Made by a program: the position numbers and the translations under genes. Below the pieces are notes generated by a model. The model had not been told where the DNA came from, made no database searches, and saw only the letters and a list, made by a program, of their open reading frames with translations. A DNA stretch of 64,000 nt from Actinomycetes bacterium (GTDB taxonomy: Bacteria; Actinomycetota; Acidimicrobiia; Acidimicrobiales; RAAP-2), in the NCBI GenBank assembly GCA_021846325.1, contig JAJZBX010000001.1, forward strand, positions 124,001-188,000, in the 5' to 3' direction. How positions within the stretch are numbered: the stretch's first letter is position 1; every line of letters begins with the position of its first letter. Shown piece after piece: positions 1 through 64,000 of the stretch.

Positions 1-1251
1 GAGCGTCAGATCATCGAGGTCGGCGAGTTCTACGAGATGGTCACGGCGCAACTCGAGTCGGCCTTCGGTCGCCGCTTCCCGCGGTGGGTGCGCGGTGAGG
101 TCTCGAAGATCTACGAGAAGACGCACCTGTACCTTGACCTGGTTGACGCGGGTTCGTCCGAGTCGGATTCGAAGCGCCCCGTGCTGAATGCACACTGCTG
201 GGCGTCCCAGTGGAATGGCCTCAAGCGGCGTCTCGCCAGTGATGGAGCGGCACTTCGCCCCGGGACCGTCGTCAACCTCTTCGGGTACGTCGACGTCTAC
301 GCGCCCTCCGGGCGCATCGGCTTCACGGTCCTCGACGTAGACGTAGCGGGACTTCTGGGTGACGTCGCCCGTCGCCGCCTCCAACTCATCGCCGGCCTTC
401 GCGACGAAGGGCTGTTCGACGCCAATCGAGGTCGACCGCTCAGTTCGGTCCCGTTGCGCGTGGGGCTCGTGGCGAGCCGACAGACCGAGGGTTTCAGTGA
501 CTTCACGGGTCAGTTGTTGCGATCTGGGCTGAGCTTCCAAGTCGTGCTCGCGAACACGCCCGTGCAGGGCGAAGCGGCACCGCCGCTCTTGGCGACGGCG
601 ATCAAGCTTCTCGACGACCAGGGGCTCGACGTCATCTGCCTCGTGCGCGGAGGTGGCTCGCGTGGGGACCTCGCGTGCTTCGATGATGAACGGGTGGCTC
701 GCGCAATTGCGGCGGCGCGCACGCCGGTGTTTACCGGGATCGGGCACACCGGCGACGAATCGGTCGCCGATCTGGTCGCCCACACGCACGCGATCACACC
801 GACCAAACTCGGCGAAGATCTGGTAAGCGGCGTGAGCGATTGGCGCCGTCGCAACGTGGTCGAGCCGGCGCGCAGGATCGCGGGCGCCACAGAATCGGTG
901 CTCGACGAAGCGTCCGAATTCTTGGGCGAACGACGGCGCACGATGATTTTCGCGGTGCGCGATCGCCTACGATCCGAGGGACGGCACCTGGCAGCGCTGC
1001 GCGACCACCTCGCGATTGGCGCCCGTCACGTGCTGGAGCGAGCCGATCACCTGCTCGAAGCTTCACGGTTGCTGCTGGTAGCGTACGACCCCCAGCGTCG
1101 CCTCGCTCAGGGCTGGTCCATCGTGACGACGTTAGATGGCACGATCGTTCACCGCGTCGGCGACGTGCGACGCGGTGACGAGGTAGCAGTTCGGGTGGTC
1201 GATGGCGTCATCGCGGCGACAGTCACGAGTGATGAAAGGGCGGAACCATGA
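1..1251 (+). CDS. xseA: Exodeoxyribonuclease VII large subunit (5' end outside window)
   Basis: Large subunit of exonuclease VII, which degrades single-stranded DNA to oligonucleotides with the XseB small subunit in the cytoplasm. The frame is open from base 1 and residues before the track's Met37 (EVGEFYEM) fit the N-terminal OB-fold, so the true start is probably upstream. The OB region reads WVRGEVSKIYEKTHLYLDLVD; the central catalytic part carries LVRGGGSRGDL and TGIGHTGDESVADLVAH, where the family has GRGGGS and IGHExD. A helical arm and the usual C-terminal QGW.I element follow. It overlaps xseB by an ATGA-type junction. Identification is secure; only the 5' boundary is unknown. Confidence 0.95.
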   Translation, partial: ERQIIEVGEFYEMVTAQLESAFGRRFPRWVRGEVSKIYEKTHLYLDLVDAGSSESDSKRPVLNAHCWASQWNGLKRRLASDGAALRPGTVVNLFGYVDVYAPSGRIGFTVLDVDVAGLLGDVARRRLQLIAGLRDEGLFDANRGRPLSSVPLRVGLVASRQTEGFSDFTGQLLRSGLSFQVVLANTPVQGEAAPPLLATAIKLLDDQGLDVICLVRGGGSRGDLACFDDERVARAIAAARTPVFTGIGHTGDESVADLVAHTHAITPTKLGEDLVSGVSDWRRRNVVEPARRIAGATESVLDEASEFLGERRRTMIFAVRDRLRSEGRHLAALRDHLAIGARHVLERADHLLEASRLLLVAYDPQRRLAQGWSIVTTLDGTIVHRVGDVRRGDEVAVRVVDGVIAATVTSDERAEP

Positions 1252-1460
1252 CGGTTGGTGGATGGAATGAGGCGGCTGAGGAATTGAACACTATCGTGGC
1301 GTCCTTCGATGAGGGCGAGGTTTCGGTCGACGATTTGATCGCGAAATTGGCGCGAGCGACCGAGATCATCGAGGCGCTCGACGCGCGGCTGACCGCCACT
1401 CGCGCGACCGTCGACGAACTGGCACCGCGCATTGCGCACGTGGCGGATGGTCATGAGTGA
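1248..1460 (+). CDS. xseB: Exodeoxyribonuclease VII small subunit
   Basis: A 70-residue, acidic, helical protein starting at an ATG that overlaps the xseA stop. It matches the XseB size and pattern: an ELN.IV..FDEGEVSVDDLI segment followed by a heptad-rich helix. In exonuclease VII several copies of this subunit bind the helical arm of XseA. Position and coupling leave little doubt, although the family has few diagnostic residues. Confidence 0.9.
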   Translation: MTVGGWNEAAEELNTIVASFDEGEVSVDDLIAKLARATEIIEALDARLTATRATVDELAPRIAHVADGHE

Positions 1461-2166
1461 CCAGCTGTACTTTCGTCAGCTGTTAGCGGGCCGTGACTTT
1501 GCCCGCGACGACGCGATCGCCGGCCAGATGGCGAACTTCGTGTACGCCTTCGGGGATCGGCAAAGCGGCGAGGCCGTCGTGGTCGATCCAGCGTACCGAC
1601 CGCGCGAGATCCTCGACGCGCTGTCCAGTGACGCGATGAGGGTGGTCGGCGTTGTGGCGACCCACTACCACGCCGACCACGTCGGCGGCAGACTGGGCAG
1701 TCACGTCATCGCCGGGCTGCAAGAGCTGCTGGAGATCACTGACGTTCCGATTCACGTGCAGGACGATGAAGCATCGTGGATCACCAGCGGTACCACGATT
1801 GGCGACCACCACCTCGTTCGCCACCAGGGTGGCGACGAACTGCGAGTAGGGGCCATCACGGCCACGTTGTTGCACACACCGGGCCATAGCGCGGGCAGTC
1901 AATGCGTGCTCGTTGATCGTCGGCTCGTGAGCGGCGACACCCTGTTCCTGGACGGATGCGGCCGTACGGACCTACCCGGCTCGAATCCGGAATTGATGTA
2001 TCGCACGCTACGTGAGACGTTGTCGAAGCTCGATGACTCGACGTGGCTGTACCCGGGCCACGACTACAGCGATCGGCCAACGGCGCAACTCGACGACGTA
2101 CGGCGTCACAATGCCGACCTCGCTCCCTTAGACCTGACGCAATGGCTAGCGACGTTCACCCGATAG
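1453..2166 (+). CDS. Metallo-beta-lactamase-fold hydrolase, ETHE1/persulfide-dioxygenase-like
   Basis: A 237-residue MBL-fold protein with the metal motif THYHADHVGG, a second-shell HTPGHS, and the late pair GDTLFLDGCGRTDLPGS and LYPGHDY. The GDTLF.DGCGRTD stretch is typical of the ETHE1 persulfide-dioxygenase branch rather than plain glyoxalase II. The family oxidises glutathione or low-molecular-weight persulfides using one iron; the actual thiol substrate here is unknown. I chose ATG 1453 (MSDQLYF) over the track's 1432 because it gives the usual short coupling overlap with xseB. It overlaps the next flavoprotein gene, suggesting co-translation. Confidence 0.8.
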   Translation: MSDQLYFRQLLAGRDFARDDAIAGQMANFVYAFGDRQSGEAVVVDPAYRPREILDALSSDAMRVVGVVATHYHADHVGGRLGSHVIAGLQELLEITDVPIHVQDDEASWITSGTTIGDHHLVRHQGGDELRVGAITATLLHTPGHSAGSQCVLVDRRLVSGDTLFLDGCGRTDLPGSNPELMYRTLRETLSKLDDSTWLYPGHDYSDRPTAQLDDVRRHNADLAPLDLTQWLATFTR

Positions 2167-3380
2167 TTGCCCTCGACCCGACCAGCCACGTCGTGGTGGT
2201 CGGTGCTGGTCTGGCCGGCTGGCGACTGGTCGAGGCGCTGCGCCGCGATGGCTTCACCGGTCGGGTGACGGTAATCGGCGACGAACCGCATCACCCGTAC
2301 GATCGGCCGCCGCTGTCCAAACAAGTGCTCGCTGGAAGGATGGGAGCGTTCGATACTGGGTTGGCTCGCCACGATTCGCCTACCGACGTCGACTGGCGTC
2401 TCGGCGTCGCGGCGGTGAGCCTTGACGTTGGGAGCCGCACCGTGGGACTCGCCGATGGCACGACGATCACCGGGACCCACGTCGCCATCGCAACGGGTGC
2501 GCGTGCTCGTACCATAACGACGTCCGCGGGCGCCCAGGTTCACGCGTTGCGTACGCGAGACGACGTCGTGCGGCTGAATGATGACGTCATGGGTTCAAGC
2601 GACCAGGCAACGGTAGCCGTCATTGGTGGCGGCTTCATCGGGGCCGAAGTCGCAACGTCGTTGCGAGGGCGGGGACTGGAAGTGGTGGTGTTGGAGATGT
2701 TGGCGCGGCCTCTGGTTCGCGTGGTTGGCGACGACGTCTCAAGGTGGTTAGAACATCTGCCGGGCGCCGTCGGCGTTGAGTTGCGCACGAGTCAGACCGT
2801 CCTCGATGTCGAGTCAGCGGGCAGTAGCCTTCGCGTGCGCTTAGGTGGTGGCGATGACGTCGTTGCGTCGGTCGTGGTCGCCGGTGTGGGTGCCGAGACC
2901 AACGTTGACTGGCTTTCCGGATCCGGATTGACCGTCGACAACGGTGTGGTGGTTGACGAGAACCTGCAAGCGGCTCGCGGGATCGCCGCGCTGGGCGACG
3001 TCGCTCGCTTCGCCTGGCAGGGCCCGGTCGGGCCCGAAGTGGTGCGCATCGAACACTGGCAAGTCGCGAACGACCACGCGACGCAGTTAGCCCACGTGTG
3101 GATGACCGGCACGTCGGCGCCAACGCCGCTCGTGCCGTACTTCTGGTCGGACCAGTACGGAAAAAAGATCCAGTTGTTGGGGCATCCCAACCCGCACGAC
3201 GAGGTGGTGCGAGTCTTCGCTGACGACGCGGGACGTTGGCTAGCCCTCTATCACCGTTTCGGTGTGGTCTCCGGCGTCGTCGCGTTGAGCTATCCGCGAG
3301 GACTCATGCTCGCCAAGCCACTCTTGCAGGTGCCGACGACGATCGATCGGGCACTCGAACGTGCGCCGTGGACACAGTAG
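2142..3380 (+). CDS. FAD-dependent pyridine-nucleotide oxidoreductase (ferredoxin-reductase type)
   Basis: A 412-residue two-dinucleotide-binding flavoprotein. The N-terminal FAD motif is VVVGAGLAGWRLVEAL, followed by DRPPLSKQVL typical of rubredoxin/ferredoxin reductases such as rhodocoxin and putidaredoxin reductases. The NAD(P) motif is VIGGGFIGAEVATSL, and ALGDVARF is the second FAD contact. The C-terminal reductase domain ends in a P.GLMLAKPLL-like tail. It likely moves electrons from NAD(P)H to a small iron-sulfur partner, though no ferredoxin gene is adjacent. Start ATG 2142 lies inside the MBL gene end. It meets glpK tail to tail with no gap. Confidence 0.85.
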   Translation: MASDVHPIVALDPTSHVVVVGAGLAGWRLVEALRRDGFTGRVTVIGDEPHHPYDRPPLSKQVLAGRMGAFDTGLARHDSPTDVDWRLGVAAVSLDVGSRTVGLADGTTITGTHVAIATGARARTITTSAGAQVHALRTRDDVVRLNDDVMGSSDQATVAVIGGGFIGAEVATSLRGRGLEVVVLEMLARPLVRVVGDDVSRWLEHLPGAVGVELRTSQTVLDVESAGSSLRVRLGGGDDVVASVVVAGVGAETNVDWLSGSGLTVDNGVVVDENLQAARGIAALGDVARFAWQGPVGPEVVRIEHWQVANDHATQLAHVWMTGTSAPTPLVPYFWSDQYGKKIQLLGHPNPHDEVVRVFADDAGRWLALYHRFGVVSGVVALSYPRGLMLAKPLLQVPTTIDRALERAPWTQ

Positions 3381-4832
3381 TCAAAACGTAACGGCGCTGA
3401 GCTCGGGGATCGTGCGCTCGACTCGGGCGACGATGGTGCGCCACTGGTCTCGCTGGGCGGACCGGGTCGCTTCGTCGAGCGTCGGTTCGACGGTCGCGAC
3501 CGGTTGCCACAGTGTTTCGACCTCGTCGATGGAGAGCTGACCCGCGCCGACCAACGCCATCAGGCCGACGCCGCGCGTCGTGGCTTCACGCTCGGGCGAG
3601 ACCGCCACGGGCCGACCCGTCACGTCCGCGAGACACTGCACCAAGAATGCGTTACTCGACATCCCGCCGTCAACGCGCAATTCGCGCAGGCGCGTTGCGG
3701 TCTCGTGTTCGGCGGCGTCCACCAAGTCGGCAGCGCGGTGGGCGATGCCTTCGAGCGTCGCGCGAACGAGGTGCGCACGAGTGGTGCCTCTGGTCAGCCC
3801 AAAGAAGCCACCGCGAGCGCCAAAGTCCCAATACGGGGTGCCGAGGCCAACGAGTGCTGGCACGAACCACACACCTTCTGACGACGGGATCGAGCGAGCG
3901 AGCGCCTCGCTCGCTGGCGCGTTGTCCAAGACCCCAATGCCGTCGATGAGCCAGTCGATGGCTGAACCGGCGGCCAGCACGATTCCCTCCAGTCCCCACG
4001 TGATCACACCGTCTTGACTTCGCGCGACGATGGGAAAGCAGCCGGAATCGTACGGGGTCATCGCTACGGGCGTTCGCTCGTCGTAGGCCATATTGAGCAT
4101 GGCGCCCGTGCCGAAGGTGATCTTGGCTCCCGTACGCACCACCGACTGGCCAAACATCGACGCCGACTGGTCGCCGACCAGCGCGGTAATTGGCGGCGAG
4201 CCGGGCAGCGCCGTCGCGACGCCGTGCACGCCAATGGTGTCAACGATGCGCGGCATCATTGATTCGGGCAGTCCGAGGAGTTCGAGCGTCGACTCATCCC
4301 AATGGTCGACGCTCGTGGTGACCAGTCCAGTGATCGCCGCATTGGAGCGATCCGTGACGTGGTCGTGCCCCTGGGTCAACAGCCACGTAACCCACGTTTC
4401 GATCGTCGCGAACCGTAAGTCGACGGTGTTGTGATCCGCGGCCCGGCGGAGCCAAGCAGCTTTGGTGGCCGATTGATTGGGCGCGAGTCGCAGCCCGCTG
4501 GACTGCAGCACGAGGCAGTCGAGCACCGTTCGTAGGTCCTGCCAACCCAACGTCGGTCCCACTGGCGAGCCGCTCACTGGATCGAACAACAACGTCGTCG
4601 CCCGTTGATTGGTCACCCCAACGGCATCGCAGGGCCCACCATCGGCCAGGGTTTGGCCCGCGAGTTCTATGACCGCGCGTCCGATTTCGGCGGCGTCGAG
4701 TTCCACCTCGCCGGGCGCGCGCGAGGTGATGGTGAGATTGCGTTGGTGGACGTGTGAAACCACGCCGGTCAAGGAGACCAGGGCCGTGCGCACCGACGAG
4801 GTGCCAACGTCGATCGCCAGTGCCTTCACCAC
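3381..4832 (-). CDS. glpK: Glycerol kinase (FGGY carbohydrate kinase)
   Basis: A 483-residue FGGY kinase predicted to phosphorylate glycerol to sn-glycerol-3-phosphate with ATP. Visible signatures: N-terminal IDVGTSSVRTALV phosphate loop, VTNQRATT, LGWQDLRT, VGDQSASMFGQ with FGTGAMLN, and the C-terminal DGGMSSNAFLVQCLADVTGRPV. Slightly shorter than E. coli GlpK. The start is one of two tandem GTG codons overlapping the stop of the upstream flavoenzyme, so it is the last gene of a glpD-flavoenzyme-glpK unit. That context favours glycerol over other FGGY substrates. Confidence 0.85.
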   Translation of the reverse strand: MVKALAIDVGTSSVRTALVSLTGVVSHVHQRNLTITSRAPGEVELDAAEIGRAVIELAGQTLADGGPCDAVGVTNQRATTLLFDPVSGSPVGPTLGWQDLRTVLDCLVLQSSGLRLAPNQSATKAAWLRRAADHNTVDLRFATIETWVTWLLTQGHDHVTDRSNAAITGLVTTSVDHWDESTLELLGLPESMMPRIVDTIGVHGVATALPGSPPITALVGDQSASMFGQSVVRTGAKITFGTGAMLNMAYDERTPVAMTPYDSGCFPIVARSQDGVITWGLEGIVLAAGSAIDWLIDGIGVLDNAPASEALARSIPSSEGVWFVPALVGLGTPYWDFGARGGFFGLTRGTTRAHLVRATLEGIAHRAADLVDAAEHETATRLRELRVDGGMSSNAFLVQCLADVTGRPVAVSPEREATTRGVGLMALVGAGQLSIDEVETLWQPVATVEPTLDEATRSAQRDQWRTIVARVERTIPELSAVTF

Positions 4833-6274
4833 GGCTCACCCCCGAGTCCCAGCACACCGGGATTGAAGAGATTAGTGGGGTCGAGGACACCCTTGATGGC
4901 GCGCAACACGTCAAAGGATCGGCCGAGGGCATCGGGCATGAATCTCGCGCGGTTGCGACCAACGCCGTGGTGATGACTGAGCGAGCCACCTCGGGCGAGA
5001 GCGGTCGTCGTTGCCACGTCCCACGCGGCGCGATAGTAGGGCGTTGGATCGCCGTCGGGTCGACCGGCGAACGTGAAGTAGAGACACGCGCCGTCAACGT
5101 ACGCGTGGGACTGATGAACTGACGCGACGAGCGTGGGCGTGAGCGACCGCAGTGAGGCGAGGACCGCGGTGCGCAGGTCGGTGAGCACTGACCATGGCCC
5201 GGCGACTTCGATGGTGTCGACGACGATGCCGGCGTCCCAGAGCGGCGACAGCGCGCTGACGTCGTTTCGCCGCTTGAGCCAGCGCCCGACCAGCGCGTCA
5301 TCGAGTCGTTGTGCCCCGGCCGTCGCCGATTCCACCACGGCGATCGTGGCGTCGACGAATGGCGCCGGACCCTCGTCGAGGACCGTGAGCACGCAGGCAT
5401 CGACCTCGAAGGTGCGCAGCGATTCGATCTCGTCGTAAAGGCGCAGCACCGCCGGGTGCGCGTCACGTTGCACGATCACGCGGCACGCGTCCATGCCCTC
5501 GTCGAAACTGGGAAAGGCTAGGGCGACGCGTCTTTCGAACTCCGGCCGCGGTCGCATCACGAGCGTCGCCTCGGTGATCACGCCCAGCGTGCCTTCGGAA
5601 CCGACGAAGAGTTGGACGAGGTCTGGTCCCGTCGCGTGTCGTGGGCCGCGATCACCCACCGGCACGACGTCACCCGAGGCAAGCACCACGGTGAGCGAGC
5701 GCACGAGGTCCTCAATCTTGCCGTAGCGGTTCGAATACTGTCCAGCGCCGCGGCAGGCCAACCAGCCCCCAACCGTCGACAACTCGAACGACTGTGGAAA
5801 ATGTCCAACCGTGAAGCCCTCAGCGTTCACCGTTCGCTCGAGATCGGGACCGAAGACCCCGGCCTCGACGGTGACGGTTCCCGAGACGACGTCGCAGGCA
5901 GTCACCCGATTGAGTCCAGTGAGGTCGAGGGCGATCCCCCCCGTCGGGGCCACGGCGCCACCCTCGACACCCGATCGCCCCCCCTGGGCCGTCACGGCGA
6001 CACCGTGGCGGGACGCGATGAGAATGGTTTCGCGAACCTCGGCGGTCGATCGTGGCGAGACGACCACGCCGGGCCAGCGCGCGACGACGCCGCGATTGGC
6101 GTCGGCGAGCGACAGGGGCCACCAGTCACGGCCGTGTTCGGCGCGCTGCCGGGCGTCGACGCTCGCGGGGATTCCGGCGCGCTCGAGGGCTCGCCAGACG
6201 GCGTCGTCGATGGGGGCGGGAGCGTCCTGGACGACACTGGCCGGATACGCGCTCGGCGGCGTCGGGCGAGTCAT
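4826..6274 (-). CDS. FAD-linked oxidase resembling alkyl-dihydroxyacetone-phosphate synthase
   Basis: A 482-residue vanillyl-alcohol-oxidase-type flavoprotein. The PCMH FAD-binding half shows VVVSPRSTAEV, TAQGGRSGVEGGA and FPQSFELSTVGGWLACRGAGQYSNRYGKIEDLV; the C-terminal half ends with SHHHGVGRNRARFM and VLDPTNLFNPG. The triple-His HHHGVG and the GG.ACR.AGQ.S..YG pattern match alkylglycerone-phosphate synthase (AGPS) better than lactate or glycolate oxidases. AGPS swaps the acyl chain of acyl-DHAP for a fatty alcohol in ether-lipid synthesis. The track start at 6370 reads through glpD; ATG 6274 gives an ATGA overlap and a normal N-terminus. Function in bacteria is inferred. Confidence 0.75.
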   Translation of the reverse strand: MTRPTPPSAYPASVVQDAPAPIDDAVWRALERAGIPASVDARQRAEHGRDWWPLSLADANRGVVARWPGVVVSPRSTAEVRETILIASRHGVAVTAQGGRSGVEGGAVAPTGGIALDLTGLNRVTACDVVSGTVTVEAGVFGPDLERTVNAEGFTVGHFPQSFELSTVGGWLACRGAGQYSNRYGKIEDLVRSLTVVLASGDVVPVGDRGPRHATGPDLVQLFVGSEGTLGVITEATLVMRPRPEFERRVALAFPSFDEGMDACRVIVQRDAHPAVLRLYDEIESLRTFEVDACVLTVLDEGPAPFVDATIAVVESATAGAQRLDDALVGRWLKRRNDVSALSPLWDAGIVVDTIEVAGPWSVLTDLRTAVLASLRSLTPTLVASVHQSHAYVDGACLYFTFAGRPDGDPTPYYRAAWDVATTTALARGGSLSHHHGVGRNRARFMPDALGRSFDVLRAIKGVLDPTNLFNPGVLGLGGEPW

Positions 6275-7908
6275 CAGGGCACGTCCACGGGTAAGCCAGC
6301 ACGACTGAATTCGTGGTGCACGAGCTCTCGATACGCGGCGACCTCCGCATCGATTCGCTGGTCGTCCCAACCCAACGCAGCGCCGACGGCACGCGCCACG
6401 ATTGGCGCCGCCTCGAGCGTCGCGCGAGCGTCGTGCAGATGGGCGCGCGTGCGACGACTGAGCAGATCAATGAGCGACGTTGCCATTTCGAAGCGCGTGG
6501 CGTAGACATATTCGGCGAGCCGGTAGGGCTGTTGGCGTATTGGTTGTTCGCCCAGCGCGGGATCTTCGTGAATCATGGCGAGAATCACGGAGGCGTCTTC
6601 GCCGTATCGACGATAGAGATGGGTCTCGAGGTCCGTCGTGGGTCGCCAGGAACCGGTGCCGTGAAAGCGAAGCGCCTTGGTTCGTACCGGCGTGCGACCG
6701 ACGTAGCGACCAAGAGCGTCGACGGCGTCTTGGGCCATTTGGCGATAGGTCGTCCACTTGCCGCCGGTGACGTGGATGACGCCATCGCCCGAGTCCGTCA
6801 CGCGGTGACGGCGTGAGAGGTCGCTCGTTCGAGCGGAGATCGTCTGGCCGAGCGGTGGCGTGAGCAGGGGCCGAAGTCCGGCCCAGACCCCCGTGACATC
6901 GTCAATGGTCAACGCGGAATCGGTTGACGCGTTGACCGCGTCGAGTAGGTAGTTGACGTCGTCGGGCGTGCACGCGGGATCGTTGAGGTCTCCGTCGTAG
7001 GCGGTGTCAGTCGTGCCAACGAACGTGTACGGTGCGTCTTCGAACGGCACGACGAAGATGCTTCGACGATCGTTCGGCACGGCGAGGACGGCGGCCGCCA
7101 TCGCGGGGAGTCGGGCGCTGGCCACCGAAATGTGGACGCCCTTAGCGGGGGTAATGGTTGCTGCGGGCTGGCTTTGTGACATCGCGATGACTTCATCCGC
7201 CCAGACACCCGTGGCGTTGACGACACTGTGTGTCGTGATACTGAAGGTTTCGCCGGTTTTCGCGTCGCGCGCACGCACCGCGCCAACCCGGCCGTCTGGC
7301 CCATGTTCGACGCCGATTGCGCTCACGTAGTTGGCAACGGTGGCGTCGAAGTCCAGTGCCGCCGTGCGCGCCGCAATCAACGCGACCCGGGCGTCGTCGC
7401 CGCGTGCGTCGTAGTAGAGAAACCCCGCCACCAGGCGATCAGTCCGCAGGGTCGGGAACATCGAGGCGGCCTCGTGGCGCGAGATCTTGCGATGCCGATG
7501 TCCGATGCGCCAGCCACCCGCTAGGTCATAGAGCCACAGGGCCGTCGCGTACCCCCGGACGATGGTGCGCGACGCGACGCCGTTGGATCCGAAGAGGGGG
7601 ATGAGAAATGGTAGCGGTCGCACTAGAAATGGCGCGTTCTCGAGGAGTCGCTGGCGCTCTCGGAGGTTTTCGTAGACCAGACGAAACTCGCGTTGCTGCA
7701 GATAGCGAAGCCCGCCGTGCACCATCTTGGAGGATTTGGAGCTCGTGCCCGATGCCAAATCGCCACCGTCAATCAACGCCACACGCAGTCCGCGCGAAGC
7801 CGCATCGAGGGCGACACCCGCCCCCGTCATACCGGCACCGATCACGACGACGTCGAAGGTCAACGCACGCAGGGCGGCGATTGATGCATCGCGGTCGAAG
7901 GAAGTCAT
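6274..7908 (-). CDS. glpD: Aerobic glycerol-3-phosphate dehydrogenase
   Basis: A 544-residue membrane-associated FAD enzyme that oxidises glycerol-3-phosphate to DHAP and passes electrons to quinone. The FAD site is VVVIGAGMTGAGVALDAASRGL, followed by the GlpD hallmark SSKSSKMVHGGLRYL. FVVPFEDAPYTFVGTTDTAYDGD and VTGGKWTTYRQMAQDAVD mark the substrate half, and the C-terminal helical cap is complete. Start ATG 7908 is preferred over the track's 7932, which would put the gene within 17 bp of the divergent dehydrogenase. First gene of the minus-strand unit; its promoter must lie in the 41-bp gap to the divergent acyl-CoA dehydrogenase. Confidence 0.92.
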   Translation of the reverse strand: MTSFDRDASIAALRALTFDVVVIGAGMTGAGVALDAASRGLRVALIDGGDLASGTSSKSSKMVHGGLRYLQQREFRLVYENLRERQRLLENAPFLVRPLPFLIPLFGSNGVASRTIVRGYATALWLYDLAGGWRIGHRHRKISRHEAASMFPTLRTDRLVAGFLYYDARGDDARVALIAARTAALDFDATVANYVSAIGVEHGPDGRVGAVRARDAKTGETFSITTHSVVNATGVWADEVIAMSQSQPAATITPAKGVHISVASARLPAMAAAVLAVPNDRRSIFVVPFEDAPYTFVGTTDTAYDGDLNDPACTPDDVNYLLDAVNASTDSALTIDDVTGVWAGLRPLLTPPLGQTISARTSDLSRRHRVTDSGDGVIHVTGGKWTTYRQMAQDAVDALGRYVGRTPVRTKALRFHGTGSWRPTTDLETHLYRRYGEDASVILAMIHEDPALGEQPIRQQPYRLAEYVYATRFEMATSLIDLLSRRTRAHLHDARATLEAAPIVARAVGAALGWDDQRIDAEVAAYRELVHHEFSRAGLPVDVP

Positions 7909-7949
7909 GGCGCAATGTTCGCACATCGACAAGCGGTAACTTGCGTGGT

Positions 7950-9119
7950 ATGGACTTTGAGCTGAGTGACGAACATCGGGGTCTGCGCGAAACGGTGCGC
8001 CGACTGGCCCAAGACAAGATTAAACCGCGAGCGAGGCAAATCGACGCCACGGGGGAGTACCCCCAGGACATCTTCGACGAGTTTAAACGGGCCGACCTGC
8101 TCGGACTGTGCATTCCCGAGGAGTACGGCGGGTCCGGGGCGGGAATCATGGGGTTGGCGATCGCCATTGAAGAGGTGACCAAGTACTCCAACGTGCTCGG
8201 GCTCATGCTGCTGCTCACGCGACTGCCGACGGGACCCATCATGATCGCCGGTACCGAAGAGCAGAAGCTTTGCTACCTGCCCGGCATCGCCAGTGGCAGT
8301 GCCCGAGCTTCGTTCTGCCTCTCCGAACCCGGCGCCGGATCCGACGTCGCCGGCATGCAAACGCGCGTCACGCCAGATCCTGACGTGCCCGGTGGCTACA
8401 TTCTGAACGGCACGAAGTCGTGGATCTCGGGGGGCAAACAGGCCGATTGGTTCACGGTGTTCGCCAAGATGGGCGACCCGTCGTCGAGACTCCACTCGAA
8501 TATCGGAGGTTTCATCGTCGACGCGACGACGGCTGGCGTGAGTCGGCCGCGCGTGGACAAGAAGATGGGGGTCAAGGGCATCGACACGGCCGACATTGTC
8601 TTTGAGGATGTGCGAGTCGGACCCGACCAGGTGATCGGTGGCGGCTTCGCGTTGGCGATGCAGTCGCTCAATGCGATGCGTCCGATCGTCGCGGCGCGAG
8701 GCATCGGCCTGGCCGAAGGCGCGCTGATGTACGCGACCGAGTACGTCAAGAACCGCCCGGCGTTCACCAAGACGATCGCGGAGTTTCAGGGCATCCAGTG
8801 GGAGATCGCCAAGTGCGCCACGGAGATTGAGGCGGCGCGCCTGCTCACGTATCGGGCGGCGTGGCTCGCCGACCAAGGGAAATTTACCAAGGAGTTCGTG
8901 CCGTACCTCTCGATGTGTAAGTACTACGCCTCGGAGGTCGCCGTCAAGGCGTCGGGACTGGCCGTGCAGCTTCTGGGAGCCGCCGGCTATATGGAGGAGC
9001 ACCCCACCGAGCTGTACTACCGCGACGCCCGTCAGTTGACGATCGTCGAGGGAACGTCCCAGGTCCAGCTTGGCCTGATCGCCAGGGGCGTGCTCGGTCA
9101 CGACCTCTGGTGGGACTGA
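7950..9119 (+). CDS. Acyl-CoA dehydrogenase
   Basis: A 389-residue FAD-dependent acyl-CoA dehydrogenase. N-terminal helical domain MDFELSDEHRGLRETVR, flavin-contact segment CLSEPGAGSDVAGM and KSWISGGKQADWFTVFAK, then the C-terminal helical domain containing RQLTIVEGTSQVQLGLIAR, where the IYEGT-type motif places the catalytic base region. It introduces an alpha-beta double bond in an acyl-CoA and passes electrons to ETF; chain specificity cannot be read. The track start at 7608 is a read-through over glpD; ATG 7950 matches the family. It overlaps the next CoA transferase gene. Confidence 0.92.
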   Translation: MDFELSDEHRGLRETVRRLAQDKIKPRARQIDATGEYPQDIFDEFKRADLLGLCIPEEYGGSGAGIMGLAIAIEEVTKYSNVLGLMLLLTRLPTGPIMIAGTEEQKLCYLPGIASGSARASFCLSEPGAGSDVAGMQTRVTPDPDVPGGYILNGTKSWISGGKQADWFTVFAKMGDPSSRLHSNIGGFIVDATTAGVSRPRVDKKMGVKGIDTADIVFEDVRVGPDQVIGGGFALAMQSLNAMRPIVAARGIGLAEGALMYATEYVKNRPAFTKTIAEFQGIQWEIAKCATEIEAARLLTYRAAWLADQGKFTKEFVPYLSMCKYYASEVAVKASGLAVQLLGAAGYMEEHPTELYYRDARQLTIVEGTSQVQLGLIARGVLGHDLWWD

Positions 9120-10261
9120 TCGGCTCACCGGTGGGACCGCTGGACGGGCTGAAAGTTCTCGAACTGGCGGGAATCGGTCCGGCACCCTACGCCTGCATGC
9201 TGCTCGCCGATCTCGGGGCTGACGTGTTGCGTCTCGAACGCGGTGACGCCGACGCGAAAGACGTCTTCACCTGGGACTTACTTGCGCGATCGAGGCCGTC
9301 GGTAGCGGTCGACCTGAAGAACGCCGCTGGCCGCCAGCTCGTACTGCGCCTCGCCGAACGAGCCGACGTGCTGATCGAAGGATTTCGTCCAGGTGTCGCC
9401 GAGCGGCTAGGTCTGGGACCCGACGACGTGGCCGCGCGAAACCCCCAGCTCGTCTACGGCCGCATGACCGGGTACGGACAGGATGGCGTGCTCGCGCCGC
9501 GGGCCGGTCACGACATCAACTACATCGCCCTGTCGGGGGCACTCTGGATGATTGGACGCGCGGGCGATCGTCCGGTTCCACCGCTCAACCTGGTCGGCGA
9601 CTTCGGTGGCGGATCGCTCTTCTTGCTCTTCGGGGTGCTGGCGGCGGTCCTTCACGCTCGTGCGAGTGGTGAGGGCCAGGTCGTGGACGCAGCCATGGTC
9701 GACGGGTCGGCGTCGATGTTGACCATGGCGCACGCGTTCATGAACCTCGGCTACTGGCGTGAAGAGCGCGGCGCCAACATCCTCGATTCCGGTGCACCGT
9801 TTTACGAGGTCTACGAAACGAGTGACGGACGCTACATTGCCGTTGGCGCTATCGAGCCTCAGTTCTACGCCGAACTCTTGCGCGGACTAGCCATCGATCC
9901 GGCGTCGCTGCCCCCGCAGATGGATCGCGATGCGTGGCCGATGGTCAAAGAGCGTCTCGCGGCCGCGTTCATCACCAAGACGCGCGACCAGTGGGAATCC
10001 ATATTCGCCGGCACCGACGCCTGCGTCACGCCCGTACTGTCGCCGCGCGAGGCCGCCGCCCATCCGGCGAACGTGGCCCGACGGGTCTTCGAGGTCGACG
10101 GGACGATTCAACCGAGTCCCGCACCGAGATTTTCCAAGACGCCCGGTGCGATCGGTGACCCTCCCGGGTTGGCGGGGTCGGGAACCCGAGCTGGTTTGAG
10201 CCGCTGGGGGGTTGACGAGGGCGAGCAGGCGTCCTTCCGAAACGCCGGGGCCTTCGGGTAG
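9110..10261 (+). CDS. CaiB/BaiF-family CoA transferase, alpha-methylacyl-CoA racemase-like
   Basis: A 383-residue class III CoA transferase-fold protein. PLDGLKVLELAGIGPAPYACMLLADLGADVLRLER is the usual opening and YGRMTGYGQDGVLAPRAGHDINYIALSG carries the conserved Asp region; this sequence and spacing are closer to alpha-methylacyl-CoA racemase than to formyl-CoA transferase. Racemases convert (2R)- to (2S)-methyl-branched acyl-CoA so that dehydrogenases can act, which fits the overlapping acyl-CoA dehydrogenase gene. Start is GTG 9110 or the in-frame GTG 9131; both are compatible with coupling. Confidence 0.85.
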   Translation: MGLIGSPVGPLDGLKVLELAGIGPAPYACMLLADLGADVLRLERGDADAKDVFTWDLLARSRPSVAVDLKNAAGRQLVLRLAERADVLIEGFRPGVAERLGLGPDDVAARNPQLVYGRMTGYGQDGVLAPRAGHDINYIALSGALWMIGRAGDRPVPPLNLVGDFGGGSLFLLFGVLAAVLHARASGEGQVVDAAMVDGSASMLTMAHAFMNLGYWREERGANILDSGAPFYEVYETSDGRYIAVGAIEPQFYAELLRGLAIDPASLPPQMDRDAWPMVKERLAAAFITKTRDQWESIFAGTDACVTPVLSPREAAAHPANVARRVFEVDGTIQPSPAPRFSKTPGAIGDPPGLAGSGTRAGLSRWGVDEGEQASFRNAGAFG

Positions 10262-10266
10262 TCCGA

Positions 10267-10503
10267 TCAGATATTGACCACGGGGCACGTCAGTGTGCGC
10301 GTGATGCCCGGCACCTTCTGAATGGCGCCAACGATGAACTTGCCGAGGTCATCCACGCTCGCCGCCTCGCAACGCACGATCACGTCGTAGGGGCCCGTTA
10401 CCTCGAAGGATTCGATAACGCCGGGAACGGCGCGCGTCGCCATGACGACGCTTTCACTCGAGCCAATTTCGGACTGAATCAAGATGTAGGCCTGAACCGC
10501 CAT
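10267..10503 (-). CDS. Stand-alone AsnC/Lrp ligand-binding (RAM) domain protein
   Basis: A 78-residue protein consisting only of an Lrp/AsnC C-terminal alpha-beta sandwich: MAVQAYILIQSEIGSSE, a central FEVTGPYDVIVRC strand pair, and IQKVPGITRTLTCPV at the end. No helix-turn-helix precedes it. Such stand-alone domains oligomerise and bind small molecules, and may modulate full-length Lrp proteins; the ligand is unknown. It converges on the CoA transferase gene with a 5-bp gap. The upstream AAAGGTTCACC-type leader contains a purine-rich ribosome site about 8 nt before the ATG. Confidence 0.85.
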   Translation of the reverse strand: MAVQAYILIQSEIGSSESVVMATRAVPGVIESFEVTGPYDVIVRCEAASVDDLGKFIVGAIQKVPGITRTLTCPVVNI

Positions 10504-10557
10504 GGTGAACCTTTCCCTCTCGCGTCAATCTATCTTGCCCGGTTTCGTCACGGGGCG

Positions 10558-10773
10558 CTAATCCCCGCGAAATCGCTTGCCAATATGCCACTGGTGGCAG
10601 TAGTCGCACCGATAGGCGTTGAGGTCGACGCGATCGATAGTCCAGGCCAGTTGGGCGGCCTGACGTGCTTGCGCTTCAGTTCGGTACGGCTGTTTGGGTG
10701 ATCCGTCGCGCGCGAAGTGGGATGCGACACGACCCAGCGGTCTCGTGGTTGGTCTCTGGCGGCGTCGTTGCAT
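10558..10773 (-). CDS. Small zinc-ribbon-like basic protein of unknown function
   Basis: A 71-residue arginine-rich ORF ending YRCDYCHQWHIGKRFRGD. The CDYC and WHIG pair suggests a short metal-binding ribbon, and KQPYRTEAQARQAAQ resembles small uncharacterised actinobacterial proteins. It is divergent from the DUF3039 gene 43 bp away. No strong Shine-Dalgarno is visible, so it may be translated from a leaderless transcript. Real gene likely; function not recognised. Confidence 0.6.
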   Translation of the reverse strand: MQRRRQRPTTRPLGRVASHFARDGSPKQPYRTEAQARQAAQLAWTIDRVDLNAYRCDYCHQWHIGKRFRGD

Positions 10774-10815
10774 GTCGTTAAGACACTAGTGACGCTTCTC
10801 GGTAGGGTACTTCTC

Positions 10816-11097
10816 GTGGGCAGCACAGAAACAGACATCAGAGTCAACAGCGCGTCGGTCACCGACGATGGCGACCACGACCGATTCACACACATCGTCC
10901 TGGAGGGTTATACCCCCAAGGACGGCGAATTCGTCGCACTCGAGAATTCCGTGGTGGACGCCATGGTCAACGCGACGCCGGTTCGCGCACTCTGCGGAAA
11001 GGTGTGGGTGCCAAACAGCGATCCACGCAAGTCGCCGATCTGCCCGACGTGTCGCGAAATTGCCGAATCGCTGGGCTGGTCGGTACCGGCAGTGTGA
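10816..11097 (+). CDS. DUF3039-family small zinc protein
   Basis: A 93-residue protein beginning at GTG 10816. The C-terminal half reads TPVRALCGKVWVPNSDPRKSPICPTCREIAESLG, the hallmark of DUF3039, with one Cys plus a CPTC pair for probable zinc binding. The N-terminal part, FTHIVLEGYTPKDGEFVALEN, is also typical. The longer track ORF (10717) would overlap the divergent small gene and adds a non-conserved tail. Function is not known; the family is common in actinobacteria. Confidence 0.82.
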   Translation: MGSTETDIRVNSASVTDDGDHDRFTHIVLEGYTPKDGEFVALENSVVDAMVNATPVRALCGKVWVPNSDPRKSPICPTCREIAESLGWSVPAV

Positions 11098-11133
11098 GCG
11101 CTTCGGCGGCGGAACTTTGTAGAGTCGTGAGTC

Positions 11134-11826
11134 ATGCCCCGCGCCCTCGTTATCCGACACCACGACGAAGACAATGCGGGACTCGTGGGCGAGGCGCTGG
11201 AGAACCGTGGCTATGGCCTGACGATCGCGCTGCTCGACGCCACGAGCGAGACCCCCCGCCTCGATGGTCACGACGTTGTCGTCATTCTCGGCTCCACGCA
11301 CGCGGTCTATGACCCGGACGTCGAGGCCGCGTGGTTCGGTCGTGAGTTGGGCGTCATCGAAGAGGCGGATCGTCGCGGTGTGCCGATCTTCGGGATCTGT
11401 TTCGGTGCCCAGGCCCTTTGTCGCTACGCCGGCGGTACGGTGCGGCGGGGTGCGAACGCCGAGATTGGCTGGTACCGCGTCGAAGCGGCCAACGACAGCC
11501 CCATTGAGCCCGGACCCTGGTTCGAATATCACTTCGATGAGTGCACGCCACCGCCGTCGGCGCAGGTCTGGGCGCGAACCGAGCAATGCGTCCAAGCCTT
11601 CGTGGTTGGGCCCCACCTCGGCGTGCAGTTCCACCCGGAACTTGACGCCGCGCAACTGCGCGATTGGTTCGCCTCGGGTGTCGACGACGCGCGCAGCCTG
11701 GGTCTAGACCCGATCGACCTCATGACGAGAACGATCCGTGAGGAGCCGGCCGCTCGTGAGCGTGCGGCGCGCCTGGTCGATACATTCCTTGCGCACGCCG
11801 CGTCGACCAGTTCTCGCGGTGCCTAG
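11134..11826 (+). CDS. Class I glutamine amidotransferase (GMP-synthase-like)
   Basis: A 230-residue triad glutaminase domain with nucleophile elbow IFGICFGAQALCRYAGG, the oxyanion-side strand VVILGSTHAVYD, and the catalytic His/Glu in LGVQFHPELD. There is no fused synthetase domain, so it is a free-standing GATase of the type often annotated as GMP synthase-like. It probably releases ammonia from glutamine or an isopeptide; the acceptor is unknown. Closely flanked by DUF3039 and an RNA methyltransferase without overlap. Confidence 0.8.
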   Translation: MPRALVIRHHDEDNAGLVGEALENRGYGLTIALLDATSETPRLDGHDVVVILGSTHAVYDPDVEAAWFGRELGVIEEADRRGVPIFGICFGAQALCRYAGGTVRRGANAEIGWYRVEAANDSPIEPGPWFEYHFDECTPPPSAQVWARTEQCVQAFVVGPHLGVQFHPELDAAQLRDWFASGVDDARSLGLDPIDLMTRTIREEPAARERAARLVDTFLAHAASTSSRGA

Positions 11827-11853
11827 CACCGCGACGATCAGTAGGCTTCGGCG

Positions 11854-13068
11854 GTGAGCGACGGGTTAGAGCACGAGGTCGTGCGAGTCGAACGCCCCGC
11901 TACCGGGGGCGGCGTTGGTCGACTCTCCGACGGGCGCGTGGTGTTCGTGCGCGACAGTCTGGCGGGCGAGTTGGTGTCGGTGTCGATCACCGAACGAACG
12001 TCGTCCTTCGCAAGAGCCGTCGTTCGACAAGTGCTTGAAGCGAGCTCGCAACGTACCTCGCCACCTTGTCACTACGCGGGCGCGGGCGGGTGTGGTGGTT
12101 GTGACCTACAGCACGCCTCGACGGCGGCGCAGATCGCGTGGAAGCGAGACGTGGTCATCGAACAGCTTCGCCGCATTGGCGGGTTCGACTGGCCCGTGGT
12201 CGTGACGTCGGCCTCCGTGCCAGCCAAAGGAAGCCGCACCCGGCTACGTTGTGCGGTGGATGCCCACGGGCGATTGGCGTTGCGATCGGCTCGCTCCCAC
12301 GACCTGGTTGCCGTAGACCCCTGTTGGCTCATGAGCGATCGAGCCGCCGAAGCCTTCGCGACGACGTGGCGCAACGCCGCGCAAGTCGAAGTCCGCGCGA
12401 TCGGCGACGGGCCCCCGTTTGCCGTGGTGCGACGCGTCGGGGCACGCTCGGCGCGGCTCGAGGTTTGCTCACTCGACGGATCGCGCCTGGATCCTTCGCC
12501 GGTCTCACGGGTTGAAGTTCGAGGCACCCATTACGAGGTGTCGCCCGCTTCGTTCTGGCAGTCGCACGTTGAGGCACCCGAGATGTTGTTAGACCGAGTC
12601 ACGCGCTGGGCTGGGGTCGAGCGAGGCGATCGCGTCGTTGACCTGTACAGCGGCGTTGGGCTCTTCGCGGTATCCCTGGCCGCATCCGTTGGCCCAACGG
12701 GTCACGTCGTGGCGGTTGAATCTTCGCCCCACGCGGTACGAGACGCTCGAACCAACGCGCAAGGTCACGGCGCGCTTCGGGTACGCGAGTCAACGGTGTC
12801 ACCCAAGTTGGTGGCCAATCTTGTGCGACCAGGTGACGTCGTCGTCGTCGATCCTCCGCGGACGGGGCTGGCCCGTGGTGTCGCGACCGCCATCGCCGCG
12901 CAAGAGCCCCGGCGGATCCTGTACGTCTCGTGTGATGCGGCAACCTTCGCACGAGATCTTAAAGTCTTCTTATCCGCTCGATTCTCGTTATCGCACTTGG
13001 AGATTCTCGATCTATTCCCCATGACCGAGCACGTTGAGCTCGTCGCGCTCCTTGACTTTGCCCCGTGA
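11854..13068 (+). CDS. TrmA/RlmC/RlmD-family class I SAM RNA (uracil-C5) methyltransferase
   Basis: A 404-residue enzyme that methylates C5 of a uridine in rRNA or tRNA. An N-terminal TRAM-like segment (GGGVGRLSDGRVVFVRDSLAGELV) is followed by the iron-sulfur cluster cysteines in CHYAGAGGCGGCDLQH. The methyltransferase domain has VVDLYSGVGLFAVSLA, VVVDPPRTGLARGV and the late RILYVSCDAATFARDL, which includes the catalytic Cys region. The exact uridine cannot be assigned from sequence. GTG start 11854; 27 bp separate it from the amidotransferase gene. Confidence 0.85.
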   Translation: MSDGLEHEVVRVERPATGGGVGRLSDGRVVFVRDSLAGELVSVSITERTSSFARAVVRQVLEASSQRTSPPCHYAGAGGCGGCDLQHASTAAQIAWKRDVVIEQLRRIGGFDWPVVVTSASVPAKGSRTRLRCAVDAHGRLALRSARSHDLVAVDPCWLMSDRAAEAFATTWRNAAQVEVRAIGDGPPFAVVRRVGARSARLEVCSLDGSRLDPSPVSRVEVRGTHYEVSPASFWQSHVEAPEMLLDRVTRWAGVERGDRVVDLYSGVGLFAVSLAASVGPTGHVVAVESSPHAVRDARTNAQGHGALRVRESTVSPKLVANLVRPGDVVVVDPPRTGLARGVATAIAAQEPRRILYVSCDAATFARDLKVFLSARFSLSHLEILDLFPMTEHVELVALLDFAP

Positions 13069-13121
13069 CGGGTACAGAGTGCTGCTGAGGACCGGCGTGC
13101 GGTCTTTACAGGGGGTTAGTG

Positions 13122-13400
13122 ATGCTGAGCAAGTTGGACCACCACCACCGGATAACGCTGCAGAAGTTGTTCACGCATCCACTGAATCACAACATTCAGT
13201 GGCACGACGTCTGCTCGCTCCTCGCTCGCCTTGGCGTCGTCCACGAGACGCACCGCGGCAACTGGGCCGTCACCGTGGACGGTGACACCGTATCGTTCGG
13301 CTCGACGCGGACGCGGGATCTCACCGAGGAGCAGGTGGTCAAGGTTCGAAACTTTCTCCGTGCCAACGGACTCTCGCCCGAGGTGCTGAAGGTAGCCTGA
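13122..13400 (+). CDS. Small basic protein, HicA-like in outline, unknown function
   Basis: A 92-residue protein starting at ATG 13122 (an in-frame GTG lies 3 bp upstream) after an AGGGGGT ribosome site. It has an N-terminal helix rich in His/Leu, then IQWHDVCSLLARLGVVHETHRGNWAVTVDGDTVSFG, which resembles the helix-then-strand order of HicA/YcfA double-stranded-RNA-binding proteins, though the catalytic His context is not clear. No antitoxin partner is adjacent. Probably a real conserved small gene; not assigned further. Confidence 0.65.
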   Translation: MLSKLDHHHRITLQKLFTHPLNHNIQWHDVCSLLARLGVVHETHRGNWAVTVDGDTVSFGSTRTRDLTEEQVVKVRNFLRANGLSPEVLKVA

Positions 13401-13419
13401 ACCGGTACGGTAGGGGGCC

Positions 13420-14163
13420 GTGCCCGCGCGCCCATTCGTACTGCTGCCTCCGTCGCAGAGCAAGACCATGGGCGGTGTGGCGAGGCGCGCAGATGGAGTC
13501 TTCAACGAGTCATTGGCTGCGCATCGGAGCGAGGTAGTTTCGGCGCTCACCAAGATTCTCGAAACGCCCGGGGGAGTAGCGCGTCTCACCGGCGCGCGCG
13601 GTGCGTTGCTCGGGCGTGCCGAATGCTCGTTCGCGCAGGTCATCGACGGGAGCGCGAAGTTGCTTCCCACGTGGCGACGCTACGACGGCGTGGTGTGGCG
13701 GTACTTGGATGCGGTCTCGATTGCGTCGGCCCACCGCAAGCGCTTGCTGGTTCCGTCGGCCCTCTACGGGATCACTGGGGGCGCCGATCTCATCGCGGAT
13801 TACCGATTGACCTTCGGCGCCCGAATCGAGGGCGTTGGCCGTCTCGACGACTTTTGGCGCGACGCGGTGACTGAATGGGTAAGTGGCTCGGTAGGTGGCA
13901 GCACCGTGGTCGACGTGCTGCCCGCTGAGCACCGTCGGGCCATCGACTGGGTGCGGTTGCGCGCTTCGACGAGCGTCATCACGGTCCGCTTCGAACACGC
14001 CGGGGGCACTAGAGTGGCCGGTCACGACGCGAAGGCGGTCAAGGGTGTTCTGGCTCGGGCACTGTTGGTTGAAGGTGTCGCGGCGCTTGACACCTTTGCC
14101 TGGGGACACTGGCGCTGCGTCGCACGTGACGATACCGACGCCGTCGTTCAGTACCTGGGCTGA
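13420..14163 (+). CDS. yaaA: YaaA/DUF328 family peroxide-stress protein
   Basis: A 247-residue YaaA-family protein. It opens with LLPPSQSKTMGG (family: PAKxL-like), contains the central RYDGVVWRYLDA and VPSALYGITGGADLIADYRLTF, and the distal VVDVLPAEHRRAI. The family helps limit intracellular iron and oxidative DNA damage in E. coli and has DNA-binding activity; the mechanism here is inferred. GTG start 13420, 19 bp after the small upstream ORF. Confidence 0.85.
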   Translation: MPARPFVLLPPSQSKTMGGVARRADGVFNESLAAHRSEVVSALTKILETPGGVARLTGARGALLGRAECSFAQVIDGSAKLLPTWRRYDGVVWRYLDAVSIASAHRKRLLVPSALYGITGGADLIADYRLTFGARIEGVGRLDDFWRDAVTEWVSGSVGGSTVVDVLPAEHRRAIDWVRLRASTSVITVRFEHAGGTRVAGHDAKAVKGVLARALLVEGVAALDTFAWGHWRCVARDDTDAVVQYLG

Positions 14164-14208
14164 ACCGCGCGGCGAAGGCTGCGCGATTGAATTCTTCGTC
14201 GATCGAAA

Positions 14209-14514
14209 GTGGCGAGCGACTCAACACGCGTACGCTCGCCGCCGCCGGCTCACGCGGAACGATCAAGGTCACGGGTCAGCGTCGTGCAGCCAACGGCCGA
14301 CCGTTTCCATCCGAGCTCCAAGACGTGCTCGGGCTGCGGCGGGCTCAGAAACGACCTCGACCTGTCGACACGGACCTACTCCTGTGGGACCTGTGGTCTC
14401 GTGCTCGACCGCGACCTCAACGCGGCCATCAACCTCGCCCGCTGGCAAGCCAACGAGTCTTCGACCGTGACACCGTTGGGACCAACGCGCGTTCAGTTTC
14501 GCTCCACGGCCTGA
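14209..14514 (+). pseudogene. TnpB (IS200/IS605 OrfB) C-terminal relic
   Basis: The frame encodes the C-terminal zinc finger of TnpB, ADRFHPSSKTCSGCG and YSCGTCGLVLDRDLNAAINLARW, with both CxxC pairs and the RDLNAAINL end of the RuvC domain (the last catalytic Asp is in DRDLNAA). Everything N-terminal of about 50 residues before the finger is missing or frame-shifted, and no TnpA is present. It is a decayed fragment of an IS605/IS607-type element inserted between yaaA and lldD-like genes. Confidence 0.8.
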
Positions 14515-14639
14515 TCCGCCAAGGATCTGCACCGCGAAGCACGCGGGAAGAGCCGATCGTCACCCGCACAACCATCACGACGCTGTGATGAGGGCCCTGG
14601 GTCGGAACCGAGGACTCAGATGAAGCATCATCTGGGAAG

Positions 14640-14714
14640 TCGGACGGCGAGCAAGCACCACTGGTCCACTTGGTTCAGTTGGTCAAGGCGAACCGGTGGG
14701 TCCAAATAGGACAC
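14640..14714. repeat. 75-bp dispersed repeat, copy 1 (IS-derived)
   Basis: This 75-bp segment is about 85-87% identical and ungapped to 50871-50945, sharing for example AAGGCGAACCGGTGGGT. Both copies keep an open frame reading EQAPL.HLVQ.LVKANRWV or close to it. The second copy lies in a decayed IS5-type transposase region, so copy 1 is probably a relic of the same element. Confidence 0.75.
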
Positions 14715-14720
14715 ACGCTG

Positions 14721-15896
14721 TCAGGGATTGAGGAGCACTGACGCGTCAAGATCGGCGACATCGGTGACGCCGGTCAGTCCTAACGTCACGCGCATCTCTT
14801 CAGCCATCACGTTCAGTATGTGTCGAACGCCGCTTTCGCCACGGGCCGCCACCGCGTAGACCCACGGGCGCCCAATCAGGCAGGCTCGAGCACCAAGTGC
14901 GAGTGCCTTGACGACGTCGAGGCCGCTACGTATGCCGCCGTCGACGAGGACTTCGCATGAGTTGCCCACGGCCTCCACGACCGCCGGCAGCGAGGCGATT
15001 GTTGAGGGAACATCATCGAGTTGTCGACCGCCGTGATTGGACACCACAATGGCATCAGCCCCTCGGTCCACCGCTTCGCGTGCGTCTTCCGCGTCGAGGA
15101 TTCCCTTGATGACGATCGATCCCGTCCAGTGTTCGCGAAGCCAGGCGAGATCGTTCCACGTCACACTGGGATCGAACTGTCCGGCGATCCAGCGCTGAAA
15201 GTCACCCGGCACCTTGGCGTCGGGCAAGGCCCGGGCCAGATTGCCGAACGTGAGCGGTCGCCCCTGAACGGCGACGTCGCGCAACCACGACACGTGGCGA
15301 GCGAGGTCCCAGCCGCGACGGAGTCGCTTGACCCTCGACAAGTTGCCGCTCACGCCGTTGCGCACGTCGCGGTAGCGCTGACCAACGACGGCGAGGTCAA
15401 CAGTCAGCACCAGCGTTGAACAACCCGCCGCCCGGGCGCGAGCCATTAATTCCTCGGCGTAGGCGCGATCGTGCATAACATAAAGTTGGAACCAGGGCGC
15501 TTGCGTCGCGGCCGTCACCTCCTCAAGTGAACAAATGGAGAGAGTCGACTCGCAAAAGGGCACGCCGACCCGGGCGGCGGCCCGAGCGGCCTGTACTTCG
15601 CCGCGCCGGGCCATCATCCCGGCGAAACCAACTGGCGCGAGCACGACAGGCATCGTCAAGGGTTGCCCCAGCACGGTCGTGGCGATTCGCCGATCTGAGA
15701 CGTCGCGTAGTACGCGCTGACGAAATCGTAACGATTGCAAATCGGCGCGGTTGGCGCTCATCGTGGCCTCACGAAACGCGCCCCCGTCCACGTAGTCGAA
15801 GAGTTGGCGCGGTAGGCGTCGCTTGGCCAACACGCGATAGTCCTCGACTGATGCGGGGGCTAGGTTCAAACTATCGGTTGGTGGCTCGCTCGTCAC
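14721..15896 (-). CDS. FMN-dependent alpha-hydroxy-acid oxidase/dehydrogenase (LldD/MftD-like)
   Basis: A 391-residue TIM-barrel flavoprotein that oxidises an L-2-hydroxy acid such as lactate. FDYVDGGAFREATMSANR, the FMN-binding VLAPVGFAGMMARRGE, PWFQLYVMHDRAYAEEL, catalytic VSNHGGRQLDDVPS and distal LVDGGIRSGLDVVKALALGARACLIGRPW are all present. It could act on lactate or be a mycofactocin-system MftD; no mycofactocin genes are visible here. The track ORF runs 170 residues further upstream over the HAD gene; GTG 15896 (VTSEPP) gives the family length. Confidence 0.85.
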   Translation of the reverse strand: MTSEPPTDSLNLAPASVEDYRVLAKRRLPRQLFDYVDGGAFREATMSANRADLQSLRFRQRVLRDVSDRRIATTVLGQPLTMPVVLAPVGFAGMMARRGEVQAARAAARVGVPFCESTLSICSLEEVTAATQAPWFQLYVMHDRAYAEELMARARAAGCSTLVLTVDLAVVGQRYRDVRNGVSGNLSRVKRLRRGWDLARHVSWLRDVAVQGRPLTFGNLARALPDAKVPGDFQRWIAGQFDPSVTWNDLAWLREHWTGSIVIKGILDAEDAREAVDRGADAIVVSNHGGRQLDDVPSTIASLPAVVEAVGNSCEVLVDGGIRSGLDVVKALALGARACLIGRPWVYAVAARGESGVRHILNVMAEEMRVTLGLTGVTDVADLDASVLLNP

Positions 15897-15948
15897 GCTC
15901 TCATTATGGCCGGTCTCGTTGTCGTGGGCGCGTGGCCAAGTGATCGAG

Positions 15949-16590
15949 TCATGCGTTAAGTTCCGAGGGACGGTTGAACAGGCGGTCTGCGCCAGCGTCG
16001 CGCAGTTCGCCCACCGTTTCGTAGCCCCACGTGACACCAAAGGCGAGGAGGTGATTTGCGTGCGCCGCTTCAACGTCGTAGCGCCGATCGCCAACAATCC
16101 ACCCGAGCGGTGACTTCGGCGACAAATCCGTGATGGCTTGTGCGACGATCGACGCCTTGGCGCTGCGTCGACCATCGACCGCTGCGCCGGCGACGACCGC
16201 AAAGTACTGAGCGAGGCCCAGCGCGTCGAGAATCTGGGCTGCGAAGTCGGCTCGTGTGGCCGTGGCAATTGACAACGGGACGTCGCGAGCTGCCACCTGG
16301 TCGAGCAATTCGGGTACGCCGTCGTAGAGACGACATCGAGTGACCCCGTCACCTCCATAGTGCGTTCGATACCGCGCAAGGACGTCGTCGAGTTGTTCGG
16401 GTCCAAAGCCGAGGCGCAGCAACGAGTCGTGGAGCGGTGGACCGATCAGGGTCACCAGTTGGGAGCGCCCAACCGAGCGGCCAAAGTCGCTATGGGTGGC
16501 TTCGAACGACGAAACGATGCCCTCCGCCGAGTCGACGATGGTTCCATCGAGATCGAAAACGATGAACGCGGGGAGTTCTGAGCGGTTCAT
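15949..16590 (-). CDS. HAD-superfamily phosphatase, phosphoglycolate-phosphatase-like
   Basis: A 213-residue HAD hydrolase: motif I FDLDGTIVDS, motif II LSIATATR, motif III Lys in SAKASIV, and motif IV GWIVGDRRYDVEAAHAN. The cap domain is the small helical Gph type. Substrate is unknown; phosphoglycolate or other sugar phosphates are usual. ATG 16590 (MNRSELP) is preferred; a GTG at 16629 would add 13 residues. It is 52 bp upstream of the hydroxy-acid oxidase on the same strand and may share its transcript. Confidence 0.82.
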   Translation of the reverse strand: MNRSELPAFIVFDLDGTIVDSAEGIVSSFEATHSDFGRSVGRSQLVTLIGPPLHDSLLRLGFGPEQLDDVLARYRTHYGGDGVTRCRLYDGVPELLDQVAARDVPLSIATATRADFAAQILDALGLAQYFAVVAGAAVDGRRSAKASIVAQAITDLSPKSPLGWIVGDRRYDVEAAHANHLLAFGVTWGYETVGELRDAGADRLFNRPSELNA

Positions 16591-16629
16591 CGGTGGGGTG
16601 GCGGTTACGGCTTCATCCTCGTACCGCAC

Positions 16630-17972
16630 GACAACGGCCTGCCCGAGGGCACTGTTCAGGTCACAACGGTATCAAGGTGCCGCACCGGTTCACTCTTGCG
16701 CGCGCCAGCTCTCGGCATCGTTCCAACCGGTGTCGTGTCACGGCGTTCGACCGGAGCGGTCGAACCTCGACACGAATACCGTCGTCGCCGCAAGTCGAGC
16801 GAGTGACGTCGCTGGCGCACTGTTCGTTCGCCACGGGTCCTCGTCGCACGGTGCGGTTGGCGCGAGTCGCCTTCGCTACTGGCGTGTTCGCGCCGGCGTG
16901 TCAACGACGTGATTCTCAACCTCGTGGCCACTCATGGCAACGTCGGCAGCAGTCGCATAGCTGCGCTCAACGCCGCGGCGTGGGTCTGGTCAGGTCCAAG
17001 CTGAATTAACCGAGTATCCGAACGTCCGCGACGCATTCTGATGCGTCACGCGTACGGCTGTCGGTGCTGTCTGGTCCTTGGTAGGCGCGTCTTCGCAAGC
17101 ACGACCGTGACTCGGTATCCGGGACGTCCTGGTACAAACCAGCAGATGATGGTTCGGCGTCACGCCGTCTCGGCGTGGTGACCGGGCGGGCGGGCGGTCA
17201 AGCGATTGCACTCGAGAACGCGGTCCCCGTCTCCCTTGCGTCGGGATAAACGTGGTTCGTGGTGTTGTGCGTTCCGTGTCGTTGTCATTGCCCGAACGGC
17301 GGCTCGGTGGACGAAGGTGGACGCGATGCGAACGGGCCGCGGTGAACCTACGAGCTACTGCATGCGACGCCAATCGTTCGACCGAAACCGCTCAACTCAA
17401 GGAAGTCGGAGTCGCGCCCGCACGGTCCGCAGTTGCTGAGCAGTGACGCCTCGTCGGTTGCGCTAATGCCTCGACCGCCGACCTCCAAGCTGAGCACGGC
17501 CCATGCATGCGCGAAGGCCACTTGACCTGATACTCAATATCCTGCTAGCAGTTACGCATGGCGCACACTTGTTCTTGCCACGCGAGTGCCAGGCCAACGA
17601 TGGCGTTAGCAACGATCCACATCAATCAGGCGTCATCGGAACAACCAGCAGTGTCCTGCGCGAACGCGCTCAGTTGGACTGGTGCGTACGGCCTGCGCAA
17701 CTTCGGAGCCCTCAATGGTGACGGCGAGAAACTCGTACTCGGCGAGATCATCTCGTTGCGCAGTTCGGCGTCGACGAGGAATGGGGCCACCACACGTTTA
17801 CGCCTCGACCGGCTGGCCGATTGCTTCAACGGCGTCACCGAGCGTCAGTTCGCCCCGAGGACGAGACAACCGAACTGTCGAGTTGATGCTGATCGATCGC
17901 GGTTGCACCTGGCATCGGGCGGCCAACCGTTCGTTCTTGGTTTGCGCACTGGATCGACGGCCCGGTAGCGCC
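16630..17972. other. Gene-poor stretch, no supported gene
   Basis: About 1.3 kb in which every ORF on the track is Arg/Ser/Thr-rich, short and overlapped by others in several frames, with no recognisable domain. Base composition and reading frames suggest decayed sequence. No RNA gene was recognised. Confidence 0.5.
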
Positions 17973-18584
17973 ATGACCGAGCTAGTGGAACTTCTGGTCA
18001 TGAACGTCACGGAGTGGCGCACGTGGCTCCGCAACAACCACGCGAGCGAGCAGGGTGTCTGGCTTGTCCTAAGCAAATCGGGCGGACGAGTGACCGAGCT
18101 CACCTATGCGCAAGCCCTTGACGAGGCACTTTGCTTTGGTTGGATTGATGGACAGATTGGACAACGTGACGAGCGGACATATCGTCGGCGCTTTACCCCG
18201 CGGCGACCGTCCAGTTCATGGTCGGCACGCAATGTGGAACACGTGGTCCGACTAACCGCAGCCGGACGCATGCACGCCGCAGGCTTGGCCGCAGTTGACG
18301 CCGCGAAATCTGACGGCCGCTGGCAAACGGCCTATCCTGGGCCGGCTAGCGCATCGATTCCGACAGACCTGAGCGATGCACTGGCTGCTAACCCTGACGC
18401 TGCGTTGACCTTCGAGCAGCTTGATTCGGCGAATCGCTACTCGATTATTTTCCGGTTAGACGCAGTGAAACGTCCAGAGACGCGTGCTCGGAAACTCGTT
18501 ACATACATTGAAATGCTCAACCGCGGTGACTCGATTCATGCTCGAAGTGAACAGAAGAAGCGCGGAACCCGTCAGGTCGAGTGA
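17973..18584 (+). CDS. YdeI/OmpD-associated-family protein
   Basis: A 203-residue protein matching the YdeI-type family: VTEWRTWLRNNHASEQGVWLVLSKSGG, the hallmark TYAQALDEALCFGWIDGQIGQRDERTYRRRFTPRR, and later WSARNVEHVVRLTAAGRM. The C-terminal helical part is LTFEQLDSANRYSIIFRLDAVKRPETRARKLVTYIEMLNRGD. The biochemical role of this family is not established. Start ATG 17973; the track ORF extends upstream without family support. It is isolated in a gene-poor area. Confidence 0.85.
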   Translation: MTELVELLVMNVTEWRTWLRNNHASEQGVWLVLSKSGGRVTELTYAQALDEALCFGWIDGQIGQRDERTYRRRFTPRRPSSSWSARNVEHVVRLTAAGRMHAAGLAAVDAAKSDGRWQTAYPGPASASIPTDLSDALAANPDAALTFEQLDSANRYSIIFRLDAVKRPETRARKLVTYIEMLNRGDSIHARSEQKKRGTRQVE

Positions 18585-19295
18585 GTCACTCAGCCGATCT
18601 GGATATGAGTGAGCAACGCCTTGACCGGCGGATTAATCCAGACGATTTCGTGTGATCGGCGCTTGCGGTGAGAGGTGCTGAAGGCGAATGGGATACAGGT
18701 CGATCGTCGCGTTCAGTGTCGCTGGTCGCCAGCGGTGTGACCACGGCACCCCTTGTTCCCCTCGATGTGGTTGGTCGGTCTACCCCGATTCGTACCGGGT
18801 ATCAGCTGGAGGAGTCAGTTGGGCCGATAGACACGATGATGGTGCGCGAACTCAGCGCGGTCCTAGTGCGTATTCGACACCAGGGCCGAACGCTTACGCC
18901 CGCCTTCATGGCCCGAACGCGGTGCGACGATTAATCACCCGTCGATACCCCAACTGATGTGGATCAACCCACCGGAACTAAAGGTTGCTGGACAGATCGA
19001 GATTGCGCTACGTGTCTCAATCGACCGGAGAGATTCCGAATCTAGGGTGACCACATCTTTCGCACTGTCAGCGCAGGGCCAACCTATATGCCCCCCAATG
19101 ACATGGCCCGCTCGCACAGCGGGCTGTGAAATTACTCCACTTCATCGCTCGTCACCATGAGATGGGCAACGCAGGATCTGAGGCTCGTCGCGCTAAAGCG
19201 CAAACTCTCAGATGTCATCTATCGAACGCTTCTCCTAGACAAAGCGCGTCCCCGCTCAGTATCAATCAAGATGGCGGCTTGACAAAGGAGCAAAA
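18585..19295. other. Intergenic stretch, no supported gene
   Basis: About 0.7 kb with only short overlapping ORFs (the longest 89 residues) and no recognisable motif, RNA gene or repeat. Slightly lower GC than the flanks near 18950-19280. Confidence 0.45.
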
Positions 19296-19412
19296 GTGAA
19301 GTCAACGCTGACGCCCTTCCGGATCAAGAAGAGAACCCTGCGTCAGGCCGGAATGGACAGCGAACTGGTGCTGGCGGCCCTGACCGAGATGGGGGTGGCG
19401 GCCAGCGATTGA
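19296..19412 (+). CDS. Possible 38-residue small protein with strong ribosome site
   Basis: Not in the ORF track. A GTG at 19296 follows AAAGGAGCAAAA, one of the best Shine-Dalgarno sequences in this region, with 7-nt spacing. It encodes a 38-residue peptide opening VKSTLTPFRIKK and ending EMGVAASD, basic at the N-terminus and amphipathic in the middle. It stops 4 bp before the convergent membrane-protein gene. No family recognised; it could be a remnant. Confidence 0.4.
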   Translation: MKSTLTPFRIKKRTLRQAGMDSELVLAALTEMGVAASD

Positions 19413-19416
19413 CCAA

Positions 19417-19983
19417 CTATCGCGCGAAGTCTCTGAGTGACGGCACCACTCGGGGCCCGATCTCGACATCGGGCTGCTCGTTGAGTGCCGCCAGTAGTAG
19501 TGGAGCCCAGGGCGCACCCGTTCGGGCAGCGTTGAGGGATACTCGATGGCCGTCAGTGTCCTTGATGACGTAGCCCTGGACCGGCGTCACCCCACCCCAG
19601 TCGTCGGGGGACTTGTAGAACCAGCGGATGTTCGAGCGGCGTTCTCCCGTCTGTGGGTCAAGCACGTTGCTGCGTCGCACGACATCTATCACGCGCACGG
19701 AGGCCAGGTCTCGTAGGTCGATACTGGTCCGAAAGGGTCCCCGACTCAGGGTGAAGGAGCTCGACGAGTAGCGAAGCGTGGGATGCGTGAAGATGTAGAT
19801 AACTGCCAGTAGGAGGGTGACCGCTGCTACGTCGATGGCCCACCCCAGAGCTGAATCTGAGCGCACCAGAACTGGCAGTGCGAACAGGTCGAGGAGCGCC
19901 GGCGCCCACCAGCCCGAAGTCGTGCTGTAGCGAAGAGTCCCGCCCCGAGAGTCCACGTTGCCCATTGGTCCAGTATCGGTCAT
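19417..19983 (-). CDS. Membrane protein with PH-like cytoplasmic domain, unknown
   Basis: About 188 residues from ATG 19983 (a 195-residue version starts at 20004). Two hydrophobic segments, WWAPALLDLFALPVLV and WAIDVAAVTLLLAVIYIFTH, are followed by a beta-rich part with YSSSSFTLSRGPFRTSIDLRDLASVRVIDV, the layout of bacterial PH-domain (DUF304-like) membrane proteins. Later VQGYVIKDTDGHRVSLNAA is also sheet-like. Codon use fits a real gene. Function not known. Confidence 0.65.
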   Translation of the reverse strand: MTDTGPMGNVDSRGGTLRYSTTSGWWAPALLDLFALPVLVRSDSALGWAIDVAAVTLLLAVIYIFTHPTLRYSSSSFTLSRGPFRTSIDLRDLASVRVIDVVRRSNVLDPQTGERRSNIRWFYKSPDDWGGVTPVQGYVIKDTDGHRVSLNAARTGAPWAPLLLAALNEQPDVEIGPRVVPSLRDFAR

Positions 19984-20004
19984 TTTCGGAGGGAGTCCAG
20001 CCAT

Positions 20005-20446
20005 CTCCGCCTACGCCCGCAACTACGAGTGCAGGGCCGTCTTCCGGCTTCGTAGTCCGCGTGAGGGATGTTCGTCCCCGGTTCGCGGCACGTGAGCTGG
20101 TGTGCTGTCACTTGTCCTCCCGCGAGGCCCGCTCGCAATTGACGGGTATTGACCTCCCCGTCAATAGGCACACGATCAACGATTACTCTGCACCGGCCCA
20201 TCAGGGTTCTAGAGTGCACAGCATTTCATTTAGTGCCACACCGCCATGGACTCGGCAGCAAGATGAGATGGCTGCCCCGTGTGAATGAGCGGTCGCAAAG
20301 TCCTCGGGGCAGCAGGCGAATGCCAGAAGACCTGCGGATCAGGCTTAGCAGATCACACGAGAAACTCGTCTATCTGAGAGGGCGACCAACACCCCTACAG
20401 GCTCTAAAACATCGGCTATCCCAACTTGACCCCGGTTGGGGTACTT
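20005..20446. other. Intergenic stretch upstream of repeat cluster
   Basis: No supported gene. The short ORFs here overlap on both strands and show no family pattern. A small hairpin ACCCC-GGTT-GGGGT lies at 20429-20442. Confidence 0.4.
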
Positions 20447-20546
20447 CCTCTCGTTTTGCGCACCACTTGTCCGGTCTAAGGGCCGAACCGGCATGGTGGA
20501 GCCAGTTCGGCTTATAGACCGGACGCCTGGTGCGCAAAACGAGAGG
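20447..20546. repeat. Large imperfect inverted repeat (42-nt arms, 16-nt loop)
   Basis: The left arm 20447-20488 and right arm 20505-20546 match at 36 of 42 positions when one is reverse-complemented, beginning CCTCTCGTTTTGCGCACCA and ending GCCGAAC. The 16-nt loop contains CATGGTGGAG. As RNA or single-stranded DNA it would form one long hairpin. The inner part is related to the sequence directly 3' of the tmRNA. Confidence 0.85.
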
Positions 20547-20652
20547 CGTAACCTCTCGCGGCAAACCCGGGTCCGACACCGTGCGGGCGCTGCCCGTCCG
20601 GCTCGTTGGGTGTCCGGCTGGTCGGTTGGATGCGCGCCACAGGTAGCGAGAG

Positions 20653-20688
20653 TTGCGCACCACCAACCGGTCTTAAAGCCGAACTGGA
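20653..20688. repeat. Third copy of the tmRNA-proximal repeat unit
   Basis: TTGCGCACCACCAACCGG and following bases repeat, with small gaps, the unit starting at 20457, and end exactly where the tmRNA gene 3' end (TGGTGGAG on this strand) begins. Same orientation as the left arm of the inverted repeat. Confidence 0.7.
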
Positions 20689-21036
20689 TGGTGGAGGTGC
20701 TGGGAATCGAACCCAGGTCCGTCAGCTTCGTAGTGAACATTCTCCGAGCGCAGCTCTTGAGGAATTGTCGAGGGACACACCGTCAAGAGCACCGGAGTGA
20801 GCCCGTAGCCAACTGAATTTTCCGGCGGAGTCGCTGGCGATTTCCGTCGGTAAGCCCTGCATTATGACGCCCATGATCTAAACCGCAAGGCGGGGTCTAG
20901 TTGGACGTTGCTAGTTACCTAGCAAGCGCAAGCTGAGGCTTGGCGTTTATTTTTGTTTCCGGCTCTTTTACGTGGTTCCGGAGACCACGGCTCGCTGCTT
21001 TCACCTTGACGACTGACGTCGAGACCAATCACCCCC
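20689..21036 (-). ncRNA. ssrA: Transfer-messenger RNA (tmRNA)
   Basis: The minus strand shows a 5' GGGGGTGATTGGTCTCGACG and a 3' tRNA-like end TTCGATTCCCAGCACCTCCACCA with encoded CCA; GGGGGUG pairs with CACCUCC (one G-U) as a 7-bp acceptor stem. Between them are a pseudoknot-like GTGGTCTCCGGAACCAC hairpin and the A-rich AACAAAAATAAAC leader before the resume codon. From GCC the tag reads AKPQLALAR then TAA, and the TAA sits in the loop of a TTGCTAG/CTAGCAA hairpin, as in helix H5 of known tmRNAs. smpB lies directly upstream on the same strand. Total 348 nt. tmRNA tags and rescues stalled ribosomes with SmpB. Confidence 0.93.
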
Positions 21037-21241
21037 TTCGCGTAATTTCAAGACGAAACTACGTGTCCAGTTTAGCGCCCCCGGATACTCATGGTGCCTT
21101 CGACATTTAGTCGGCTCAGATGACCCCCGTGCTACTAACCGACTAACGTACGGCGTCCACGAAATTGATCATCGATCTCACTCTGCCAGATGGCGTTGCT
21201 CAGTTAGCGCGTGGTCGGTGGTCCCAGAAGGACTTGGGTGT

Positions 21242-21757
21242 TCAAGCGAACTTCTCGAAGTTGCGCACTGACCGGGCGATCTCGCGCTCCGCATCTCGCT
21301 GGGCGATGGCCTGACGACGATCGTGTTGCTTCCTACCCCGAGCGAGAGCAACCTCGACCTTGGCTCGACCATCTTTGAAGTAGATCTTCAGGGGCACCAT
21401 GGTCAGGGGCTGCGTCTGAGTTTTGACCCACCACTGGTGCAGTTGCTGTCGATGTGCCAACAACTTGCGCTTGCGATCGGGATCGTGGCTCCCGAAACCG
21501 ACGGCGTAACTCCAAGGTGGAATATGTGAGCCAAACAGCCAAAGCTCACCACCCTCGATGCGTGCGTAACTTTCGGCGATCTGTGCCTTGCCCGCTCGCA
21601 GTGATTTGACCTCGCTGCCGGTGAGGACGAGACCGCACTCCAACACGTCGACGATTTCGTAATCGTGTCGCGCGCGCCGATTTGACGCGACGACACGGTC
21701 GGCGCTCTCGGACTTCGCCTTGGCACGGCGCTCTTGGATCTGTTTGGCACGAGCCAT
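21242..21757 (-). CDS. smpB: SsrA-binding protein SmpB
   Basis: A 171-residue SmpB with an N-terminal basic extension. The core VVASNRRARHDYEIVDVLECGLVLTGSEVKSLRAGKAQIAESYARIEGGELWLFGSHIPPW and the C-terminal GRKQHDRRQAIAQRDAEREIAR tail are clear. It binds the tRNA-like domain of tmRNA and brings it to stalled ribosomes. Located 205 bp upstream of ssrA on the same strand, so the two partners of trans-translation are neighbours. Confidence 0.96.
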   Translation of the reverse strand: MARAKQIQERRAKAKSESADRVVASNRRARHDYEIVDVLECGLVLTGSEVKSLRAGKAQIAESYARIEGGELWLFGSHIPPWSYAVGFGSHDPDRKRKLLAHRQQLHQWWVKTQTQPLTMVPLKIYFKDGRAKVEVALARGRKQHDRRQAIAQRDAEREIARSVRNFEKFA

Positions 21758-21812
21758 TAGTCCAGCGTAGTTATCGTCGAGGGTACGACACGCCGGTGAC
21801 TAGGGTAGCCTC

Positions 21813-22226
21813 GTGCTGACCTTGTCCAGAACGCAGCGCGACACGGTCATTGCCGCGTGCATTCGGGCGCTTCCCGACGAGGGCTGCGGCCTGTTGGTCG
21901 GTCGCATCAACGGAGCTGACGCGACGGTCGTCGAAGTCGTTGGGAGTCGTAACGTGGCTTCATCGGCGCGTGTCTACGAAGTCGACCCACTCGTGCTCTT
22001 GCGAACGGTGCGGCGGGTCGAACGTGAGGGGCTGAGCGTGCTCGGGGTGTTTCACTCCCACACCCACTCCGAGGCGTACCCAAGCGATACTGACGTACGC
22101 CAAGCGCCCGATCCCACCTGGCACTACGTCATCGTTTCGCTGCGTGATGTTCCCTCGTCCATTCGTAGTTTCCGAGTACGAGGTGATTCCGTCGACGAGG
22201 AAGACCTCTACATTGAAGAGCGGTAG
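21813..22226 (+). CDS. mec: JAMM/MPN+ metalloprotease, Mec-like (CysO-processing)
   Basis: A 137-residue JAMM-domain zinc protease. The catalytic pattern is complete: Glu in DEGCGLLVG, and HSHTHSEAYPSDTD gives HxH-x7-S-x2-D. Size and gene context match Mycobacterium Mec, which releases cysteine from CysO-cysteine. It is followed by DoxX, the CysO-like carrier and cysM. GTG start 21813, divergent from smpB over 55 bp. Here it may also trim the carrier's C-terminus (see findings). Confidence 0.85.
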   Translation: MLTLSRTQRDTVIAACIRALPDEGCGLLVGRINGADATVVEVVGSRNVASSARVYEVDPLVLLRTVRRVEREGLSVLGVFHSHTHSEAYPSDTDVRQAPDPTWHYVIVSLRDVPSSIRSFRVRGDSVDEEDLYIEER

Positions 22227-22259
22227 GGGTTCTCGACCTACTCAAGGAAGGAGTTAACG

Positions 22260-22787
22260 ATGAATGTGCCGACGGCGTATCCCGGGTCGGTCGACCTGGT
22301 CCTGTTCGTCTTGCGTTTGTACTTAGGCACGATGATCTTCGCGCACGGATATCGGAAGTTCTTTCGCGGCGGTCGACTACCCGGAACCGCTCGGTGGTTT
22401 GAATCGATCGGAGTACGCCCGGGATCACTCAACGCGCTCATCGCCGCTACGACGGAGCTAGGCGTCGGCGTACTGCTCGTGTTGGGGTTGTTGACCACGC
22501 TCGCCGCGGCGGGCCTGATGTCGTTGATGGTGGTCGCAATCATGACGGTCCATCGCAAGAATGGCTTCTTCATTTTCAACAAGGGCGAAGGCATCGAGTA
22601 CACCCTGGGCATTAGCGTCGCCTCGCTGGTGCCCGGAACGTTGGGCGCGGGACGCTACTCCCTCGATCACGTGTGGAATATCCTGACCTGGTCCGTCTCG
22701 ACGCACCTCTTGGTTACCGTGATCGTTGGACTCGGTGGGGCGGCGACGCAACTGGCCGTTTTCTACCGACCATCTCGCGCGTCGTAG
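22260..22787 (+). CDS. DoxX-family integral membrane protein
   Basis: A 175-residue, four-helix DoxX-type protein. LFVLRLYLGTMIFAHGYRKFF is the typical first helix with conserved GxxxxxHGxxK, and further hydrophobic segments occur near residues 55-80, 110-125 and 140-165. A good AAGGAG site precedes ATG 22260. Bacterial DoxX proteins have been linked to oxidative and thiol stress, e.g. the mycobacterial membrane oxidoreductase complex. Its insertion within a mec-cysO-cysM set is not seen in the M. tuberculosis order and may point to a link with sulfur or redox metabolism. Confidence 0.82.
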   Translation: MNVPTAYPGSVDLVLFVLRLYLGTMIFAHGYRKFFRGGRLPGTARWFESIGVRPGSLNALIAATTELGVGVLLVLGLLTTLAAAGLMSLMVVAIMTVHRKNGFFIFNKGEGIEYTLGISVASLVPGTLGAGRYSLDHVWNILTWSVSTHLLVTVIVGLGGAATQLAVFYRPSRAS

Positions 22788-22861
22788 GTCACACCGCGCT
22801 CAACGGCTATTAAATTCGACCTCACGGGTCGTAATTGACCGGAGGAATCAAGGAGCGGTTG

Positions 22862-23143
22862 ATGGCGGCAACGGTGCGTATTCCAACGGTGCTCCGCCCG
22901 GCGATGGGCGGCCTGACGACCGTGAACGTCGAAGGAACCACGATCGGTGCGGTATTGAGTGAACTGACGGTGGCGTACCCGGACATTTCTGGCCAACTGT
23001 TCAATACAGACGGCTCGCTTCATCGTTTTCTCAATGTCTACGTGAACGACGACGACGTGCGGTACATCGGCGGCGTCGACGCGCCAGTCAGCGACCGTGA
23101 CGAAATCACCCTCTTGCCAGCGGTGGCTGGCGGCGCCGCGTAG
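22862..23143 (+). CDS. cysO: CysO-like ubiquitin-fold sulfur carrier protein, C-terminus GGAA
   Basis: A 93-residue MoaD/ThiS-fold protein: VRIPTVLRPAMGGLTTVNVEG, a helix GAVLSELTVAYPDI, HRFLNVYVNDDDVRYIGG and DRDEITLLPAVAGGAA. The body closely follows mycobacterial CysO, which is thiocarboxylated on a C-terminal Gly-Gly and donates sulfur to CysM. Here two Ala codons follow GG before TAG. ATG 22862 has an AAGGAGCGG ribosome site. The stop overlaps the cysM GTG by one base. The extra residues would block direct activation unless removed. Confidence 0.9.
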   Translation: MAATVRIPTVLRPAMGGLTTVNVEGTTIGAVLSELTVAYPDISGQLFNTDGSLHRFLNVYVNDDDVRYIGGVDAPVSDRDEITLLPAVAGGAA

Positions 23144-24108
23144 TGGCGCGCTACGGTTCGGTACTCGAACTGATCGGCGCGACGCCGGTCATCGACGTCA
23201 GTGCTCTTTCGCCCAATCCAAACGTCACTATTCTCGCCAAACTCGAAGGGCGTAATCCCGCTGGCTCGGTCAAGGACCGTGTCGCGCTCTCGCTCATCGA
23301 GGCGGCCGAACGAGAAGGGCGTCTCGTGCCCGGGCAGTCTGGACAAACGCTCATCGAGCCGTCGTCAGGAAATACCGGCATCGCGCTCGCGATGGTATGT
23401 CGGCTGCGCGGCTATCACCTCAAGGTTGTGCTGCCCACGAATGTGTCACCCGAGCGCCGTCAGCTGCTGCTCGCCTGGGGAGCGGACATTATCGAATCTC
23501 CCGGCTCCGAAGGTTCGAACGGTGCGGTGCGGATGGCTCAGCGCATTGCGCTCGAGCACCCCGACTGGGTCTTTCTCTACCAGTACGCGAACCCAGCGAA
23601 TCCAGCTGCACACTACGCGACGACCGGACCAGAGATTTTCGCCGACGTGCCCGAGGTCACCCACTTCGTCGCGGGCCTCGGCACGTCAGGAACCCTCATA
23701 GGCGTTGGGCGGTACCTAAAGGAGCGTAAGCCGAGTGTCCAAGTCTGGGCAGTCGAGCCACCCAGCGGTGAAACAGTCGATGGACTACGTAGTCTCGACG
23801 ATGGCTACATTCCGCCAATCTTCACCGACAACGACGGTGCGACCCTGCTCGATCGAAAGATCGTCGTGCGACCCCGTGAATCCATTGAGTGGACTCGTGC
23901 GATGACTCAGGTTGGCCTCTTCGTCGGTATTTCGTCAGGGGCGATCATGGCCGGTGCCGTCAAATGTGCCAACTCCATTGCGTCCGGTGCGTCAGCAACG
24001 ATCGTGACGATTGCCTGTGACGATGGATGGAAGTACCTATCGACTGGCGCGTGGAGCGACGATATCGATGAAGTCGTTGAGCGGGCAAAGCGGATCATCT
24101 ACTTTTAG
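23143..24108 (+). CDS. cysM: O-phosphoserine sulfhydrylase / cysteine synthase
   Basis: A 321-residue PLP enzyme. [17 protein letters not shown] contains the Schiff-base Lys, [13 protein letters not shown] the substrate loop, [17 protein letters not shown] the phosphate cup, and [13 protein letters not shown] the pyridine-contact Ser. Partner CysO and Mec genes upstream make it most likely the CysO-dependent type, which uses O-phosphoserine (or O-acetylserine) and a protein thiocarboxylate rather than free sulfide. GTG start overlaps the cysO stop. The C-terminus ends ...KRIIYF, shorter than some family members. Confidence 0.92.
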
Positions 24109-24155
24109 CAAGCGCACGATCCGCTACCGTAGACCCGCGATCGAGAGGAAATGAC

Positions 24156-24899
24156 ATGACCATTCGCACTGACGGGCGAGCGAGTGACGAGGCTCGTCCA
24201 CTTCGCTTCGTGCGTGACTATACCGAAATGGCGCAGGGCTCGGTCCTCGTCGAAGTTGGTCGGACGCGTGTCCTGTGCACCGCCTCGGTTGAAACGGACG
24301 TACCACGATGGCTCCGTGGCAGTGGCCGTGGTTGGGTGACCGCGGAATACTCGATGTTGCCCGGCTCCACGCCGGAGCGCGCGTCACGCGAGGCCGTACG
24401 GGGCAAACAGTCCGGCCGCACTCACGAAATCCAACGGCTGATCGGTCGATCCTTGCGGTCGGTCACGAATCTCCAGCTGTTGGCCGACGTGCAAATCACG
24501 GTTGACTGCGACGTGCTGCAGGCCGACGGCGGTACTCGTACGGCGTCGATTTGTGGTGGCTACGTCGCTCTTCATGATGCGGTGTCTCGATTGGTAGCGG
24601 CCGGTCGCGTTGGGTCGCACGCCGTCACGGATCTGGTAGCCGCGGTGTCAGTGGGCATCGTCGACGGCGTCGCGGTACTCGATCTGCCCTACGGCGAAGA
24701 TTCTCGGGCCGACACTGACATGAACGTCGTGATGACCGGGTCGGGCGACTTCGTTGAGGTGCAGGGGACGGCAGAAGGCGCCGCGTTCAGTCGCCGCGAG
24801 CTTGACCAGCTGCTTGATCTGGCCGAAACGGGCATTCGGACAATCCACGAAGCGCAGCGCCTCGTGCTGGCGACGGCGCCGGCGATTCATCCGACGTGA
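24156..24899 (+). CDS. rph: Ribonuclease PH
   Basis: A 247-residue phosphorolytic 3' exonuclease that trims tRNA precursors. [69 protein letters not shown], and DADGG-like [20 protein letters not shown] are diagnostic, as is [30 protein letters not shown] precedes the ATG. It overlaps rdgB by a GTGA junction, the same rph-rdgB pair seen in mycobacteria. Confidence 0.96.
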
Positions 24900-25480
24900 C
24901 CTCGTTCGTCCTCGCCACCGCCAACGCCCACAAGGCGCTCGAGATTCGCTCGGTCCTCGCCGAGTTCGGTGTGGAGGTCGCCGATCGACCAGCGAACATT
25001 CCTGAGGTCGACGAAACGGCCAACACGCTCGAGGGGAACGCGCTCCTGAAGGCCCAGACGATTTGTCGCTGGGTTGGTGGACCGGCGATTGCCGACGACA
25101 CGGGTCTTTTCGTCGACGTCCTCGGCGGTGCTCCGGGTGTGCACAGCGCGCGCTACGCCGGCGCCGATGCCTCGGATGTCGATAACGTCAATAAATTACT
25201 GAGCGAGCTCTTAGGCGTTCCCTCTTCCCAACGGCGCGCTCGATTCCGCACCGTGATCGCGGTGGCGTATCCCGACGGCACGTCGCTCACGGTGGACGGC
25301 ACGATCGAGGGTTCGATTCTCGAAGAACCACGCGGTGACCAAGGTTTCGGATACGACCCGGTCTTCGCGGCCGATGATCTCAACGGTCGAACGCTCGCCG
25401 AAGCATCAGCGACGGAGAAGAATTCCGTTTCGCATCGATCCCGGGCGCTAGGCGCGCTCGCCGCGACACTGGCGCGGTAA
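24896..25480 (+). CDS. rdgB: Non-canonical purine NTP pyrophosphatase (RdgB/HAM1)
   Basis: A 194-residue ITPase-fold enzyme that hydrolyses dITP, ITP and XTP to monophosphates, keeping deaminated purines out of nucleic acids. [55 protein letters not shown] and [11 protein letters not shown], plus the SHRSRAL end, are classical. GTG start 24896 overlaps the rph stop. Confidence 0.96.
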
Positions 25481-25518
25481 GCGGCACCGCGTCAGAGGTT
25501 CACCCGTAGGCTGGCAGC

Positions 25519-26160
25519 GTGAGCGACGGCGTGCTACCGATGTTCCCGTTGGGGATGGTGGTATTTCCGCACCAAGTAGTTGGGCTCTGCGTTTTCGAGC
25601 CGCGGTACCAAACGATGCTGCGCGAGTTGCCCGACGATCACCGGTTCGGTACGTGCATGATCGAACGCGGATTCGAAGTGGGCGGTGGTGACGTTCGCGC
25701 TTCGGTCGGCACGGTGTTGCGCATACTTGGCTCGCAGATCTTGCCGGATGGTCAGACGCTGTTGCGAGTCGAAGGCACGCAGTGCGTCGAGGTGTCGTCG
25801 TGGCTGGCCGATGCGCCCTACCCACGAGCGAGCGTTCGCGAGCGCTGCTGTGATGAGGAAGAAATCGAACCGAGCCTGCTGCAATCGACCGAATCCGCGG
25901 TGCGCGCGCTTCGTGCGCTGCGTAGTGAAGTCCTGACGGACGAGCGACTGCGCCACGACTGTGTTATGGACACTGATCCGTGGGTGCGCAGTTGGCAACT
26001 CTGCGCGATGACGCCCATGTCAACGCTGGACCAGTTCAAGGTGCTTAGCCTGAGCGACCCCAACGATCGACTCCGGCTCGTCGCCGAGATTTGTTGCGAG
26101 CGCTACGGTGATTATCAGCGACTTCTGGCCGACGACCCGTCGCGGTACTCGTTCGATTAG
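25519..26160 (+). CDS. LON substrate-binding-domain protein (no protease domain)
   Basis: A 213-residue protein with only the Lon N-terminal domain: LPMFPLGMVVFPHQVVGLCVFEPRYQTMLREL and GTVLRILGSQILPDGQTLLRVEGTQCVEV. No AAA+ or Ser-Lys protease domain follows; the rest is helical (DQFKVLSLSDPNDRLRLVAEI). Such proteins are common in actinobacteria and their role is not known. GTG start. The stop overlaps the convergent FKBP gene by a few bases. Confidence 0.85.
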   Translation: MSDGVLPMFPLGMVVFPHQVVGLCVFEPRYQTMLRELPDDHRFGTCMIERGFEVGGGDVRASVGTVLRILGSQILPDGQTLLRVEGTQCVEVSSWLADAPYPRASVRERCCDEEEIEPSLLQSTESAVRALRALRSEVLTDERLRHDCVMDTDPWVRSWQLCAMTPMSTLDQFKVLSLSDPNDRLRLVAEICCERYGDYQRLLADDPSRYSFD

Positions 26161-26528
26161 CGCAGGCTGATCAAGTCAATCACGAAGATCAGTGTCTCGC
26201 CCGGAGCGATGGCGCCACCGGCGCCACGGTCGCCGTAACCGAGGTGCGGCGGAATCACCAGTCGACGGCGCCCACCAACTCGCATGCCGACGAGGCCGCG
26301 ATCCCACCCAGCGATGACGTGGCCGTCACCGATGGCAAACGCGAACGGCTCGCCTCGGTCCCACGAGGAGTCAAATTGTTCGCCGCTCGAGTGGCTCACC
26401 CCGACGTAGTGAACCACGGCGGTGTGGCCCCGCTGGACGGTCGCCCCATCGCCGATCACGACATCGTCGATGACGAGGTCACTCGGTACGGGTCCGACGT
26501 GAGGTTCAACTTCGGGTTGGTTGGTCAC
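26157..26528 (-). CDS. FKBP-type peptidyl-prolyl isomerase
   Basis: A 123-residue single-domain FKBP: VIGDGATVQRGHTAVVHYVGV, FDSSWDRGEPFAFAIGDGHVIAGWDRGLVGMRVGGRRRLVIPPHLGYGDRGAGGAIAPGETLIFVIDLI. All the aromatic pocket positions are near-consensus. It catalyses cis-trans isomerisation at proline; no signal peptide, so cytoplasmic. It is 11 bp downstream of the DEAD-box helicase stop on the same strand, so probably co-transcribed. Confidence 0.95.
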   Translation of the reverse strand: MTNQPEVEPHVGPVPSDLVIDDVVIGDGATVQRGHTAVVHYVGVSHSSGEQFDSSWDRGEPFAFAIGDGHVIAGWDRGLVGMRVGGRRRLVIPPHLGYGDRGAGGAIAPGETLIFVIDLISLR

Positions 26529-26539
26529 GATCGTCGACG

Positions 26540-28156
26540 TTAGCGGCGCCGCGCACCGGTGACCACGACGCGAACGTTTCGTGCCTCTCGTCCCTTGGGA
26601 CCGGTTGCTTCGTCGTAGGCGATCGTCTGGCCCTGGCTCAGGGTGCGGAATCCGTCGCCGACAATGTTGGAGAAGTGGATGAACAAGTCGTCGCCCTTGT
26701 CGTCGCTGGCGAAGCCGAATCCTTTCGAGTCATTGAAGAAACTGACTACGGCCTGGCCCGCACCGAACCGCTGGGTGGTCGTGGGCGCACTCGCGTGACG
26801 AAGGTCCTCGCGCGGCGACCGGGTCTTCGTCGGTGCCACGTGGTGATTGTCGCTCGAGTTCGAACGGGGGCGGCGCGCGCTTCGATCGCGCGGTGCGTCG
26901 TTCGAGCGCGCGGTCGCTCGATCAACCCGAGTGGCGACGCCGCGTTGAGACTCGTTACCCGGGCGTGGACCGCGCGAACGTGTCGCCCGTTCGTCCAGTG
27001 GCTGTGCGGCGACTGCATCGTCGACGGCACCCAATCGCAACGGCGTCGCGTTCGCTGGCTCGTCGGCGGTGGCGGGTAGTCCCAGCGAGCGCTGCATGCG
27101 TCGAACATGTCCTGACACATCATCACTGACGAGGGAGATCACCGAGCCACTGGCGCCGGCTCGACCGGTGCGCCCAGAGCGGTGCAAGTAGTCCGTTGCC
27201 TGAGTCGGCGGGTCGTAGTGCACAACCACGGGGAGCAGATCGATATGAATGCCGCGCGCGGCGACGTCAGTCGCCACGAGCACGCGCGTCTCGCCGGCCT
27301 TCATGGATCGAAGTGCGCGTTCGCGCTGCGCCTGTGAACGGTCACCGTGCAACGCCACCGCGGAGACGCCACGTTCGCCGAGCTGGCGAGCGAGACGATC
27401 GGCACCATGCTTCGTGCGGGTAAAGACAATGGCGCGCTCGTACTGATTCGCAATGTCGGCGGTGACTTGGGGCCGCTGATCTCGTCCGACGCGCCAAAAG
27501 TAGTGGTCGACGTCGCTCGGCGCCGCTTCTCCCACGACGTCGTGGATGGCGGCGTCTCGGGTGAAGGCGCTGACCAGAGCCGAAACGTCCGGTCCCAGCG
27601 TGGCGGAGAACAACATGACGTGGCGATGGGTGGGAGTTGCTCCAACGATCCGTCGTACCGCCGGCAAGAAGCCCATGTCGGCCATGCGGTCAGCTTCGTC
27701 GACGACGACGGTAGTGACCGCGGAGAGATCAAGCATCCGCTGTTCGAGGAGGTCTTCGAGTCGACCCGGACACGCCACTACGAGGTCGACGCCGCTGTTG
27801 AGTGCCTTGCGCGTCGCGTTGTACGAGGTACCGCCGAAGATCGTGATAATTCGACGGCCCCGGTCATTGGTCAGCTGCGCCAGTTCCTTTTGCACCTGAC
27901 TCGCCAACTCTCGAGTCGGCACGAGGATGAGGCCGAGCGGCTGGCGAGGACGGGCGGTGCCGATTCGAGCGAGCATCGGTAGGCCGAACGCCAGGGTCTT
28001 GCCAGACCCCGTGACGGCCTTGCCCACCACGTCACGCCCGGCCAGGGCATCGGGAATCGCGGCAACCTGAATGGGGAACGCGTCGCTGATGCCACGCGCG
28101 CGCAGACGTTCGACCAGGTTGACGGGCACGCCGAGATCGGCGAAGGATACAGACAC
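26540..28156 (-). CDS. DEAD-box RNA helicase fused to a C-terminal cold-shock domain
   Basis: A 538-residue protein. Residues about 1-370 form a two-lobe helicase: Q-motif FPIQVAAIPDALAGRD, GSGKTLAF, DEADRMADMGF, LFSATLGPD, RGIHIDLLPVVVHYDPP and HRSGRTGRAG. A disordered Arg-rich linker (about 375-465) follows. The last roughly 65 residues are a cold-shock OB fold, GQAVVSFFNDSKGFGFASDDKGDDLFIHFSNI. GTG 28156 with AGGAG 8 nt upstream is the start; the track start reads into the leader. Likely unwinds structured RNA in ribosome or mRNA metabolism; the fused CSD should add single-strand RNA binding. Confidence 0.9.
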   Translation of the reverse strand: MSVSFADLGVPVNLVERLRARGISDAFPIQVAAIPDALAGRDVVGKAVTGSGKTLAFGLPMLARIGTARPRQPLGLILVPTRELASQVQKELAQLTNDRGRRIITIFGGTSYNATRKALNSGVDLVVACPGRLEDLLEQRMLDLSAVTTVVVDEADRMADMGFLPAVRRIVGATPTHRHVMLFSATLGPDVSALVSAFTRDAAIHDVVGEAAPSDVDHYFWRVGRDQRPQVTADIANQYERAIVFTRTKHGADRLARQLGERGVSAVALHGDRSQAQRERALRSMKAGETRVLVATDVAARGIHIDLLPVVVHYDPPTQATDYLHRSGRTGRAGASGSVISLVSDDVSGHVRRMQRSLGLPATADEPANATPLRLGAVDDAVAAQPLDERATRSRGPRPGNESQRGVATRVDRATARSNDAPRDRSARRPRSNSSDNHHVAPTKTRSPREDLRHASAPTTTQRFGAGQAVVSFFNDSKGFGFASDDKGDDLFIHFSNIVGDGFRTLSQGQTIAYDEATGPKGREARNVRVVVTGARRR

Positions 28157-28275
28157 GATGACTCCTATGAGTTGAGGTGAGCCCAACTCGATATGCCACG
28201 GTCGAATCGGTCTCCACCGCTAGGTGCGGTGAACGCTCGTGAGAGCCTAGCAGGATGGCGCGACCCTTCGAGCGG

Positions 28276-28355
28276 TGCGGGCGGAGGGACTCGAACCCAC
28301 ACTCCGAAGAACTGGTACCTAAAACCAGCGCGTCTGCCAATTCCGCCACGCCCGC
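28276..28355 (-). tRNA. tRNA-Leu (anticodon UAG)
   Basis: The minus strand folds into a tRNA: acceptor GCGGGCG/CGCCCGC, D-arm with AATTGGCAGAC, anticodon stem CTGGT/ACCAG with loop TTTAGGT (anticodon TAG), a long class II variable arm, and TTCGAGT T-loop. One U-U mismatch occurs in the T-stem. The 3' CCA is not encoded (ACCG follows). Confidence 0.93.
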
Positions 28356-28415
28356 GAGGACACCACCTTAGGTGTCTCGGGGAGGCAGTGCACTTTAGTC
28401 CAGTAGATTGTGACT

Positions 28416-29003
28416 ATGAAGAACTCCGCCATGGCCGAAGGGCTCGGAACGAATGACCTCAATCAGCGACTTCTGCGCGAGCGAATCGTCTTCCTCGGCT
28501 CCCAAGTGGACCAAAGCACGGCGAATCGGATCTGCGCTGAACTGTTGTTGCTCGAAGCCGAAGACCGAGATCGTGATATCAGCCTCTACATCAATTCCCC
28601 GGGGGGCTCGGTGACCGACGGGCTGGCCATTTACGACACGATGCAGTACGTCAACTGTGACATTCGGACGATCTGCGTGGGTATGGCCGCGTCGATGGGA
28701 CAGTTTCTCCTGTGCGCCGGAACGCCCGGTAAGCGGTTCTCGTTGCCCCACAGTCGAATTTTGATGCATCAGCCGTCAGCCGGTGGCATGCAGGGTCAGG
28801 CGTCGGACATTGCGATCCAGGCCGAGCAGATCGTGTACATGAAGAAGATGTTGGCCGAACGGATTTCGTTTCACACCGGTCAACCGGTGGAGCGAATCGA
28901 AGCGGACTCGGATCGGGACCGGTGGTTCACGGCACAGGAGGCGGTCGAGTACGGGTTCATCGACGCCGTCATCGATCGTTCGGTGACCCGACAAGGGGCC
29001 TAG
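28416..29003 (+). CDS. clpP: ATP-dependent Clp protease proteolytic subunit
   Basis: A 195-residue ClpP. The catalytic triad is visible: Ser93 in GMAASMGQF, His in [12 protein letters not shown], Asp in [37 protein letters not shown] is the family opening of the head domain. No Shine-Dalgarno precedes ATG 28416, and a transcript starting close to the ATG is possible. It lies away from clpX and tig, which is unlike the common clpP1-clpP2-clpX arrangement; a second clpP is likely elsewhere. Its stop overlaps the polysaccharide-exporter permease. Confidence 0.95.
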
Positions 29004-29932
29004 TGGGCGACGTTCCGCCGACGGTGCGGCGGTCGTTGGCCGCCTCACCGGTGCGCATCGTCAGCGCCCGACCGAGCCTGCGTACGCGTCTGATCAATCT
29101 GTTCGAACGTCGCGAGTTGCTCCATAGCCTCATCACGTCCGACATCCGGATCAAATACAAGGGATCAGCGCTCGGTCTCTTCTGGTCGATGCTTTCACCA
29201 GCGCTAACGCTCGCTACGTACTATCTCGTCTTCTCGGTCTTTTTGAAGAACGGGATCCCTGACTTCGTCGTCTACCTGTTCGCCGGCCTCATCGTCTGGA
29301 ATATGTTTCAGAGCGCGGTGAGCACCGCGACCGGGGTCATCGTGGACCGAGCGGGCCTCGTGAAGAAGGTCTCGTTTCCGCGGGAGATTTTGGCGCTTTC
29401 GAACGTTGGAGCATCGGTCATTTACTTCGTGATCCAAATCGCGGTGCTCGGCGTGTTCCTCGCGATCATTGGCTACGCACCGGCCTGGGGATTTCTCTGG
29501 CTCTTGCCGGTTTCCTTCGCCGCGCTCTATTTGCTCACCGCGTCGATCGCCGTGGTCATGTCGGCCGTTACGGTATATCTGCGCGACGTTCGCCACCTCA
29601 TGGACGTCGTGTTGCAGCTCTGGTTTTGGGTCTCGCCCGTCGTGTACTCGTACGAAAACTCGATTGCGCCCGCCCTGCGAGCGCGCGGCCTCACCGCCTT
29701 GTACTTCATCAATCCGATGACGCCGATCATTCTCACGCTCCAGCGAATCTTCTACGTCCACACGACGGTTCGATCGACCACGACCGGTTTGACGTTGCAC
29801 ATCTTGCCCACCTGGTCACTCGCCACGTTCGCCCTAGTGAACGGCGCACTGCTCGTCTTCGCCGGTCTACTCTTCCTCGTCGCGCTGGTTATCTTCGGGC
29901 GGCTCGAAGGCAATTTCGAGTCGGAGCTGTAG
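29003..29932 (+). CDS. ABC-2 type polysaccharide export permease (Wzm/TagG-like)
   Basis: A 309-residue six-helix permease. LFERRELLHSLITSDIRIKYKGSALGLFWSMLSPALTLATYYLVFS is the diagnostic N-terminus of O-antigen/teichoic-acid exporters, followed by VKKVSFPREILALSNVGAS and LQLWFWVSPVVYSYENSI. Pairs with the Wzt-like ATPase downstream to flip a lipid-linked glycan across the membrane. GTG 29003 overlaps the clpP stop; the track start at 28922 lies inside clpP. Confidence 0.88.
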   Translation: MGDVPPTVRRSLAASPVRIVSARPSLRTRLINLFERRELLHSLITSDIRIKYKGSALGLFWSMLSPALTLATYYLVFSVFLKNGIPDFVVYLFAGLIVWNMFQSAVSTATGVIVDRAGLVKKVSFPREILALSNVGASVIYFVIQIAVLGVFLAIIGYAPAWGFLWLLPVSFAALYLLTASIAVVMSAVTVYLRDVRHLMDVVLQLWFWVSPVVYSYENSIAPALRARGLTALYFINPMTPIILTLQRIFYVHTTVRSTTTGLTLHILPTWSLATFALVNGALLVFAGLLFLVALVIFGRLEGNFESEL

Positions 29933-31080
29933 TGGTGAACGCCATTGAAGTTGACGGTATCGCGAAGCGATTCACGATCCACCACGAGCGCAGTCAAACG
30001 CTCAAGGAGCGCATACTGCATCCCCGGTCGGGGTCGTCGGAAGAGTTTGATGCTCTCGTCGACATCAACTTCGTGGTGGACCAAGGTGAAACCTTGGGTA
30101 TTGTCGGCCACAACGGTTCTGGAAAATCAACGTTATTGAAGTGCATCTGTGGGGTGTTGCAGCCAACCACCGGCCAGATTCGTCTTCGCGGCAATCTCGC
30201 GGCGCTCCTGGAGTTAGGCGCCGGGTTTCAGCACGAGCTCTCGGGCCGTGACAACGTGTACCTCTACGGATCCATGCTCGGCTTCACCCACAAGATGGTC
30301 GACCAGATCTTCGATGACGTTGTCGCCTTTAGCGAACTCGAACATTTCATTGACACGCCGGTGAAGTTCTACTCGAGCGGGATGTACGTGCGGTTAGCCT
30401 TCGCCGTCGCGGTAAACGTCGATCCCGACATCTTGGTGGTTGACGAGGTGCTGGCCGTCGGCGACGAGCGATTCCAAGCGAAATGCATCGATCGAATCCG
30501 TCACTTTCAACGTGAGGGACGCACGATCTTGCTCGTCACGCACCAAGCCGATACGGTGCGCGCGATCTGTGATCGCGCCATTGTCCTTGATCAGGGCCAC
30601 ATGGTGGCCGACGGTCCCGTGACCGATTCACTGCGGATATTCCGCGAACGACTGTTGGGTGACGTGGCCGATCACCGACCCGCGGGTGCGGGCTCCGTTC
30701 GCATCGACGGCGTGTCGAGCGACACGGGCGCATTCGAGGTGCGTCACGGGGCCGGAATGTCCATCGTCGTTTCCTTTACCAGCGACCGCGCGGTCAGCGG
30801 CAATCTGGTCTTGGAAGTGTTTACGCGAACGGGTCTGCTGGTGAGTCGAAACGACGCGCAGTCGGCGCCGGTGACGCTTCGCCCCGGTACGAACCGAGTG
30901 GGCGTTGCGTTCTCGAATGTCCCGCTGCTCGATGGCGTGTACGACCTCAACGTGGGTCTGGTCGAGCCCGAGGGCGCCACGGTGATTGCCTGGAGCGAGA
31001 AGGCGGCATCACTCCAGGTTCTTTACGATGGTCGAGCTGGGGGCGTCGTGGCCATTGATTCGTCCATCACGCAGTCGTAG
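29932..31080 (+). CDS. Polysaccharide export ABC ATPase with C-terminal glycan-binding domain (Wzt-like)
   Basis: A 382-residue ATPase. Walker A GHNGSGKST, signature FYSSGMYVRLAFAVAV and Walker B ILVVDEVLAVGD are all typical of the Wzt/TagH branch; LKERILHPRSG at the N-terminus is too. The last about 150 residues form a beta-sandwich Wzt_C domain, which in E. coli O9a binds the polymer end before export. Tandem GTG codons at 29932/29935; the first overlaps the permease stop. The exported glycan is unknown; no glycosyltransferases are adjacent. Confidence 0.9.
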   Translation: MVNAIEVDGIAKRFTIHHERSQTLKERILHPRSGSSEEFDALVDINFVVDQGETLGIVGHNGSGKSTLLKCICGVLQPTTGQIRLRGNLAALLELGAGFQHELSGRDNVYLYGSMLGFTHKMVDQIFDDVVAFSELEHFIDTPVKFYSSGMYVRLAFAVAVNVDPDILVVDEVLAVGDERFQAKCIDRIRHFQREGRTILLVTHQADTVRAICDRAIVLDQGHMVADGPVTDSLRIFRERLLGDVADHRPAGAGSVRIDGVSSDTGAFEVRHGAGMSIVVSFTSDRAVSGNLVLEVFTRTGLLVSRNDAQSAPVTLRPGTNRVGVAFSNVPLLDGVYDLNVGLVEPEGATVIAWSEKAASLQVLYDGRAGGVVAIDSSITQS

Positions 31081-31756
31081 GGGCTTCGGACGTTAAGCGC
31101 GGATAACGTCGCAACGAGCCGAGGCGCCCTAATCGTCCGGCGTTGATCGGATAGGTGGCGACGCGAAGTAGCCGTCGGTCGCCGCGGGAGTTCCCGTAGG
31201 CGTAGATGATCGGTTCGGTGGCGTAATTACGTTCCGCGATCCAGTCCGAGAGTCGGCGCATCTTCTCCGACCCGCGGCAGTTGCGTCCGAGGTAGCCGCC
31301 GGTCAGACGACCGAGTGGGTCCGTGGCGAGCCGCGTGCCGAGTGCCCCGAGCGCGCCGAGTTGTTCGCCAACCACCGCCACGTACAGTTGGGGCGACGCT
31401 GACACAATCACGACGTCGTGCCCCTGGAGGAGGTGCCAGCGAAGCCGCCCCAGGGTCTTGGGTCGAAGTCGTTGCTCGAGGTGATCGAGAATGAACGCGT
31501 GCGAACGCGACGTGACCTCGGCCTCATCGCGCCCGGCCAGCAGTCGCAGGAAGAGTCGCTCCTTGGCACGGTCGGCGCTCGGACCGCTGCGCACCGCGCC
31601 GACGCCCAAGGGAATCGCGAGCCGCAGCGCCGCCGCGAAGGTCCGTCCGCCCCCGGCGATCCAACGGAGCCAACGAAAGACGCTGCCGCCTTCGGTCAGC
31701 GTCCCGTCGAGATCGAATGCGGCGACGACGGGCGCGGCGGTCTCGTCTTCAGTCAC
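31067..31756 (-). CDS. HAD-IB family phosphatase
   Basis: A 229-residue HAD-IB phosphatase related to SerB: motif I AFDLDGTLTEGGSVFRWLRW, motif II VIVSASPQLYV, and motif III/IV LGRNCRGSEKMRRL with YAYGNSRGDRRLL. A hydrophobic stretch FAAALRLAIPLGVGAV lies in the cap as in membrane-associated members. HAD-IB enzymes act on phosphoserine or on lipid-related phosphates. The stop overlaps the end of the convergent Wzt-like gene. Confidence 0.82.
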   Translation of the reverse strand: MTEDETAAPVVAAFDLDGTLTEGGSVFRWLRWIAGGGRTFAAALRLAIPLGVGAVRSGPSADRAKERLFLRLLAGRDEAEVTSRSHAFILDHLEQRLRPKTLGRLRWHLLQGHDVVIVSASPQLYVAVVGEQLGALGALGTRLATDPLGRLTGGYLGRNCRGSEKMRRLSDWIAERNYATEPIIYAYGNSRGDRRLLRVATYPINAGRLGRLGSLRRYPRLTSEAPTTA

Positions 31757-31958
31757 CGCTCTAGTTTCTCACAGCGTGTGACCTACTTGGACCCACCGAT
31801 TCACAGTCGCCACATAGAACAAAGCCCATGAGCTCGACGCGGCGACGCGACGCCCGCGAATCCGACGCTGTGGCCAAAGATCGCGTGGGGTCATCGACGA
31901 CTCCCGATATGCTGGCGCCGCAGTTGTTGGATTGACCACGCAACCACAAGGAGTCAAC

Positions 31959-32594
31959 ATGTCGATTCGCCTCGGTGACCTAGCCCCCGACTTCTCAGCG
32001 GACACTACGGATGGCCCGATCAACTTTTACGAATGGCTCGGTGACAGTTGGGGAATTCTCTTTTCGCACCCCAAGGATTTCACACCGGTGTGCACGACCG
32101 AACTGGGCGCCTTCGCGGCTCGCAAGGCAGAATTCGACCGTCGAAACACCAAGATCATCGGCGTGTCGGTCGACGATGTCGCCTCGCACCAACAGTGGAA
32201 GGGCGACATCGCCGAAACCCAGGGAACGCCGCTTAACTTTCCTATCATCGGCGACGAGGAGCGTAAAGTCGCTGGCCTCTACGACATGATTCACCCCAAC
32301 GCCAACGATACGTTGACGGTGCGCAGCGTGTTCATCATCGGTCCCGACAAGAAGGTGAAGTTGACGCTGACCTATCCGGCGTCGACCGGACGCAATATCG
32401 ACGAGATAATTCGCGTCCTCGACTCACTGCAACTGGTGGCGGGCTACTCGGTGGCCACGCCGGTCAACTGGCGTGACGGTGACGACGTGATCATTGCGAA
32501 CTCGATATCGGACGACGAAGCCAAGACGAAGTTTCCTAAGGGCTTTCGCAAGTTGAAGGACTATCTGCGGCTCACCCCACAGCCGAACAAGTGA
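31959..32594 (+). CDS. 1-Cys peroxiredoxin (Prx6-type)
   Basis: A 211-residue peroxidase: FSHPKDFTPVCTTELGAFA contains the peroxidatic Cys45; the remaining Prx6 features GVSVDDVASHQQWKGDI, FPIIGDEERKVAGLYDMIHPNANDTLTVRSVFIIGPDKKVKL and the extended C-terminal dimer arm VNWRDGDDVIIA are complete. It reduces peroxides with an external thiol. ATG 31959 follows ACAAGGAGTCAAC, a near-perfect ribosome site; the track's 31932 start is not needed. Confidence 0.95.
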   Translation: MSIRLGDLAPDFSADTTDGPINFYEWLGDSWGILFSHPKDFTPVCTTELGAFAARKAEFDRRNTKIIGVSVDDVASHQQWKGDIAETQGTPLNFPIIGDEERKVAGLYDMIHPNANDTLTVRSVFIIGPDKKVKLTLTYPASTGRNIDEIIRVLDSLQLVAGYSVATPVNWRDGDDVIIANSISDDEAKTKFPKGFRKLKDYLRLTPQPNK

Positions 32595-32603
32595 GGTGAG
32601 TGT

Positions 32604-32634
32604 GGTCGCGGCACGCGGCACGCGGGCCGCGACC
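32604..32634 (+). terminator. GC-rich hairpin after peroxiredoxin gene (possible terminator)
   Basis: GGTCGCGG pairs with CCGCGACC (8 bp) around a 15-nt loop, 10 bp past the stop. No T-tract follows, so intrinsic termination is uncertain; it may stabilise the mRNA end. Confidence 0.3.
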
Positions 32635-32729
32635 GCGCGACGTCGGTGAGTGGGCACTTGGAATCCCCAGGTGATTCTTCACTTCCGGCGACGTCATTCG
32701 CCGCACTCGGCTAGGGGTAAGGCGGGTGC

Positions 32730-34481
32730 CTAGTCGGATGAAACTCGCAACAGTGCCTCGCGCAGTGCCCGCTTGAGCACTTTGCCCTGTGGGTTTCGCG
32801 GTAATGGTTCACCACGAAAGAAGTACTTGGTGGGAATCTCGAATCTCGCGAGCCGATGGGTCACGTGCTTACTCAACTCCTCGGCCCGAATCTGTCGGCC
32901 CGGACGCAAGACAACAACCGCGGCTACTTCTTCACCAAGGGTCGGGTGAGGGAGTCCGATAACCGCGCAGTCCGCGACGTCGGGGTGCTCGAAGAGGGCG
33001 GCCTCGACGATGACCGAGTAGACGTTTTCGCCGCCTCGGATTATCACGTCCTTGGCGCGATCGACAATGTAGATGAATCCCTCCTCGTCGATGCGAGCCA
33101 CGTCACCAGTGTGCAACCAGCCGGCGGTGAACGATCGCGCGGTTTCTTCGGGTTTGTTCCAGTAGCCTCGCACGACGTTGGGTCCCTTGATCCAGAGTTC
33201 ACCGACGACACCCGGGTCGTTCATCGTCGGGGGTTCTTCACCCTCATACCCGTCGGGAACGACCGCGACCTCGCAAACGGGAACGACCGTCCCGCAACTA
33301 GTCGGTCGGAAGACGTAGTCGGGTCCGGTGTTGAGCGCCACCGCGGCCGCGGTTTCGGTGAGCCCATAGCCGTTTCCCGGCTGCGCGAGATTGAAGGCGC
33401 CGCGAATTCGCCGGACGAGTTCCGGTGGTGCCGGCGCACCACCGTAGGAGACGAGGCGCACGCTCGAGACGTCGTAGTTGGAAAAGTCCGGGTGGTCGAG
33501 AATTTGCATGACGACGGTCGGCACGCCACCAATGGTTGTGATGCGCTCGCGCTCGATGATCGCCAACGCTTCGCCGGGATCGAAGTGGTGGGTCATGACG
33601 AGCTTGCCACCGCTGGCCGTGCAGATGACCATCACGGCTAGACAACCCGTGGCGTGGAACAGCGGGATGTTGAGCAAATTGGCGCTCGGTCCACCTTGGA
33701 TGGCTTGGTCGCCGTCGTCGCCCAAGCGCAGCGTTGATCGTTGGCCAATGAAGAAGAGATTCATCAAATTGGTTACGACGTTGCGGTGCGTGCCGATGGC
33801 GCCCTTGGGGTGGCCGGTCGTACCCGAGGTGTAGAACATCGTCGCGTCGTCGTCCGCATCGATGGCGATATCGACGGGCGTGATCGCTTGGTCAACGGAT
33901 CCCAGATATTCATCGAACGACAAGATCTGCACGCGTGTATGAGGTGACAGAGCGCGCACCTGGCCGGGAACATCGGACATGACGACCACGGTGGTTAGGT
34001 GGTCCAATTCGTCGAAGAGAGGCCGAACCCGGTCCAGTCGCTCTTCGTCGACGAAGGCGACACGCGTACCCGAGTCGGCGAGCCCGTAACGCAGTTCCTC
34101 GGTGGTCCACCACGCGTTCAGTGGCACGACAATCGCCCCGGCACTGACGATGCCCCAGAACGCACTCACCCACGACGGGAGATTTCGCGACGCGATGGCC
34201 ACACGGTCCCCAGCCTCGACGCCACCGTCACGCAATCGATGCGAGAGCGTCGCGGCGATCCGGAAGTGCTCATCGAACGTGATCCGCTGACTACCGTAGA
34301 TGAGGAACTCTCGCTCGCCGTGACGAAGCGACAGGTTGAGCACCTCGCGCAGGTTGCCGGGTGCGTGCTTCCAAACCGACATTTCGATTCCCCGCACCAC
34401 TTGCCGCTCGGTTTCGAAAAGTTGCCCCGCCGACGTCAAGGTGGCGGTGGCGGCGGCCAGCGACAGGTGCGGCTCACTCAT
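32730..34481 (-). CDS. Acyl-CoA synthetase (AMP-forming, class I adenylate-forming)
   Basis: A 583-residue ANL enzyme that activates a carboxylic (probably fatty) acid as acyl-AMP then acyl-CoA. ATP loop TMFYTSGTTGHPKGAIGTH, GYGLTETAAAVALN, the hinge region GWLHTGDVARIDEEGFIYIVDRAKDVIIRGGENVY, and the catalytic Lys in RNPQGKVLKRALRE are all present. The substrate cannot be read. Start ATG 34481 (MSEPHLS) overlaps the end of orn; the track start 34685 lies inside orn. Confidence 0.92.
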   Translation of the reverse strand: MSEPHLSLAAATATLTSAGQLFETERQVVRGIEMSVWKHAPGNLREVLNLSLRHGEREFLIYGSQRITFDEHFRIAATLSHRLRDGGVEAGDRVAIASRNLPSWVSAFWGIVSAGAIVVPLNAWWTTEELRYGLADSGTRVAFVDEERLDRVRPLFDELDHLTTVVVMSDVPGQVRALSPHTRVQILSFDEYLGSVDQAITPVDIAIDADDDATMFYTSGTTGHPKGAIGTHRNVVTNLMNLFFIGQRSTLRLGDDGDQAIQGGPSANLLNIPLFHATGCLAVMVICTASGGKLVMTHHFDPGEALAIIERERITTIGGVPTVVMQILDHPDFSNYDVSSVRLVSYGGAPAPPELVRRIRGAFNLAQPGNGYGLTETAAAVALNTGPDYVFRPTSCGTVVPVCEVAVVPDGYEGEEPPTMNDPGVVGELWIKGPNVVRGYWNKPEETARSFTAGWLHTGDVARIDEEGFIYIVDRAKDVIIRGGENVYSVIVEAALFEHPDVADCAVIGLPHPTLGEEVAAVVVLRPGRQIRAEELSKHVTHRLARFEIPTKYFFRGEPLPRNPQGKVLKRALREALLRVSSD

Positions 34482-35037
34482 GTGGAACGTCGGTCGTTGG
34501 CGCTGGCTTGGGAAAGAGCCGATCTCGATAGTGAGCGAGTTCCTCGATCGACTCTCTGATGTCGTCGAGTGCCCGGTGGCTGGATTCCTTATCGGGCAGT
34601 TCGGCGAGCACGTCGGGATGCCAGCGTCGCGCAAGTTCTTTGATCGTAGAGACGTCAACGTTGCGGTAGTGAAAGAAGGATTCAAGCTCGGGCATGTACT
34701 CCTGGAGAAACCGACGGTCAGTGCCTATCGAATTGCCACAAAGGGGAACGGTCCCTGGATCACTGATGTACTCGCGTAAGAACGCCAACGTCAACTGCTC
34801 AGCCTCGGACACCGTGACCGTGGACTGGCGAATAGCGTGGAGCAGCCCTGACTTCGAGTGCATTCGTGTTACGAAGTCACCCATATGTTCGAGCTGCTCC
34901 GCGGTGGCTCCGATGACGAGGTCTGGACCCTCCGCAACGATAGTGAGGTGGTCATCGGTAATGATGGTCGCGATCTCCACGATCACGTGGCGATCTGGTT
35001 CGAGTCCGGTCATCTCCAGGTCCATCCACGCGAGCAT
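34474..35037 (-). CDS. orn: Oligoribonuclease
   Basis: A 187-residue DEDDh exonuclease that clears 2- to 5-nt RNA (and pGpG). Exo I WMDLEMTGLEPDRHVIVEIATI, Exo II LCGNSIGTDRRFLQEYMPELE with YRNVDVSTIKEL, and Exo III SHRALDDIRESIEEL carry the metal-binding acids and His. Overlaps the acyl-CoA synthetase start by 8 bp, so the two may be co-translated although functionally unrelated. Confidence 0.96.
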   Translation of the reverse strand: MLAWMDLEMTGLEPDRHVIVEIATIITDDHLTIVAEGPDLVIGATAEQLEHMGDFVTRMHSKSGLLHAIRQSTVTVSEAEQLTLAFLREYISDPGTVPLCGNSIGTDRRFLQEYMPELESFFHYRNVDVSTIKELARRWHPDVLAELPDKESSHRALDDIRESIEELAHYRDRLFPKPAPTTDVPHE

Positions 35038-35085
35038 GGACCGACACTATCGAAGTACCCGGACGAGGGAAGTATCCTTCGCGCC

Positions 35086-35520
35086 ATGGATATCCCCATC
35101 ACCAAACTGCGTGACGTGGCAGTTGTGCCAAGTCGCGCGCACGAAGGCGACGCCGGATTCGACCTGGTTGCCGTGGAATCCCATCGACTTGCACCACGCG
35201 GCGGCCGTGCGCTCGTTGGCACCGGCGTCGCCGTCGCCATTCCGGCGGGTTTTGGTGGCTTCGTTCTGCCCCGCAGTGGCTTGGCTCTTCGACACGGAAT
35301 CACCTGCGCTAATGCCCCGGGCCTGATTGATTCGGGTTACCGCGGCGAGGTCAAGGTGGCGCTGGTGAACCTCGACCCGGATAACGACTACGTCGTGCAC
35401 GAAGGCGATCGGATCGCCCAACTTGTCGTGATGCCGGTAGCGACCATTGACTTCCGGCTTGTCGAACGGTTACCCGTCTCGAATCGTGGCGCGGGAGGAT
35501 TTGGGAGTTCAGGTCGATAG
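35086..35520 (+). CDS. dut: dUTP pyrophosphatase
   Basis: A 144-residue trimeric dUTPase that makes dUMP and keeps uracil out of DNA. All five motifs can be followed: HEGDAGFDL, LPRSGLALRHGI, NAPGLIDSGYRGEVKVALVN, EGDRIAQLV and the P-loop-like RGAGGFGSSG. ATG 35086; the track's 34858 start overlaps orn on the other strand. Divergent from orn over 48 bp. Confidence 0.96.
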   Translation: MDIPITKLRDVAVVPSRAHEGDAGFDLVAVESHRLAPRGGRALVGTGVAVAIPAGFGGFVLPRSGLALRHGITCANAPGLIDSGYRGEVKVALVNLDPDNDYVVHEGDRIAQLVVMPVATIDFRLVERLPVSNRGAGGFGSSGR

Positions 35521-35565
35521 ACCGCGAGGGATCCACCCGCAACATCTCTCAGCGACGCAGTCCGC

Positions 35566-35571
35566 TACACT
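35566..35571 (+). promoter_or_regulatory. Probable -10 element of tRNA-Gly
   Basis: TACACT lies 10 bp upstream of the first base of the tRNA, the expected position for a sigma-70-type -10 box with transcription starting at or just before the tRNA. No clear -35 hexamer was seen. Confidence 0.4.
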
Positions 35572-35580
35572 GGGAGTGAC

Positions 35581-35656
35581 GCGGACGTAGCTCAGTTGGT
35601 AGAGCGCGACCTTGCCAAGGTCGAGGTCGCCGGTTCGAGCCCGGTCGTCCGCTCCA
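35581..35656 (+). tRNA. tRNA-Gly (anticodon GCC)
   Basis: Clear cloverleaf: acceptor GCGGACG/CGTCCGC, D-arm AGCTCAGTTGGTAGAGC, anticodon stem CGACC/GGTCG with loop TTGCCAA (anticodon GCC), T-arm GCCGGTTCGAGCCCGGT, and encoded CCA at 35654-35656. Confidence 0.96.
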
Positions 35657-35809
35657 GGGGGTGATTGGTCGGGCCCGCGGCTGCTGATCAGGTTTCGTGG
35701 CTCTTCTGGTACTAGCGGGGTGAGTTGTTCACGGTGGCGTCATGCAACCGGCGCCGAGTGCGTCGCCCTGCGACTCACTCGAGCGACCAGCGGGGTTGGC
35801 ACGGGTCAC

Positions 35810-36175
35810 CTACTCCTCGCCAGCGAAGCGCTCCCACGCTGACTGACGGGTCATTCCCAGAGACGCTCCGATAGCTGCCCACGTCGCGCCCAGTTCTCTC
35901 GCGCGTTTTACGAATCGGGTGAGGTTACTCTCGGCCTGTGCACCAGCGGCGGCCATCCGAGGGAGGCTGGAAAGCACCCCTTCAAGGTCAAGGCTCTCTT
36001 CCCACGAAGTCAGACCTGATGGCAACGAGGGCGGGTTGCTGATGATTTGACGGGAGAGATCCAAGCACTCGTTACAGATATAGACGCCCGGGCCAGCGAC
36101 CAGCTTGGCAACTTCGTTGCTCGGTTTTAGACAGAATGAGCAGTGTGTCGTTGCTGTGTCCTCAGTTATAGCCAT
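35810..36175 (-). CDS. ClpX-type C4 zinc-finger protein with C-terminal HTH-like segment
   Basis: A 121-residue protein. Residues about 8-45 form the ClpX N-terminal zinc-binding domain: [29 protein letters not shown]. No AAA+ domain follows. The C-terminal 40 residues, [30 protein letters not shown], look like a helix-turn-helix of the type that reads AIG.ALGMTRQAA.. . ATG 36175 follows AAGGAGATGCGC, a strong ribosome site; the track's start at 36214 is less likely. Similar small proteins occur in actinobacteria; role unknown, perhaps a DNA-binding regulator that borrows the ClpX dimerisation finger. Confidence 0.82.
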
Positions 36176-36842
36176 GCGCATCTCCTTAGGATTTTGAGTC
36201 AGTGTCAGGACCATCCTTACTCAGTCAGGTGTAGCCTGACAAGGCAAGAGTTGGACTTCGACAAGCAAAGATGCCTTCAATCGGAGGACATTTACCTGAC
36301 ACCCCGCTATTACCGGAAGAGCCGGTTTCGTGGTGGGTAACGCGTGGTCGATGGCACGGTCACGCGTGCGCCAATGTTGCCTTCTCGAGGTCACGAGCGG
36401 GCCGGTCAGTTCTCCGATCGACGCGGGCGCACTGGCCAGCAGGCGACCGAGGTGTTCGCGCGAAGGCCCACCGCGCACGCCATCGAACTAGGCCAGAGCA
36501 GTCAAGACGGCCGACGTTGGCGTCACCTCCGCGGATCTGGCCATGACGTGACGACGTCGAAGTGGCATTGACGTGATGGCGATGAACCCAGTCGGCGCCG
36601 CGGTACATGGGCAAGGTCCCTAGCCGCTACCGGCGCCCAGAAAACGGGCGGGTCGACAACCGCCTCGATGGAACGTGAACGGATGTTACGGCATAGCGAC
36701 TCGTGAACCGCCGACCGAGCAGCTTGCGATGGCCGTTGATGATCGGCGGGGTTATCGCATTGGTCTGAACCTCGATTGCCGGAACATCGCCCACTCGGCA
36801 GCGACGTCCCGGTCTGGCACACTTGATCCGGATCGGAGTTAC
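36176..36842. other. Intergenic stretch, no supported gene
   Basis: About 670 bp with short overlapping ORFs on both strands (the longest plus-strand one, 36271-36546, is Arg-rich and without a family pattern). It must hold the divergent promoters of the zinc-finger gene and the CoA transferase. No RNA gene recognised. Confidence 0.45.
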
Positions 36843-36845
36843 GTG

Positions 36846-38075
36846 ATGCAGACAGTTACTGAAGCGGACGTTGGTCGCCGGCTTTCAACTCTCGACGCTG
36901 AGGAACCGCGCGTCGTTGTGTCGGGGAATTTTGCGACGCCGTGGAGGTTGGTGGCGATCGCTAACTCCTCGTTGGCGACGTGGCGCGCTTTCGTTCTCAA
37001 TCCACAATTGGGCTGGCCCGAGCGAAGCGGACTAATCACCGAGACGCCGTTTGTTGGCGACGGGATACGGGGGGCGTCGGGCGTGGAGTTTTTCCCGATG
37101 CGCCTATCGCTGGTGCCGCGTCTCTTTGCGTCGTCACGTCCGCCCGACGTCGTCTTGCTACAGACGTCGCCGCCACAGCGCGGGCGAGTTTCTTTAGGTA
37201 TCGAGGTGAATATCTTGCCGGCGGCAATACACGAAGTGCGACGACGCGGCGGCGTCGTGGTGGTCCAGGTGAATCCGCAGATGCCCTACACGATGGGCGA
37301 TGGCGAAATCGACGCTGATCTGATTGATCTGGCGCTTGAGGTCGATGAACCGCTCCAGTCACCCCGTTCACGTTCGATCGACGATGGCGCGGCACAGATT
37401 GGGCGCCACATCGCGTCATTGGCGAGTGACGGCGCGACGCTGCAGATGGGGATCGGCCTCGTGCCCGATGCGGCCCTATCGTTCATGGGTCGGTTGCGCC
37501 ACCTTGGCGTGTGGTCGGAAATGATCAGTGACGGTGTCATGGCGTTAGATCGCGCCGGCGCGATCGACCCTGATCGGGTCGTTACGTCGACCTTCTTGTA
37601 CGGTTCGGCCGAGCTTTACCGCTGGGTCCATCGAAATCCGCGCGTGGTCATGCGTCGCACCGAGGTGGCGAACAATCCAGCGCGCATTGCCGAACAGCCA
37701 TCGATGGTGTCGATCAATACGGCGCTGGAGGTCGACCTCTACGCACAAGCCAACGCGAGCTACGTGCGCGGCACTATTTATTCGGGATTCGGTGGTCAAC
37801 CAGATTTCGTCAGTGGAGCCTTGCACTCGCGTAGTGGGCAAGCGGTGTTGGCGCTGCGGTCGTGGCACGAGAAGTCGGACGAATCAACGGTCGTTCCGTT
37901 ACTGAACGCCCCGGTCTGTTCCTTCCAGCACAGCGCGGTCGTCACTGAACAAGGAGTGGCGACGCTCTTCGGTCGCAGTCAAAGCGCCCAAGCGAGGGCA
38001 CTCATTGACTGCGCCGCGCATCCTCGGGCGCGCGACGGCCTCGAGCGCGCGGCGAAGGAGTTGGGAATTCTCTAG
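36846..38075 (+). CDS. Acetyl-CoA hydrolase / 4-hydroxybutyrate CoA-transferase family
   Basis: A 409-residue class I-type CoA transferase of the acetyl-CoA hydrolase/transferase family. GVEFFPMRLSLVPRLFASSRPPDVVLLQTSPPQRGRVSLGIEV, TLQMGIGLVPDAALSFM (oxyanion loop), LGVWSEMISDGVMALDRAGAID with VTSTFLYGSAELYRW, and the catalytic-Glu-like region VSINTALEVDLYAQANASYVRGT then GFGGQPDFVSGA are typical. It transfers CoA between small carboxylates. ATG 36846 or the adjacent GTG 36843; the track start 36675 adds a non-conserved tail. Followed by an esterase gene 44 bp away. Confidence 0.88.
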   Translation: MQTVTEADVGRRLSTLDAEEPRVVVSGNFATPWRLVAIANSSLATWRAFVLNPQLGWPERSGLITETPFVGDGIRGASGVEFFPMRLSLVPRLFASSRPPDVVLLQTSPPQRGRVSLGIEVNILPAAIHEVRRRGGVVVVQVNPQMPYTMGDGEIDADLIDLALEVDEPLQSPRSRSIDDGAAQIGRHIASLASDGATLQMGIGLVPDAALSFMGRLRHLGVWSEMISDGVMALDRAGAIDPDRVVTSTFLYGSAELYRWVHRNPRVVMRRTEVANNPARIAEQPSMVSINTALEVDLYAQANASYVRGTIYSGFGGQPDFVSGALHSRSGQAVLALRSWHEKSDESTVVPLLNAPVCSFQHSAVVTEQGVATLFGRSQSAQARALIDCAAHPRARDGLERAAKELGIL

Positions 38076-38119
38076 CGATATGGCGCCATCGTTGCCTAGG
38101 CTGCACGCGAGGAGGACCA

Positions 38120-39049
38120 ATGAATCACCCGGCGTTGCAGGCGTACCTTGATGGATTACGCGCTCGACCGGCGCCGCATCCGTCGACGGTGACGATCGCC
38201 GCTCGCCGTGGCGCGTACCGCGCGACCGCCGCCGCGCTCTGGCCCGACGTCGTATCGATCGGGTCGGTCGCGGACTGCGTCATCGATCTAGGCGGTCGCA
38301 GCATCGGGGCACGCTTGTACGTGCCCAGCGTCGACGAAGCCAGGGGACTGGTGACCTACTTCCACGGTGGTTCGTTCGTGGTTGGTGATTTGGAGACGCA
38401 CGACGGGGTGTGTCGACGGGTGGCCGAAGATACGGCGATGCGGGTTCTGGCCGTCGACTATCGACTGGCTCCCGAGCACCCCTTTCCGGACGGCGTCGAC
38501 GATGCGGTCGATGTCTTGCGTTACGTGGCGACGCACCGCGAACGCTTCGCCGACGCCGACGCCGCCCTGTTCGTCATGGGCGATTCGGCGGGGGCCACGC
38601 TCGCCACCGTTGCCTCTGCCCTCACGCGCCATGACAACTTGGGCATCGTCGCCCAAATCCTGCTCTACCCGACCCTCGGTCCCGAGATGGTCACTGATTC
38701 GGCGCACGCGTACGGATCGGGTTACGGACTCGAATTGGATCACTTGCGCTTTGACTACCGCCAGTACCTCGGCACCGCGGACCACACCGACCCCCGGGTC
38801 TCACCACTGATGAACGCAGACCTGTCCGGTTCACCATCGGCGATCATCGTCGTCGCCACCCTGGATCCCTTGCGTGACGAGGGTGTCGCGTACGCTGGGC
38901 TGCTTGAGCACTACGGCGTCCACGTCGAGCTGTTGGAAGCCGAAGGGATGATTCACGGTTTCATTCGCCTGGGCGGCATCGTGCCCGAGGCGCTGGAGAT
39001 TCTCGACGACATCGCCGCCCACCTCCATCGACTCGTCATCAGCGCGTGA
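38120..39049 (+). CDS. Alpha/beta hydrolase, hormone-sensitive-lipase (family IV) esterase
   Basis: A 309-residue esterase. The oxyanion HGGSFVVGDLETHDGVCRRVAEDTAMRVLAVDYRLAPEHPFP, nucleophile elbow GDSAGATLA, ATLDPLRDEG with the acid, and IHGFIRLGG with the His complete the HSL set. It hydrolyses small acyl esters. AGGAGGACCA precedes ATG 38120. Its stop overlaps the sulfatase start, so the two are coupled. Confidence 0.92.
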   Translation: MNHPALQAYLDGLRARPAPHPSTVTIAARRGAYRATAAALWPDVVSIGSVADCVIDLGGRSIGARLYVPSVDEARGLVTYFHGGSFVVGDLETHDGVCRRVAEDTAMRVLAVDYRLAPEHPFPDGVDDAVDVLRYVATHRERFADADAALFVMGDSAGATLATVASALTRHDNLGIVAQILLYPTLGPEMVTDSAHAYGSGYGLELDHLRFDYRQYLGTADHTDPRVSPLMNADLSGSPSAIIVVATLDPLRDEGVAYAGLLEHYGVHVELLEAEGMIHGFIRLGGIVPEALEILDDIAAHLHRLVISA

Positions 39050-40491
39050 ACGTTCTGTTCATAACGCTGGACCAGTTTCGAGGCGATACGTACGGCGCGG
39101 CAGGTCATCCGCTGGTCAAGACCCCCACGCTTGACCGGATCGCTCGTGAGGGTGTTCGACTCGGCCGACACTATTCGCAGGCGGCCCCGTGCGCGCCGGG
39201 TCGGGCGGCGCTATACACCGGGACCTACCAGATGAACAATCGCGTCGTGGCTAACGGAACGCCACTGGATAGGCGGTTCCAGAGCTTTGCGACGGTGGCG
39301 CGCCACGCGGGCTACGACCCGACGCTCTTTGGTTACACGGATCAGGGCCTTGACCCCTTCGCCGCGGCGGGATCGGACGATCCGCGGCTCGACTACTACG
39401 ACGGGGTACTCCCGGGACTTTCGGTCGGCCTGTACCTACCCGAGAGCCAGGCGGGCTGGGTGCAGCATCTGCGCGCGAAGGGATACGACGTACCGAGCGG
39501 TTGGGCCGCGGCGTTGCGCGGTGAGCCCGACCGCCCCGCGCAGGACTCACTGAGCGGATTCCTCACGACTCGGTTTCTCGACTGGCTCGGACACCAAGAA
39601 TCGGGATGGTTCGCGCACCTCAGTTATCTGCGGCCCCACCCTCCCTACGGTGCGGCAGGACACTTCTCGTCGATGTACGATCCCGACGACGTCGACGTGC
39701 CAATTGCGCCGTCCACGCAAGATCGTCACCCGATCCACGACATTGCCCTCACACTTCGCGCCAGTGCGGCACCCGCGGACGAACGCGGCATGCGTCACTT
39801 GCGAGCGCAGTACTACGGCATGATCAGTGAAGTCGATGCACAAGTTGGGCGGGTGGTCCGGGCCATAGAGGAGCGCCGCGAGTGGGCGGACACGCTCGTC
39901 ATCGTGACGGCTGATCACGGCGAACAACTCGGCGACCACGGGCTGATCGAGAAGCTCGGGTTCTTTCCCCAGAGCTACCACATCATCGGTCTTTGGCGAG
40001 ACCCGCGGCGCTCCTCACCGGGGCGCGTCGTGTCGCAGTACACCGAAAACGTGGACATTCTGGTGACCTTGGCGGATGCGCTGGGGGTTCCAGCGCCGAT
40101 CCAGTGCGACGGCCGATCCTTGGTTCCCTTGCTGGAGGGTGCGACGACCGAGTGGCGCACGGCGGCCCATTACGAGTGGGACTACCGCTCGTTCTCCATC
40201 GGTCGCGGTGGACCGGGCTGGCCGATCGACCGAACGCTCAGTCGTCAAAATCTGGCCGTGTCGGTGGGCGAGGACACTTCTTACGTCCAATTTGGCGACG
40301 GCAGCTTCCGGTGCTACGACCTCCAAGCCGATCCAACGTGGCGTACGCCGTGTCTCGATACGAATCGGATCCTAATGGCCGCCCAGGAGCAGCTCCAATG
40401 GCGCCAGGAGCATCTGGGACGCGACGTGACCGACATGGTGCTCGGGCGTGAGCGGCGGGGCCGATGGCCGCAGGTGGCCACCGTCGGTTGA
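39046..40491 (+). CDS. Sulfatase-family hydrolase (formylglycine-type)
   Basis: A 481-residue alkaline-phosphatase-superfamily enzyme. Metal-binding NVLFITLDQFRGDTYG opens the protein; CAPGRAALYTG (Cys49, CxPxR) is the site converted to formylglycine by an FGE. VIVTADHGEQLGDHGLIEKLG supplies the second metal site. No signal peptide, so probably cytoplasmic, more like phosphonate-monoester hydrolase or choline-sulfatase relatives than secreted arylsulfatases. Substrate unknown. Overlaps the esterase gene (GTG within its TGA). Confidence 0.88.
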   Translation: MNVLFITLDQFRGDTYGAAGHPLVKTPTLDRIAREGVRLGRHYSQAAPCAPGRAALYTGTYQMNNRVVANGTPLDRRFQSFATVARHAGYDPTLFGYTDQGLDPFAAAGSDDPRLDYYDGVLPGLSVGLYLPESQAGWVQHLRAKGYDVPSGWAAALRGEPDRPAQDSLSGFLTTRFLDWLGHQESGWFAHLSYLRPHPPYGAAGHFSSMYDPDDVDVPIAPSTQDRHPIHDIALTLRASAAPADERGMRHLRAQYYGMISEVDAQVGRVVRAIEERREWADTLVIVTADHGEQLGDHGLIEKLGFFPQSYHIIGLWRDPRRSSPGRVVSQYTENVDILVTLADALGVPAPIQCDGRSLVPLLEGATTEWRTAAHYEWDYRSFSIGRGGPGWPIDRTLSRQNLAVSVGEDTSYVQFGDGSFRCYDLQADPTWRTPCLDTNRILMAAQEQLQWRQEHLGRDVTDMVLGRERRGRWPQVATVG

Positions 40492-40681
40492 TGAACCACT
40501 GGGGTCACGTGATGACCAGCGCACCAAGATAAAACCCAGTGTCATCAGGAGTCGATAGAGCATTGCGGACGCGTCGGTTGATGAAGTCGTGAAAAACATC
40601 GGCGGTGCGACGCAAATGGGCTGAGTCATCTGGTATCAATGACGGTTGCGTCATAGTGACGTCAACAGCGAGGGAGTAGTC

Positions 40682-41566
40682 ATGCAGCGGATTTCACGCG
40701 TGCGTCAAGCACTGGTCACGGCGGGCGTAGCGACGCTCGTCCTAGCCTCGACCGCGGTCGCCGGCGCGTCCTCGACCACGGGGTCGTACAACGCCGCAGC
40801 GGCCAAGTTGGTGCCGTCGGCCTATAAGGGCAAGGTTCTCCAGGTAGCGACGGACGCGACCTACGCGCCCGACGAGTACATGAATGGAACCAAGATGGTC
40901 GGCTTCGACATCGATTTGATCAACGCGATCGCTAAGACCTTAGGCATCAGGATCAACGAAAACAACGTGACCTTTGACAACATCATCGCCGGAATCAAGG
41001 CGGGACACTACGTCATTGGTAATTCGTCGTTCACTGACAACAAGGCGCGCGAAGGACAAGTCAACTTCGTCGACTATTTCCAGGCCGGTGAGGGCGTCTA
41101 TGCCAAGTCGAGTGCGAAGTTGAGCTTCAATGGATTGAAGAGCTTCTGTGGTCACAGCGTCGCGGTGGAAACCGCTACCGTCGAGGAGACCGACGCGAAC
41201 AACACCGCCAAGACGTGCCCCGCGGGCAAGAAGTTGAGTGTCTTGTCCTTCTCCACCCAGACCGAGGCCAACGTGGCCGTCTCGTCGGGACACGCGCAGT
41301 TCGGTTTCGTTGACAGCCAGATTGCCGGTTACATCGTCGCAACGTCGAATGGCGCGTTCAAACTCGTTGGACGAGCCGTGAACGTTGCGCCCTACGGCTT
41401 CGCTACGCCCAAGACGCCGGCCGGGCTCGCACTCGCCAAGGCCATCCAGGCCGCGGTGAAGGTACTGGTGGCCAACGGGACGTACCGCGCCATTCTCAAT
41501 CACTACGGTGTGCAGGCCGGAGCGGTGCCGTTGAGTCGGATTCAGCTCAACGGAGCGGGGGCTTAA
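40682..41566 (+). CDS. Polar amino-acid ABC transporter, substrate-binding protein
   Basis: A 294-residue periplasmic-type binding protein. The signal peptide MQRISRVRQALVTAGVATLVLASTAVAGASS has a typical n-h-c layout; no lipobox Cys is seen, so anchoring is unclear. Mature domain: LQVATDATYAPDEYMNGTKMVGFDIDLINAIAKTLG and FDNIIAGIKAGHYVIGNSSFTDNKAREGQVNFVDYF, then AFKLVGRAVNVAPYGFATPK. GAGGGAGTAGTC provides a ribosome site before ATG 40682. Likely glutamine/glutamate-type. Followed by the permease after 39 bp. Confidence 0.9.
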   Translation: MQRISRVRQALVTAGVATLVLASTAVAGASSTTGSYNAAAAKLVPSAYKGKVLQVATDATYAPDEYMNGTKMVGFDIDLINAIAKTLGIRINENNVTFDNIIAGIKAGHYVIGNSSFTDNKAREGQVNFVDYFQAGEGVYAKSSAKLSFNGLKSFCGHSVAVETATVEETDANNTAKTCPAGKKLSVLSFSTQTEANVAVSSGHAQFGFVDSQIAGYIVATSNGAFKLVGRAVNVAPYGFATPKTPAGLALAKAIQAAVKVLVANGTYRAILNHYGVQAGAVPLSRIQLNGAGA

Positions 41567-41605
41567 CGCTTCGACGATTTTCGAGGTTGTAGTAGAAACG
41601 TAGCC

Positions 41606-42619
41606 ATGAGTTCGGACGGGGGCGACGAAGTTAAGGTCGTCCCCGTCCGCCACGTCGGACGTTGGTTTGGCGGGGCCGTCATCATCGTTCTCATCGGGAT
41701 GCTCGGGCACACGATCATCTCAAAAATCCCAACGGGACAGCGCTCGTGCGAGACGGTGGGCGGTGTACGGGCGTGTCACCCGCAGATCAACTGGCGTTTC
41801 AGCTGGAACATCGTCTTTCACTACTTCACGTCATCGGAGATACTGCACGGCCTCGTCAAGACCATGGAACTCACGGTGCTGGCCATGGCCATCGGCATCG
41901 TGCTCGGCGTGTTGATCGCCGTCATGCGCCTCTCACCGAGCCGACTGCTGTCGTCTCCGGCTTGGAGTTATACGTGGTTTTTTCGCGGCACGCCGGTGTT
42001 CGTGCAACTCTTGTTCTGGTTCAACATCTCTGCCATCTATCCGACGCTCACTATTGGGCTTCCGTTCTTGCCCGTCACGTTCTTGCACCTCGACATGGTG
42101 ACCCTGCTGACGCCCTTCACCGCGGCGGCAGTCGCACTCGGGCTCAACGAAGCGGCGTACATGTCCGAAATTGCGCGATCGGGCCTCATTTCGGTTGATG
42201 AGGGTCAAGTCGAGGCGGCCAGTTCGCTCGGCATGACGCGCGGCCAATCACTGCGCCTCGTCGTCCTGCCGCAGGCGATGCGGATCATCGTTCCGCCGAC
42301 CGGCAATGAAGTCATCTCAATGCTGAAGACGACGTCACTCGCCAGCTCGATTGGTCTCACCGAATTGCTCGGCGCAGCCACGAACATCTACGCCGCCAAC
42401 TACGAGGTGATGCCGCTGTTGATTACCGCGAGCCTGTGGTACCTAATCGTGACCACCGTGTTGTCGATTGGTCAATTCTATCTGGAACGGTACTTCGGCC
42501 GAGGGGCGTTGCGAACACCCCCACCGACGCCGCTCGCCCGTTTGCGAAGTGATTTGCGGGGGATCGTGTCGAAGTTTCGAACGCCGCGGCCGTCGGTGTC
42601 CCGCGAGGCACTTCGATGA
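41606..42619 (+). CDS. Polar amino-acid ABC transporter, permease
   Basis: A 337-residue inner-membrane permease of the HisM/GlnP type: an N-terminal helix at about 20-37, an external loop with two Cys ([13 protein letters not shown]), then the permease core [46 protein letters not shown], and the coupling EAA loop [29 protein letters not shown]. The C-terminal tail carries a Pro/Arg-rich extension. One permease only, so it probably homodimerises. Overlaps the ATPase gene by ATGA. Confidence 0.92.
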
Positions 42620-43380
42620 CGAGCGCGATGGTCGAAGCGCGCGGCGTGTGCAAGCACTACGCCGGCGTCGAGGTGTTGCGGGGCGTGAACTTGACGGTGA
42701 ACCGCAGTGAGGTGACGTGTCTGATCGGGCCGTCGGGTTCGGGCAAGAGCACCCTACTTCGTTGTATCAATCATCTGGAGAAACACGACGCGGGTGATCT
42801 GCGCGTGGATGGACAACTCGTGGGTTACGAGGCCCGCGATGGCAAACTGTACGAGCGCAGTGATAAGCAAATCTGCATCGAACGTTCCCAGATCGGGATG
42901 GTGTTTCAACGCTTCAATCTGTTTCAGCACCTGACGGTGCTCGAGAACGTGACCATCGGCCAAGTCAAGGTGAAGAAAGTGGCCGCCGACGCCGCGACCA
43001 AACGCGCGCGCGAACTTCTGGCGCGCGTCGGGCTCGACGCGAAAGAAGGTTTCTATCCGAGCCAACTCTCGGGTGGTCAGCAGCAGCGAGTAGCGATTGC
43101 TCGTGCCTTGGCAATGGACCCCAAGCTGATGCTGTTCGACGAGCCGACGTCGGCGCTGGACCCAGAACTCGTTGGGGAGGTGCTGGACGTGATGAAGGAC
43201 CTGGCCTCTAGTGGTATGACGATGATTGTCGTTACGCACGAGATGGGCTTTGCGCGCGAAGTTGCCGACACTGTGTATTTCCTGGACAGCGGCGTTATCG
43301 AAGAGTCAGGAGATCCTCGCCAGGTGTTGAGCTCACCGCGGTCGGAACGTCTGAAGAGCTTCCTGTCGAAAGTGTTGTAG
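42616..43380 (+). CDS. Polar amino-acid ABC transporter, ATP-binding protein
   Basis: A 254-residue GlnQ/HisP-type ATPase: [19 protein letters not shown]-loop [58 protein letters not shown] and the His switch [12 protein letters not shown]. Last of the three importer genes; its TAG overlaps the GTG of the following CoA transferase. Confidence 0.95.
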
Positions 43381-44543
43381 TGCGCTGGGAAATCGACCCG
43401 ACGAACGCAGGTACCGGCCTGCCGCTCGAGGGCGTACGCGTGCTCGACTTCTCACGAGTCTTGGCCGGGCCGCTGTGCGCGATGATCGCCGGCGACCTCG
43501 GCGCGGACGTCGTCAAGGTGGAGAGTCCCGACGGGGATCCGGTACGCGCGCTCGCCCCGCCCAGGTTCGGCGACGACGCCACGTACTACCTGGCCGTCAA
43601 TCGGCACCGGCGCAACGTCGTGGCGGACCTTCGTATTCCCGGCCAGTTCGCGGCGGTGGCGAACCTGGTCGAACAGGCGGACGCCGTCGTAGAGAACTAC
43701 CTACCCAATCAGATTGCCTCGCTGGGTATCGATCGCTTGCGGCTGCTCAACCCAGACTGCGTCTGGGTCAGCGTTACGCCGGCGACGTCGGGTGGCCCGG
43801 TGGCTGGGCAGCCATCGTTCGATCTACTGGCTCAAGCTCGATCGGGCCTGATGGGAGTGACGGGACGAGCCGACGGCGAGCCCACCAAGGTTGGTTCGCC
43901 GCTCGCCGACGTCGTCACGGGCCTCTACGCAGCCGTAGGCCTGCTCACGGGCCTGTACGCGCGTGCCGCGGGTCGCTCGGCCCGCGGATTCGAGGCTCCA
44001 TTGCTCGAATCAACCATGAGCGCGTTAATCAATCAAGCGCAGGGCTATCTCTCGACCGGCGTCAATCCCGTTCGACTCGGCAACGATCATCCGAGCATCG
44101 CACCGTACGGACCGGTGACGACCGCCGACGGCTTCTTGCTCCTTGCGGTCGGCACCGACGCTCAGTACGAGAAGCTGATGGCCGCGCTGGGTGACGCGGC
44201 GTTGATGAGTCACGTCGAGTGGGCGACCAACGCCGTGCGCGTCGCCGATGGCGTGAGGCTGCGTGAAGCGCTCGACGCCGTCTTTCGAACGCGAACGACG
44301 GCGCAGTGGTTGGCGCACCTGGCCTCGTCGGGCGTCCCGCACGGACCAATCTTTGACGTCGCGTCAGCGTTCGCGCAGCCCCAAATCGAAGGTGGCGACT
44401 TCGTAGGTCTCATGGATGCACCGGCGGGCGTGACGCGGGCGATGCGAACGCCGCTGCTGATCGACGGGCGTCGTCCGGTGATCCGACGCGGTCCACGGTT
44501 ACTGGGCCAGGACACCACCGAGTTGCTGGGCACCGTCGACTGA
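43380..44543 (+). CDS. CaiB/BaiF-family CoA transferase
   Basis: A 387-residue class III CoA-transferase: LPLEGVRVLDFSRVLAGPLCAMIAGDLGADVVKVESPDGDPVR, YYLAVNRHRRNVVADL, VVENYLPNQIASLGIDRLRLLNPDCVWVSVTPATSGGPVAGQPSFDLLAQARSGLMGVTG (catalytic Asp region) and ARAAGRSARGFEAPLLESTMSAL. Transfers CoA among carboxylates; substrate unknown. GTG 43380 overlaps the stop of the amino-acid importer ATPase, suggesting that the imported compound or a derivative is processed as a CoA thioester; that link is inference. Confidence 0.88.
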   Translation: MRWEIDPTNAGTGLPLEGVRVLDFSRVLAGPLCAMIAGDLGADVVKVESPDGDPVRALAPPRFGDDATYYLAVNRHRRNVVADLRIPGQFAAVANLVEQADAVVENYLPNQIASLGIDRLRLLNPDCVWVSVTPATSGGPVAGQPSFDLLAQARSGLMGVTGRADGEPTKVGSPLADVVTGLYAAVGLLTGLYARAAGRSARGFEAPLLESTMSALINQAQGYLSTGVNPVRLGNDHPSIAPYGPVTTADGFLLLAVGTDAQYEKLMAALGDAALMSHVEWATNAVRVADGVRLREALDAVFRTRTTAQWLAHLASSGVPHGPIFDVASAFAQPQIEGGDFVGLMDAPAGVTRAMRTPLLIDGRRPVIRRGPRLLGQDTTELLGTVD

Positions 44544-44948
44544 AGCGTCACGGAACCCAACTGGTGCTCGGCGCCGCGGAGTCAGCGGCTCAACAACGAA
44601 CGCGATCCGACGCTCGTGCGCTGGCTCGGCTGCGTGGTGGGTGGGATGCACGGCCGAGCCGTTTCGTGACGTCGCTAGCGGCCGGCGTCAGCGCCGCTGC
44701 GATCACGAACGACTTGGCGCCCAGTCGTATGTCGGGGGCCACGTTGCGCAACGTCGCTTCGGGTTCGCGCGCCGAGGCCATCCGAAGGGTGAAACCTTGA
44801 CGTCGAACGTACGTGACCTGGTCGTTGACACGTGAGTTGTGACGACGGGCCCACTAAATGGAAATCGAATGAGTCGTCCAAAAGTACGGAACCGTGTGAA
44901 GTCAGTCGCCCGCCCCAGCAAAGCTGAAATCGTGAGTACATTGCAATC
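44544..44948. other. Intergenic stretch, no supported gene
   Basis: About 400 bp without a supportable gene. The Ala/Arg-rich ORFs on either strand (44564-44800, 44590-44781) have no family pattern. A lower-GC interval from 44850 leads into the kinase gene and may hold its promoter. Confidence 0.4.
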
Positions 44949-45458
44949 GTGAAACGTGTCGCAGTGGTTGGATCCGGGGGTGCGGGCAAGACCACATTTG
45001 CCCGAGAACTCGCGCGCCGCACGGGCCTACCCGTCGTGCATCTCGATCATCTTTACTGGAGACCCGGCTGGGCGGTGACCCCAGGCGACGAATGGAGAGA
45101 AGTCCAGGACGAACAATTAACGACCGACGAATGGATCGTTGACGGAAACTATTCGGGTACCTTCGATATCCGATTTCAACGGGCAGACACGATTATTGTC
45201 CTGGCTCCTTTGAAATGGAGGTGTCTTTCACGAGTCATCAAGCGCACGCTCACCAATCATGGGCGGTCGGTTCAGGCCCCGGAGTGTCCCGAGCGAATCG
45301 ATTTGAAGTTCTGGAAATGGGTATGGCGATACCAGAACGACAGCCGACCCATCTTGGACGTCGCCATTCGAGAACATGGTGCCGCTTCGAAAGTGGTCGA
45401 ATTGAGGACGTCGCGAGATGTGGCTCACTTTCTCGAGAATGTTTGTTCGGAGATTTAA
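44949..45458 (+). CDS. P-loop kinase, FlaR / topology-modulation-protein type
   Basis: A 169-residue small P-loop NTPase resembling adenylate-kinase-like FlaR proteins: VVGSGGAGKTTFARELARRTGLPVVHLDHLYWRPGW, DEWIVDGNYSGTFDIRFQRADTIIVL and LKFWKWVWRYQNDSRP. The Walker A and HLDxLYWxPGW pairing is diagnostic for the family; its substrate is unsettled. Flanked by about 400 and 300 bp of non-coding sequence and slightly lower in GC than neighbours, so it may have been acquired. Confidence 0.88.
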   Translation: MKRVAVVGSGGAGKTTFARELARRTGLPVVHLDHLYWRPGWAVTPGDEWREVQDEQLTTDEWIVDGNYSGTFDIRFQRADTIIVLAPLKWRCLSRVIKRTLTNHGRSVQAPECPERIDLKFWKWVWRYQNDSRPILDVAIREHGAASKVVELRTSRDVAHFLENVCSEI

Positions 45459-45757
45459 GCCGGGAGATGCGCCAAGACGGCAAGTAAAAGTGGAATCAAT
45501 TCGACTGGCCGCGACTATCGCTACTGGAGAATCTGAATATCGCTCTGGGTCGCTCATCGAGCGACCCAGGGGTTGACTCTCCAGTCGGAAAAGGTGCAGG
45601 TCGGCCCACCGTTGGCAGCGCCGACGTATGGATCGCGAGACGCCACGAAGTGGCTGGTAGCACCGCCACACGAGACCTCGTAACGGCCGCCACTAGCGGC
45701 GAGAGCCTCGACGCTGAGGGCGCGGTGGACCCCACGGCAAGATAATCGGGAGGGCCT
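45459..45757. other. Intergenic stretch, no supported gene
   Basis: About 300 bp between convergent genes. A short GCTCATCGAGCGACC-type inverted motif near 45550-45570 might form a hairpin, but no terminator tract follows. No gene supported. Confidence 0.35.
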
Positions 45758-46435
45758 TTACAGGGGACCACCGTCGAAGAAATCAACCGAGGTGAAAGAG
45801 TCGACCGGATGACGTGACAGCGTCAGGGGTTGACGACTCGGGTGTCCGAGCGCGACGACGGCGGCGATCGCGAACGTCGCGGGGAGGTGAAACAGTTCCC
45901 GCAGTTGAGGTTCATTGCGCGTGGCGATGGTGGTCATGACGCCCGCGAGACCGTGCGCTCGCGCGGCCAGCAAGATGTTCCACACGAACGGGTAAATCGA
46001 TGCACCTCCGATGAAGTGGTACCGGTCGAGGTCTCGGTCCGTGGCTGCGAGGGCCGCGACGTCAGCACAAACAACCAGCAACGCCGGAACCCGGTCCAGG
46101 GATTCGGCGAATCCCGTGGGCTGCGATCGCGCGGTGGCCCGTTCGCGTTGGGCGAGCGCGTTCATGCGATCTGTTTCGTTGGCCAGTGGCGAAAACGGCA
46201 CGACCCCGGCGAGCAGGTGCGCCACGTAGTCGTGCCAGGCGTCGAGATACGCATCGCGCAGGCCACGTCTTGTCACGTGATTGTCTACGACGATGACGTG
46301 CCACGGCTGGCGATTACCTCCGGACGGCGCGAAACGAGCACTTTCCAAAATCGAGCGAAGGATGTCGTGGTCGACCGGTACGTCAGTGAAGTCGCGCACG
46401 GCACCAGTGGTTCGGACTGTCTCAATGAGATCCAC
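45758..46435 (-). CDS. Nitroreductase-family FMN protein
   Basis: A 225-residue nitroreductase: IETVRTTGAVRDFTDVPVD with the FMN-phosphate Arg pair, ILESARFAPSGGNRQPWHVIVV, GGASIYPFVWNILLAARAHGLAGVMTTIA, and LPATFAIAAVVALGHP. FMN- and NAD(P)H-dependent reductase; substrate not readable. Followed immediately by the ABC-2 exporter genes upstream on the same strand (15-bp gap), possibly one transcript. Confidence 0.92.
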   Translation of the reverse strand: MDLIETVRTTGAVRDFTDVPVDHDILRSILESARFAPSGGNRQPWHVIVVDNHVTRRGLRDAYLDAWHDYVAHLLAGVVPFSPLANETDRMNALAQRERATARSQPTGFAESLDRVPALLVVCADVAALAATDRDLDRYHFIGGASIYPFVWNILLAARAHGLAGVMTTIATRNEPQLRELFHLPATFAIAAVVALGHPSRQPLTLSRHPVDSFTSVDFFDGGPL

Positions 46436-46450
46436 AGCGAGACCCTAACC

Positions 46451-47233
46451 CTAGGCGTCGCGATGCACCAGGAGCAGTGCCCCGCTGGCCAATGTCACGA
46501 TGACGTACGTGGCGAGCACCGTGGTCGCGGGCCACGCGGCGAATAGTTGCGGTGGCGACGTGGTCGACATCATCGCGCGACCCAGCGCGGACGGCTCGTA
46601 GCGGGTTATCGAGTCCTGCCAGCTCTGGGGCAAGACGAAGACCACGATGGGAACGACGAGTAGCAACGACGTAAAAACGCTGATTGCTGCCGACTGGTGA
46701 CGAAGGATCAGCCCGATACCGAATCCAAACGCCCCGAGCAGGGCGAGGTACACGCCTCCGAGCAGCACCGAGCGCAGAACGGGCGCGCTGGCCATCGACG
46801 CGGTCGGTACAACGCCCGCGAAGATTCGCTGGCCGATGAGAAATGCCACCACCACGACGATTTCGGCGACAACGATGGTCGCGCTCAGCAAGACGATCAA
46901 CTTGGCCGCCGCGACCTGGATGCGCCGCGGCGTGGCCGCGAGCGTCGTGCGAATGGATCCCGTGGCGTATTCACTGGTGATGAAGAGGATGCCGATGACG
47001 CCGACGGCAAACTGGGCAAACAGGATGCCCCCGAGGCTCGTCGAAACCGGGTCAAAGGCGAGTTTGGCGAGCGGGTCCATTGTCTGCCAATGGCCTCTGA
47101 TCGCCGCTGCGATCAGCGCACCAATGCCAATCGTCAGGGCGAACGTCACCGCGTAGCCCGCTCCCGTAGAACGGACCGTGCGGAACTTGATCCACTCCGC
47201 CCTGACGACCGAGGCGAGGGTCACGCTAGGCAT
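46451..47233 (-). CDS. ABC-2 family transporter permease
   Basis: A 260-residue six-helix ABC-2 membrane protein: VTLASVVRAEWIKFRTVRSTGAGYAVTFALTIGIGALIAA opens with the conserved EW.K.RS-type motif, and YATGSIRTTLAATPRRIQVAAAKL is the usual cytoplasmic loop. Five further hydrophobic segments follow. Works with the downstream-coded ATPase as an exporter, substrate unknown. ATG 47233 overlaps the ATPase stop; the track start is 7 residues longer. Confidence 0.88.
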   Translation of the reverse strand: MPSVTLASVVRAEWIKFRTVRSTGAGYAVTFALTIGIGALIAAAIRGHWQTMDPLAKLAFDPVSTSLGGILFAQFAVGVIGILFITSEYATGSIRTTLAATPRRIQVAAAKLIVLLSATIVVAEIVVVVAFLIGQRIFAGVVPTASMASAPVLRSVLLGGVYLALLGAFGFGIGLILRHQSAAISVFTSLLLVVPIVVFVLPQSWQDSITRYEPSALGRAMMSTTSPPQLFAAWPATTVLATYVIVTLASGALLLVHRDA

Positions 47234-48146
47234 GTTGCGTGGCCTTCGCGGCACTCGAGTACTCGACGGCCCCGGCGGTGAGGTCCATGAAAACCTCTTC
47301 CAGTGACGCTCGCCGGGGCGTCAGCTCGACGAGCGCCACGCCAATGGCGAGCGCGACCGTGCCAACGACTTCGGCCTCAACGCCAGTGACGGTGATCGTC
47401 TCGTCGTTGCTGACCACAACCGTGGCGCCGCCGCGCTCAAGGGCCACGCGAAGTCGTTGGTTGTCCGCCGATCGCACGAGTACGGTGCCGCCGACCGACG
47501 CGGTCAACTGGTCAATCGAACCTTGCGTGATGAGGTGGCCCCGTCCAATCACGATGATCTGATCAGCGCTCACCGCCATCTCGCTCATTAGGTGCGAACT
47601 GACAAACACCGTTCGACCCTCGTGGGCGAGCGTGCGGAAGAATTCTCGGATCCATCGGATTCCTTCAGGATCTAGTCCGTTAACGGGCTCGTCGAAGAGC
47701 AGTACGGGAGGATCGCCGAGCAAGGCCGCGGCGATCCCGAGCCGCTGGGCCATTCCGAGCGAAAACCCGCTGATCCTCTTGTTGGCCACCGACGCGATGC
47801 CCGCGAATTCGAGGACCTCGTCGACGCGCCGCACGGCGATCCCGTTCGATACGGCGAGCGCGCGTAAGTGGTTACGCGCCGTTCGGCCGGGGTGGACGGC
47901 TCCGGCGTCGAGCAGTGCGCCGACCTCGTGCAGCGGCGACTTCAAGTCGCGGTAGGGCCGGCCATTGATGGTGGCGCGCCCCGCGGTGGGGGCGTCGAGA
48001 CCCATGATGATACGCATGGTTGTGGACTTGCCAGAGCCGTTGGGTCCAAGAAAGCCGGTCACGACGCCGGGGCGCACCTCGAAGTTGAGATCGTCGACGG
48101 CCACCGTATGCCCGTATCGCTTGGTGAGATGCGCAATGGAAATCAT
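47226..48146 (-). CDS. ABC transporter ATP-binding protein (DrrA/CcmA type)
   Basis: A 306-residue ATPase: Walker A GFLGPNGSGKSTTMRIIMGLDAPTAG, FSLGMAQRLGIAAALLGDP as the LSGGQ equivalent, LLFDEPVNGLDPEGIRWIREFFRTLAHEGRTVFVSSHLMSEM, and a C-terminal beta domain (VELTPRRASLEEVFMDLT) of the DrrA type. Forms an exporter with the coupled permease. ATG 48146 lies just after TTGGAGAAC; the track's start 48155 is a TTG. Confidence 0.92.
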   Translation of the reverse strand: MISIAHLTKRYGHTVAVDDLNFEVRPGVVTGFLGPNGSGKSTTMRIIMGLDAPTAGRATINGRPYRDLKSPLHEVGALLDAGAVHPGRTARNHLRALAVSNGIAVRRVDEVLEFAGIASVANKRISGFSLGMAQRLGIAAALLGDPPVLLFDEPVNGLDPEGIRWIREFFRTLAHEGRTVFVSSHLMSEMAVSADQIIVIGRGHLITQGSIDQLTASVGGTVLVRSADNQRLRVALERGGATVVVSNDETITVTGVEAEVVGTVALAIGVALVELTPRRASLEEVFMDLTAGAVEYSSAAKATQHA

Positions 48147-48203
48147 GTTCTCCAAGAATGTAGCGACCGTCGGCGGCGATCACGCCCGAGCGGCGAGGAA
48201 CCT

Positions 48204-48647
48204 CTAGCGCGTTGCGGCGTCGCCCGCGCAGTCGGCGCACAGTCCAGCGATGGCGACGTGGTGTCGGTCCAGGGTGAATCCGTAGGTCTTCATCAAGTCG
48301 CCGCTCAGCAAATCGAAGTGACGCGCCGGTATTTCGATAGTGGAGCCGCAGTTCGTGCACACTAAATGCCCGTGCACGGTGCCCGCGAGATGATAGACGG
48401 TCGCGCCGTGCCCAACGTGAGCGTGGACGACGAGTTGCAGTGTCTCAAATTCTTCGAGAATGCGGTAAACCGTCGAAGGACTCACCTCGGGCCGCAGGCG
48501 CTGGACCGCTCGGGTGATCTCGTCGGCGGTTGAGTGGTCAGACCGTTCGACCAGCACTGACGCGACCGCTCGCTTGGCGGCCGTGACGCGGTGTGCGGCG
48601 CCGCGCAGGGCAGAGATAATGTCGTTCAGGCGCGGTTCAACGTTCAT
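48204..48647 (-). CDS. Fur-family metalloregulator
   Basis: A 147-residue Fur-type repressor. HRVTAAKRAVASVLVERSDHSTADEI and VSPSTVYRILEEFETLQLV form the winged helix; HGHLVCTNCGSTIEIP and LCADCAGD provide the structural CxxC pairs. With the His ligands it resembles Zur/Fur rather than PerR; the metal cannot be decided. Divergent from msrA over 52 bp, so it could regulate msrA or the ABC genes. Confidence 0.9.
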   Translation of the reverse strand: MNVEPRLNDIISALRGAAHRVTAAKRAVASVLVERSDHSTADEITRAVQRLRPEVSPSTVYRILEEFETLQLVVHAHVGHGATVYHLAGTVHGHLVCTNCGSTIEIPARHFDLLSGDLMKTYGFTLDRHHVAIAGLCADCAGDAATR

Positions 48648-48699
48648 AACGCGAGAATAGGCCGTGTTCTGAGTGTTGAAATCCCCCTAATCTGCCATC

Positions 48700-49341
48700 A
48701 TGAAGTCGTCTACCGTAAGAGTCTCACCGCACGATGCGCTGCCGGGTCGTCCCGACGCCGTGGTGATTGACCGGCCGCATTTGGTGTTCGGGACGTCGTT
48801 GGTCGACCCCGTTGCGTCCGAGCGCCAAGTCGCGTATCTCGCCATGGGATGCTTCTGGGGGGCTGAACGGGTCTTCTACCGAATGCCCGGCGTCGTGTCC
48901 ACCGCAGTCGGATACCAGGGCGGCTATACGCCCAATCCCACCTACCGCGAGGTGTGCAGCGGCGCGACCGGACACGCCGAGACGGTCAAGGTCCTCTTCG
49001 ACGGCGAAGTGGTGACGTACGCCTCAATTATCCGGCACTTCTTCGAGCAGCACGATCCGACCCAGGGTGATCGACAGGGAGCCGACGTGGGCACCCAGTA
49101 TCGCAGTGCCATCTTTACGGTATCGGACGATCAACGCGCGACGGCCACCGCAATTGCGGAACGCTACGGCGCCGAGTTACGTGCGGCGGGCTTCGGACCG
49201 ATAACCACCGAGATTGTGTCGGCGGGCCCCTTCTACCTGGCCGAGGAGTATCACCAGCAGTACCTTGAGGCCAATCCCGGTGGCTACTGCGGGATCGGTG
49301 GCACTGGCGTCAGTTGTCCCGTGGGGTTGGTGCGCGGCTAA
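48700..49341 (+). CDS. msrA: Peptide methionine sulfoxide reductase A
   Basis: A 213-residue MsrA that reduces Met-S-sulfoxide. Catalytic [10 protein letters not shown] (Cys51), [54 protein letters not shown], and resolving Cys in [16 protein letters not shown] are complete. The stop overlaps the convergent nitronate monooxygenase. Divergent from Fur. Confidence 0.96.
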
Positions 49342-50297
49342 TCGTCGAATCGAGCGATAACGGCTTGCGCTTGCGCGACGATCGAGGCTACGAGTTCCTC
49401 GGCGCCTAAAAGCGATGAGATGCCGCCCACCGACTGACCGGCGGGGTATCCTTCTTCGGCTGGATCGACGCCGATCGTCAATTCGTCGCCACCCAAGTGA
49501 AATGAACCGTCAGCCAGTGAGACGCCGAGCTGTTCGGGGAACGGTTTGAGTAGTTCCGGTTGCGCCTCGTATCGGTCAGTACGACTGTTACGCAAGACGC
49601 GCATCGTCTTGCCGGTGTACGCCTTGGTCACCACCGTGGAGTCCTCGGCACTTTCGACCAGGCGTTCCTTGAATCCCCGCACGGCGCGGGCTTCGGTCGT
49701 GGCAATGAATCGGGTACCGATCCAGACGCCCGAGGCGCCGAGCGCTAGGGCGGCGGCGAGGCCGCGCCCATCGAAAATTCCTCCGGCGGCGACGACGGGA
49801 ATGGCGTCGTCCATCGCGTCGACGATGAGTGGGACCAACGGCATCGTGGCCACCGCTCCGGTATGTCCGCCCGCCTCGGTCCCTTGAGCGACGACCACAT
49901 CGCAACCGGCGTCTCGGGCCCGACGTGCGTGATCGACTTTGCCGCAGAGTGAAATAACGAGGACGCCGTGGCGATGGCACGTCTCGATCACGTGATGCGG
50001 GATGCCGAGCCCGGCAACCAGGGTTGAGGCGCCACCCTCGATCAGAATGTTGACGTTGCGATCCAGGGAGTCGGGAAACGCGGTCAGCAGGTCTACCCCG
50101 AAGGGTTTTGGGGTAGCGGCCCGCACCGCCGCTATCTCGTCAACCAATTCCGAGCTCGTCATCGTTGAGGCGCCGAGGCAGCCGTAACCGCCCGCCCGTG
50201 AGACCGCCGCGGTGAGGGCGCTGTACGAAACACCACCCATCCCGGCGAGCATGATGGGCACCTCGATGCCGAGAAGCTCTGTCAATCGAGTCCTCAT
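49338..50297 (-). CDS. Nitronate monooxygenase / 2-nitropropane dioxygenase-like FMN enzyme
   Basis: A 319-residue TIM-barrel flavoprotein: [63 protein letters not shown] with the catalytic-His region, [29 protein letters not shown]. Oxidises alkyl nitronates or acts as an enoyl-type reductase related to FabK; the annotation as NMO is by family. The ATG is followed upstream by ~130 bp to the IS relic. Confidence 0.88.
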
Positions 50298-50429
50298 GGT
50301 TCATCCATCATCGTGACCGAAACTAGCAAGAGTCTGTTCCGCGACGCGGAGCATCCTCCGTGAACTTCGTGAAGTCGGCGCGCGCTTGATGGAAGACGAG
50401 GGACTAAGAGGCTGTGTTCTAGTTGGCCA

Positions 50430-50870
50430 GTGCGCTTGAGCCGCAACCATCACCATCAAGTCGTGACCTATTCAAGTGATCTGACCGACGCCCAGTGGAA
50501 CGTGCTGGATCCTCGGCTGCTGGTTTCTTCAAACGAGGACCAAAGCACCAACGACCTTCGCTGCGTCGCGAACGCGATGCCCTACGTCTCGCACACGGGG
50601 TGTCAGTGGAGATACCGGCCCGAGTAGTACGGTCCGGGGACCAGCACCTGTTCCCAGTTTCGTCGGTGGTCGAGCAACGGAACGTGGACTCGGGTTCTCA
50701 CTGAACTGCACGCTTTGTCGCGTACGGCTCTTGGCCGCCAGGACCCGCCGCCTTCGATGGTCGTCGTCGACACCCACCTCGCACGCGATGCCTCGAACGG
50801 GGTGTCACCTTCCACAACCAGGGTGGCCCTGACGGTCGCACCAACAGGGCCACGCGCATTGTCCCGGAGA
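50430..50870 (+). pseudogene. Decayed IS5-family (DUF4096-type) transposase
   Basis: The first frame, 50430-50627, encodes SSDLTDAQWNVLDPRLL and the later HTGCQWRYRPE, the hallmark of IS5-group transposase N-termini. After a frame change, QFRRWSSNGTWTRVLTELHAL and GRQDPPPSMVVVDTHLAR continue the same protein in order (50650-50790). The DDE core is absent or frame-shifted and stops interrupt the frame. A relic, not an active element. Confidence 0.82.
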
Positions 50871-50945
50871 TCGGACGCTGAGCAAGCACCGCTGAGCCAC
50901 CTGGTTCAGCAGCTCAAGGCGAACCGGTGGGTCCCAATAGGACAC
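50871..50945. repeat. 75-bp dispersed repeat, copy 2 (IS-derived)
   Basis: Ungapped partner of 14640-14714 with about ten differences; opens TCGGACGCTGAGCAAGCACC. It lies directly behind the decayed transposase frame and continues it as EQAPLSHLVQQLKANRWVP. Confidence 0.75.
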
Positions 50946-51209
50946 GTTGATGCCACTGCCCGTGGGCCGGCGAGGAGCGGCGCTTGCCACGGGTCACTGC
51001 TCGGTAGGAGGCGGCGTCCAGTTGCTCGCCGTGACGCCAACGAACGCCGCGAGACGGACAATGCGGTTCGGCGTGAACTACGTCGGTACCAAACCGATGA
51101 CGTCACGCCGCCATCATCAGGAAAATTGCTGGCAGGTGCGAAGACCGTTGACGTGCGTCCTTTCGTGTTGAGACGATACGATAAATCGTGAGACGAGAAA
51201 GGGGAAGCG
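50946..51209. other. Remainder of IS relic and leader of DUF3040 gene
   Basis: No supported gene. AGAAAGGGGAAGCG at 51195-51208 is the ribosome-binding leader of the DUF3040 gene. Confidence 0.4.
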
Positions 51210-51596
51210 ATGCCGTTGTCTGATCACGAACAGCGCATTCTGGCTGAGCTAGAAGAGTCGCTTTCCAAGCAGGATCCCCGCTTTGCGAAGTCAGTTCGTG
51301 AAACGAACGTCTACGCGCACGGCGGGCGCCGAGTGCGGTGGGGGATCGTCGGCTTCGTTGCCGGACTCGTCATCCTCGTGCTGTTTTTCTCGCGGTCGAT
51401 TGCCATTGGCCTCGTCGGGGTGGCCCTAATGTTCGTCTCGGCCATCGTGATCGAAAGAAACGCTCGGCTGCTGGGACGGGCTTCGTGGCAGGACCTCACG
51501 AGGCGCGTTCACGCCGATGATGCACAGTCGGCCGTGGGACCTCGAACCCGGTCGATTCGCGACTGGTTGTCGCGTCAACGTCGCCGAGAAGAGTGA
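51210..51596 (+). CDS. DUF3040 membrane protein
   Basis: A 128-residue DUF3040 protein: MPLSDHEQRILAELEESLSKQDPRFAKSVR is the diagnostic N-terminus, followed by two helices (WGIVGFVAGLVILVLFF and IAIGLVGVALMFVSAIVI) and a cytoplasmic basic tail. In actinobacteria this gene commonly precedes mraZ, as here 1.8 kb upstream. Function unknown. Confidence 0.93.
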   Translation: MPLSDHEQRILAELEESLSKQDPRFAKSVRETNVYAHGGRRVRWGIVGFVAGLVILVLFFSRSIAIGLVGVALMFVSAIVIERNARLLGRASWQDLTRRVHADDAQSAVGPRTRSIRDWLSRQRRREE

Positions 51597-52017
51597 CCGG
51601 GGAGGGGGCGACTCGTCGGGTCGCCCCGGCTCTCGTGACGGCCGATGGTTCGAAGCGTTGCTTTCCGCCCACCGGCGTCGTTGGCCGATATCGCTTCGGG
51701 CGCCAGCGGTGGCGCTGGGGGTTGCGCGCCTCGCGACGAGACCTCGTGTTGATGGAGCCGTGTTGAAGCGCTGGTGGCCGAGAGGGATGTGGCGCTACTT
51801 CATCGCGCACCCGGGCGACCTGGTCCCGCTACTGGACGCCGCGTGGGCACTTCGTCGACGGGCGTGGTGGCGGCGTGCGCCATTCGTGCCGGTGCCTGAC
51901 CAGTTGTACTGGGACTTTCGCCTTGGCACGGTCGGCGGTTCACCACCGGGCGAGTTGACGCCCCTTGGCGTTGTCCAGGCCGCGCGATGGTCGCGGGCAC
52001 AACGTACGAGCAGATAG
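51517..52017 (+). CDS. Basic protein of unknown function between DUF3040 and HNH genes
   Basis: Up to 166 residues, Arg/Trp-rich: WPISLRAPAVALGVARLATRPRVDG, WRYFIAHPGDLVPLLDAAWALRRRAWWRRAP, and DQLYWDFRLGTVGG near the end. Codon use and position argue for a real gene, but the start is uncertain: the track ATG overlaps DUF3040 by 80 nt; TTG 51658 would give 119 residues. No family recognised. The next gene begins 9 bp after it. Confidence 0.6.
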   Translation: MMHSRPWDLEPGRFATGCRVNVAEKSDRGGGDSSGRPGSRDGRWFEALLSAHRRRWPISLRAPAVALGVARLATRPRVDGAVLKRWWPRGMWRYFIAHPGDLVPLLDAAWALRRRAWWRRAPFVPVPDQLYWDFRLGTVGGSPPGELTPLGVVQAARWSRAQRTSR

Positions 52018-52026
52018 GTTTTGGAA

Positions 52027-52533
52027 ATGGGTCGCGTCTTGCTGCTAAACGCAACCTTCGAACCGCTGCAACTGGTGAGCGAGCGACGCGCGGTTGTACT
52101 GGTTCTTGGTGGCAGAGCCGAACCCATCGCGACTGAAGAAGAACCGCTGGTTTTTCGTTCGGCGTCGCTAGCGGTGCCGATTCCCGCCATCGTTCGACTG
52201 CGCGACATGGTCAAGTTGCCGACAAAAGTGCGCACGCCCCCGCTAACGCGGCGAGCGCTCTTGGTGCGTGACAGCTACCGTTGCGCATACTGTCTCGAAC
52301 ACGCCGATACCGTCGATCACGTTGTTCCGAGAAGTCGAGGCGGTGAGCATAGTTGGACGAACGTCGTGGCGGCATGTCGACGCCACAACACCCTCAAGGG
52401 CGACCGACTCTTGGACGAGTTGGGTTGGCGCCTTCACTTCGAGCCGAGAATCCCCGAGGGGTTGTGGTGGCGATGGCGATACTTGCCCGATTCGCACCCA
52501 CTGTGGGATCCGTATCTGCCGCGCGCGTCGTGA
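52027..52533 (+). CDS. HNH endonuclease-domain protein
   Basis: A 168-residue HNH protein: N-terminal VLLLNATFEPLQLVSERRAVVLVLGGRAEPI is the conserved opening of this bacterial family, then RCAYCLEHADTVDHVVPRSRGGEHSWTNVVAACRRHNTLKGDRLLDELG carries the DH-x-N-x-H core. The usual second CxxC is CRRH here. The family's cellular role is unclear. ATG 52027 (or TTG 52021). Overlaps the next gene by four bases. Confidence 0.85.
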   Translation: MGRVLLLNATFEPLQLVSERRAVVLVLGGRAEPIATEEEPLVFRSASLAVPIPAIVRLRDMVKLPTKVRTPPLTRRALLVRDSYRCAYCLEHADTVDHVVPRSRGGEHSWTNVVAACRRHNTLKGDRLLDELGWRLHFEPRIPEGLWWRWRYLPDSHPLWDPYLPRAS

Positions 52534-53192
52534 ACGATGAAGTGGAGCAGCTCTACGACTACGACGAGTTGCGCCGTATCGATGAGCCCACGGTGTTCGT
52601 CGTCCACGTCCGACGAAGCGCCGTAGTCCTGGGTAGTCGACAGCTGACGTCGGTCCTAAAGTCGAACGGTCGCGAATTGGTGGGGGTGCGTCGACGCCGG
52701 GGTGGCGGTGGACTCGTTCTGCTCCAACCGGGTGATCTCTGGGTTGACTGGTGGATACCAGTACGCGATCCACGCTGGTCTCCCGATCTAGGCACCAGCT
52801 CGATTCGTGCCGGTCAATGGTGGTGTGACGCGTTGACCGAGGAAGGCGTCGGTGGTCTTAACGTGCACGGTGGTCACGTCGAAGCGGGCAGTGCCGCCGA
52901 CCTGGTCTGTTTCGCTGGTCGGGGACCCGGTGAGGTGTTTCGCGACGAGCGCAAGGTCGTCGGTATAACGCAGTGGCGCGTTCGCGAGGGGGCTTTCGTA
53001 TCAACGGTGCTGCCCGGTTCCCCATCGGGACCTTTGCTGGATTTACTCGACGCGCCACCGGTCGGTTTGCTGGCGGCGATGAATCACCACACAATCTCAA
53101 CGCTGGCCATTCAGGACGTTGAGGCCGTCGAAAGTCGCCTCGTGGCCGCTGGTGGCGCGTGGCGCCGCCGGGACCTGCTGCTGCTCAGCTGA
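52530..53192 (+). CDS. Lipoate-protein ligase-fold protein
   Basis: A 220-residue BPL/LplA/LipB-fold protein. VRRRRGGGGLVLLQPGDLWVDWWIP matches the RRxGGGxVxxxxxxL substrate loop of lipoate ligases, and ERKVVGITQWRVREGAFVSTVLP matches the Gly-Lys-(I/V)-xGxxQ.R core. It may attach lipoate or octanoate to E2/GcvH proteins, or be a paralogue with other cargo; no lipoyl-domain gene is adjacent. GTG 52530 overlaps the HNH stop; the track start 52353 is inside HNH. Confidence 0.8.
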   Translation: MNDEVEQLYDYDELRRIDEPTVFVVHVRRSAVVLGSRQLTSVLKSNGRELVGVRRRRGGGGLVLLQPGDLWVDWWIPVRDPRWSPDLGTSSIRAGQWWCDALTEEGVGGLNVHGGHVEAGSAADLVCFAGRGPGEVFRDERKVVGITQWRVREGAFVSTVLPGSPSGPLLDLLDAPPVGLLAAMNHHTISTLAIQDVEAVESRLVAAGGAWRRRDLLLLS

Positions 53193-53288
53193 CTCCACGA
53201 GACGGATCCTTCCCCGTCGGGTCGATAAGAGATCGTCTTACCCGGTAATCGCGACGCTCCAACGCCCCTCGACAACGATGGGCCACCG

Positions 53289-53358
53289 GTCGCCCAAAGT
53301 GGTGCAATACGGCGCAATGTGGTGTAATGTGTCGCAAAGTGGTGGGAAGTGGTGGCGA
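53289..53358 (+). promoter_or_regulatory. Seven tandem 10-bp repeats, probable MraZ operator
   Basis: Seven units with exact 10-bp period and consensus GTGGTGcaat start at 53289, 53299, 53309, 53319, 53329, 53339 and 53349; four carry an intact GTGGTG. MraZ binds closely spaced direct repeats containing TGGGN-like or GTGG cores upstream of its own gene, and these lie 19 bp before the mraZ start. The period of one helical turn suits the ring-shaped MraZ oligomer. The promoter -10 must overlap or adjoin the array. Confidence 0.75.
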
Positions 53359-53376
53359 ATAGGGAGGTGATCGAGG

Positions 53377-53796
53377 GTGTTCGGGTTCGTTGGTCAGTTC
53401 CAGCACTCGCTCGACGCTAAGGGACGCTTAATCCTGCCCGCACGCTTTCGTCCGGAGTTCGAGCGCGGTGGGCACCTGAGTCCGAATACCGAGGGATGTG
53501 TCGCGTTGTGGACGCCAGCGGAGTTCGCGCGTCAAACCGAAGAGAAGCTTGCTCAGAGCCGTCATGGTGGCGCACTGGACAGGCAACAGGTTCGGTTCTG
53601 GGCTGCCAATTCGTCCGACGTTGAATTTGATCGGCAGGGTCGGTTCGCTCTTCCGTCGGTCATCCGAGACTACGGGGGATTGAGCGACGACGTCTTAATC
53701 GTCGGGGCACTCGATCACGTCGAACTGTGGGATCCAGCGCTGTACGCGGCGGCCGTTGGTCCGGCGGAGCGCATGTTGAAAGAAGGCGCGCAGTGA
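53377..53796 (+). CDS. mraZ: Transcriptional regulator MraZ
   Basis: A 139-residue MraZ with two AbrB-like repeats: FVGQFQHSLDAKGRLILPARFRPEF and VEFDRQGRFALPSVIRDYGGL. It forms octameric or similar rings and represses the dcw operon by binding repeats at its promoter. GTG 53377 follows AGGGAGGTGATCGAG. First gene of the dcw cluster. Confidence 0.96.
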   Translation: MFGFVGQFQHSLDAKGRLILPARFRPEFERGGHLSPNTEGCVALWTPAEFARQTEEKLAQSRHGGALDRQQVRFWAANSSDVEFDRQGRFALPSVIRDYGGLSDDVLIVGALDHVELWDPALYAAAVGPAERMLKEGAQ

Positions 53797-53888
53797 GCGA
53801 CGCGCATCGTCACGGGGCGATGGTCCACGTCGCCGGTGGAGGGCGCGTCGGTGGGCGCTGTCGCTCAATCGCGAACGAAAGGCCGGTG

Positions 53889-54830
53889 ATGACTGAGCAC
53901 CCATACCATGAGCCGGTCCTTGTCGAACGCGTTGTCGCAATCGTCCGTGAACTTGGGGCTGGCGTGGTCGTTGATGCGACTGCGGGCGGCGGTGGCCATG
54001 CGGCGGCGATGCTCGACGCCGCTCCCCAGATTCGCGTACTGGGGATCGACCGCGATCCAACCGCCCGCGACGTCGCGCGTCGGAGGCTCGCTCCGTACGG
54101 CGGTCGAGCCCGAGTCATCGGCGATACGTTCGCCGACCTCGCGTCCAGCCTGCGGACGAATAGTGACTTTGTGACTGAGTTTCCAGTCACCGGTGTGCTT
54201 ATGGATCTCGGCGTCTCGTCACGTCAGTTGGACGACCCCGCTCGCGGATTCTCCTTTCGCTTCGATGCGCCGCTCGATATGCGGATGGACCCGTCTCGCG
54301 GCGAAACGGCGGCGCAGCTGCTGGAGCGAATATCTCAGCAGGACCTGGTGGATCTCCTGCGCGCCAACGGCGAGGGCCGTTTCGCATTTGCGATCGCCAA
54401 CGCACTTCGCGTTGAACGGCCGAGTACCACCGCTGAACTCGTGAACGTCGTGGAACGGGTCGTACCGATCCCGGCGCGCCGTCGTGGCAACGTCGCCACC
54501 AGAGTCTTTCAGGCGTTGCGCATTGCGGTCAACGATGAGGAACGGCAACTGCGCGACGGCTTGACAGCAGCGTTTGAAGCGCTCGCGCCCGATGGAGCAC
54601 TCATAGTGATTTCGTATCACTCCGGTGAGGACCGCGTGGTGAAGACGTTCTTGAACGAGTTGGTCACCGGCGGCTGTCGGTGTCCCGTAGAACTCGGCTG
54701 CGTGTGCGGAGCCATCGCCAGAGCGCGCGTCTTGCGCTCAAGCGCGGTGTTGGCTCACGCTAATGAGATCGCGTCCAATCCTCGGGCGCGCTCAGCCAGA
54801 TTACGCGTCGGTTGGAAGTTGGCGACATGA
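53889..54830 (+). CDS. rsmH: 16S rRNA (cytosine-1402-N4)-methyltransferase
   Basis: A 313-residue RsmH (MraW): YHEPVLVERVVAIV, the SAM site VVDATAGGGGHAAAML, LMDLGVSSRQLDDPARGFSFRFDAPLDMRMDPSRGETAAQLL, RRGNVATRVFQALRIAVNDE and YHSGEDRVVKTFL. Methylates C1402 of 16S rRNA. ATG 53889; the track's 53727 lies within mraZ. Overlaps the FtsL-like gene start by ATGA. A 92-bp spacer from mraZ is the longest gap in the cluster. Confidence 0.95.
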   Translation: MTEHPYHEPVLVERVVAIVRELGAGVVVDATAGGGGHAAAMLDAAPQIRVLGIDRDPTARDVARRRLAPYGGRARVIGDTFADLASSLRTNSDFVTEFPVTGVLMDLGVSSRQLDDPARGFSFRFDAPLDMRMDPSRGETAAQLLERISQQDLVDLLRANGEGRFAFAIANALRVERPSTTAELVNVVERVVPIPARRRGNVATRVFQALRIAVNDEERQLRDGLTAAFEALAPDGALIVISYHSGEDRVVKTFLNELVTGGCRCPVELGCVCGAIARARVLRSSAVLAHANEIASNPRARSARLRVGWKLAT

Positions 54831-55276
54831 GCGTCATTACTTTCCCCCGACGCGTCGAACGACGACTTGCCCCGTCCGCACGGCCGGCACCTCGAGTTGG
54901 CGCACATCAAGTGCGCGATCGAGCGCCCAGCGTGACCCGTGCCCATTGGCGGCGCGTTTCACCAGCTCGGCGTTCGGCGGCGATGATCGGCGTCGCGCTG
55001 GCGATCTCGCTGGCCGGCAGCATGGTGGTGGCGAACCGACAGATTGAGTTGCATCGACTCCAGAGTGATCTGCTGCAGGCTCAATCGAATTACGCGGTTC
55101 AGGTCGGATCGCTGACGAACCTTTCAGCACCGAGTGAGATTGCGTCTCGGGCGGGAGCCCTTCACTTGGTCGACCCGACCACGGTTACCCAGGTTCCCGC
55201 TACGTCGCTTGATAGGCCATTGCCGCTGCCGCAGTTCAGTGGGTATGCACCGGTCACGTCAAGGACGCATCGGTGA
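54827..55276 (+). CDS. ftsL: FtsL-like cell-division membrane protein
   Basis: A 149-residue bitopic protein: a basic cytoplasmic N-terminus, one membrane helix (AAMIGVALAISLAGSMVVA, about residues 52-70), then a coiled coil NRQIELHRLQSDLLQAQSNYAVQVGSLTNLSAPSEIASRAGALHLV and a Pro-rich tail. Sequence similarity to FtsL is weak, as is usual, but the place between rsmH and ftsI and the topology are decisive. It would form the FtsQLB complex that activates FtsWI. Confidence 0.85.
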   Translation: MSVITFPRRVERRLAPSARPAPRVGAHQVRDRAPSVTRAHWRRVSPARRSAAMIGVALAISLAGSMVVANRQIELHRLQSDLLQAQSNYAVQVGSLTNLSAPSEIASRAGALHLVDPTTVTQVPATSLDRPLPLPQFSGYAPVTSRTHR

Positions 55277-57108
55277 GGTCACCAACGATTGCGCCACCTC
55301 GGCGTCCCCCGGTGCCGACGGCGTCCGCATCGAGGGCCCAACTGCCCACCCGTCGTCTCCGGCTCCTTCGCGTGGGCTTCGTCGGTGTGTTGGTGTTGCT
55401 TTCAGTGCGATTATTCATGTTGCAAATTGTGGATCACTCGTACTATGCCCGCCTGTCACTTGGACAGGTGCGAGAGGACCTCACGACGACGGCTCTGCGA
55501 GCGGGCATCTACGATCGATATGGCCAAATTCTCGCGGTATCTCGTCCAACCTCCCTCGTGATCGCCGACGACTTCCAAATAGCGCATCCCACGATCGAGG
55601 CACAGGCGATGGCCCCCATCGTCAAAGTGCCGGTCGGGCGGCTGACGAAACTACTTTCGGAACGCCACGGCTACGTGGTGATTAATCCCGCATTGGACCT
55701 GGCGCTGGGTCATCAGTTGTCGCTCATGAACTTTCCGGGCATCGTGGTCCAGAGTTCATCGGTACGAACCTACCCCGACGGCACCCTGGCGACGTCGTTA
55801 ATTGGCCGAGTCAATGCGTCAGGCGTTGGCTCATCGGGCCTCGAGTATCAGTATCAAAAGATGCTCGCCGGGCAGACCGGGGTGACCAGGGCATTCGTAT
55901 CAGCGTCGGGCGTCAACTTGCCGAGTACGTACACGACCGTGATCAAGAAGGCGGAACCCGGGGTCGGACTCGAGCTGACGATCGATTCATCGCTGCAGTT
56001 TGTCGCCGAACGGGCATTGGCGCACGCGATCGCGTCCACCGGAGCCGTGGCCGGGACCGCGATCGTGATGGATGTCCACACCGGGCAAATCCTGGCGAAC
56101 GCGTCGCTCATCAATAAGACGTCCAAGCCGGGGGTCTTGGGCCCTCTGCCGTCGTGGGGCACGTCGGTTGGCGTTCCGGGCATACAGCAGTCGATCAATG
56201 ACCTGGCCTTTAGTTACGCCTACGAGCCGGGTTCGGTGTTCAAGGCGGTGACCTTCTCGGCGGCACTGCAGGCGGGAATCATTACGCCGAACACCGTGTT
56301 CACGATTCCGAACAGCATCATCGTTGGTGGTCGGGTGTTCCACGACGCGGAGAACCACGGTCTCGAGCACCTCACCGCCACCCAGGTTCTTGCCCAGTCG
56401 TCGAACATCGGAACCTATGAGATCACTAATCGGCTCGGCGAAGCGGGTCTTCTCAGTCAAGTCGAACGACTTGGTTTTGGCCAACAAACGACACTCAACT
56501 ATCCGGGGGAGACGGCCGGCTTGCTCGTCAATGCGACGACTTGGTACGCGAGCGATATGGCGGCGATGCCCATTGGCCAAGTCGACGCCGTTCCGCCCAT
56601 CCAGGTCCTCGATGCCTACAACACCATCGCCAACGGTGGTGTTTTCGTCGAACCCTCGTTGGTTCGTGGTTACGTACTCGCCAACGGTGCGGTGAAGGCG
56701 GCGCCCCCCGTCGCCACGCGCGCCGCGATCACCCCGCGAGTCGCCACGACATTGACCAAGATGCTTGAGCAGGTGGTACTGGCGGGAACAGGGACCAACG
56801 CGGTCATCCCCGGTTACCCGGTTGCTGGCAAGACCGGGACTGCCAATATTCCGTACCCCGGTAAGGACTTGCTGTTGCCGGGGGCATTTGACGCCACCTT
56901 CGTTGGATTCGCGCCCGCCAATCGCCCGGTACTCTCAATGATCGTGGTAGTGGAGCGACCGGTGACTACCGTTTACGGTGGCACTGCTGCGGCACCAGTC
57001 TTTCAACAAGTCATGTCGTACGCGCTGCACCACTACGGCATCCCGTCCTCGGGAGTAATCGTGAAGCCGCTGAGTGGGCGGGCATCCATCGCCTCGGACG
57101 TGACCTGA
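55273..57108 (+). CDS. ftsI: Septal peptidoglycan transpeptidase (PBP3/FtsI)
   Basis: A 611-residue class B penicillin-binding protein. Membrane anchor LLRVGFVGVLVLLSVRLFMLQIV (about 30-52), dimerisation domain, then catalytic S321VFK, S376SN and K520TG (GKTGTANIP). It cross-links septal peptidoglycan with FtsW. GTG 55273 overlaps the FtsL stop; its TGA overlaps the murE ATG. Shorter than mycobacterial PbpB and without a PASTA domain. Confidence 0.95.
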   Translation: MRSPTIAPPRRPPVPTASASRAQLPTRRLRLLRVGFVGVLVLLSVRLFMLQIVDHSYYARLSLGQVREDLTTTALRAGIYDRYGQILAVSRPTSLVIADDFQIAHPTIEAQAMAPIVKVPVGRLTKLLSERHGYVVINPALDLALGHQLSLMNFPGIVVQSSSVRTYPDGTLATSLIGRVNASGVGSSGLEYQYQKMLAGQTGVTRAFVSASGVNLPSTYTTVIKKAEPGVGLELTIDSSLQFVAERALAHAIASTGAVAGTAIVMDVHTGQILANASLINKTSKPGVLGPLPSWGTSVGVPGIQQSINDLAFSYAYEPGSVFKAVTFSAALQAGIITPNTVFTIPNSIIVGGRVFHDAENHGLEHLTATQVLAQSSNIGTYEITNRLGEAGLLSQVERLGFGQQTTLNYPGETAGLLVNATTWYASDMAAMPIGQVDAVPPIQVLDAYNTIANGGVFVEPSLVRGYVLANGAVKAAPPVATRAAITPRVATTLTKMLEQVVLAGTGTNAVIPGYPVAGKTGTANIPYPGKDLLLPGAFDATFVGFAPANRPVLSMIVVVERPVTTVYGGTAAAPVFQQVMSYALHHYGIPSSGVIVKPLSGRASIASDVT

Positions 57109-58502
57109 TGCAACTGGGTGATCTGTTCGACGACGCGTCGCTGGACGTTGCGGCCGCCAGTGTCGAAATCGACCGCGTCGAAATCGACTCGCGCGTGTGC
57201 GGGCCTGGCGCGTTGTTCCTCGCGATACCGGGCAGTCACACGGACGGGTCGCGCTTCGCGACTGACGCGGTAGCGCGCGGCGCCACCGCAGTAATGGCGA
57301 GTTCGCCGCTGGCGCTGGGCGTACCCGTCGTGGTCGTGCCACCCTCACAGGTTCGTGCCACCGTTGCGCACGTGAGCTCAGCGATCGTCGGTCACCCCGA
57401 ACGGCGGCTCGAACTGGTGGGGGTTACGGGCACGAATGGCAAGACCACGGTGGCCACGCTCGTCGGCGACTTGGCGATCAAACTGGGTTGGAATGGCGCG
57501 AGCATGGGAACGCTCACCCACGAGCGAACCACGCCGGCGCCCCCGGAACTCTTTCGCTCACTGGCTCGAATCGCTGACGAATTCGACGTGACTGCGCGTT
57601 CGGTCGTCGGTCTGGAGGTGTCGAGTCACGCCTTGGACCAAGGCCGCGTCGACGGATTGGTCTTTGCCGTCGCGGTTTTCACTAACCTCAGTCACGACCA
57701 CCTCGATTACCACGGGTCCATGGAGGCGTACTTTCGAGCGAAAGCCAAGCTCTTTAGCCCCGAGCGCGCCAAACGAGCGGTCATCTGGGGCGACGATCCG
57801 TACGGCGCACGCTTGGCGGACGAATCAACCATCGCGACGACGGTGGTGTCCGCGAGTGACGCATCCAGCGTCACGCTGTCACTCATCGGCTCGACGTTCT
57901 TCTGGCGGGGCCAATTGGTGCGCTCCCCCCTGGTTGGCGCGTACAACGTTGACAACGCGGTCGTGGCGATGACGGCGTTGAGTGCGCTCGGGGCGAGTGA
58001 CGAGGCAATCATCGACGCGTTGGCCGACGTACGACCCGTACCGGGCCGTTTCGAAGTTGTCAGCGATCACGAGATCGTCGTCGTCGTCGATTACGCGCAC
58101 ACGCCGGCTGGCCTGTCAACACTGCTGGACAATGTACGGGCCCTGTCACCTGGCTCGCGCGTCATCCTCGTTTTCGGATGTGGTGGAGATCGAGATCACG
58201 AAAAGAGGGCGCCTATGGGAGCAGTGGCTGCCGCGAGGGCTGACATCGTGGTCGTGACCTCGGATAATCCCCGATCCGAGTCGCCCGACGCCATCATTGA
58301 CGCGATTGTGTCGGGTGTGCCAGCCGATGTCGTGGTCCAGCGAGACGTTGACCGACGACGAGCCATCGAGCGAGCAATTAGTCAGGCGAGGCGAGGTGAC
58401 GTGGTCGTCGTTGCGGGCAAGGGTCATGAAACGACTCAGACGATCGGCGACGTGATGATCGCCTTTGACGATCGAGCGGTCGTCCGAGAGGTCCTGGCGT
58501 GA
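57108..58502 (+). CDS. murE: UDP-MurNAc-L-Ala-D-Glu:meso-DAP ligase
   Basis: A 464-residue Mur ligase: GVTGTNGKTTVATLVGDLA (ATP site near 107), the central FTNLSHDHLDYHGSMEAYFRAKAKLF, and SDNPRSESPDAIIDAI. The DNPR motif (about 386) indicates meso-diaminopimelate as substrate. VDYAHTPAGL and VVAGKGHETTQTIGD are also typical. It adds the third residue of the stem peptide. MurF, expected next, is not encoded between murE and mraY. Confidence 0.96.
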   Translation: MQLGDLFDDASLDVAAASVEIDRVEIDSRVCGPGALFLAIPGSHTDGSRFATDAVARGATAVMASSPLALGVPVVVVPPSQVRATVAHVSSAIVGHPERRLELVGVTGTNGKTTVATLVGDLAIKLGWNGASMGTLTHERTTPAPPELFRSLARIADEFDVTARSVVGLEVSSHALDQGRVDGLVFAVAVFTNLSHDHLDYHGSMEAYFRAKAKLFSPERAKRAVIWGDDPYGARLADESTIATTVVSASDASSVTLSLIGSTFFWRGQLVRSPLVGAYNVDNAVVAMTALSALGASDEAIIDALADVRPVPGRFEVVSDHEIVVVVDYAHTPAGLSTLLDNVRALSPGSRVILVFGCGGDRDHEKRAPMGAVAAARADIVVVTSDNPRSESPDAIIDAIVSGVPADVVVQRDVDRRRAIERAISQARRGDVVVVAGKGHETTQTIGDVMIAFDDRAVVREVLA

Positions 58503-58509
58503 GGTGCGC

Positions 58510-59544
58510 ATGTTGAGTCTCATGGAATCAGGTGGCGTCGCGTTCTTGGTGGCGCTCTTGGTGACGCCACTGTGGATCCGATTCGTCCAACGACGTTCTA
58601 TGGGCCAGCAGATTCGAGTCGACGGGCCACCATCGCACTTCGCCAAGGCGGGAACGCCGACCATGGGCGGCGTCGTCATTGTGCTCGCCGGGGTGATCGG
58701 CTACGTCATGGGCCACCTCGGCACATCGATCAATTTCACCCGAGCCGGCGTTCTCGCCATTTCGGTCACCGTAGCGTCGGGGATCCTCGGATTTGTCGAT
58801 GACTATTTAGCGATTCGCAATGCCCGAAATCTTGGATTGAACAAACGAGGCAAGCTCGTGGGCCAGCTGCTCATCGCTGCGGCGTTTGCGATCCTCGCCA
58901 TCTATTGGGTAGAGACCTCGACCAACCTGTCGTTTACGAGATTCTCGCTTCCGGGTTGGAATCTGAGTGTCGTGGGGTGGATGGTGCTCGCGGTCTTCGT
59001 CATCGTGGCGACGTCGAACGCCGTAAACCTGACCGATGGTTTGGACGGACTCGCCGGTGGCGCCGCCACCTTCGCGTTCGCGGTGTTGTCGATCATCGGC
59101 TATTGGCAGTTTCGCCATTTCTCGATCTATCACCTGCACAGTGCGCTTGATCTCGGCCTCGTCGCGGTGGGCCTCGTTGGCTCATGTCTCGGCTTTCTAT
59201 GGTGGAACGCCGCGCCGGCGCGGATCATTATGGGCGACACCGGATCGCTGGCCATCGGCACGGGTCTCGGCGGGCTCTGCTTGCTCATGAATCTCGACCT
59301 CCTGCTGATTATCTTGGGCGGGCTCTTCGTCGCAGAGACGGCGTCAGTGATCTTGCAAGTACTGAGTTTTCGCCTATTCGGGCGTCGAATCTTTCGAATG
59401 GCTCCGTTTCATCATCACTTCGAACTGCGCGGCTGGCCCGAGACAACCGTCATTATCCGCTTCTGGATTCTCTCCGGACTATTGTCAGCGCTGGCCCTCG
59501 GAATCTTCTACGGTGACTTTTTGAAGATTGCGAAGGTGGTCTGA
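58510..59544 (+). CDS. mraY: Phospho-MurNAc-pentapeptide transferase
   Basis: A 344-residue, ten-helix transferase that makes lipid I from UDP-MurNAc-pentapeptide and undecaprenyl phosphate. Cytoplasmic loops GPPSHFAKAGTPTMGGVV, FVDDYLAIRNARNLGLNKRGKL, NAVNLTDGLDGLAGG and APFHHHFELRGWPE hold the catalytic Asp and His residues. ATG 58510 is preferred; GAGGTGCGC precedes it. It follows murE after 7 bp and overlaps ftsW by one base, leaving no room for murF or murD. Confidence 0.95.
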   Translation: MLSLMESGGVAFLVALLVTPLWIRFVQRRSMGQQIRVDGPPSHFAKAGTPTMGGVVIVLAGVIGYVMGHLGTSINFTRAGVLAISVTVASGILGFVDDYLAIRNARNLGLNKRGKLVGQLLIAAAFAILAIYWVETSTNLSFTRFSLPGWNLSVVGWMVLAVFVIVATSNAVNLTDGLDGLAGGAATFAFAVLSIIGYWQFRHFSIYHLHSALDLGLVAVGLVGSCLGFLWWNAAPARIIMGDTGSLAIGTGLGGLCLLMNLDLLLIILGGLFVAETASVILQVLSFRLFGRRIFRMAPFHHHFELRGWPETTVIIRFWILSGLLSALALGIFYGDFLKIAKVV

Positions 59545-60797
59545 TGTCCGAATCGCGACCGGCCCGCCTCTTCCACGCCTGGCCACGAGGCAACGGCGCC
59601 GCCAGGTCGATGTTGCTGGTAACGATGATCATGGTGGCGTACGGGACGGTTGCCGTCGCCTCGGCTAGTGAGGGTCAGGCCGCGGCCAACGGCGGCTCCA
59701 GCTGGAGCATTGCCATCCACGATCTCGTCTACCTCGGCTTCGGACTCATCGCGATGTACGTTGCGGCCCGCCTTCGCCTCGATTGGGTGATTCGTCGTGC
59801 GCCGCTCGCGATGATCGGCGGATTACTTTTGTTGCTCGCGGTCAAGGCGATCGGCGTGAGCGCGAACGGTGGCAAGCGGTGGTTGAACCTGCACGTCATT
59901 TTCCTCCAGCCGTCTGAACTGTTCAAGTTGGTCACGATCCTCTTCATCGCGTGGCTCATCGAGCATCATCACGACGAACTTGGTGACTGGCGTCCCCTGT
60001 TGTTGTGGACCCTTCCGGTGCTCGCCGGTGCGGCGCTGATCGTCATCGAACCCGATATCGGCACCTCGTCGGTCGTGGTGGCCATCGCGATCGCGATGCT
60101 CGCCGTAGCCGGCCTTTCTCGCCAACTACTGGTGCGCATCGTCGGACTGGGCATTCTCTCCTTTGGCGCGTTCATGATTCTGAAGCCCTATTCGGCCCGT
60201 CGATTCCTCTCGTTTCTGCACCCGAATCAGAACCTCCAGGGCAGTGGGTACCAATTGCTGCAGTCCAAGATTGGACTCGGCGCGGGGGGCTTGACGGGAC
60301 TGGGACTCGGGCACAGTCGTGAGAAGTGGGGACTCTTGCCCAATCCCCACACTGACTTCATCTTTACCATCATCGGGGAAGAACTTGGTTTTATCGGAAC
60401 GCTCGCGATCGTGGGACTCTTCATTTGGTTCTTGTTCAGCGCTACCCGAATCGCTCAGTCGTCGGCGAACGCCACGTATCGACTCGTCGCGATTGGTATT
60501 ACGGCGTGGATCATGCTCGAGGCGGTCATCAATATCGCGTCCGTGGTGGGGGCCTGGGCGGTGACCGGTGTGCCCCTGCCGTTCTTCTCGTACGGCGGCA
60601 CGGCGTTGATCAGCGAACTCTTCGCGATTGGTCTGCTTTACAACATTGGTCACGACGTCAGTGAGTCACGCGATCATACGATTCGTCGACGCGAGATCCT
60701 ATCGACTCGCAACGAAGGGCTTGGGTCGATGCGGGTTCCTCGCAGCCCGGCTCGCTACGCCGACCCACGCACGCGCACGTCACACGGGCGCGAGTGA
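59544..60797 (+). CDS. ftsW: Septal peptidoglycan glycosyltransferase
   Basis: A 417-residue SEDS-family glycosyltransferase with about ten helices: GGKRWLNLHVIFLQPSELFKLVTILFIAW, YLAPDIG-like EPDIGTSSVVVAIA, GSGYQLLQSKIGLGAGGLTGLGLGHSREKWGLLPNPHTDFIFTIIGEELGFIG and PLPFFSYGGTALISELFAIGLLYNI. Polymerises lipid II at the septum with FtsI. C-terminal basic tail. Overlaps murG by one base. Confidence 0.95.
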   Translation: MSESRPARLFHAWPRGNGAARSMLLVTMIMVAYGTVAVASASEGQAAANGGSSWSIAIHDLVYLGFGLIAMYVAARLRLDWVIRRAPLAMIGGLLLLLAVKAIGVSANGGKRWLNLHVIFLQPSELFKLVTILFIAWLIEHHHDELGDWRPLLLWTLPVLAGAALIVIEPDIGTSSVVVAIAIAMLAVAGLSRQLLVRIVGLGILSFGAFMILKPYSARRFLSFLHPNQNLQGSGYQLLQSKIGLGAGGLTGLGLGHSREKWGLLPNPHTDFIFTIIGEELGFIGTLAIVGLFIWFLFSATRIAQSSANATYRLVAIGITAWIMLEAVINIASVVGAWAVTGVPLPFFSYGGTALISELFAIGLLYNIGHDVSESRDHTIRRREILSTRNEGLGSMRVPRSPARYADPRTRTSHGRE

Positions 60798-61915
60798 TGG
60801 CCCGAGCTGTCCTACTGACCGGGGGCGGAACCGGGGGGCACATCTTTCCGATGGTGGCCGTCGCCGACGAGCTGGTGGCCAGCGGTGTTCCGGCTGAGCG
60901 CGTTGAGTTGATCGGCAGCCGGCGGGGCCAGGAGTTGCGGCTGTTACGCGATAGCCCCTATCGCCTGACGCGACTACCGGGTCGGGGATTGCGGCGTTCG
61001 TGGCGACCAGCGGCGATCGTGGCGAACATCGGCGCCGTTTTGGGACTCGTGGCGGCGCTGGCGATCGCGCTGGTGCGCATCGGTCGTCGACGTCCGGCGG
61101 TGGTCGTCTCGTTCGGTGGTTACGCCGCCGCTCCCGCCGCCGTGGCGGCGATCCTCTGGCGCCGGCCCCTCGTGCTCGTTGAACTCGATGCCGTACCCGG
61201 CGCAGTTCACCGACTTCTGGCTCGGTTCGCGTGGCGGCGGTGTCTGGCATTTGGACCAGCGGGCGCACGCAGCGTCGTGACCGGCGTTCCCGTGCGTGGC
61301 GAGGTCGTGGCCGTTGATCGGGGCGACGCCGCTCGAGCTCGGGCTCGAGTGGCCCTGACGCCACCGGTGGAGCCTGGGCGAGCCATCGTGGTGATTATGT
61401 CTGGTTCGCTCGGATCTGAGCGAGTCAACGACGCGGCGACCGAGCTCGCACGTCGGTGGGCGAGCCGTAGCGACCGTACGATCATCCACGTCACCGGACG
61501 CCGCGACGCACAGCGCGTGCTCGAGCGTCGACCGTCGACGAGCGGACTGGACTACCGAGTAACTGACTTCGCGGTCATGGCGCCGCTGTGGTGCGTGGCC
61601 GATGCTGCGGTGTGCCGGGCCGGTGCGACGACGGTAGCCGAATTGACGGTCGTCGGCGTGCCCGCGGTGCTGGTGCCCCTGCCGGGTGCACCCGGCGGCC
61701 ATCAGCTCGCCAACGCCAGGGTGGTCGAGCAAGCCGGCGGCGCGATCGTCGTCGCCGACGATCAGTGCGATGCCTCGAGTCTCGAAGCCGCGCTTGAGCG
61801 TCTGCTGGAGGAGGAACACCGGCGCAGCTACGGCGAGGCGGCGCGCTCGCTCGGACGCCCGAATGCCGCCTCGGCCATTGCGCGCGAGATCGTCGTGATC
61901 GGAGAATGGGGTTGA
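60797..61915 (+). CDS. murG: UDP-GlcNAc:lipid I N-acetylglucosaminyltransferase
   Basis: A 372-residue GT28 glycosyltransferase that converts lipid I to lipid II. LTGGGTGGHIFPMVAVADEL is the N-terminal donor-side loop; VELDAVPGAVHRLLARFA replaces the usual EQNAVPG; VCRAGATTVAELTVVGVPAVLVPLPGAPGGHQLANARVVEQAGGAIVV is the C-terminal site. The middle loop GGSQGA is degenerate here (MSGSLGSERVND). ATG 60797 overlaps the ftsW stop. Confidence 0.93.
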   Translation: MARAVLLTGGGTGGHIFPMVAVADELVASGVPAERVELIGSRRGQELRLLRDSPYRLTRLPGRGLRRSWRPAAIVANIGAVLGLVAALAIALVRIGRRRPAVVVSFGGYAAAPAAVAAILWRRPLVLVELDAVPGAVHRLLARFAWRRCLAFGPAGARSVVTGVPVRGEVVAVDRGDAARARARVALTPPVEPGRAIVVIMSGSLGSERVNDAATELARRWASRSDRTIIHVTGRRDAQRVLERRPSTSGLDYRVTDFAVMAPLWCVADAAVCRAGATTVAELTVVGVPAVLVPLPGAPGGHQLANARVVEQAGGAIVVADDQCDASSLEAALERLLEEEHRRSYGEAARSLGRPNAASAIAREIVVIGEWG

Positions 61916-63270
61916 TGACGTTCGAAGCGGGCACCCGAGTGCACATCGTCGGCGTCGGCGGTGCCGGGATGAGCGGACTCGCCCGACTGCTCCACGAGCG
62001 CGGGTGCCTGGTCAGTGGATCAGATGCGCAGGATTCGAAGACGTTAGCGGATCTCGCGAGCGCCGGCGTCGAGATCGCGGTGGGTCACGACGCCGATCAC
62101 GGAAGCGATGCCGCGATCGTTCTCTGGTCGCCGGCCGTGTCGATGGATAACGTCGAACTTCTCGCGGCCCGTCGGCGCGGTGCCGATCTCATGCCGCGAT
62201 CACGGGTGCTCGCGGCTCTGGCCGGCGAGCAACCGGTGGTGGGTTTGACGGGTACGCACGGCAAGACCACGGCGACGTCAATGATGGTGCACGTGTACGC
62301 CGCGGCGCAGCGCGACGCCTCGTGGCTGCTCGGCGCACCGGTGCGCGGCGTTGGGTCCAACGGTCACTGGGGTTCGGGAGAGCTGGTCTTGGAAGTTGAC
62401 GAGAGCTTCGGCACGTTTCGAGAGATCGTTCCTTCGTCGCTCGGACTCTTGAACGTGGAATCGGACCATCTGGACTACTACGCCAACCGAGACGCCCTCG
62501 AGGCGGCCTTCGTGGACCTCGTCAACCGCACGACTGGACCGGTGGTGGCGTGGACTGATGACCCAGGGGCTCGACGGGTGAGCCGACGCGCCAAACGCAC
62601 CACCGTGACGGTCGGTCGTTCGGCGGCGGACTGGCTGATCAGCGGTGAGACGCTGTCGCGGGGTTCGGCGCGATTTCGGCTCGATCGTGAGTCCTCGCAT
62701 CTGGCGATCGAGTTGGCGGTCACCGGCGCCCACAACGTCGCGAACGCTGCGGTGGTGGCGGCGCTCGCGATCGAGATCGGTTTCGATGCGGGAGCGGTCG
62801 AGCGGGGACTCGCGGCCTTTGGCGGCGCGCCGCGACGATTCGAACGCATTGGCCGGTGGCGAGGGGCCGAGGTGTACGAGGACTACGCACACCTGCCCGG
62901 CGAGATCAGCGCGACCTTGGCGGCGGCGCGGGCGGCGGGGTACCAACACGTGACCGCCGTCTTCCAGCCGCACCGGGTGACCAGGACGAGCGCGTTGGCG
63001 GACTCGTTTGGCGACGCGTTTCGCGATGCCGACGCCGTCATCGTGACCGACATCTACAGCGCTGGCGAGGCAAATCCGATGGCAATCACCGGTGAAGTCA
63101 TTGCCAGGGCCGTCACCGCGGCACACGCCGGGACGGTTCGTTACGCGGCGACCTTCAACGACGTCGTCGGCGTTTTGGCCGACGCAACCTCGGCCGACAT
63201 CATCGTGCTCTTGGGGGCTGGGGACGTGGGCAACGTGGCGCGACTACTGCCCGGTGGGCTCGAAGCGTGA
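61915..63270 (+). CDS. murC: UDP-N-acetylmuramate-L-alanine ligase
   Basis: A 451-residue Mur ligase: VHIVGVGGAGMSGLARLLHERG at the UDP site, GLTGTHGKTTATSMMV for ATP, NVESDHLDYYANRDALEAAF, VTGAHNVANAAVVAAL and FQPHRVTRTSAL. The usual DDYxHHPTEI reads EDYAHLPGEIS here, so the second His and Thr are changed. ATG 61915 overlaps the murG stop by TGATG; the track ATG is three codons earlier. Adds the first L-Ala of the stem peptide. Confidence 0.95.
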   Translation: MTFEAGTRVHIVGVGGAGMSGLARLLHERGCLVSGSDAQDSKTLADLASAGVEIAVGHDADHGSDAAIVLWSPAVSMDNVELLAARRRGADLMPRSRVLAALAGEQPVVGLTGTHGKTTATSMMVHVYAAAQRDASWLLGAPVRGVGSNGHWGSGELVLEVDESFGTFREIVPSSLGLLNVESDHLDYYANRDALEAAFVDLVNRTTGPVVAWTDDPGARRVSRRAKRTTVTVGRSAADWLISGETLSRGSARFRLDRESSHLAIELAVTGAHNVANAAVVAALAIEIGFDAGAVERGLAAFGGAPRRFERIGRWRGAEVYEDYAHLPGEISATLAAARAAGYQHVTAVFQPHRVTRTSALADSFGDAFRDADAVIVTDIYSAGEANPMAITGEVIARAVTAAHAGTVRYAATFNDVVGVLADATSADIIVLLGAGDVGNVARLLPGGLEA

Positions 63271-64000
63271 GTCTGGCGGATCTCGTTCGGGTCGGTGGGG
63301 ACCGGGTCATCGAGCACGCGAACGCGGGGCGGCTCACGACGTATCGGGTTGGTGGTTCGGTGCGAGCGCTCGTTACGCTGCGCACGGCGAGCGACGCTGA
63401 TGAGCTAATTCCCCTGATCGTAGCGACGAACTTAGGCATGCTGGCGATCGGTAACGGATCGAATCTGTTGATCGCCGATGGCGAGCAGGCGCTCGTCGCC
63501 GTGCGGCTCGAGGGTGACCTGAGCCAGTTCAGCTGGCGAGAGGTGGCCGACGGCGTCGACGTGGTCGCCGGCGGCGGCGCGGCCCTCCCGATCCTGGCGC
63601 GGCGCCTCGCGGCCGACGGGGTGTGCGGCTTCGAGTGGGCCGTTGGTGTACCCGGGAGCGTCGGCGGTGCGGTCGTGATGAACGCCGGTGGGCACGGCTC
63701 CGACGTGGCGTCGAGTGTGACCGAGGTACAGGCTTGGCATCGTGACGCGTGGCGCACGTGGACGCGTTCCGAATTGGATCTGTCCTACCGACACAGCGCA
63801 CTCGGCGACGGCGACCTGGTGCTGCGCGCCACGTTTCGTCTCACCCGCGGCGACGCCAGCGAGTCGCAACGCCGCATCAGCGAGATCGTCCGTTGGCGGC
63901 GGCGCCACCAGCCCGGCGGCGCCAACGCCGGCAGCGTCTTTCGCAATCCCGTTGATGATCACGCGGGTCGCCTGATCGAGGCGGCCGGTTGCAAAGGCCT
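63267..64000 (+). CDS. murB: UDP-N-acetylenolpyruvoylglucosamine reductase (3' end outside window)
   Basis: Not in the track because its stop lies beyond the window. From GTG 63267, inside the murC TGA, the frame stays open: TTYRVGGSVRALVTLRTASD is the FAD-binding opening, GNGSNLLIAD the second flavin contact, GVPGSVGGAVVMNAGGHGSDV and QPGGANAGSVFRNP the later conserved blocks. FAD enzyme that makes UDP-MurNAc. Roughly 244 codons visible. Confidence 0.95.
   Translation, partial: MSLADLVRVGGDRVIEHANAGRLTTYRVGGSVRALVTLRTASDADELIPLIVATNLGMLAIGNGSNLLIADGEQALVAVRLEGDLSQFSWREVADGVDVVAGGGAALPILARRLAADGVCGFEWAVGVPGSVGGAVVMNAGGHGSDVASSVTEVQAWHRDAWRTWTRSELDLSYRHSALGDGDLVLRATFRLTRGDASESQRRISEIVRWRRRHQPGGANAGSVFRNPVDDHAGRLIEAAGCKG

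Follow-up and report, generated by a model that had tools for sequence, protein, structure and literature searches.

A tmRNA tag ending in Ala-Arg in one Acidimicrobiales species, probably through a structure-preserving change in the H5 hairpin

Results

An ordinary tmRNA gene beside smpB

The 64,000-nucleotide stretch of DNA analysed here (the window) carries a complete one-piece tmRNA gene (ssrA) with an intact smpB directly upstream, which provides the partner protein SmpB in the genome (Table 1). The tmRNA matches Rfam family RF00023 over model positions 1-374 with a score of 150.1 bits (E 4.9e-59), above the gathering score of 47, and ARAGORN calls a gene with identical ends and the tag AKPQLALAR*. 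As read from the sequence, the acceptor stem GGGGGUG/CACCUCC (GGGGGUG...CACCUCCACCA) contains an encoded CCA and a G3-U pair, the latter as expected for charging with alanine. In both sequence and structure the tmRNA is an ordinary one. The source is an uncultured actinobacterium represented by one MAG, in which the gene lies inside a long contig together with its own smpB. The window tmRNA is the only one found in this 2.28-Mb, 94% complete assembly, and the presence of a second, normal tmRNA was rejected on this ground. Elsewhere in the window, no copy of the tmRNA 3' end as an integration site was found. Just downstream of ssrA is a 46-nt inverted repeat (window 20447-20546, 20667-20689), the arms of which are 85% complementary and 8 nt apart. 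A third, 21-nt arm of this repeat abuts the tmRNA 3' end, and no near-exact copies of the repeat are present elsewhere in the assembly.

Table 1 Features of the window that bear on the tmRNA tag and its recognition
Feature	Position	Strand	Evidence and remarks
One-piece tmRNA (ssrA)	20689..21036	-	Rfam RF00023, ARAGORN; encoded CCA, G3-U pair in acceptor stem
H5 hairpin TTGCTAG-GTAA-CTAGCAA	20908..20925	-	7/7 pairs; GNRA-type GUAA loop with UAA stop
Tag frame GCC AAG CCT CAG CTT GCG CTT GCT AGG TAA = AKPQLALAR*	20915..20944	-	Sequence, ARAGORN
Last sense codon AGG (Arg)	20918..20920	-	Congeners: GCT/GCC (Ala) in 79/83 distinct tmRNAs, AGT (Ser) in 3
smpB, intact, 171 aa	21242..21757	-	NF003843 196 bits (cut-off 130), TIGR00086 172.8 bits (cut-off 119.1)
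clpP, one of two in genome (core as matched)	28449..28979	+	PF00574 264.7 bits, NF001368 283.7 bits

The tag is read from a GCC resume codon that follows ...AAATAAAC. The frame is secure because the identical GCC resume codon opens AKPQL... in dozens of congeners, and an alternative frame or resume codon was rejected since the register is common to all congeners. An unreadable AGG codon was likewise rejected, as the genome contains tRNA-Arg(CCU), the reader of AGG, in addition to tRNA-Arg(UCU). A previous reading of these letters alone (the sequence-only reading) had proposed the frame AKPQLALAR-stop from this GCC, a C-terminal Arg and a TAA in the loop of the H5 hairpin. All three proposals hold: the frame agrees with ARAGORN and the congener register, the Arg is encoded by the AGG of Table 1, and the TAA fills loop positions 2-4. 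The tag had also been described as short. It does have nine residues, but this length is no oddity, being the norm both in the genus (79 of 83 distinct tmRNAs) and in the order Acidimicrobiales (175 of 212). Across bacteria, the commonest tag length is ten residues (PMC11915505).

The Arg end is found in a single species

Few features of protein quality control in bacteria are as conserved as the final Ala of the ssrA tag. Tags were read from the genus, where 85 of 99 genomes yielded a tmRNA, and from a sample of the order Acidimicrobiales, for 212 distinct tmRNAs in total; the relatives identified by way of SmpB are MAGs that carry the label Acidimicrobiales or Acidimicrobiaceae. Across the order, the terminal Ala-Ala that defines the ClpXP ssrA degron (...LAA-COO-), and that the window tag lacks, is present in 207 of the 212 tags, with Ala-Ser in three, Ala-Val in one and Ala-Arg in one, that of the window. 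The 83 distinct tmRNAs of the genus comprise 79 ending in Ala-Ala, three in Ala-Ser and the one in Ala-Arg. In addition, 397 order genomes were searched by pattern for A?PQL...A-type tags with a last codon not beginning with G (A?PQL[AV..]?A-nonAla). This search returned the window genome alone, and no further Arg- or Ser-ended [KE]PQL tags were found in the 397 genomes. In the literature collection searched, no paper mentions 'ALAR' together with ssrA. Because all congeners bar three Ser-ended ones read GCT or GCC at the last codon, the Arg end seems, from these sequences, to be private to the species and no lineage trait. The sequence-only reading had suggested this comparison of related ssrA genes at the last codon and would have counted GCx in relatives against its interpretation. 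Most relatives do read GCx at this codon, so the change is one of a single species. The genus tmRNAs with the tag AKPQLALAA share with the window the smpB-ssrA order, the frame, the first eight residues and the H5 shape. Relative to these, the window tmRNA has AGG for GCT/GCC, TAA for TAG and two re-formed stem pairs.

Several other tmRNAs of the sample are worth recording. The Ala-Val-ended tag is AEPQLALAV, from a tmRNA of the same order (L220, genome G397). Seven congeners without a strong tmRNA match were re-searched: six have tRNA-sized matches only, whereas N interrupts the tmRNA of the seventh (G046), whose tag, AKPQLAFAA, is still readable. One congener (G092; 3 contigs, 96% complete) has no tmRNA match above tRNA level, owing to loss or to an assembly gap. 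Finally, G032, G037 and G321 each have two tmRNA matches over the cut-off, for which a duplication, an island-borne copy or a mixed bin is possible.

The change preserves the H5 hairpin

The genus consensus for the H5 hairpin is TTGCTGC-TTAG-GTAGCAA, from which the window hairpin differs at five of 18 bases, three of them in the stem. A G-U pair is replaced by A-U and a C-G pair by G-C, all seven pairs are kept, and the loop changes from UUAG to GUAA. With its flanks, the window hairpin has a predicted energy of -11.7 kcal/mol, unchanged relative to the -11.4 kcal/mol of the consensus. For the three changed stem positions, 4 of the 27 possible outcomes preserve all pairs. Since a five-base change inside H5 keeps all seven pairs, an assembly error is unlikely, and these sequences indicate that the Ala to Arg change is probably genuine. 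The stem TTGCTAG furthermore occurs in an independent assembly, that of congener G084 (L134, tag GNAQFALAS). Its hairpin, TTGCTAG-TTAA-CTAGCAA, is one loop base away from that of the window (AGT, Ser, versus AGG, Arg). This base, the third of AGG, is unpaired in the loop, and a U there would give ALAS. The pairing argument does not bear on the choice between Ser and Arg, for which the base comes from a single assembly.

The three Ser-ended congeners, G084 (GNAQFALAS), G086 and G075 (GNPVFAVAS), resemble the window in their stem, TTGCTAG/CTAGCA(A or C). In contrast to the window, their last residue is Ser, their resume codon is GGC (Gly) and their tag body is different. Phylogenetic placement was taken from quick trees based on short alignments. 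In the SmpB tree, the window joins a clade with the tags ANSTAHVVVAA and ATTNRAFAVAA (98% SH-aLRT, about 85% identity), not the Ser-tag clade. In the tmRNA tree, from which the tag region was removed, the window groups with the ANSTAHVVVAA/ATTNRAFAVAA clade, G097 (GKAQLSLAA) and the Ser-tag clade (89%). This tmRNA clade has unusually varied tag ends (VVVAA, AVAA, SLAA, ALAS and AVAS). The TTGCTAG stem common to the window and the Ser-tag clade could reflect either common descent or two separate origins, and Ser (AGT) is a plausible stepping stone to Arg (AGG). A shared Ser stage is unproven because the SmpB tree puts the window beside the ANSTAHVVVAA/ATTNRAFAVAA clade. The H5 hairpin offers a concrete route for the joint evolution of an RNA fold and the tag that it encodes, with the Ser-ended congener as a possible intermediate. 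In the ClpX of the three Ser-ended congeners (tmRNAs L134, L125 and L127), the motif just before the RKH loop is VANVPPQ, not VASVPPQ.

The Ala-Ala contact residues of ClpX are conserved

ClpX of E. coli recognizes the last Ala of the degron through Thr199 and Val202, which contact its side chain, and through Val154 and again Thr199, which hold its carboxylate. The degron end is further contacted by Tyr153, Arg228 and His230, and substitution of either terminal Ala raises the KM (PMC7652416). The contacts made with the last Ala agree with the earlier expectation that an Arg end would weaken recognition by ClpX. The single ClpX of the window genome (L195, G000:C36) keeps Y153, V154, T199, V202, R228 and H230 (E. 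coli numbering), and congeners do likewise. Divergent ClpX loops matched to Arg were considered and rejected, as the six contact residues are unchanged. The suggestion that adaptor or protease specificity differs in this lineage is therefore not upheld, with 6/6 ClpX contacts kept and Ala-Ala at the tag end in 79 of 83 distinct congeneric tmRNAs. A natural Arg end beside a standard ClpX and SmpB provides a clean natural test of whether selection maintains tag degradation or rescue. In genome G056, clpX (G056:C11:218528-219717) is split over two adjoining frames (L207 and L208), by a frameshift or an assembly error.

In addition to ClpX, the window genome encodes two ClpP, a full ClpC and a proteasome-type subunit. 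The second clpP, which lies in the window, is adjoined on the opposite strand by tRNA-Leu(UAG) (window 28274-28355). For other proteases, few last residues are favoured less by Yersinia Lon than Arg (PMC11986505), and in a Mycoplasma pneumoniae reporter, expression is raised by a C-terminal Lys and to a lesser extent by Arg (PMC7246954). From the ClpX contacts and these Lon and reporter data, we infer that, most likely, rescue is normal and tagged proteins are degraded less efficiently. The E. coli and Yersinia protease rules on which this expectation is based may fail to carry over to Acidimicrobiales.

Discussion

A working tmRNA whose tag, in one species, exchanged an Ala-Ala end for Ala-Arg, through a structure-preserving change in H5 that left rescue normal and degradation weaker, is the likely explanation of the locus. 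The H5 hairpin would have been altered at five bases with its pairing re-formed, and AGG could plausibly have been reached by way of Ser (AGU, the codon found in congener G084). Ribosome rescue would proceed as usual, with nascent chains receiving Ala-AKPQLALAR. By analogy with the characterized proteases, ClpXP would be expected to degrade these Arg-ended chains more slowly than chains bearing the Ala-Ala tag, and residual turnover could come from the kept ...LALA core, ClpC or other proteases. Rescue is usually a more critical function of tmRNA than tag degradation, so the Arg change would be tolerable; it is probably near-neutral or mildly beneficial. A stronger proposition is unlikely, namely that rescue and ClpXP proteolysis have become uncoupled in a free-living bacterium whose ClpXP is intact, or that its tag has been redirected to another protease, by an Ala to Arg change through a compensated change in H5.

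It is improbable that the Arg end reflects relaxed selection and an early decay of tag function, in which rescue is kept and the degradation signal drifts. Such a decay would fit a private change and has a precedent in Carsonella, which combines a Lys-ended tag with a SmpB that has lost parts (PMC4131195), but the AKPQLALA remainder of the window tag is identical to the commonest congeneric tag, H5, the acceptor end and smpB are intact, and drift should have cost the tag more than the final residue. In a 2014 survey of 710 tags, a charged last residue (Lys) was unique to Carsonella (PMC4131195). The tag of Carsonella ruddii and that of the window share a positively charged last residue (Lys there, Arg here), and the window tag is thereby a lead to a second case of a charged tag end. 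The settings differ: the endosymbiont Carsonella has a genome of 157-174 kb and its SmpB is truncated, whereas the window genome measures 2.3 Mb and encodes SmpB and ClpXP in intact form.

Little probability is also given to an adaptive rewiring, by which tagged proteins would be sent to another protease or adaptor (e.g. ClpC, Lon or an Arg C-degron reader) and no longer to ClpX. The presence of ClpC and proteasome genes and the unusual variety of tags in the tmRNA clade around the window would be consistent with this, as would the precedent of Mollicutes, in which Lon degrades tags ending in NYAFA (Gur and Sauer 2008, cited through PMC7246954). The window tag and Mollicutes tags share a non-LAA end. 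However, Mollicutes tags are long and Ala-ended, and M. pneumoniae is without ClpXP (PMC7246954), whereas the window tag has nine residues and the charged end LALAR in a genome with ClpX and two ClpP. The rewiring is further opposed by the retention of ClpXP with all Ala-Ala contacts, by the Ala-Ala end retained in close relatives, by the low preference of Lon for an Arg end in the case tested, and by the lack of a candidate new adaptor among the other genes of the neighbourhood.

A sequencing or binning error, with Ala as the true last residue, or Ser if one loop base is wrong, is highly improbable. The source is a single MAG and AGG and AGT are one unpaired base apart, but a false Ala-to-Arg change needs five base errors that by chance restore two stem pairs, the tmRNA is interior to a long contig and beside its own smpB, and the window smpB and tmRNA both place within the genus in the trees. 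An error of the short-read consensus that falls on the deciding base itself could occur but is improbable, and the G at this position also yields a GNRA loop.
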